This document shows positions 1 to 24,373 of a stretch of DNA of 24,373 nt, piece after piece. The DNA is from DATDCY01 sp031406795 [NCBI: Candidatus Rokuibacteriota bacterium]. GTDB taxonomy: Bacteria > JAUVQV01. Each line of letters starts with the position of its first letter. Within the stretch, counting starts at the first letter, position 1. The notes below the pieces were generated by a model. The model saw only the letters and a program-made list of their open reading frames with translations. It did not search any database and was not told the origin of the DNA. The translations under genes and the position numbers were made by a program. The DNA lies in contig JANOHV010000147.1 in NCBI GenBank assembly GCA_031406795.1, positions 1-24,373 on the forward strand. Reading direction: 5' to 3'.

Positions 1-2
1 GA

Positions 3-299
3 CACACCCTCGACAGCCTGGACTGGGTCGCCGAGCGCTCTTCGCGCAACTACCTGACGTCGGCGCAGATTGCCCGGCGCATCCTCTCCTTCGGGTCGGG
101 CGGGACGGGGCTCAACGGCGGCATTGTCCTGATGCACCTGAGCACCAGCCGCGCGGACCCGGCGGTCATCCGGCTGGGTGAACTCGTCGACGCCCTGCGG
201 GAGAGCGGCTACTCCCTGGTCACCGTCACCGAGCTCCAGCACGATCTCGCGCCGCAGGACGACCCGGTCGCGATCACCGCTGCCGCCGGGGAACGCTGA
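3..299 (+). CDS. Polysaccharide deacetylase (NodB-type), C-terminal end, 5' truncated by window edge
   Basis: The reading frame is open from the left edge to a TGA at 297-299 and encodes about 98 residues. The segment GGIVLMHLSTSRADP followed by a helix and GYSLVTVTEL matches the last conserved region of NodB-type polysaccharide deacetylases, where a His in an LMH motif lies near the active site and a GY-x-VT-x-EL strand closes the barrel. Members remove acetyl groups from N-acetylglucosamine polymers, often peptidoglycan or exopolysaccharide, outside the cytoplasm. The metal-binding Asp-His-His residues lie upstream of the window, so activity cannot be judged. A promoter-like sequence follows the gene, so it probably ends its own unit before the amidase operon. 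Confidence 0.7.
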   Translation, partial: HTLDSLDWVAERSSRNYLTSAQIARRILSFGSGGTGLNGGIVLMHLSTSRADPAVIRLGELVDALRESGYSLVTVTELQHDLAPQDDPVAITAAAGER

Positions 300-350
300 G
301 CCGCCCGGTCCGCCGGGGGACCAAATCTGCCGCCGCTCCCGCGCCGCGGG

Positions 351-379
351 TTGACCGCACAGCCGTATCTTGTTAGATT
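351..379 (+). promoter_or_regulatory. Sigma70-like promoter for the amidase/actin operon
   Basis: TTGACC at 351-356 and TAGATT at 374-379 are separated by 17 bases. The region from 361 to 394 is AT-rich against a very GC-rich background. A start near 386 would give a leader of about 28 bases before the first ATG at 414, which has a strong GGGGGAGGAG Shine-Dalgarno at 395-404. Confidence 0.5.
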
Positions 380-413
380 AATGATGGTTTAATCGGGGGA
401 GGAGTGTTTTCGC

Positions 414-446
414 ATGACGGTGCGGCGAGGTCGTACGGCGCGATGA
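414..446 (+). CDS. Putative 10-codon leader peptide upstream of the amidase
   Basis: ATG at 414 lies 9 bases after the purine-rich GGGGGAGGAG, the best ribosome-binding site in this region. It opens a reading frame of ten codons (MTVRRGRTAR) ending in TGA at 444-446. The stop overlaps the ATG at 443-445, which is in the amidase frame (ATGA). This looks like a short leader whose translation delivers ribosomes to the amidase start. It could instead be chance, with the amidase initiating elsewhere. No function is claimed for the arginine-rich peptide. Confidence 0.35.
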   Translation: MTVRRGRTAR

Positions 447-1513
447 TCGCCCGGTTTTCACGCAACCGCGAACAGCGGATGAAGCGGGAGATCTTCCGCG
501 GGGTCTACGAGGACAACCTGAGCCTGCTCGGGCGCACCTCGCCGCGGGCGTACGTCCGCAGACGCCTGCCCCGGGTCGCCAAGTTCGCGCTCTTCGCGGC
601 GACCCTCGTTCTCGGGATCCTGTTCACGGGCTCCACGCTCTCGCCGGTGTTCTTTCCCGTCCAGCAGATCCAGGCCCGGTTCGTCGCGGAGACGCCGCCT
701 CCAGCCGAGCCCCGGCCGCTGGCCCCGACGCCCGCCCCTGCGGCGACGCCGCAGCCGGGGCTCGACCCCGCGCGCTTCAAGGTCGGGCGCGGGCTGCCGT
801 TGAGCCGCGCGTTCGACCTCGGCGTGAAAACGATCCTGCTCGACCCCGGCCACGGCGGTGAGGACACCGGCGCCATCGGGCGCGGCGGCACGCACGAGAA
901 GGAGATCGCCCTCGACATCGCCCGCCGGCTCAAGCGCCGCCTCGAGTCGCGCACCGACGCCGAGGTGCTGCTGACGCGCGACGCCGACATCACGCTCCCC
1001 CTCGGCGAGCGCGTCGCGATCGCACACGCGAAGCACGCCGACCTGTTCGTCTCGATCCACCTCAACTTCGTGCCGAACAAGCCGATCAACATCATCGAGA
1101 CCTTCTACTTCGGGCCGGGGACCGACGCCGCCTCCCTGGAGCTGGCGCGCCGCGAGAACTCCGGCCAGGGGCCGGGGATGAGCGAGTTGAGCCAGATCAT
1201 CGAGCGTATGGAAACCCAGATGCGCCGCGAGGAGTCGCCGCGTCTCGCCGCCGCGATCCAGAACAGCCTCTACCGCAACAGCCACCGCGCGAATGCGGGC
1301 ATACTCGACTACGGCACCAAGCGCGGCCCCTTCGTCGTGCTCAACCAGGCGGACGTCCCGGCGGTGCTCGCCGAAGTCTCGTGCCTGAGCAACCGCGAGG
1401 AGGAGGAGCGGCTCGGCACGCCGGAGCACCGCGAAGACATCGCCGCCTACCTGGAAACCGGCATACTCGACTATCTGCGCAACGGGGAGACCACGCATGA
1501 GTCCAAAAAATGA
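443..1513 (+). CDS. N-acetylmuramoyl-L-alanine amidase (Amidase_3), membrane-anchored
   Basis: This 356-residue protein cleaves the bond between N-acetylmuramic acid and the stem peptide in peptidoglycan. Residues 1-45 are basic and cytoplasmic, 46-64 form one membrane segment, and a Pro/Ala-rich linker (84-106) leads to an Amidase_3 domain at about 128-345. Visible motifs are LLDPGHGG (zinc His137), THEKE (zinc Glu152), VSIHLN (zinc His206) and VLAEVSCLSN (catalytic Glu311). I chose ATG 443 because it overlaps the stop of a short upstream ORF that has the strong ribosome-binding site; GTG 404 sits directly on that site with no spacing, and ATG 479 is another option. The gene overlaps the actin-like gene by 17 bases, so the two are probably translated together and work at the envelope. 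Dedicated division amidases are usually secreted, whereas this one seems tethered to the inner membrane. Confidence 0.88.
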   Translation: MIARFSRNREQRMKREIFRGVYEDNLSLLGRTSPRAYVRRRLPRVAKFALFAATLVLGILFTGSTLSPVFFPVQQIQARFVAETPPPAEPRPLAPTPAPAATPQPGLDPARFKVGRGLPLSRAFDLGVKTILLDPGHGGEDTGAIGRGGTHEKEIALDIARRLKRRLESRTDAEVLLTRDADITLPLGERVAIAHAKHADLFVSIHLNFVPNKPINIIETFYFGPGTDAASLELARRENSGQGPGMSELSQIIERMETQMRREESPRLAAAIQNSLYRNSHRANAGILDYGTKRGPFVVLNQADVPAVLAEVSCLSNREEEERLGTPEHREDIAAYLETGILDYLRNGETTHESKK

Positions 1514-2510
1514 CGTCCTGTTCGTCGGCATCGACCTCGGCACTTCACGCTCGTCCATCTCCGCCGGCAACGGCCAGCGTCAGTGGATCGAGAGCTACGT
1601 CGGCTGGCCGAAGGACTTCATCGCGGCGCAGGTGGTCGGCAAGCCCGTCGTCTTCGGCAGCGACGTGCTGGAGTACCGGCTCTCCGTCGACGTCTCGCGC
1701 CCGCTGCAGAACGGCATCATCAAGGAGGGGATCAACCGCAATGAGGAGGCGGTCAAGGAGATCATCCGCCACCTGATCGAGCTGGCCGGCCCCTCCGCCG
1801 GCCAGAAGATCCACGCCGTCGTCGGCGTCCCCTCCGACTCGCTGAAGATCAACAAGCTGGCGATCCGCAAGGCGGTCGCCGAGTTCGTCGACTCGCTCGT
1901 CGTGGTCACCGAGCCCTTCGCGGTCGCCTACAGCCTCGGTCTGCTCAACAACGCGCTGGTGATCGACATCGGCGCCGGGACGACCGACCTGTGCATCATG
2001 CACGGGACGCTCCCGGGTGAGGACGACCAGCGCACGCTGCTGCAGGCCGGCGACTACATCGACGACCAGCTCTTCTCCTACCTGCAGGAGCGCTACCCGC
2101 GTTCGACCTTCAACAAGAACATGGTGCGCCTCTGGAAGGAGCAGTACAGCTTCGTCGGCGAGCCGCCCGGGCAGATCATGGTCGAGATGCCGGTCGACGG
2201 CAAGCCGATGCTTCACGACATCACGGCGGACATCAAGCGCGCCTGCGAGAGCATCCTGCCGGCCTTCGTCGAGGCCACCACGCAGATGATCGCCCGCTTC
2301 GACCCGGAGTTCCAGGCCAAGATCCGCAGGAACATCGTGCTCGCCGGCGGGGGCAGCCTGATCGCGGGGATCCGCGAGTACTTCCAGGCGGCGCTCAAGG
2401 AGTACGGCCCGAGCACCGTAACCTGCGTCAACGACCCGCTGTTCGCCGGCTCCGACGGCGCGCTCAAGCTCGCGCAGGAGATGCCCGCGCAATACTGGGA
2501 GAAGCTCTGA
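1497..2510 (+). CDS. Actin-like ATPase of the MamK-like type
   Basis: The 337-residue protein has an actin/Hsp70 ATPase fold: phosphate-1 loop VGIDLGTSRSS (10-20), phosphate-2 loop VIDIGAGTTD (155-164) and adenosine motif IVLAGGGSLIAGI (280-292). From memory of the Magnetospirillum protein, several stretches are characteristic of MamK rather than MreB, ParM or FtsA: GWPKDFI with VVGKPVVFG (36-54), RPLQNGI (68-74), VVTEPFAVAY (137-146; Glu139 would match the MamK catalytic glutamate), KEQYSFVG (214-221), ACESILP (249-255) and the C-terminal PAQYWEKL (330-337). MamK forms dynamic filaments that position magnetosomes. No magnetosome gene occurs in this window, so here it is more likely a general cytoskeletal filament. 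It overlaps the amidase stop by 17 bases and shares one base with the lipoprotein start. The MamK assignment rests on remembered motifs and needs a tree. Confidence 0.82.
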   Translation: MSPKNDVLFVGIDLGTSRSSISAGNGQRQWIESYVGWPKDFIAAQVVGKPVVFGSDVLEYRLSVDVSRPLQNGIIKEGINRNEEAVKEIIRHLIELAGPSAGQKIHAVVGVPSDSLKINKLAIRKAVAEFVDSLVVVTEPFAVAYSLGLLNNALVIDIGAGTTDLCIMHGTLPGEDDQRTLLQAGDYIDDQLFSYLQERYPRSTFNKNMVRLWKEQYSFVGEPPGQIMVEMPVDGKPMLHDITADIKRACESILPAFVEATTQMIARFDPEFQAKIRRNIVLAGGGSLIAGIREYFQAALKEYGPSTVTCVNDPLFAGSDGALKLAQEMPAQYWEKL

Positions 2511-2974
2511 TGCGGAAAGCCGGGGCGCTCGGCACCGCGGTGTTCCTAGCGCTGGCCCTCGGCGCGTACGGCTGCGGTCTGGTGGATTCGCTGTCCCCGT
2601 TCGGGATCGGCACCCGGGACTACGCGGCGGAGGCTTCGGGCGCGAACCTCAACGGCGTCTGGTCGGGAACGTCCGGGGACGGGGGGACGGTCACCTTTCA
2701 GGTCGGCGACTCCGAAGTGAACGAACTGGTGCTTGTGCACGTGACGGGCGATTGCATCATCAATTTCGATGGCTCGGAGGCCGCGGTCCCCATCGTCGAC
2801 GGGGTGTTCACGATCGAGCGGGGCCTGACGAGCCTGGCACAGGGAAGGATCATCATCACGGGCCGCTTCACCTCATCGAGCACCTGCGTCGGCAATTTCA
2901 CCTACGAAGGGCTCCCGGCGAGTTCCTGCCCGACCAGCGGGGTCGGGTCCTTCCTCGCCGGCAAAGTCTTCTAG
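2510..2974 (+). CDS. Hypothetical exported protein, probable lipoprotein
   Basis: I do not recognise the family of this 154-residue protein. It starts with a typical export signal (MRKAG then hydrophobic residues 6-20) ending at GAYGC, a degenerate lipobox with Cys22, so lipid attachment is likely but not certain. The mature part is rich in Gly, Thr, Ser and Val, with alternating hydrophobic residues suggesting a beta-sandwich, and has three further cysteines (in GDCIINF, STCVGNF and SSCPTSG), two of which could form a disulfide. The start ATG shares its A with the actin stop (TGATG), a strong sign of translational coupling. Together with the amidase and actin it may form an envelope module; that role is inferred from position only. 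Confidence 0.7.
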   Translation: MRKAGALGTAVFLALALGAYGCGLVDSLSPFGIGTRDYAAEASGANLNGVWSGTSGDGGTVTFQVGDSEVNELVLVHVTGDCIINFDGSEAAVPIVDGVFTIERGLTSLAQGRIIITGRFTSSSTCVGNFTYEGLPASSCPTSGVGSFLAGKVF

Positions 2975-3002
2975 CCAGCAGCACCACGCAAAGGGAGCCG
3001 TC

Positions 3003-4016
3003 ATGATCATTGTCCTCAAGCCCGGGGCAACCCAGGCCGAGATCGACCACGTCATCGAGAAGATCCAGGCCGCCGGCTGCAAGCCGCACCTCTCCCGCGG
3101 CGTCGAGCGCACGATCATCGGCGCCATCGGCGACGAGACGGCGCTGCGCAACCTGCCGCTCGAGATCCTCCCCGGGGTCGACCAGGTCCTGCAGATCCAG
3201 AAGCCGTACAAGCTGGTCTCGCGCGAGTTCAAGTCCGAGCCGAGCGTGATCGGCGTCGACGGCGTCCTGCTCGGCGGCAAGCGCCTGCACGTGATGGCCG
3301 GCCCGTGCGCCGTCGAGGGGCGCGAGATGCTGATCGGGATCGCCCGGCAGGTGAAGGCGGCCGGCGCCACCGTGCTGCGCGGCGGCGCCTTCAAGCCGCG
3401 GACCTCGCCCTACGCCTTCCAGGGACTGGAGGCCGAGGGCGTGCGCTACCTGGCCGACGCGCGCGAGGAGACCGGGCTGCTCGTGGCCACCGAGCTGATG
3501 GACCCGCGCGATCTCGAGCTGCTCGACCGCCACGTCGACTTCATCCAGATCGGCGCGCGCAACATGCAGAACTTCCGGCTGCTCAAGGAGTGCGGCAGTA
3601 CGAACAAACCGATCATCCTCAAGCGCGGCCTCTCGGCGACGATCAAGGACCTGCTGCTCTCGGCCGAGTACATCGTCGCGAACGGCAACCCGAACGTCAT
3701 CCTCTGCGAACGCGGCATCCGCACCTTCGAGGACTACACGCGCAACACGCTGGACATCGCCGCGGTGCCGGCGATCAAGTCGCTCTCGCACCTGCCGATC
3801 ATCGTCGACCCGAGCCACGCCGGCGGGCGCCGCGACCTGGTGCGCCCGCTCTCGCTCGCGGCCCTCGCGGCCGGCGCCGACGGGCTGATGATCGAGGTAC
3901 ACCACAACCCCGAGGAAGCCTTCTCCGATGGCCCGCAGAGCCTGCGCCCGGAAGGGTTCGCGGCCCTCATGGACGAACTGCGCCGGCTCGCGACCTTCCT
4001 CGGGAGGGAGCTCTAG
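3003..4016 (+). CDS. aroF: 3-deoxy-7-phosphoheptulonate (DAHP) synthase, class I-beta
   Basis: The enzyme condenses phosphoenolpyruvate and erythrose 4-phosphate, the first step of the shikimate pathway, in the cytoplasm. At 337 residues it has an N-terminal ferredoxin-like domain (about 1-70, [10 protein letters not shown] to QKPYKLVSR) as in the Thermotoga-type enzyme, where this domain mediates feedback control, followed by the TIM-barrel. Motifs include [12 protein letters not shown] (metal-binding Cys102), [43 protein letters not shown] and [12 protein letters not shown] good ribosome-binding site (AAAGGGAG) lies before ATG 3003. The downstream tyrA and aroA continue the pathway. The symbol aroF is used loosely, since naming varies for this subtype. 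Confidence 0.95.
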
Positions 4017-4044
4017 AACGATGTCCTTGTCCCTGGGACTCCGA

Positions 4045-4102
4045 GGTTGTTCAAAAGGGTTCAGATGCAAGGCCCGCCGCAGGTGAGCCCTTTTCAACGA
4101 CC
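4045..4102 (+). repeat. Palindromic GTTGAAAAAGG-type repeat, copy A, overlapping the tyrA start
   Basis: The arms at 4045-4062 and 4085-4102 are inverted repeats matching at 15 of 18 positions. The core is TTCAAAAGGGTTCAGATGCAAGGC, split as TTCAAAAGGG (4050-4059) and ATGCAAGGC (4065-4073), which recurs in copy B. The interior is short here (22 bases). The left arm holds AAAAGGG at 4053-4059 followed five bases later by ATG 4065, the likely tyrA start. I recall elements of this kind as abundant between genes in Geobacter-like genomes. Confidence 0.75.
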
Positions 4103-4978
4103 GAGGCTCCTCGTCATCATGGGGCTGGGGCTGATGGGCGGGTCCCTCGCCCGCGCCGTCAAGGCGTCCAACCTGCCCTGGCGCGTCCGGGGGGTGGCCC
4201 GCAACCCGCAGACGCGGCGCGCCGCCCTCGCGTCCGGGGCCGTCGACGAAGCCTGCGCCACGGCGGCCGAGGCGGCGCCGGGCGCCGATCTCGTCGTGAT
4301 CGCCCTGCCCGTCCGCGCCGTCCCCGACGCGGCGCGCGAGCTGGCGCCCCACCTGGCCCCGGGAACCGTCGTCACGGACGTCGGCAGCACGAAGGCCGCC
4401 CTCACCCGCGGCGTCGAGGCGGTGCTCCCCCCCGGCGTCCCGTTCGTCGGCGGCCACCCCATCGCGGGCACCGAAGAGTCCGGCTTCACCGCCTCCTTCG
4501 CCGGTCTGTACCGCGGCGCGCGCTGCCTGCTGACTCCGGGCGCCACCTCGACCCCGGAGGCCGTCGCGACCGTCCGCGGTCTCTGGGAAGGGGTGGGCAT
4601 GCGGGTGGACGTCATGGATGCCGCCGCGCACGACCGCATTCTCGCCGTCATCAGCCACCTGCCCCACGTCGTCGCGTACGCGCTGGTCAACGCCGCGGCG
4701 CAGGCCGACGCCGCTCTGCCCGGGCTGCTATCGTACACGGGCGGCGGCTTTCGCGACTTCACGCGGATCGCGGCCTCGCATCCGGCGATGTGGCGCGACA
4801 TCTGCCTCGACAACCGCGAAGAGGTGCTCCGGGCGCTCGACGAGTTCCTCGCCGAGGCCGGCCGCCTGCGCTCGCTGATCGCCGCCGGCGACGATGCGGG
4901 TCTCGAGGAAGCCTTCGCCGCGGCCCGGGTCGTGCGCCGCTCGCTCGCCCCCGCTGCTCCGCCCGCGGAGGCCCGTCC

Positions 4979-4982
<4 letters not shown>
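4065..4982 (+). CDS. tyrA: Prephenate dehydrogenase
   Basis: The enzyme oxidises and decarboxylates prephenate to 4-hydroxyphenylpyruvate for tyrosine synthesis. It has an N-terminal Rossmann fold (VIMGLGLMGGSLARA, the GxGxxGGS NAD-binding loop) and a helical C-terminal domain. The motifs VTDVGSTKAAL, GGHPIAGTEESGF (catalytic His region) and ISHLPHVVAYAL are typical, and 305 residues is a normal length for a single-domain enzyme. Starts considered were TTG 4047, ATG 4065 and GTG 4083; ATG 4119 lies inside the first beta strand and is too late. ATG 4065 has AAAAGGG at good spacing and is preferred. This start lies inside repeat copy A, so the first dozen residues (MQGPPQVSPFQR) come from the repeat and are probably not conserved. 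The stop overlaps the aroA start (GTGA). Confidence 0.92.
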
Positions 4983-6288
<1,306 letters not shown>

Positions 6289-6292
<4 letters not shown>

Positions 6293-6957
6293 GGCGGCTG
6301 ATCGTCGCGATCGACGGGCCCGCGGCCGCCGGCAAGTCCACCGCCGGCAAGGCCCTCGCGGCGCGGCTGGGCTACCTCTACCTCGACACCGGCGCGCTCT
6401 ACCGCGCGGTCGCCTGGCTCGCCGAGCGCGACGGCCTGCTCGATGCGCCCGGCCCGGCGCTCGGGGCGAAAATCCGGGGCGCCGACATCCGGCTCGAGGG
6501 GGACCCGCAGCGCCCGCGCGTGCTCGTGGAAGGCCGCGACGTGTCCGCCGAGATCCGCACCGAGCGCATCAGCCAGCTCTCGTCGAAGCTCTCCGCGGTC
6601 CCCGAGGTACGCGGGGCGCTGCTGGCCCTGCAGCGGCGGCTCGGCGAGGGCGGCGGCGTCGTGATGGACGGCCGCGACATCGGCACCGTGATCTTTCCCG
6701 ACGCCGACGTGAAGTTCTTCATTTTCGCCTCACCGGTGGCCCGCGCGCGCCGGCGCTACGCCGAACTCTCGGCGAAAGGCGCCGCCGCGGACCCCGAACA
6801 AGTCCTCGTCGAACTGGAGGAGCGCGACCGCCGCGACGCCGGCCGCGAGCACGCGCCGCTGAAGGCCGCCGACGACGCCGTGGCTCTCGACACGACGGAG
6901 CTCGACCCGCAGGCGGTCCTCGCCCGGATGCTCGCGGTGATAGAATCAAGACTGTAA
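6289..6957 (+). CDS. cmk: Cytidylate kinase
   Basis: The enzyme phosphorylates CMP and dCMP with ATP. The 222-residue protein shows the P-loop IDGPAAAGKSTAGKALA (8-24), YLDTGALYRA (nucleoside monophosphate site), EGRDVSAEIRTERIS, and MDGRDIGTVIFPDADVKFF, followed by a LID-like RARRRYAEL segment and DRRDAGREHAPLK. These order and spacing features identify a stand-alone Cmk of normal length. The ATG overlaps the aroA stop (ATGA). In many bacteria cmk lies just upstream of rpsA; here an ATP-grasp gene and ispH come between. Downstream, 127 bases are almost filled by repeat copy B. Confidence 0.95.
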
Positions 6958-6961
6958 TGAA

Positions 6962-7081
6962 GGCTGATCAAAAAGGTTCGAATGCAAGGCGCGCGACGCT
7001 GCGGATGCTGAGGCGTACTCGTGGTACGCCGCAGGCAGCCGCGAGGAGCGCAACGCAGCAGTCGGGCCTTTTTCAGCGGCC
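6962..7081 (+). repeat. Palindromic GTTGAAAAAGG-type repeat, copy B
   Basis: The arms at 6962-6980 and 7063-7081 are imperfect inverted repeats (14 of 19 positions). The left arm continues into AATGCAAGGCGCG, as in copy A. The interior includes a perfect 7-bp hairpin, GGCGTAC (7012-7018) and GTACGCC (7024-7030), around TCGTG. The element fills nearly all of the cmk-to-ATP-grasp gap and ends three bases before the next ATG. No coding potential is evident: the ATG at 6982 meets a stop within ten codons. Confidence 0.75.
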
Positions 7082-7084
7082 GTC

Positions 7085-8128
7085 ATGAAAATCGCCGTCT
7101 TGTACCGGGCGCTCGACCCGCGCTTCAGCGAGAACTTCGCCAGCGAGACCCTCAACCGCGAGGACGAGAGCTATCGCGCCTCGGTCATCGCGGCGCTGCG
7201 CGAAAAGGGGCACGACGCCTTCGGCTTCCAGGTCCGGGAGGACCACCTGCAGGAGCTGCAGCGGCTCGAGTGCGACCTGGCCTTCAACCTGGTCGACGAC
7301 GGGCTGAACAACGACTCGAGTCTCGAGCCGCACCTGCCCGCGATCCTCGACGTCTTCGGCATCCCCTACACCGGGGGCGATTTTCTCTCGCTGGCCATCA
7401 CGCTCGACAAAGCCCGCACCAAGGAGATCCTCGGCTTCCACGGCGTCCCGACGCCGGCGTTCCAGATCTTCGTCGCCGCCGACGACCCGCCGCGCGCCGG
7501 CCTGCGCTGGCCGCTGATCGTCAAGCCGCTGCACGAGGACGCGAGCATCGGCGTCTGCCGCGATTCGGTCGTCGTGGACGAGCCCGCCCTGCGCTGCCGC
7601 GTCGCCGACGTCGTCGAGCGCTACCGCCAGCCGGCGATCGTCGAGGAGTACATCCACGGCCGCGAACTCTCGGTCGGCGTGATCGAGCGCGACGGCGAGC
7701 GCTTCGTGACCCCGATGAACGAGGTGGTCTTCAACCTGCCCCCCGACGCCCCGCGCGTCTACTCCTACACCGGCAAGTGGGACTCGGACTCCGAGGAGTA
7801 CAAGGCGATCATCCCCGATCAGTGCCCGCCCCTCGAACCGCTGCCGGCGGGCGCCGCTGAGGGCATCCGCAGTATCGCGCTCCAGACCTTCGAGATCCTG
7901 CGCCTGCGCGGCTACGCCCGCGTCGACTTCCGCCTGCGCGAGGACGGAACGCTTTTCGTCCTCGAAGTCAATGCCAACCCGTTGATCGGCGAGTACTCGG
8001 TCATGGCGGCGATGGCCGAGCGGATGGGCTGGCCCTTCCCGGAGTTCATCCACGCCATCGCCGTCGAGGCCGAGCGGCAGACACGGAGCAAAAAGCGCCC
8101 GGCAACCCTGCGCACTCAAAGTTGTTGA
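7085..8128 (+). CDS. D-alanine-D-alanine ligase-like ATP-grasp protein
   Basis: The 347-residue protein has the ATP-grasp layout of the D-Ala-D-Ala ligase family: an N-terminal MKIAVLYRA strand, FGIPYTGGDFLSLAITLDKARTK (about 91-113), ATP-binding WPLIVKPLHEDASIG (142-155) and VEEYIHGRELSVGVI (186-200), and the Mg-binding FVLEVNANPLIG (291-302). Such enzymes form amide bonds through an acyl-phosphate, and Ddl makes the peptidoglycan dipeptide. Two Ddl hallmarks differ: the N-terminal glycine/acidic substrate loop reads LVDDGLNNDSS, and the usual PGMT after the EVN motif is replaced by PLIGEYS. The substrate is therefore uncertain. The start ATG follows repeat copy B by three bases with no clear ribosome-binding site. 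Its place in the cmk-rpsA cluster is unusual in my recollection. Confidence 0.8.
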   Translation: MKIAVLYRALDPRFSENFASETLNREDESYRASVIAALREKGHDAFGFQVREDHLQELQRLECDLAFNLVDDGLNNDSSLEPHLPAILDVFGIPYTGGDFLSLAITLDKARTKEILGFHGVPTPAFQIFVAADDPPRAGLRWPLIVKPLHEDASIGVCRDSVVVDEPALRCRVADVVERYRQPAIVEEYIHGRELSVGVIERDGERFVTPMNEVVFNLPPDAPRVYSYTGKWDSDSEEYKAIIPDQCPPLEPLPAGAAEGIRSIALQTFEILRLRGYARVDFRLREDGTLFVLEVNANPLIGEYSVMAAMAERMGWPFPEFIHAIAVEAERQTRSKKRPATLRTQSC

Positions 8129-8152
8129 TCTTTCCCGAAAAACGCGTATGAT
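8125..8152 (+). promoter_or_regulatory. Promoter-like sequence for ispH
   Basis: TTGATC (8125-8130) and TATGAT (8147-8152) are spaced by 16 bases in the 34-base gap before ispH. Initiation about seven bases downstream would leave only 4-5 untranslated bases before ATG 8163, and no Shine-Dalgarno is visible there. Confidence 0.45.
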
Positions 8153-8162
8153 TTAACAGCTT

Positions 8163-9113
8163 ATGCCAGAGGTGCAGACCCTGTCCGCCCGGAACGTCGA
8201 AATCGCCCGCCACGCGGGCTTCTGTTTTGGCGTCAAACGGGCGATCCGCATGGTCGAAGGCGCCCTCGCGGCCGGCTCCGGCCCGGTGACGTCGCTTGGC
8301 CCGGTGATCCACAACCCCCAGGTCGTCCGCTCGCTCGAAGATCAGGGCCTGTTGCGGGCGTCGAGCCCCGCGGAGGTCGCCGGCGGCGTCGTCGTGGTGC
8401 GCTCCCACGGCGCGCCCCCGCACGTGCACGCCGAGCTGCAGGAACGCGGGCTCGCGGTGGTGGACGCCACCTGCCCCTTCGTCAAGAAGATGCATCGCCA
8501 GGCGCGCCGGCTCTTCAAGATGGGCTACCGCGTCGTCATCGTCGGGGACCGCAACCACTCGGAGATCACGAGCCTGACCGAGGACCCCGCGTTCGAGTGC
8601 CTCGTCGCCGCCGGCCCCGCCGACCTCGAGGGGGTGAAGATCTCGGGTCGCATCGGGCTTGCGGCGCAGACCACGCAGACGCTGGAGAACTTCCAGGCCG
8701 TCGCCGACTACCTGCTGCCGAAGGCGCTCGAGCTGCGGATCTTCAACACGATCTGCGACTCGACGGCCACGCGCCAGGCCGAGGCGCGCGATCTGGCCCG
8801 GCGCTCCGGGGTCATGGTCGTGATCGGCGGCCGCAACAGCGCCAACACCCGCCGCCTCGCCGAGATCTGCAAGGAGACGGGCACGCGCACGATCTGGGTC
8901 GAGACCGCGGACGAACTCTCCCCGGAGCTGCTCGGCGACGCCGAGCGCATCGGCCTGACCGCGGGCGCCTCGACCCCGCAGTGGATCATCACGGATGTTA
9001 TCCGGCGACTGCAGTCCCTCCCTCCGGGGGGAACAGCCGCCGGGACACACCTCCCGCACCGGGAGGAATCTCACACAACAGGAGGTAGTACCGAGCATGT
9101 CCGACGCAACTGA
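8163..9113 (+). CDS. ispH: 4-hydroxy-3-methylbut-2-enyl diphosphate reductase
   Basis: This is the last enzyme of the MEP isoprenoid pathway, a [4Fe-4S] protein that makes IPP and DMAPP. The three cluster cysteines are Cys21 (AGFCFGVKRA), Cys104 (DATCPFVKK) and Cys198 (NTICDSTATRQ). Substrate-binding His50 (VIHNP), His83 (RSHGAP), His132 and Glu134 (NHSEI) are present. The catalytic fold ends near VIRRLQSL; roughly 33 further residues up to the stop are translated from the rpsA leader and are probably not conserved. The stop lies 14 bases inside rpsA, so the genes overlap by 17 bases and are likely coupled. In some Firmicutes IspH and S1 are fused; here they are separate frames. Confidence 0.95.
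   Translation: MPEVQTLSARNVEIARHAGFCFGVKRAIRMVEGALAAGSGPVTSLGPVIHNPQVVRSLEDQGLLRASSPAEVAGGVVVVRSHGAPPHVHAELQERGLAVVDATCPFVKKMHRQARRLFKMGYRVVIVGDRNHSEITSLTEDPAFECLVAAGPADLEGVKISGRIGLAAQTTQTLENFQAVADYLLPKALELRIFNTICDSTATRQAEARDLARRSGVMVVIGGRNSANTRRLAEICKETGTRTIWVETADELSPELLGDAERIGLTAGASTPQWIITDVIRRLQSLPPGGTAAGTHLPHREESHTTGGSTEHVRRN
9050..9085 (+). promoter_or_regulatory. rpsA translation-initiation region: hairpin and Shine-Dalgarno
   Basis: CCTCCCG (9050-9056) pairs with CGGGAGG (9060-9066) to form a 7-bp stem with a 3-base loop. It ends 14 bases before a strong GGAGG at 9081-9085, which sits 11 bases from ATG 9097. A second GC-rich fold (CCCTCC with GGGGGG, 9016-9031) precedes it. S1 is known to repress its own translation through leader structure in Gammaproteobacteria; whether this hairpin does so is inference. 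Confidence 0.4.
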
Positions 9114-10878
9114 CATCACCACGCAGGAATCCGAGGAAGTCAAGAGGGAGGTGAAGAAGCCCAAGCAGCAGCAGGGCAAGGCGTTCTGCCCGGAGCCCGC
9201 GGAAGGCGAAGATGCCGGCGAGCGCGCGGAGATGAACCGGCTCTACGACGAAACGCTGCGCCACCTCGAAGAGGGTGAAATCGTCCGCGGCCGCGTCATC
9301 AAGATCACCGACCAGGAAGTGGTGGTCGACGTCGGCTTCAAGTCGGAGGGCGCGATCCCGATCGGCGAATTCCGGCGCGACAACATCCCCAAGGTCGGCG
9401 AAGAGATCGAGGTCTTCCTCGAGGAGGCCGAGAACGCCGACGGGCACCTGATCCTCTCCAAGGGAAAGGCCGACAAGGCCAAAATCTGGGAGGAGATCAC
9501 CAAGATCTTCGACGAGGACCGCGAGATCGAGGGCTACGTCACCGACAAGATCAAGGGCGGCCTCGCCGTGGACATCGGCGTGCGCGGCTTCCTCCCCGGC
9601 TCGCTGGTCGACCTGCGCCCGGTGCGCGACCTGGGCCACTTCGTGGGCCAGAAGATCGTGATGAAGATCCTCAAGCTCAACCGCCAGCGCGGCAACGTGG
9701 TGCTCTCGCGCCGCGCCGTGCTCGAGAAGGGCCGCGAGGAGAAGCGCCGCGAGACGCTGAAGAACCTCGTGATCGGGATGCGCATCAAGGGCGTCGTCAA
9801 GAACATCACCGAGTACGGCGCGTTCATCGATCTCGGCGGCGTCGACGGCCTGCTGCACATCACCGACATGTCCTGGGGGCGCATCAGCCACCCCTCGGAG
9901 GTCCTGATGGTCGGCGAGGAGGTCGAAGTCGTCGTCCTCAAGTTCGACCGCGAGACCGAGCGCGTGAGCCTCGGGCTCAAGCAGAAGAGCCAGGACCCCT
10001 GGACCAACCTCGGCACCAAGTACCCGATCGGCACGCGGGTCAAGGGCAAGGTCGTCAGCCTCACCGACTACGGCGCGTTCGTCGAACTCGAGGAGGGCGT
10101 CGAGGGCCTGGTGCACGTCTCGGAGATGTCCTGGACCAAGAAGGTCAAGCACCCCTCGAAGATCCTCTCGGTCGGCGACCAGATCGAGTGCCAGGTGCTC
10201 AACGTCGACGAGAACGTCAAGCGTATCAGCCTCGGCATCAAGCAGATCGAGTCCAACCCGTGGGACTTCCTCGAGAAGAAGTACCCGATCGGCTCGGTGA
10301 TCACCGGCAAGGTGCGCAACCTGACCGAGTTCGGCGCGTTCGTCGGCCTCGACGAGGGCATCGACGGCCTGGTGCACGTTTCGGACATCTCCTGGACCAA
10401 GAAGATCAAGCATCCCTCCGAGGTCCTGAAGAAGGGCGACTCGGTCGACGCGGTGGTGCTGAACATCGACAAGCCGCGCGAGCGGCTCAGCCTCGGCATC
10501 AAGCAGGTCCAGGGCGACCCGTGGCAGGAGTTCGTCTCGAAGTCCGGCCTCGGCAAGATCGTCGCCTGCACGGTGGTCAAGGTCACCGACTTCGGCGTTT
10601 TCGTCGCCATCGCCGGCGGCATCGAGGGGCTGATTCACTCCTCCGAGCTCGGCAGCGACAAGAGTTCCCGCCTCGAGAACTTCGCGATCGGGCAGGAGCT
10701 GCAGGCCAAGGTCATCCGGATCGACCAGGGCGAACGCAAGGTTTCGCTCAGCCTCAAGGCGCTGGAATCCGATCAGGAGCGCTCCGACTTCGACCAGTAC
10801 GCCAGCCGGCAGGGCAGCGGTTCGGTGAGCATCGGCGAGATGCTCGAAGAGAAGCGCCGCAGCCGGGAAGACGAGTAA
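9097..10878 (+). CDS. rpsA: 30S ribosomal protein S1
   Basis: S1 binds mRNA and helps the ribosome start on structured messages. The 593-residue protein has a charged N-terminal extension (about 1-50, Lys/Glu/Gln-rich) and six S1 OB-fold repeats, in order beginning at EGEIVRGRV, EIEGYVTDK, GMRIKGVVK, GTRVKGKVV, GSVITGKVR and GKIVACTVV. Repeats 3-5 are the most canonical, each with YGAF or FGAF and H(I/V)(T/S)(D/E)(M/I)SW. This six-domain layout matches the proteobacterial long form (E. coli is 557 residues). ATG 9097 is chosen for the strong GGAGG upstream; the frame is open further upstream but lies within ispH. A good terminator follows at once, so this is the last gene of the unit. Confidence 0.97.
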   Translation: MSDATDITTQESEEVKREVKKPKQQQGKAFCPEPAEGEDAGERAEMNRLYDETLRHLEEGEIVRGRVIKITDQEVVVDVGFKSEGAIPIGEFRRDNIPKVGEEIEVFLEEAENADGHLILSKGKADKAKIWEEITKIFDEDREIEGYVTDKIKGGLAVDIGVRGFLPGSLVDLRPVRDLGHFVGQKIVMKILKLNRQRGNVVLSRRAVLEKGREEKRRETLKNLVIGMRIKGVVKNITEYGAFIDLGGVDGLLHITDMSWGRISHPSEVLMVGEEVEVVVLKFDRETERVSLGLKQKSQDPWTNLGTKYPIGTRVKGKVVSLTDYGAFVELEEGVEGLVHVSEMSWTKKVKHPSKILSVGDQIECQVLNVDENVKRISLGIKQIESNPWDFLEKKYPIGSVITGKVRNLTEFGAFVGLDEGIDGLVHVSDISWTKKIKHPSEVLKKGDSVDAVVLNIDKPRERLSLGIKQVQGDPWQEFVSKSGLGKIVACTVVKVTDFGVFVAIAGGIEGLIHSSELGSDKSSRLENFAIGQELQAKVIRIDQGERKVSLSLKALESDQERSDFDQYASRQGSGSVSIGEMLEEKRRSREDE

Positions 10879-10888
10879 CAGGCATGAT

Positions 10889-10933
10889 CGGCCGGGGGCG
10901 GCGTTCATCGCGCCACTCCCGGCCGTTTTTTTT
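10889..10933 (+). terminator. Rho-independent terminator after rpsA
   Basis: CGGCCGGG (10889-10896) pairs perfectly with CCCGGCCG (10918-10925), with a possible small inner stem (GGCG with CGCC) in the loop, and is followed directly by eight T (10926-10933). It starts 10 bases after the rpsA stop. It is the clearest intrinsic terminator in the window. Confidence 0.9.
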
Positions 10934-10960
10934 AATGGCCGGACAACGACAGGAACATGC

Positions 10961-11145
10961 GGCTCTCCAAAAGATCTCCATGCAAAGCGCGCCACGTGAG
11001 CACCGGGCGGGGATCAACCCCGCCCCTACGACAAAATCGTCTGCGTGTAGGGGAGGGGTTCATCCCCTCCTTACGACAAAATCGTCTGCGTGTAGGGGAG
11101 GGGTTCATCCCCTCCCGCATCCCAGACGGGCTTTTTTCAACAGCC
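10961..11145 (+). repeat. Palindromic GTTGAAAAAGG-type repeat, copy C, carrying nested hairpin repeats
   Basis: The right arm at 11127-11145 (CGGGCTTTTTTCAACAGCC) is the best-conserved arm in the window. The left end at 10961-10990 (GGCTCTCC, AAAAGATC, then CCATGCAAAGCGCG) is a decayed version of the arm and its ATGCAAGGCGC extension. The interior has been taken over by three copies of the GC-rich hairpin repeat (11005-11116), so the second family apparently inserted into or replaced the middle of the first. Confidence 0.6.
11005..11116 (+). repeat. Three GC-rich hairpin repeats, two as a 45-bp tandem
   Basis: A hairpin with arms GGGCGGGG and CCCCGCCC around ATCAA occupies 11005-11030 with its CTACG edge on the right. 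Two copies in the opposite orientation, GTAGGGGAGGGG then TTCAT then CCCCTCC, start at 11047 and 11092. The stretch from TACGACAAAATCG at 11027 to the next at 11072 is a 45-base unit repeated once, with the copies differing at only one or a few bases. Confidence 0.85.
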
Positions 11146-11155
11146 TGACGACATC

Positions 11156-12073
11156 ATGGGCAAGATAAAATATCCGTTTCTCATCCTGGCGGGCCTCTCG
11201 GCCGCCGTTGCTCTGGTCATGGTGCTGACCGGATCAGGCCGCGATCGCGGCCGTCTGCCGGGGGCGTCGTTCTCGACGGACAGGGTCGCCGTCATCGAAC
11301 TCACCGGCATGATGACCAGTTCGCAGGACATCGGCAGCCGCGCGGTGAGCGCGCGCAGGGTGCTCGCGCAACTGCGCAAGTACCGCGACGACGACTCGGT
11401 GAAGGCCATCGTGCTGCGGGTGGACACGCCGGGGGGCACCGTCGTGGCGGCGCAGGAGATCCACGGGGCGCTGCTGCGGCTGCGCGAGGGCACCGGCCGC
11501 AAGGTCGTGGTGTCGATGGGCGACATGGCCGCCTCCGGCGGCTACTACGTCGCGTGCGCCGCCGACCGGGTCTTCGCGAGCCCGGGCACGCTCACCGGCA
11601 GCATCGGCGTGATCATGCAGTTCCCGAACTATCAGGGCCTGTTCGGCAAGATCGGGCTCGGAATGAACACCATCAAGAGCGGCGAGTTCAAGGACGTGGG
11701 CAACGGCGCGCGCGAGATGTCGGATCGCGACCGCCGGCTGCTGCAGAGTCTCGTCGACGACGTGTATTCGCAGTTCGTCGAAGCCGTGGCCGCGGGCCGC
11801 CGGATGACGCCGGAGCGGGTGCGCTCGCTCGCGGACGGGCGGGTGTATTCCGGCCGGCAGGCGAAGGAGCTCGGGCTGGTCGACGAATTCGGCGATCTCG
11901 ACGCGGCGATCGCCGCAGCGGGCAAGCTCGCCGGAATCGCGGGGAAGCCGGAGGTCATCCGCGAGTCGCCGCGCCGCGGGATCTGGGAGCTGCTCGACGC
12001 GCGGATGGCCGGCATCTTCCCGGCGGCACTCGACGCGGACACGCAGGCGCGTCTGCTGTATCTCTGGCAGTAA
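11156..12073 (+). CDS. sppA: Signal peptide peptidase SppA, short form
   Basis: SppA is a membrane serine protease that degrades leftover signal peptides in the inner membrane. The 305-residue protein has one N-terminal membrane segment (about 6-25), then a ClpP/crotonase-like S49 domain. Visible motifs are LRVDTPGG (88-94), the nucleophile Ser127 in GDMAASGGYYVA, GTLTGSIGVIMQ, the general-base lysine region TIKSGEFKDVG (172-182), and DGRVYSGRQAKELGLVDEFG. This is the single-domain bacterial form, half the size of E. coli SppA. ATG 11156 lies just after the right arm of repeat copy C and lacks an obvious Shine-Dalgarno. The rpsA-sppA order is one I recall from Geobacter-type genomes. Confidence 0.92.
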   Translation: MGKIKYPFLILAGLSAAVALVMVLTGSGRDRGRLPGASFSTDRVAVIELTGMMTSSQDIGSRAVSARRVLAQLRKYRDDDSVKAIVLRVDTPGGTVVAAQEIHGALLRLREGTGRKVVVSMGDMAASGGYYVACAADRVFASPGTLTGSIGVIMQFPNYQGLFGKIGLGMNTIKSGEFKDVGNGAREMSDRDRRLLQSLVDDVYSQFVEAVAAGRRMTPERVRSLADGRVYSGRQAKELGLVDEFGDLDAAIAAAGKLAGIAGKPEVIRESPRRGIWELLDARMAGIFPAALDADTQARLLYLWQ

Positions 12074-12127
12074 CCGTTCGGCCACTGAAAAGGGCCCATC
12101 CGTGAGAGTGACACCCACACACAGTAC

Positions 12128-12156
12128 TTGACATCCATTATCATTCTCATTATGTT
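12128..12156 (+). promoter_or_regulatory. fur promoter with embedded Fur box
   Basis: TTGACA (12128-12133) and TATGTT (12151-12156) are separated by 17 bases, close to consensus. The spacer and part of the -10 hold CATTATCATTCTCATTATG (12136-12154), three hexamers fitting the NATWAT Fur-box pattern (CATTAT, CATTCT, CATTAT). Fur bound here would block RNA polymerase, giving autoregulation. The -10 ends six bases before ATG 12163, so the transcript may be leaderless. Confidence 0.8.
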
Positions 12157-12162
12157 GGGGTC

Positions 12163-12627
12163 ATGAAAAAGGCAAACGCGCAGCAGAAGGCGTCGAGCGC
12201 GACCGCCCGGTTCACGCAGTATCTCTCCGAGCGGGGGCTGCGACTGACGGGCCAGCGGCGCGTTATCGCCGACCTCTTCTTCCGGTCCGAGGGGCACCAC
12301 AGCGCCGAGGAGATTTCGCGCATGGTCCGGGAGGCGAATCCGGGGATCGGGCCCGCCACGGTGTACCGGACGATCAAATTGCTCCGGGAAGCCGGCTTGG
12401 CAACGGGCATGAACACCGGGGACGGACTGGCGCGCTACGAGTCGCCCTTCCGCCGCTCTCACCACGATCACCTTGTCTGCCGGCGCTGCAACCGGATTGT
12501 CGAGTTCGAGAACGACCAGATCGAGGCGCTGCAGCAGCGGGTGGCCGAGCGGCACGGGTTCGTCGTCACCGACCACCGGCTGGAGCTCTACGGGGTCTGC
12601 GGCGCGTGCCGCGGGGCGGGCGGATAA
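12163..12627 (+). CDS. fur: Fur-family iron-responsive repressor
   Basis: The 154-residue protein is an iron-dependent DNA-binding repressor by family and context. It has the winged-helix N-terminal domain (LRLTGQRRVIADLFF at 26-40; recognition helix near GPATVYRTIKLLREAGLA, 63-80) and a dimerisation domain with RSHHDHLVCRRC (98-109) and YGVCGAC (143-149). Cys106/Cys109 and Cys146/Cys149 form the structural zinc site of many Fur proteins, and the HHDH motif supplies metal ligands. The Fur box in its own promoter and another before feoA support iron sensing rather than zinc (Zur) or peroxide (PerR) sensing. PerR remains an alternative that sequence alone cannot fully exclude. There is no good Shine-Dalgarno before ATG 12163. 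Confidence 0.9.
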   Translation: MKKANAQQKASSATARFTQYLSERGLRLTGQRRVIADLFFRSEGHHSAEEISRMVREANPGIGPATVYRTIKLLREAGLATGMNTGDGLARYESPFRRSHHDHLVCRRCNRIVEFENDQIEALQQRVAERHGFVVTDHRLELYGVCGACRGAGG

Positions 12628-12646
12628 ATTTTTTTCAGGGCCATCT

Positions 12647-12664
12647 GATATTGATTCTCATTCC
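12647..12664 (+). promoter_or_regulatory. Fur box before the feo operon
   Basis: GATATTGATTCTCATTCC reads as three Fur hexamers (GATATT, GATTCT, CATTCC), the first two close to NATWAT. It lies 20 bases before the first feoA and overlaps a possible -10 (GATATT). A clear -35 was not found. The site would repress ferrous iron uptake when iron is plentiful. Confidence 0.7.
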
Positions 12665-12683
12665 CACAGAAAGGAAGGCCCCG

Positions 12684-12956
12684 ATGCACACTGCCGCAGG
12701 CCACCCCGGACGCAGCGTCCTCACTTTCCCGCTCGGACTTCTCGGTGCCGGCGAGCAGGCGCAAATCACCTCCATCAGGGCCACCCCTGAGCGTACCTCC
12801 TCCGTCCGGGCGGAGGACATGGGCCTGCGTGTCGGCAAAACCGTGGAGATGCTCACCAACGGCGGGGGCGGCCCGCTGCTCCTCAAAATTGACGAATCGA
12901 GGCTCGCCATCGACCGCAGAGTGGCCATGAGAATACTCGTCAGGAGGCAGCGATGA
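12684..12956 (+). CDS. feoA: FeoA-type SH3-domain protein, first copy
   Basis: FeoA is a small cytoplasmic protein that assists FeoB in ferrous iron uptake. This 90-residue copy has a roughly 20-residue N-terminal extension, then the beta-barrel core: GAGEQAQITSIRA, a long loop with SSVRAEDMGLRVGKTVEML, and PLLLKIDESRLAIDRRVAMRILV. The conserved 'R...DMG...G' turn and the 'L.I......A..I.V' end are those of FeoA. AAGGAAGG at 12671-12678 gives a good ribosome-binding site for ATG 12684. It overlaps the next gene by four bases (ATGA). Sequence difference from the second copy suggests separate roles rather than a recent duplication. Confidence 0.88.
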   Translation: MHTAAGHPGRSVLTFPLGLLGAGEQAQITSIRATPERTSSVRAEDMGLRVGKTVEMLTNGGGGPLLLKIDESRLAIDRRVAMRILVRRQR

Positions 12957-13180
12957 ACTTGGCAATGATGAAACCCGGAGAACGAGGAAGGATAACCGCC
13001 ATCGGGGCGATCGGTCCGCTGCGACGCCGCTTGATGGACATGGGGGTGCTGGTGGGGGAAGACATCGCGGTCGTGAAAGTCGCCCCGCTGGGGGATCCGA
13101 TCGAAGTGACGATCAAGAGTTACCAGCTCTCGCTCCGCAAGAAGGAAGCGGAAGGGATCGCGGTGGAGGTGTTGAAATGA
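12953..13180 (+). CDS. feoA: FeoA-type SH3-domain protein, second copy
   Basis: This 75-residue copy is the compact canonical form: MKPGERGRITAIGAIGPLRRRLMDMGVLVGEDIAVVKVAPLGDPIEVTIKSY (residues 6-57), ending SLRKKEAEGIAVEVL. The RRRLMDMG turn and the GDPIEV.I strand are FeoA signatures. It overlaps both neighbours by four bases (ATGA at 12953 and at 13177), so it is translated in strict coupling with feoB. Being nearest to feoB and the more typical copy, it is the likelier direct partner of the transporter; the other copy may regulate or substitute. Confidence 0.93.
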   Translation: MNLAMMKPGERGRITAIGAIGPLRRRLMDMGVLVGEDIAVVKVAPLGDPIEVTIKSYQLSLRKKEAEGIAVEVLK

Positions 13181-15417
13181 GCATTGCAACTGAACCGCTG
13201 TGCATCGGCGAAAAGGCCTTCGGGCGTGCCGCTCATAGCCCGGCCGCGAAACGCACCATCATCGTTGCGGTCGCCGGCAATCCCAATGCCGGTAAATCGA
13301 CCCTGATCAATGCCATCGCCGGCAGCCGGCTGCAGGTCGGCAACTGGCCGGGCGTCACGGTGGAGAAGAAGGAGGCCCGGTTCGAGTTCGAAGGCAGCCG
13401 CATCCGTCTGATCGATCTGCCCGGCGCGTACTCCCTCTCTCCCTACTCCCAGGAGGAGATCATCGCCCGCGACTACCTGGTGCGCGAGAAGCCCGACCTG
13501 GTGATCAACGTGGTCGACGCTACCAACCTGGAGCGCAACCTCTATCTCACCGTGCAACTGCTGGAGCTGGGCCTGCCGGTGGTGATGGCCCTCAACATCT
13601 ACGACGAGGCCGAGGCCAAAGGATATCGGATCGACATCAAGGGGATCGAGCGCATGCTCGGGATCCCCGTAGTCCCCACGGCCGCTACGAAAGGGCGGGG
13701 AACCACCGAACTTCTCGAGGCCGTGGTGCGGACCGCCAGCGCCCCCGCACGCCTCCCGAAGACGCCGAAGTACGACGCGGATATCGCGCAGGCCATCGAC
13801 GGCGTCGTCGCGGTCATCCGCGAGCGCCACCCGGAGCTGGCGAGCACGTACGCGTTGCGCTGGCTCGCCTCCAAGCTGATGGAGGGAGACCAGGAGGTGG
13901 CCCGGGAGGTCAAGATCGACCTCGACGGACTGGAGAATGAGTCGCTACGCCATCTGCGCCGCGCACACGGCGAGGATCTCGAGGCGCTGATGGCCGAGGC
14001 TCGCTACGCGCTCGCGTCGGGACTGACCCGCGAGGTGCTCCGGAAGCCCGAGCTGCGCAAGACCGAGATCACCGAGAAGATCGACCGCATCGTCCTCCAT
14101 CGTCTCTTCGGCATCCCGATCTTCCTGGCCGCCATGTGGCTGGTCTTCAAGCTGACGTTCGATCTCTCCTCGCCCTTCGGCGACTGGCTCGACGGGATGA
14201 TCGCCGGTCCCTTCCGGCGCTGGATCGAAGCGGGCCTCGGGCTGGTCGGCGCCCCGGACTGGACGGTAGCGCTGGCCCTCGACGGGGTCATCGCCGGAGT
14301 GGGCTTCGTGCTCGTCTTCGTCCCGGTCATCTTCGCGATGATGTTCTTCATCACGTTCCTCGAAGGCAGCGGCTACATGGCGCGCGCCGCCTTCGTGATG
14401 GATCGGGTAATGCACGCCATCGGCCTGCACGGCAAGAGCTTCATCCCGATGCTCCTCGGCTTCGGGTGCAACGTTCCCGGCATCTATGCCACCCGCACGC
14501 TCGAGAACCCGCGGGACAAGGCGCTGACCGCGCTGCTGCTGCCGCTGATGTCGTGCGGGGCCCGGCTGCCGGTCTACGTCCTCTTCGCGGGAATCTTCTT
14601 CGCCGACAGCGCGGGGACGGTCATCTGGTCCCTCTACGTGCTGGGGATCCTGCTCGCCGTCCTGATGGGGGTGATCTTCAAGAAGACCCTCTTCCGCGGC
14701 GATGCGCCGCTGTTCATCATGGAGCTGCCCCCCTACCGGCTGCCGACGCTGAGGAGCCTGCTGATCCACACCTGGGAGAAGGGGAAGCACTTCCTGATCA
14801 AGGCCGGCACGTACATCCTGGCCGTCTCGGTGTTCGTCTGGTTCCTGCTGAACCTCCCCTGGGGCGTCGAGAACAAGCGCGACTCCTATCTCGGCAGGAC
14901 GGGCGCCGCCATTGCGCCGATCTTCGCTCCTATCGGCTTCGGCACCTGGGAGGCGTCGGCATCGCTGATCACCGGCATCATCGCCAAGGAGATCGTCGTC
15001 GGGACCATGGGCGAGATCTACGCCCCGTCCGCTGCGCAGGAAGCACCGACCGCGGGCCCGCGACCCACGCTGGGCGAGGATCTGCGGGAGATCGCCGTCT
15101 CCTTCGGCGGCGCCGTCAAGGCAGCCGGCGCCAACGTCGTCTCGACCTTCGGCGTCAGCAGTCTGGCCGCGCAGGACGAGAGCGGCGCTTCCCCCCTCAA
15201 GACGGCCGTCGGCGGCGCCTTCACGCCGCTCACCGCCTACGCCTTCATGGTCTTCGTGCTGCTCTACATGCCATGCGTCGTGGTCGCCATCGCGATGCGG
15301 CAGGAATTCGGCTCCTGGAAGTGGTTCGGCGTGGCATTCGCCTACCAGTCGGCGCTCGCCTGGAGCGTCGCGTTCATAATCTACCAGGGGGGAAGACTCC
15401 TGGGACTCGGCGGTTGA
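13177..15417 (+). CDS. feoB: Ferrous iron transporter FeoB
   Basis: FeoB is the inner-membrane ferrous iron importer. The 746-residue protein has a short N-terminal extension of about 25 residues, a G domain with G1 GNPNAGKST (34-42), the GNWPGVTVEK switch, G3 DLPGAYSL and G4 NIYD (where NMxD is common), a helical GDI domain, and then a polytopic membrane region. Membrane-domain signatures include GSGYMARAAFVMDR, GFGCNVPGIYATRTL, LMSCGARLPVYVLFAG and GIIAKEIVVGTMGEIYA. The second Gly-Cys-Asn and Ser-Cys-Gly motifs carry the cysteines proposed for the iron path. It lies in a feoA-feoA-feoB unit under a Fur box and is followed by a small Cys-rich membrane protein one base after its stop. Confidence 0.97.
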   Translation: MSIATEPLCIGEKAFGRAAHSPAAKRTIIVAVAGNPNAGKSTLINAIAGSRLQVGNWPGVTVEKKEARFEFEGSRIRLIDLPGAYSLSPYSQEEIIARDYLVREKPDLVINVVDATNLERNLYLTVQLLELGLPVVMALNIYDEAEAKGYRIDIKGIERMLGIPVVPTAATKGRGTTELLEAVVRTASAPARLPKTPKYDADIAQAIDGVVAVIRERHPELASTYALRWLASKLMEGDQEVAREVKIDLDGLENESLRHLRRAHGEDLEALMAEARYALASGLTREVLRKPELRKTEITEKIDRIVLHRLFGIPIFLAAMWLVFKLTFDLSSPFGDWLDGMIAGPFRRWIEAGLGLVGAPDWTVALALDGVIAGVGFVLVFVPVIFAMMFFITFLEGSGYMARAAFVMDRVMHAIGLHGKSFIPMLLGFGCNVPGIYATRTLENPRDKALTALLLPLMSCGARLPVYVLFAGIFFADSAGTVIWSLYVLGILLAVLMGVIFKKTLFRGDAPLFIMELPPYRLPTLRSLLIHTWEKGKHFLIKAGTYILAVSVFVWFLLNLPWGVENKRDSYLGRTGAAIAPIFAPIGFGTWEASASLITGIIAKEIVVGTMGEIYAPSAAQEAPTAGPRPTLGEDLREIAVSFGGAVKAAGANVVSTFGVSSLAAQDESGASPLKTAVGGAFTPLTAYAFMVFVLLYMPCVVVAIAMRQEFGSWKWFGVAFAYQSALAWSVAFIIYQGGRLLGLGG

Positions 15418-15418
15418 A

Positions 15419-15649
15419 ATGGGAATCGCGGACGTCGTCTGGATGGCCCTGATCCTGGGTGGTGCGGGCTATCTCCTCTACCGCTCGGTCGGGAAGAAGA
15501 AGGGACATTGCCAGGGGTGCGGCAACGCCGGGTGCTCCAAGAGGAGCCTCGTCGCTACGGCGTGGCGGCCTAACAGGACTGCAGGACCAGGTAGCCCTGG
15601 CCTTCGAAGCGGTAGCGCAGCGACTCGGCCTTCCCCACCAGTTTCTTGA
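15419..15649 (+). CDS. FeoB-associated Cys-rich membrane protein
   Basis: This small protein begins one base after the feoB stop. Residues 5-21 form one membrane segment, followed by KKKGHCQGCGNAGCSKRS with Cys31, Cys34 and Cys39. A short helix plus a Cys-rich tail directly after feoB is the hallmark of the FeoB-associated Cys-rich family (FeoC-like in position, function unproven; a metal-delivery or redox role has been suggested). Family members as I recall them end soon after the cysteines. Here the frame runs on for about 33 Arg/Pro/Ser-rich residues, the last 26 or so antisense to the end of the convergent TPR-AIM24 gene, so the tail is probably not functional. Confidence 0.78.
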   Translation: MGIADVVWMALILGGAGYLLYRSVGKKKGHCQGCGNAGCSKRSLVATAWRPNRTAGPGSPGLRSGSAATRPSPPVS

Positions 15650-16700
15650 GCTCCGGGACGACCTCCGCCTCGTAACCCAGGCCCTCGGTCCAGGCCACGA
15701 CCGACTCCGGCCGCGCGAGCACCGGCTGGTCGGCCACGACGGGGAGCACGATCGGCCCGCCGCGCGCCGCCAGGACCAGTTGCCCCGAGCCCGAGATCTC
15801 GGCCGCGAGGAAGGCCTCCTTGGCCAGCCCGTGGTAGTCGAACGAGACGGCGATCGCGGTGCCGCACAGCACGAGCGAACCCCAGTTGACGAAGAGCCGC
15901 CCGCCCCCGAGCTGCAGCGCGTGCAACCCGCGCCCGAGCCCCGACAGCACCAGTTCCCCGTTGCCCTCGGCGCGCGCCAGGACACCGTGGCGAGCGCCGA
16001 ATTTCGAGGCGGCCTTCTCGGCCTCGCGGGAGGCGGGGGCGAAGACCACGACTCCCTGGTGGCCGATGCAGAACGCCGGGTTGATGAAGACCTTCTCGCG
16101 GACCTTGACGACCAACTCGCCGGGCCCGGGGCGCACGATGTCCGCTCCCGCGCCGGGCCGCGGCAGGCTCGCGCCCGCGAGCCAGGCCGCGACTTCGGGC
16201 TCCGCGGACTGCCGCGGCGGCTGCGGAGCGGCGGCGCGCGGCGGCTGCCCCTTCTCCGGACGCAGCAGACGCCCCCGGATGGCGGCGGCGTGTTCTTCGT
16301 CGCCGGCGCGCGTAAAGCAGTCGAGCGCCTTCTCCAGAGCACCCTGGCGCTCCTGGCAGACCCCGAGATTGCGCAGCGTCTTGACATCCCCGGGCTGGAG
16401 TTCGAGCAGCCGCTCGAAGGCCGCCTGCGCCTGCGCGTAGCGCTGCGCCTTGAAGCAGATCATCCCGAGATTCGTGTGGTGCCCGACGACGTGCTTCTCC
16501 AGTTCGACGAGCTTGCGGTATGCCGCAATCGCGTTCTCGAAATCGCCCTTCTGGTACAGCAGATAGGCGCGGAAGTTCAGCGCCGTGACGTCGCGCGGGT
16601 TGTCGCGCAGCAGCAGCCCGACGATCTCCTCAGCCTCGTCGGGCAGCCCCTGCTGGAACAGGTCCCGGGCTCGCTTGAGCAGTGCCGACGGATCACTCAT
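15570..16700 (-). CDS. TPR-repeat protein with C-terminal AIM24-family domain
   Basis: The 376-residue protein joins two parts. Residues 1-135 are TPR helices (e.g. DEAEEIVGLLLRDNPRDVTALNFRAYLLYQKGDFENAIAAYRKL in pieces, then HTNLGMICFKAQRYAQAQAAFERLLELQP and TLRNLGVCQERQGALEKAL). A Pro/Ala-rich linker at about 148-180 follows. Residues 185-376 look like an AIM24/TIGR00266 beta-helix domain: GELVVKVREKVFINP, KFGARHGVL, ELVLSGLGRGLHALQLG, SFDYHGLAKEAFL, SGQLVLAARGGPIVL and the terminal RFEGQGYLVLQS. TPR units bind partner proteins, while the bacterial AIM24 role is unknown. There is no signal peptide, so it is probably cytoplasmic. It is the last gene of the xerD-rodZ unit, 12 bases after the lipoprotein gene. 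Confidence 0.8.
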   Translation of the reverse strand: MSDPSALLKRARDLFQQGLPDEAEEIVGLLLRDNPRDVTALNFRAYLLYQKGDFENAIAAYRKLVELEKHVVGHHTNLGMICFKAQRYAQAQAAFERLLELQPGDVKTLRNLGVCQERQGALEKALDCFTRAGDEEHAAAIRGRLLRPEKGQPPRAAAPQPPRQSAEPEVAAWLAGASLPRPGAGADIVRPGPGELVVKVREKVFINPAFCIGHQGVVVFAPASREAEKAASKFGARHGVLARAEGNGELVLSGLGRGLHALQLGGGRLFVNWGSLVLCGTAIAVSFDYHGLAKEAFLAAEISGSGQLVLAARGGPIVLPVVADQPVLARPESVVAWTEGLGYEAEVVPELKKLVGKAESLRYRFEGQGYLVLQSC

Positions 16701-16712
16701 CGGGACGAAGAC

Positions 16713-17267
16713 CTAGATGCCTTCGAGGGCGAACGGCGCGTCGCCGCGATAATCGAGCAGCCGCAGGCTCGTGTCGCTCTTGAGGAAGAGAAATACCGTC
16801 TCCCCATGGCGCGCGTCCACGCTGCCGTCGGGCAACGTCACGCTGCGGGTCCACTCCGCCTTGACGCTGACTCGCCCCTCCTCCTCCGAGACCTGGCGGA
16901 CCGCGACGACGGCCGTGCGGGCTCTCGAATTCGCCAGGAGCCCCTTGAGCGAGCTCTCGAGGGCGCTGTAGCCCCGGTAGAAGCCCCGCGAGACTTTGGC
17001 CAGAAAGCCCTCGGCGTTGCCGGCGGCGAATTCTTCGCCGAGCAGGACGACCTGCTGCCAGGCGAAACGGTCGACGGCACTCAGATCCGCGGGGGGCTGC
17101 GTCGGGATCAAAACCGGCATTTGCGTTTGCACCGCCGCGGGGCGAAGCGTCGTCGAAACGGGCGGCACGCGGCTGGTCGGACCGGCGCAAGCGCTGAACA
17201 GCACGGCTGTCGTCGCCGCCAGCGCGAACAGCCGCGTCGCGCGGACGGACGGGAATCCTGGATTCAT
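16713..17267 (-). CDS. Hypothetical lipoprotein with NTF2-like C-terminal region
   Basis: The 184-residue protein has a signal peptide with AVLFSAC at its end (Cys27 as lipidation site), so it is likely an outer- or inner-membrane lipoprotein. A Pro/Thr-rich linker (28-60) precedes a compact domain at about 63-182: helices AVDRFAWQQVVLLGEEFAAGN and GFYRGYSALESSLKGLL, then strands with RTAVVAVRQVSEEEGRVSVKAEW and ETVFLFLKSDTSLRLLDYRG. This helix-then-sheet pattern resembles an NTF2/SnoaL-like fold; that is inference. The strong AGGGAGGT ribosome-binding site (minus strand, 17273-17280) supports ATG 17267. It lies between a RodZ-like gene and a TPR gene, suggesting an envelope role. Confidence 0.7.
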   Translation of the reverse strand: MNPGFPSVRATRLFALAATTAVLFSACAGPTSRVPPVSTTLRPAAVQTQMPVLIPTQPPADLSAVDRFAWQQVVLLGEEFAAGNAEGFLAKVSRGFYRGYSALESSLKGLLANSRARTAVVAVRQVSEEEGRVSVKAEWTRSVTLPDGSVDARHGETVFLFLKSDTSLRLLDYRGDAPFALEGI

Positions 17268-17337
17268 GGAAGACCTCCCTTACCAAGTTTGAAGGATGAA
17301 GAACATCCCCAAATGCTATTCCCCGCCGCCGCCGCCG

Positions 17338-18162
17338 TCAATCCCCGGCGCGAGCGGGGAGAGGCGCAGGGGCGGTCTTCGGGGCGGTGAACGACAATCC
17401 GAGCTTCGTTTCGCCCTTGTAGCCGATGAAACCGAGTTCGCGCCCGTTGACGCTGATGCGGATCACGCCGGCGTCGCCGAGCGAGAGCGAGAGCCGGTCG
17501 CGCGCCGTGATCTCCAGGTTCTGCCCCGGCCCGAGTTCATAGCGTCGCGGCTCCGCGCCGTCCGGCGTCGCCTCAGCCCAGGTCGTCCCCTCGCACCGCA
17601 GCAGCACCCGCACGCCCGGCGCCGCCGCCGGCTCCGCGTCGGTTTGAACGTCCGCCGGCCCGGGGTCCGTGAGCGCCGCCGTCTGCCGGACCGGGAGCGC
17701 GACCGCCGCCGCCTCGGCGACGGGGATCTCCAGCTCGACCGGCGGCGGCGTGAGCACGGCGCGCGCGACGAGGACCGTGGCGACGACGGCCGCGAGCGCG
17801 AACGGCGCCGCCCATTCGCGCCAGATGAACGTATCCCGGGCGGGGTAACGGAAGATCCTCCCCGGCCGGCCGCTCCCCTCCCCGGCCAGCGCCGATCCAC
17901 AGGCCCGCAGCAACTCCTCCGGATCGAAGCCGAGGAGCGTGGCATACGCGCAGACCAGGCCCCGCGCGTAAGGCTGCGGCGGCAAATCCGCGACGCGCCC
18001 ATCCTCCACGGCGTCCAGGTGTCGCGCGCCGACCCTGATCGCGGCCCCGGCCTCCTCGATCGTCAGCCCCCGGCTCCGGCGACGCTCGCGCAACAACCGC
18101 CCGACAAGCGCCGCGCTTTCGCGATCCGCTGCGGCCGCCGCCGGCACGCCTTTGCGCCCCAT
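17338..18162 (-). CDS. RodZ-like cytoskeletal membrane protein (HTH_25, TM, DUF4115)
   Basis: RodZ links the MreB actin filament to the elongation machinery. This 274-residue protein has the typical order: a helix-turn-helix of the Cro/HTH_25 type (about 19-85, VGRLLRERRRSRGLTIEEAG and PYARGLVCAYATLLGFDPEEL), one membrane segment (about 117-137) and a periplasmic DUF4115-like beta domain (about 185-262, VRVLLRCEGTTWAEA, PGQNLEITARDRL, LGDAGVIRISVNGRELG). In RodZ the HTH binds MreB rather than DNA. The gene starts 14 bases after xerD. The window also carries a MamK-like actin; whether it and this protein interact is unknown, and MreB, absent here, is the expected partner. Confidence 0.85.
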   Translation of the reverse strand: MGRKGVPAAAAADRESAALVGRLLRERRRSRGLTIEEAGAAIRVGARHLDAVEDGRVADLPPQPYARGLVCAYATLLGFDPEELLRACGSALAGEGSGRPGRIFRYPARDTFIWREWAAPFALAAVVATVLVARAVLTPPPVELEIPVAEAAAVALPVRQTAALTDPGPADVQTDAEPAAAPGVRVLLRCEGTTWAEATPDGAEPRRYELGPGQNLEITARDRLSLSLGDAGVIRISVNGRELGFIGYKGETKLGLSFTAPKTAPAPLPARAGD

Positions 18163-18176
18163 GCCCGCCTTTCGTC

Positions 18177-19097
18177 TCAGGCCCGCGGGTGATACTTCGC
18201 GTGCACCTTGCGCAGCCGCTCCTGCGAGAGATGCGTGTAGATCTGGGTCGTCGAAATGTCCGCGTGACCGAGCAGCAGCTGGACGGCCCGCAGGTCGGCG
18301 CCGTTGTCGAGCAGATGCGTGGCGAAGGAGTGCCGCAGGGTGTGCGGCGACACCGAGCGCGCCACCCCGGCGCCGGCCAGGTGAAGCTTCACGATCTGCC
18401 AGGCCCGCTGGCGCGTGAGGTGCCCGCCGCGCGCGCCGGGGAAGAGATGGTCGTTGCCCCCCGCCCGCCGCGAGCGCTCGCGCGCCCGGGCGAGATAGGC
18501 GACGAGCGCCGCGCGGGCCTCCTCGCCGAAGGGGACGAACCGCTCCTTGTCGCCCTTGCCGCGCACGCGGATCAGCCAGGACTCCAGATCCAGCTGATCG
18601 ACGCGCAGCCCGGCGAGTTCCGAGACCCGCAGCCCGCAGTCGTACAGCAGGGCGAGCAGCAGCGCGTCGCGCTGCCCCAGACGCGTGCCGCGGTCGGGGT
18701 GCGCGAGCAGTCGCTCGACCTCCTCGCCGCTCAGGTAGCGGGGAAGCTTCTTCCAGCCCCGCGGCGCCTCCAGAAACTCCGTCGGGTCCTGGCCGATGCG
18801 GCCCTCGAGCAGCAGGAACCGGTAGCCGGCCCGCACGGCGGCCAGCCCGCGGGCGCGGGAGGACGCCGCCAGCCCACGCTGCCCCAGCCAGGCCAGATAC
18901 TCCCGCAGCTGTGGGACATCGACCTTCAGCAGCCCCGCGGCGCCCCGCGCCGCGAGAAAACCCGCGAAACGCCCGATGTCGCGGCCGTACGCCTCGACGG
19001 TGTTGGCAGCCAGACGCCGTTCGACGCGGAGATAATCCAGAAAGTCGGCGACCAGCGGGTCCGGTTCGGACGCCGGGAGTTCAGCGGTGGTCATCAT
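18177..19097 (-). CDS. xerD: Site-specific tyrosine recombinase XerD
   Basis: XerD, with XerC, resolves chromosome dimers at dif. The 306-residue protein has the N-terminal SAM-like domain (about 12-100) and the catalytic domain with Arg157 (DCGLRVSE), Lys181 (RGKGDKER), His252 and Arg255 (SPHTLRHSFATHLL), His278 (LLGHADISTTQ) and the nucleophile Tyr287 (QIYTHL). The end, IYTHLSQERLRKVHAKYHPRA, matches the XerD C-terminus (ERLRxxHxxxHPRA) rather than XerC. The first two codons are both ATG (19097, 19094) and there is no clear Shine-Dalgarno. No integron, phage or other mobile genes are near, so a housekeeping role is likely. It heads a unit with the RodZ-like gene. Confidence 0.93.
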   Translation of the reverse strand: MMTTAELPASEPDPLVADFLDYLRVERRLAANTVEAYGRDIGRFAGFLAARGAAGLLKVDVPQLREYLAWLGQRGLAASSRARGLAAVRAGYRFLLLEGRIGQDPTEFLEAPRGWKKLPRYLSGEEVERLLAHPDRGTRLGQRDALLLALLYDCGLRVSELAGLRVDQLDLESWLIRVRGKGDKERFVPFGEEARAALVAYLARARERSRRAGGNDHLFPGARGGHLTRQRAWQIVKLHLAGAGVARSVSPHTLRHSFATHLLDNGADLRAVQLLLGHADISTTQIYTHLSQERLRKVHAKYHPRA

Positions 19098-19105
19098 TGT
19101 GCAGC

Positions 19106-19134
19106 ATTCTGGCTGTTACGGAGAAAGATTTCAA
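19106..19134 (-). promoter_or_regulatory. Promoter-like sequence for xerD
   Basis: On the minus strand TTGAAA (19134-19129) and CAGAAT (19111-19106) are 17 bases apart. The -10 lies 8 bases before the first ATG at 19097, leaving almost no leader. Confidence 0.45.
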
Positions 19135-19173
19135 ATCCGCCCAATGCGGGTTCAAGGCAGGGGCCGGCATGCC

Positions 19174-19200
19174 GGGCGGGGATCAACCCCGCCCCTACGG
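19174..19200 (+). repeat. GC-rich hairpin repeat, single copy
   Basis: Arms GGGCGGGG (19174-19181) and CCCCGCCC flank ATCAA, with CTACGG at the right edge. It directly abuts the 41-bp tandem array. The rest of the 314-base gap between xerD and lepB holds the array, the xerD promoter and one more hairpin copy; I see no gene. Confidence 0.85.
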
Positions 19201-19362
19201 CATGATCAACCAACATTCGCGACGGGATCACCTTCGCACGGCATAATCAATCAACATTCGCGACGGGATCACCTTCGCACGGCATGATCAATCAACATTC
19301 GCGACGGGATCACCTTCGCACGGCATGATCAATCAACGTTCGCGATGGAATCACCTTCGCCC
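19199..19362 (+). repeat. 41-bp tandem repeat, four copies
   Basis: Units begin with GGCATGATCA or GGCATAATCA at 19199, 19240, 19281 and 19322 and end with CACCTTCGCAC. Units 1-3 differ from each other at one or two positions. Unit 4 has several changes (CGTTCG, GATGGAATC, CGCCC), as expected at a decaying array end. There are no unique spacers between units. Confidence 0.92.
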
Positions 19363-19384
19363 TGACGCGTAAACGCAGAACGTT

Positions 19385-19409
19385 GTAGGGGAGGGGTTCA
19401 CCCCCTCCC
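19385..19409 (+). repeat. GC-rich hairpin repeat at the lepB 3' end
   Basis: GTAGGGGAGGGG, loop TTCAC, then CCCCTCCC. It ends two bases from the lepB stop codon (TAG, minus strand 19414-19412), so on the lepB mRNA the hairpin forms just after the stop. There is no T-run, so it is not a standard terminator. Confidence 0.82.
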
Positions 19410-19411
19410 GG

Positions 19412-20170
19412 CTAATGAATTAAATCGCCGAGGCGGTCCCAGCGGATCTGCCAGATCTTGTTCCCGAACGACCAGTAGATGATCATCGCCTTGCCGACGA
19501 CGTCGTCGCGCCTCACCGGCCCCCAGAAACGCGAATCGAAGCTGTTGTCGCGGTTGTCGCCCATCATGAACAGGTAATCCTCGCCGACCTTCCAGGTCTC
19601 CAGCGGCTTCCCGTCGGCCCGCAGGCGCCCGTCGGCGACCTTCCCGTCGGCCCCGAGCTGCGTGTCGAAGACCTCGACATCGGCGGTACGCCCGTCCTCC
19701 TTGAGTTCGTTGGCGACCAGCAGCTGGTAGAGCTTGATGTTCGGCCCCTCCAGGCGCACGGTCTCGCCCTTGCGCGGGACGTGGAACGGTTTCATGAAGC
19801 GCTCGAGCCCCGTGAGGCGCGCCGCGCCGTAGCTGGCGTGCTCGTCCGCCGCCGGGGCGCGGTTGATGAGCAGCTTGCCGTCGGCCAGCTCGATGTCGTC
19901 GCCGGGCAACGCGACGACGCGCTTGATGAAGTCGGTCTTGCGGTCCTGCGGGAACTTGAACACGGCGACCTCGCCGCGCTCGGGCTGGCGGAAGCGGTAG
20001 ACCAGCTTGTTCACCAGCAGGTGGTCGCCGATGAGCAGCGTGGGGATCATCGATCCGGAGGGGATCTTGAAGGCCTGCACGACGAACGACCGGATGACCA
20101 GGGCCAGGCCGACGGCGATGACGATCGCCTCGACATACTCGCGGATCAGTGACTTGTTGCGGGCTGCCAT
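19412..20170 (-). CDS. lepB: Signal peptidase I
   Basis: The enzyme removes signal peptides from exported proteins at the periplasmic face of the inner membrane. The 252-residue protein has an N-terminal membrane segment (about 13-30), then the catalytic motifs: Ser40 in FKIPSGSMIPTLLIGDHLLVNK (in part), Lys83 in TDFIKRVVALPGD, and the late box MGDNRDNSFDSRFWGPV. A run between about 120 and 205 is longer than in minimal enzymes. I chose ATG 20170, two bases after the stop of the upstream DUF507 gene; an earlier GTG-type extension would lie within that gene. The three genes form one minus-strand unit from the promoter near 20800. Confidence 0.95.
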   Translation of the reverse strand: MAARNKSLIREYVEAIVIAVGLALVIRSFVVQAFKIPSGSMIPTLLIGDHLLVNKLVYRFRQPERGEVAVFKFPQDRKTDFIKRVVALPGDDIELADGKLLINRAPAADEHASYGAARLTGLERFMKPFHVPRKGETVRLEGPNIKLYQLLVANELKEDGRTADVEVFDTQLGADGKVADGRLRADGKPLETWKVGEDYLFMMGDNRDNSFDSRFWGPVRRDDVVGKAMIIYWSFGNKIWQIRWDRLGDLIH

Positions 20171-20172
20171 GA

Positions 20173-20451
20173 CTAGACGGCCCGAAGCTTGCGGATCTCC
20201 TCGTCGTACGCCTTGCTCCACATGACGTCCCACTCCCGGCTGCCTTCGACGATCTTGCGCGAGTAGGTGCCGAGCGAGGCCTGGATCTTCTCTTCGATCC
20301 CGTCGAACTCGCGCAGGCAGCCGACGAGCGTCTTTTTCATGCGCAGGCGGATTTCGTTCTCCTCCTCCATGAAATCGACCTCGTCCATCTCGTTGAGCGC
20401 CTTGAACAGCAGGTGCGAGAGGTGGTTGATGCGATCGTCCGAAAGCTTCAT
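20173..20451 (-). CDS. DUF507 family protein, second copy
   Basis: The 92-residue protein is entirely helical in appearance and acidic/basic, starting MKLSDDRINHLSHLLFKAL and continuing through EIRLRMKKTLVGCLREFDGIEEKIQASL to SREWDVMWSKAYDEEIRKL. The opening (K/R)LSxxRIxxLSxxI and the final 'EGSREWDVLxxKxYxEE' pattern are those I associate with DUF507 (COG-level unknown). It has no signal or membrane segment. It starts 10 bases after the other DUF507 gene and ends two bases before lepB. Function is unknown; the pair is often found together in Deltaproteobacteria as I recall. Confidence 0.82.
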   Translation of the reverse strand: MKLSDDRINHLSHLLFKALNEMDEVDFMEEENEIRLRMKKTLVGCLREFDGIEEKIQASLGTYSRKIVEGSREWDVMWSKAYDEEIRKLRAV

Positions 20452-20461
20452 CGGCGCCCCC

Positions 20462-20743
20462 CTAGAGGACCAGGTTGCGCTCGCGCGCGAGTTTCGTTTT
20501 GACCATCTGGAACATCCGCCGGTAGTCGACCGAGTCGCGCTGGATCTCCTTGAGATGATTGCGCAGGATGTCGTCCACTTCCCGGTTGAGCTGGTCCTCG
20601 ACCGAGAGGTTCTCGGTCAGGGCGTGGCGCAACTTGCCCGCCACCAATTCGTCATCGCCGATGATGTCGATGACCTCGTCCTCCTTGAGCGCATGGAGGA
20701 TCTTCCAGGAGATGTAATCGATCTCTTCCTGCCTCAGCCGCAC
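20462..20743 (-). CDS. DUF507 family protein, first copy
   Basis: The 93-residue protein, MRLRQEEIDYISWKILHAL onward, is a paralogue of the next gene, with the same helical layout: NREVDDILRNHLKEIQRDSVDYRRMFQMVKTKLARERNLVL at the end. The start is GTG at 20743, chosen because TAAGGAG lies at good spacing upstream and follows a strong promoter. It is the first gene of the DUF507-DUF507-lepB unit. The two copies differ clearly in sequence, so the pair is old and might form a heteromer; that is inference. No catalytic motif is visible. Confidence 0.82.
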   Translation of the reverse strand: MRLRQEEIDYISWKILHALKEDEVIDIIGDDELVAGKLRHALTENLSVEDQLNREVDDILRNHLKEIQRDSVDYRRMFQMVKTKLARERNLVL

Positions 20744-20776
20744 GCCACGCTCCTTAGCCTAAGTCAATGAACCGTC

Positions 20777-20805
20777 ACTATACCGCATCGGTTCGCTTTC
20801 TTCAA
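20777..20805 (-). promoter_or_regulatory. Promoter for DUF507-DUF507-lepB
   Basis: On the minus strand TTGAAG (20805-20800) and TATAGT (20782-20777) are spaced by 17 bases, close to the sigma70 consensus. Transcription from about 20770 would give a leader of about 27 bases with TAAGGAG before the GTG start. Confidence 0.75.
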
Positions 20806-20869
20806 GGAGAACTCTCGCCGGGCCGCGGGGAGCGGCGGTGCGGGGGTGCGAAAGACGCCATTTTCGTGC

Positions 20870-20875
20870 TACACT
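20870..20875 (+). promoter_or_regulatory. -10-like element directly before the PfkB kinase
   Basis: TACACT ends seven bases before ATG 20883. There is no convincing -35 and no Shine-Dalgarno (the bases before ATG are CGCGCGC), which fits a leaderless transcript. Confidence 0.4.
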
Positions 20876-20882
20876 CGCGCGC

Positions 20883-21839
20883 ATGTTCAAACACGTCATC
20901 GTCTCGGGCTCGCTCGCTTTCGACCGCATCATGGATTTCCCGGGGAAGTTTTCCGACCACATCCTCCCGGACAAGATCCACATCCTCAATGTCTGTTTCG
21001 CGATCAACGGCCTGCGCGAGAACTTCGGCGGCACCGCCGGCAACATCGCCTACGCCCTGTCGCTGCTCGGCGAGCGCCCCCGCGTGGTGGCCACCGCCGG
21101 GCGCGATTTCGACCCCTACCGCACCTGGATGATTGCGCACCACCTGCCGCTCGAGCACGTCACCGAACTGGCCGACGAGCTGACTGCCGGCGCCTACATC
21201 ACCACCGACCAGTCCGACAACCAGATCACCGCGTTCAACCCGGGCGCCATGAAGCACCGCGCGCAGTTCGACCCCGAGACCGTCGCCTCCCGCGAGACCC
21301 TCGCGATCGTGGCGCCCGGCAACCTCGAGGACATGGAGCACCTGGCCCGCACCTGGCGCGAGCGCGGAGTGCCGTATATCTTCGACCCCGGGCAGTCGCT
21401 GCCGGCCTGGAGCGGCGAGCAACTGCTGGAAATGCTGCGCGGCGCGCTGATCCTCATCAGCAACGACTACGAGCTGGAGCTGACGCAGCAGAAGACCGGG
21501 CACACCGCCGAGGAGTTGCTGAATCTGGCCGGCGCGGTGATCACGACGCGCGGCGAGTCCGGTTCGATTCTTCTGCATCGCGAGGAGGGGCTGCAGCGCT
21601 CGGAGATCGCGGCGGTCAAACCCGAGAAGGTTGCCGACCCGACCGGCGCCGGGGATGCCTATCGCGCGGGCCTGATCAAGGGGCTGACGCAGTCGCGCGG
21701 CGCGCTGCTGCACGCCTGCCGGATGGGTTCGACCGCGGCGGCGTACGCGGTGGAGGTCTACGGGACCCAGACCTACCACTTCACGCCCGAGAGCTTCAAC
21801 AAACGCTTCGCCGACGCCTTCGGCTATCCCGCCTTTTGA
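20883..21839 (+). CDS. PfkB-family carbohydrate/nucleoside kinase (adenosine-kinase-like)
   Basis: The 318-residue protein is a ribokinase-fold kinase. It shows ENFGGTAGNIAYALSLLG (the GG-x-GxN substrate-side motif), GAYITTDQSDNQITAF in the lid region, and the C-terminal signature VADPTGAGDAYRAGLIKGL, where the Asp of GAGD is the catalytic base. The opening SGSLAFDRIMDFPGKFSDHILPDKI and the FNPGAM stretch resemble the bacterial group annotated as adenosine or carbohydrate kinases. The exact substrate (adenosine, ribose or another sugar) cannot be decided from sequence. It is transcribed away from the lepB unit, from a 140-base divergent region. Confidence 0.88.
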   Translation: MFKHVIVSGSLAFDRIMDFPGKFSDHILPDKIHILNVCFAINGLRENFGGTAGNIAYALSLLGERPRVVATAGRDFDPYRTWMIAHHLPLEHVTELADELTAGAYITTDQSDNQITAFNPGAMKHRAQFDPETVASRETLAIVAPGNLEDMEHLARTWRERGVPYIFDPGQSLPAWSGEQLLEMLRGALILISNDYELELTQQKTGHTAEELLNLAGAVITTRGESGSILLHREEGLQRSEIAAVKPEKVADPTGAGDAYRAGLIKGLTQSRGALLHACRMGSTAAAYAVEVYGTQTYHFTPESFNKRFADAFGYPAF

Positions 21840-21902
21840 TCCCGTTCGTCCAGGTCATTCAGGAGGGCTTCGTAATCCTTCAGTGAAGTGCGGAAACTCT
21901 TT

Positions 21903-22013
21903 CCGTTCGTGGTGAGCCGTGAGCTTGACGAACGGTCGAACCATGAACGGAAATTTGCCCTATCCACAAGCGCCCTTCGACCGTTCGACAAGCTCACGGC
22001 TCAGGGCGAACGG
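21903..22013 (+). repeat. Pair of inverted REP-like palindromic units
   Basis: The segment 21903-21947 (CCGTTCG, GTGAGCCGTGAGCTTGACG, AACGGTCGAA) is matched on the opposite strand by 21971-22013 (CGCCCTTCGACCGTTCGAC, AAGCTCACGGCTCAGGGCG). Each unit also folds internally (CCGTTCGTGGT with ACCATGAACGG in the first; GCCCT with AGGGC in the second). A ~20-base AT-rich segment separates them. I recall near-identical GAGCTTGTCGAACGG repeats from many environmental bacteria. The whole 21840-22255 gap holds these, two GC-rich hairpins and a short outer inverted match (TCACTGAAGGA, near 22030); no gene is seen. Confidence 0.85.
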
Positions 22014-22117
22014 TACTGATCTTGCCACCCCTCACTGAAGGAATACAGGGCTTCTTATCGGCGTCCTGGTCTTTCCGGAGGGTCTCTGTCCCGGTTGGAT
22101 TATAAGACTCCCTACTT

Positions 22118-22189
22118 GGGCGGGGATGAACCCCGCCCCTACATCGGAGGCGTCCCGAACCTCGTACGGAAGGGGTTAATCCCCTCCCC
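22118..22189 (+). repeat. Two GC-rich hairpin repeats
   Basis: Copy 1 is 22118-22142 (arms GGGCGGGG and CCCCGCCC around ATGAA, then CTAC). Copy 2 is 22164-22189 in opposite orientation (GTACGGAAGGGG, TTAAT, CCCCTCCCC) and is slightly degenerate. Confidence 0.8.
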
Positions 22190-22243
22190 CCTTCGACCGT
22201 GCCTCCCGGATAGATTTCAATCGGTACCCGCCCGTTGTTGACT

Positions 22244-22249
22244 TACAAT
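22244..22249 (+). promoter_or_regulatory. -10-like element directly before the GT4 gene
   Basis: TACAAT ends six bases before ATG 22256, the distance expected if transcription starts at the start codon. The purine-poor leader holds no good Shine-Dalgarno (only GGAAAG overlapping the site). No clear -35 is seen. Confidence 0.45.
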
Positions 22250-22255
22250 GGAAAG

Positions 22256-23380
22256 ATGGCGAGCGAGAAGAAGCCCGGGGTCCTGCACATCGACACCGAG
22301 CGCACCTGGCGCGGCGGGCAACAGCAGGCAGCCTGGCTGCTCGAGGGGATGCTCGCCCGGGGCTGGCCGGCCGCCCTGGCCTGCCCTCCCGGATCGATGC
22401 TCGCGGAGCGCGGCCGCGCGCGCTCCTGGCCCGTGCACGCCGTGCCGATGCGCGGCGAACTCGACGCCGCCGCGGGCCGCCAGCTCGCGCGCATCGCCCG
22501 CGCCGCCGACCTGCCGATCCTTCACGCCCACTCCAGCCACGCGCTGGCCCTCGGCCTCTGGGCCCGGCTCTTCGACCGGCGCCTCCGCCTCGTCGCGTCC
22601 CGCCGGGTCGACTTCCCGATCCGCGCGCATTTCCTGAGCCGCCTCAAGTACTCCACCGCGCTTCTCGACCGGATCATCTGCGTCTCGGCCGCGGTGCGCG
22701 CGCAGCTTCTCGCCGACGGCGTCCCTGCGGCCAGGCTCGTCGTCATCCCGAGCGGCGTCGACACGCGGCGGTTCGCGGGCGTACGTCCCCCGCCGCACCT
22801 GCGCCGCTCGCTCGGCATCCCGAGCGGGCACCTGGTGATCGGCACCGTCGCGGCGCTCGCCGACCACAAGGACTACCCGACCCTGCTGCGCGCCGCCCGC
22901 CTCGTGCTCGACAAGGAACCCGACGTCTCGTTCGTCGCGGTCGGCGACGGCCCGCTGCACCAGGAGATCACGGCCCTCGCCCACGAACTCGGCCTCGGCA
23001 AGCGCTTTCTCTTCCTGGGCTTTCGCGAGGACGTCGGCGCGCTGCTCAAGGTCTTCGATGTCTTCGTGCTGGCCTCCAAGACCGAGGGACTGGGGACCTC
23101 GCTCCTCGACGCGCAGGCGCTCGGGCTGCCGATCGTCGCGTGCCGCGCCGGCGGCATCCCCGAAATCGTCACCGATCGCGTGACCGGCCTGCTCGTCCCG
23201 CCCGGCGAACCGCCCGCGCTGGCGGCCGCGCTGCTGGAGCTGGCCCACGACGCGGACCTGAGCGACAAACTCGGCGCCGCGGCGAAAAAAGCCGTCCAGC
23301 AGCACGACGTCAGCCGCACGGTAGAGGCGCACCTGGAACTCTACCGCTCGCTCATCGGCGATCAAGCCGGGCGGGAATGA
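22256..23380 (+). CDS. Glycosyltransferase family 4
   Basis: The 374-residue protein has the GT-B fold of family GT4, which moves sugars from nucleotide donors to lipids or polysaccharides at the inner face of the inner membrane. Motifs: HIDTERTWRGGQQQAAWLL (N-terminal acceptor domain), VIPSGVDTRRF (about 160-170), GTVAALADHKDYPTLLRA and the donor-site KTEGLGTSLLDAQALGLPIVACRAGGIPEIV, where the usual E(x7)E reads Glu...Asp. ATG 22256 was chosen over TTG 22235, in frame but with the -10-like TACAAT between them. The stop TGA lies inside the loop of a GC-rich repeat hairpin (23369-23393), so the last three residues (GRE) come from the repeat. It lies near UDP-glucuronate epimerase genes, suggesting surface polysaccharide work. 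Confidence 0.9.
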   Translation: MASEKKPGVLHIDTERTWRGGQQQAAWLLEGMLARGWPAALACPPGSMLAERGRARSWPVHAVPMRGELDAAAGRQLARIARAADLPILHAHSSHALALGLWARLFDRRLRLVASRRVDFPIRAHFLSRLKYSTALLDRIICVSAAVRAQLLADGVPAARLVVIPSGVDTRRFAGVRPPPHLRRSLGIPSGHLVIGTVAALADHKDYPTLLRAARLVLDKEPDVSFVAVGDGPLHQEITALAHELGLGKRFLFLGFREDVGALLKVFDVFVLASKTEGLGTSLLDAQALGLPIVACRAGGIPEIVTDRVTGLLVPPGEPPALAAALLELAHDADLSDKLGAAAKKAVQQHDVSRTVEAHLELYRSLIGDQAGRE

Positions 23381-23489
23381 ATCCCGCCCCTACACCGATC
23401 CTGGATCGCCCAACGGACCGGGCGGGAATGAATCCCGCCCCTACACCGATCGTAATCCCCGTCCGTAGGGGAGGGGTTCATCCCCTCCC
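23369..23489 (+). repeat. Three GC-rich hairpin repeats after the GT4 gene
   Basis: Copies 1 and 2 (23369-23393 and 23420-23444) are identical, with arms GGGCGGG and CCCGCCC around AATGAAT and followed by CTACACCGATC; they lie 51 bases apart. Copy 3 (23465-23489) is reversed: GTAGGGGAGGGG, TTCAT, CCCCTCCC. Copy 1 overlaps the stop codon of the GT4 gene. The cluster separates two convergent genes. Confidence 0.88.
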
Positions 23490-23518
23490 TCGACGACCCG
23501 GTCCCAATCCGCACACGG

Positions 23519-24055
23519 TCAGACCTTGTAGTAGCCCTTGTACCAGTCGACGAACTTCGCGATGCCCTCTTCGACGGTCGTTGCCGGCTTGAAGCCCACG
23601 TCGCGCACCAGATCCTCCACGTCCGCGAACGTCTCGGCCACGTCCCCCGCCTGCATCGGCAGCATCAGCTTCTCGGCCTTCTTGCCGAGACACTTTTCGA
23701 GCACCTCGATGTAGCGCATCAGCTCCACCGGCTCGTTGTTGCCGATGTTGTAGATCCGCCACGGCGCGTAGCTCGTCGCGCTGTCCGGCTTCATGCCGCT
23801 CCAGGCCGGATCCGGCGCGGCGACCCGGTCGATGACCCGCACCACCCCCTCGACGATGTCGTCGATGTAGGTGAAGTCGCGCCGCATCTTCCCGTTGTTG
23901 AAGACCTCGATCGGCCGCCCCTCGAGAATCGCTTTCGTGAAGAGAAACAGCGCCATGTCCGGGCGCCCCCACGGGCCGTACACCGTGAAAAAGCGCAGCC
24001 CCGTACAGGCCGTCCCGAACAGCGAGGCGTACGCGTGCGCCATCAGCTCGCTGCC
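23519..24055 (-). pseudogene. UDP-glucuronate 4-epimerase, C-terminal half only
   Basis: This minus-strand reading frame encodes about 178 residues matching the C-terminal half of a NAD-dependent UDP-glucuronate 4-epimerase: [79 protein letters not shown] and the end [11 protein letters not shown]. Homology begins abruptly at Gly-Ser-Glu-Leu-Met; the next upstream codon (24058-24056) is TAG. The NAD-binding loop and the catalytic Tyr-x-x-x-Lys, which should lie just upstream, are missing. An internal ATG at 24043 could start translation, but the product would lack the Rossmann core and be inactive. It is either a remnant cut by an inversion or an artefact of assembly. Confidence 0.82.
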
Positions 24056-24056
24056 C

Positions 24057-24143
24057 TACGATTACGTCGCCGCCGGCCTCGCCGAGGACTGGTGGACACT
24101 GATCAAGGCCGAGTGGGTGGACTCGGGGGAGTTCGGGCTGTGA
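24057..24143 (+). CDS. C-terminal fragment of an unidentified protein, coupled to the epimerase start
   Basis: The plus-strand frame reads YDYVAAGLAEDWW, TLIKAEW, VDSGEFGL and stops at 24141-24143, overlapping the GTG of the epimerase (GTGA). Such coupling is typical of genuine neighbours, so this looks like the 3' end of a real gene. Its 5' part is absent: upstream of about 24057 the same frame is antisense to the minus-strand epimerase. I do not recognise the protein. Confidence 0.5.
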   Translation, partial: YDYVAAGLAEDWWTLIKAEWVDSGEFGL

Positions 24144-24373
24144 AGAAGATTCTCGTGACCGGGGCCGCCGGCTTCATCGGCTCCAGCCTCTCGCTGCGGC
24201 TGCCCGAGCGGGGCGACGCCGTCGACGGGCTCGACAACATGAACGACTACTACGACGTCGCCCTGAAGCAGGCGCGGCTGGATCGCCTGAAGGGGCACGC
24301 CGGGTTCACGCTGGCGCGCCTGGCTCTGGAGGACCGCGAGGCGATGGCGCGGCTCTTCGCGGAGCAGGGCTTC
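24140..24373 (+). CDS. NAD-dependent UDP-glucuronate 4-epimerase, N-terminal part, cut by window edge
   Basis: The frame from GTG 24140 encodes 78 residues to the window end: MKKILVTGAAGFIGSSLSLRL (Rossmann NAD-binding TGAAGFIG at 7-14), DGLDNMNDYYDVALKQARLDRL (the family's characteristic LDNxNDYYDVxLKxARL) and FTLARLALEDREAMARLFAEQGF. These identify the UDP-glucuronate 4-epimerase group, which makes UDP-galacturonate for capsule or lipopolysaccharide. The Asp of the usual 'VRLDLADRE' segment is replaced (ARLALEDRE), a minor change. It is the part missing from the minus-strand fragment at 23519-24055. Whether it continues as a full gene lies outside the window. Confidence 0.85.
   Translation, partial: MKKILVTGAAGFIGSSLSLRLPERGDAVDGLDNMNDYYDVALKQARLDRLKGHAGFTLARLALEDREAMARLFAEQGF

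Follow-up and report, generated by a model that had tools for sequence, protein, structure and literature searches.

Conserved pairing of a cell-wall amidase gene with that of a MamK-family actin, and a candidate docking peptide in the amidase tail

Bacterial actins can be tied to the cell wall by bitopic membrane proteins with a cytoplasmic actin-binding part, as in the MreB-RodZ system, which serves wall synthesis. RodZ binds MreB through a folded HTH domain and acts as its membrane anchor and polymerisation regulator. Coupling of a cytoskeletal polymer to a wall hydrolase has been described for Hyphomonas, where the genes for the bactofilin BacA and the M23 endopeptidase LmdC are bicistronic with a 17-base overlap; in that account, LmdC is a bitopic hydrolase, its cytoplasmic tail is the docking element, and the pair is widespread over phyla (PMC10945521). 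The C-terminal helix of arcadin-2 is reported to bind crenactin and to sequester its monomers (PMC5173318). As for MamK, homologs in bacteria without magnetosomes have already been published (PMC7449369), and BeeR, an actin of Verrucomicrobiota, is presented as such a relative, with its function given as unknown (PMC11929497). Within magnetosome biology, MamJ is described as seemingly missing outside Magnetospirillum, and how MamK holds its cargo there as long open (PMC10653835). Work on MamK has centered almost exclusively on its role in magnetosomes; here, we describe a large, well-supported clade of the family whose genes adjoin that of a wall hydrolase and near which magnetosome genes were not found. 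Searches of open-licence full texts listed no paper describing this amidase-actin pair or the tail motif presented below.

A conserved pair of amidase and MamK-family actin genes

The window, the whole 24-kb stretch of DNA that was analyzed (24,373 nucleotides), contains three overlapping open reading frames on the + strand, at the positions and with the overlaps given in the initial annotation. The first (443..1513; ATG at 443, TGA at 1511-1513) encodes an N-acetylmuramoyl-L-alanine amidase of the Amidase_3 family, with a tail, one predicted transmembrane helix and a catalytic domain resembling those of AmiA/B/C; a GTG at 404 lies in frame with this ORF, upstream of the ATG. The second (1497..2510; ATG at 1497, TGA at 2508-2510) encodes a MamK-family actin-like protein of the amidase-linked clade, and the third (2510..2974; ATG at 2510, TAG at 2972-2974) a small secreted or lipoprotein-like protein. 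By ORF coordinates, the amidase and actin genes overlap by 17 bases, and the actin stop codon has one base in common with the ATG of the third gene.

Membership of the actin in the MamK family, as initially proposed, is supported by the NCBIfam model NF040964 (406.6 bits, cut-off 400), by AMB-1 MamK being its best solved relative (307 bits, alignment nearly full length) and by its fold (Foldseek TM 0.93 to 5ljv, with 41% identity). Its scores lie below the cut-offs of the BeeR model NF053558 (200 vs 530 bits) and the MreB model (76.7 vs 293 bits). In the phylogenetic tree, the amidase-linked actins form a clade of their own (support 100/99), which includes all 27 sampled and no mam-linked actin. 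The window actin falls outside both magnetosome MamK clades, a placement that partly matches the outcome named in the initial annotation as refuting its proposal. The tree fixes no branching order among the amidase-linked clade, the two magnetosome clades, the Methanoperedens proteins and those of loci L261/L264, so that the further suggestion of an ancestral context for magnetosome MamK is not established; because rooting with MreB and BeeR yielded long meeting branches, no ancestral state was read from it. A second actin, taken as MreB, is present in 13 of 13 bacterial genomes with the pair.

Searches with MamE, B, Q, M and P of locus L232 detected no strong Mam relative in the 24-kb window, in line with the initial annotation of this stretch, or in the sequence read of 120 amidase-linked loci. 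The NCBIfam MamK name thus also falls on non-magnetosome proteins, which calls for caution where MamK serves surveys as a sign of magnetotaxis.

To define the conserved unit, we examined the best 80 of 161 actin relatives obtained by a scan of genome contigs. An amidase of the same family is encoded directly upstream, on the same strand, in 75 of these 80, spanning at least six phyla according to the record labels, and the pairing is therefore not due to chance. Desulfosarcina cetonica (L052), a culturable species, is one of the carriers. The two genes overlap in 92 of 120 loci (longest-ORF starts), and amidase and actin distances are correlated (rho 0.76 for 50 pairs; permuted maximum 0.20). 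Searches of individual taxa, which covered samples of the genomes in the larger groups and had the NCBIfam MamK model as their sole seed, found the amidase upstream of 18/18 model matches in Rhodothermia (the class of locus L070), of 11/11 in Acidobacteriota (the phylum of L055) and of 41/42 amidase-type actins in the Nitrospirota order of L004, the single exception lying at a contig end. Across 176 genomes of this order, an amidase scoring at least 255 bits occurs in 41, all 41 of which also encode an amidase-type actin, and in none of the remaining genomes, including 22 with a magnetosome-type MamK. Within the phylum of L034, no more than 3 of the 16 genomes with a MamK-family match encode the amidase; the pairing is therefore a property of one clade rather than of the whole family.

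When ORFs of 80 residues or more, lying within 6 kb, were clustered across 39 loci, no gene besides the actin and the amidase recurred in more than 7 of them. The largest other cluster was a downstream gene in 7 loci, 6 of them labeled Nitrospirota. Further large clusters were two sets of antisense ORFs over the pair itself, present in 6 and 4 loci, respectively, and a gene that lies 2.7 kb upstream and was shared by 5 loci (4 labeled Bacteroidota, 1 Nitrospirota). The conserved unit consists of two genes, the amidase and the MamK-family actin. The third gene of the window, initially counted as part of the system, matched no Pfam or NCBIfam family, its lipobox-like AYGC is non-canonical as judged by eye, and relatives at E 0.01 were found in 0 of the 80 loci (best 80 of 161). 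Hence, the amidase-actin order proposed for this region proved to be conserved, whereas a conserved three-gene operon was ruled out.

The amidase tail and its counterparts beside other MamK-family genes

The catalytic domain of the amidase (residues 131-341; 833..1465, + strand) matches Pfam Amidase_3 (4e-43; 147.9 bits vs a gathering score of 27), and the protein stays below the NCBIfam equivalog cut-offs for AmiA (124 vs 400 bits), AmiB (80 vs 532) and AmiC (106 vs 700). Four residues, H137, E152, H206 and E311, which we take from knowledge of the family to be the zinc-ligand and catalytic positions, are invariant across 51 amidases, indicating that catalysis is under selection. The protein is likely to cross the inner membrane once, through a predicted helix at residues 44-62 (572..628, + strand), with a cytoplasmic tail and a periplasmic catalytic domain. 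Many genomes with the pair encode a second, separate Amidase_3 protein.

Residues 2-28 of the tail are predicted to be helical, and the tail carries a short motif, K-x2-IL-[RK]-G-VY-E-[DE]-N-L (residues 12-31, RMKREIFRGVYEDNLSLLGR; 476..535, + strand), in which N25 is as invariant as the catalytic H, E, H and E. The first pattern recovered this motif in 112 of 120 amidases. The eight misses comprise amidases cut at contig ends (L011, L059 and L074), one broken over frames, with a tail that still scores 24.1 (L047), variant forms of the motif (L022, L171 and L173) and the amidase of L202, a miss due to a scanning fault, as the motif is present in its genome (G120). Other clients bearing the motif in the same genomes were not convincing, the next-best matches starting at E 0.02. 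This conservation suggests that the tail helix is a candidate docking peptide for MamK-family actins.

A profile HMM and a matrix, both built from amidase tails only, were used to search for the motif in other proteins; a regular-expression count was set aside, its pattern having been loosened after matches had been seen. Among 12 distinct non-amidase ORFs matched by the profile, 8 adjoin MamK-family genes, compared with a background of 352 of 13,027 ORFs (p 1e-10), these 8 coming from related loci of about four lineages. Among the proteins picked out beside MamK-family genes is Man1, encoded upstream of mamK in magnetosome clusters of Nitrospirota and some Desulfobacterota, which matches at its C-terminus. 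For matches upstream of magnetosome mamK, p is 2e-8, in a test where L231, L237 and L239 had no picked upstream ORF, L231 nonetheless having the motif. The scores of single Man1 proteins are weak (-3.0 to 18.6 bits, with unrelated ORFs reaching 10.9); the case for shared docking rests on place and number. In Methanoperedens, a FlaD/E-domain protein encoded beside the MamK-family gene matches at its C-terminus in 18 of 18 partners, of which 16 are new, L093 and L299 apparently being the same genes as the previously seen L077 and L079; 3 of the 18 are outscored by the highest-ranking other ORF (5.5). By comparison, at the 16 alphaproteobacterial mamK loci read (9 further loci had no actin by a simple test and 2 copies were left out), the best neighbor score was 3.5, and none was C-terminal as in Man1. 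The motif was found at no terminus in Poseidonia, the tandem-mamK Desulfobacterota, L261-L264 or L265, a scoring in which unrelated ORFs reach 12.0, and the protein between the two actins of L255 scores 6.8 with an interior match.

We consider it somewhat better than an even bet that one short docking helix is a common plug by which MamK-superfamily actins of bacteria and archaea carry unrelated machines: the wall amidase of six or more phyla, the magnetosome protein Man1 of Nitrospirota and certain Desulfobacterota, the FlaD/E-domain protein of Methanoperedens and, in a single genome from the Nitrospirota order, a CheW protein. Man1 has so far been linked in print to crystal shape; if the plug is common, Man1 would serve as adaptor for MamK in these bacteria, and the filament would be a more general one that counts magnetosome positioning among its clients.

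Proposed mechanism and alternative explanations

In the scheme that we consider probable, the actin, judging by its family and fold, would polymerise in the cytoplasm, the cytoplasmic tail helix of the amidase would dock on the filament, and the catalytic domain would lie in the periplasm beyond the single inner-membrane span. The filament could thereby gather or position the amidase and so set the sites at which it removes peptide stems from glycan strands; the process served would most likely be division, cell separation or cell shape. The structure prediction covered single chains. A filament steering a wall hydrolase, as initially proposed, stands as the best reading of the data.

The same facts would be accommodated if control ran in the reverse direction, with the amidase tail serving as membrane anchor and polymerisation regulator of the actin and cutting being governed by the state of the filament rather than its position. 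The one-to-one co-occurrence in the Nitrospirota order is compatible with such an arrangement, and the motif might equally sequester monomers, as reported for the C-terminal helix of arcadin-2 with crenactin (PMC5173318). The invariant active site argues that catalysis itself is selected, although it fits control in either direction, and we regard this reversal as rather unlikely. Translational coupling through the gene overlap could by itself hold the two genes together, with the tail motif binding lipid or another protein and no physical interaction between the products. However, no other neighbor is comparably retained, and the tail-only profile finds unrelated proteins beside other MamK-family genes, which makes mere co-transcription very improbable. 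Least probable of all, to the point of being nearly negligible, is that the source organism is magnetotactic and the actin its genuine magnetosome MamK: the actin does pass the NF040964 cut-off, and mam genes could lie elsewhere in the source genome, of which the 24-kb window was read, but its clade unites all sampled amidase-linked actins to the exclusion of mam-linked ones, and no amidase-linked locus read, the window included, contains a strong Mam relative.

If the 20-residue peptide binds as positioning of the amidase by the filament would entail, this would represent a new way for an actin to place wall cutting, and cargo holding by MamK outside Magnetospirillum would become directly testable.

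Comparison with known systems

The window actin shares with MamK its NCBIfam family, fold, ATP-site signatures and a QYW-x2-L C-terminus as in AMB-1, but differs in belonging to a separate clade and in having as partner a wall amidase rather than magnetosome proteins, with no strong Mam relative adjoining. BeeR, as described, is likewise a MamK relative outside magnetosome bacteria, yet it is distant from the window actin, which scores far below the cut-off of the BeeR model, and the branch in the tree is long. Coupling of an actin to the wall via a bitopic membrane protein recalls MreB-RodZ, which, by contrast, serves wall synthesis and relies on a folded HTH domain; here, an MreB-like second actin exists besides. 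In the crenactin-arcadin-2 pair, a C-terminal helix of the partner binds the actin, a likeness drawn from the description; arcadin-2 is reported to sequester monomers. A parallel in gene arrangement is LmdC-BacA as published: in both cases, the gene for a bitopic wall hydrolase overlaps or adjoins that for a cytoskeletal polymer, and the pair is spread widely over phyla. The differences are that the polymer here is of the actin family rather than a bactofilin, that the hydrolase is an amidase rather than a DD-endopeptidase of the M23 type, and that the tail is a predicted helix, compared with the β-hairpin described for LmdC. These parallels suggest that the amidase-actin pair, in which the tail would bind the polymer, may be an actin counterpart of bactofilin-LmdC.

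A conserved amidase–actin gene pair

The forward strand of the window encodes an Amidase_3 protein of 356 residues (443-1513), a MamK-family actin of 337 residues (1497-2510), and a small lipoprotein-like protein of no known family in Pfam or NCBIfam (2510-2974). The amidase and actin genes overlap by 17 bases, and the actin gene has one base in common with the small third gene. Elsewhere in the window, at 12163-15417, inspection of the ORF list by eye suggested a Fur-like regulator, an FeoA-like protein, and an FeoB iron transporter in a row.

The initial annotation read the three genes as a coupled operon and proposed surveying their order in relatives. A scan of genome contigs with the window actin yielded 161 relatives, and of the best 80 of these, 75 had a same-family amidase gene immediately before the actin gene, in the same orientation, which supports the amidase–actin pairing. 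Relatives of the lipoprotein-like gene were found in none of the 80 loci; the lipoprotein thus drops out as an operon member, and the conserved unit consists of two genes. The five exceptions were L062 and the archaeal bins L077-L080 (L-numbers denote loci with MamK-family actin relatives, or their flanks; G-numbers, whole genomes). In a Defluviicoccus chromosome (L047, 8571-10005), the actin frame is open and the amidase is present but split over several frames, a sign of decay of the pair or of an error in sequencing. Among ORFs up to 6 kb away in 39 diverse loci, no gene other than those for the actin and the amidase recurred in more than seven. Once identical actins were merged, 74 paired loci remained, with phylum labels, taken from record titles, of Nitrospirota (23), Thermodesulfobacteriota (17), Pseudomonadota (12), Bacteroidota (5), Myxococcota (4), Acidobacteriota (3), Rhodothermota (3), and Rokuibacteriota (1), and six without a label. 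Although the titles show eight labels, we put the span of the pair at at least six phyla, because most loci are metagenome bins, the Rokuibacteriota label is a single bin, and one "Myxococcota" label sits on a record titled only Deltaproteobacteria.

Independently of the window sequence, whole genomes were searched with the NCBIfam MamK model (match threshold E 1e-50; 1e-40 in one search). By taxon, the fractions of genomes matched were 64/176 (order of L004), 2/385 (class of L047), 16/395 (phylum of L034), 18/100 (class of L070), 11/149 (phylum of L055), and 12/97 (phylum of L080). Scores in the order of L004 fell into two groups. One comprised 22 genomes scoring 455-506 bits, in 20 of which the flanking sequence read contains a Mam relative; the other comprised 42 of the amidase type, at 400-441 bits or partial, in 41 of which the amidase lies upstream, the exception being L213, which stops at a contig edge. 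With the window amidase as query, 41 of the 176 genomes yielded an orthologue of at least 255 bits; by manual comparison of the two search tables, these are the very genomes that have the pair. The remaining Amidase_3 matches scored at most 165 bits, aligning mostly over the catalytic domain. The upstream amidase was likewise present in 18/18 matches in the class of L070 and 11/11 in the phylum of L055; in the phylum of L034, it accompanied the actin in only 3 of the 16 matching genomes, the others falling in other clades. A second actin in 13 bacterial genomes, with 58-92 bits to the MamK model, was taken to be MreB, and the MamK-family actin is therefore additional to the standard wall machinery.

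Placement among MamK-family actins

The window actin scored 406.6 bits against the NCBIfam MamK model (cut-off 400), compared with 200 for BeeR and 77 for MreB. The structure predicted for it (mean pLDDT 92.6) most resembles MamK (5ljv; TM 0.93, 41% identity), followed by BeeR (8r2n). In a 65-row tree, all amidase-linked actins, including that of the window, form one clade (100/99), within which the L062 actin, lacking an amidase, is nested. Magnetosome MamK falls into two other clades, each supported at 100/100, one comprising AMB-1 MamK, an alphaproteobacterial locus, L265, and Desulfobacterota with tandem mamK genes, and the other, clusters from the Nitrospirota order and some from Desulfobacterota. 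A second tree, of 98 rows and including BeeR and MreB-like actins, recovered the same clades; the 65-row tree leaves open the order among the amidase-linked, magnetosome, Methanoperedens, L267, and L261/L264 clades. The MamK-like identity assigned initially hence holds at the level of the superfamily and does not extend to either magnetosome MamK clade. That MamK is not monophyletic with respect to homologues from bacteria without magnetosomes has already been published (PMC7449369).

Genomic context was tabulated for 187 distinct MamK-like sequences or fragments, drawn from every locus through L270 (fragments of overlapping loci included, with flanks of differing length). None of the 120 amidase-linked actins had a strong Mam relative within the sequence read. 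Among the other 67, 26 full-length actins are flanked by a relative of MamE, MamM, MamP, or MamQ, and none of the 26 has the amidase. In one locus, L232, MamM and MamP exceed the NCBIfam cut-offs, and MamB-, MamE-, and MamQ-like proteins fall below theirs. Because the 400-bit MamK cut-off lets in many actins outside the magnetosome clades, genome annotation and magnetotaxis marker surveys that go by the NCBIfam MamK name can be misled.

Two further groups were observed. Most Poseidonia-type archaeal genomes with a match have two divergent MamK-family paralogues (L078, L080, L095-L098, L223-L230). A MamK-like clade in Desulfobacterota comprises L261-L264 and L266; in L261-L263 and L266, the actin gene is preceded by genes for a 117-residue and a 603- to 663-residue protein, with no amidase or Mam relative beside the actin, and the large protein of L261 contains no Pfam domain.

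A candidate docking motif in the amidase tail and beyond

The window amidase is predicted to consist of a cytoplasmic tail, one hydrophobic helix, a low-confidence linker, and an AmiA/AmiB/AmiC2-like domain. A simple scan detected the hydrophobic helix in 111 of 120 amidases, some of the other nine being cut by contig ends, and the alignments show no variation at H137, E152, H206, and E311, which are assigned to the active site. A long helix in the model (247-283), the first part of which is predicted with low confidence, occupies what we take to be the position of the regulatory helix of AmiA/B/C. The tails vary in length and sequence save for one stretch, K-x2-IL-[RK]-G-VY-E-[DE]-N-L, within residues 12-31 of the window amidase, whose residues 2-28 are modeled as one helix. 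The Asn is invariant in a 43-row alignment and in 51/51 rows of a second, where one row is N-terminally cut and perhaps aligned by chance. The amidase of L164 (genome G1000; 2545-3720, reverse strand) carries the motif twice in tandem. A 20-residue tail profile ranked the amidase as top match in 45 of 46 whole genomes (the miss being G1175), which is unsurprising because many of the same families had supplied tails for the profile; what is noteworthy is that no other protein came near the amidase score, the remaining candidates having E 0.02 or worse.

A profile made solely from amidase tails was run on all ORFs in the loci. At E < 10, it matched 12 distinct non-amidase ORFs, eight of which adjoin a MamK-family gene, against a background of 352 of 13,027 ORFs, an enrichment whose p of 1e-10 is too kind because the eight stem from about four lineages. 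In the mam loci, 23 ORFs just upstream of mamK (22 of 25 loci) had a median score of 6.9, whereas the 484 remaining ORFs in those clusters had one of -5.7 (p 2e-8), with two reaching 10; the best window lay 2-10 residues short of the C-terminus in 19 of the 23. Given the published order man1-mamK-man2-mad10-man3-mamP, the upstream protein in Nitrospirota is Man1 (PMC8353452, PMC9376291), a name we extend to the Desulfobacterota counterparts by gene position. Man1 has been tied to crystal morphology on sequence grounds (PMC9840458), and one account describes the man genes as not studied (PMC8353452). The Man1 C-terminal consensus in a 17-row alignment is KLDEDKKMLLRGIVQENIDLREET; other Man1 stretches are more conserved.

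Archaea provide a further set. MamK-like actins occur in 19 of 34 genomes of the Methanoperedens family, with an ORF directly downstream in 18 of the 19 loci. In all 18, of which 16 were new to the motif test, the top-scoring window is placed 2-28 residues before the C-terminus and scores 4.3-23.1; 67 other ORFs reach 5.5 at most, and three of the 18 partners fall below that value. The partner is a coiled-coil protein (L077 11006-11578, L079 1510-2118, L298-L315), and the archaellum FlaD/E domain Arch_fla_DE was present in all 11 tested (10 of the 18 and L077). The motif (27.8 bits) also forms part of a stand-alone 83-residue ORF in L062. In genome G093, of the Nitrospirota order, one mamK is preceded by a gene whose product contains a CheW domain and has an end closely resembling RKKAILSELIKDNLLI (13.9 bits). 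This genome has two magnetosome-type mamK genes, whose flanks, as far as fetched, contain no Mam relative; one lies in the locus with the CheW protein (L180, 6533-7252 and 7364-8443), the motif being near the CheW C-terminus, and the other (L252) has two-component genes ahead. The motif was absent beside mamK in the 16 of 27 alphaproteobacterial loci read and was not found beside the Poseidonia, tandem-mamK, L261-L264, or L265 actins read.

A cytoskeleton–hydrolase module

The amidase–actin pair is a real, widespread two-gene cytoskeleton–hydrolase module within the MamK superfamily, and the candidate docking motif may tie it to magnetosome and archaeal partners. A docking peptide is the simplest reading of the motif: the tail helix would bind the MamK-family actin and sit on whatever cargo is carried. 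In the amidase module, a cytoplasmic actin filament would gather the inner-membrane amidase, and peptidoglycan would be cut where the filament lies. The pairing, the co-occurrence, the motif, the sequence-based topology, and the conservation of the active-site residues are what the data show; tail–actin binding, polymerisation of the actin, and the cellular place and process that the pair would serve are what we infer. A search of open-licence full texts found no published report of the pair or the tail motif. A precedent is arcadin-2, which binds an archaeal actin through a helix (PMC5173318). The module is the actin counterpart of a known kind: Hyphomonas LmdC is described as a bitopic M23 peptidase whose cytoplasmic tail binds to bactofilin (KD about 15 uM), and its Rhodospirillum counterpart is reported to be recruited by its tail (PMC10945521). 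The Hyphomonas LmdC-BacA pair, as presented there, and the window pair are alike in architecture, with an identical 17-base overlap.
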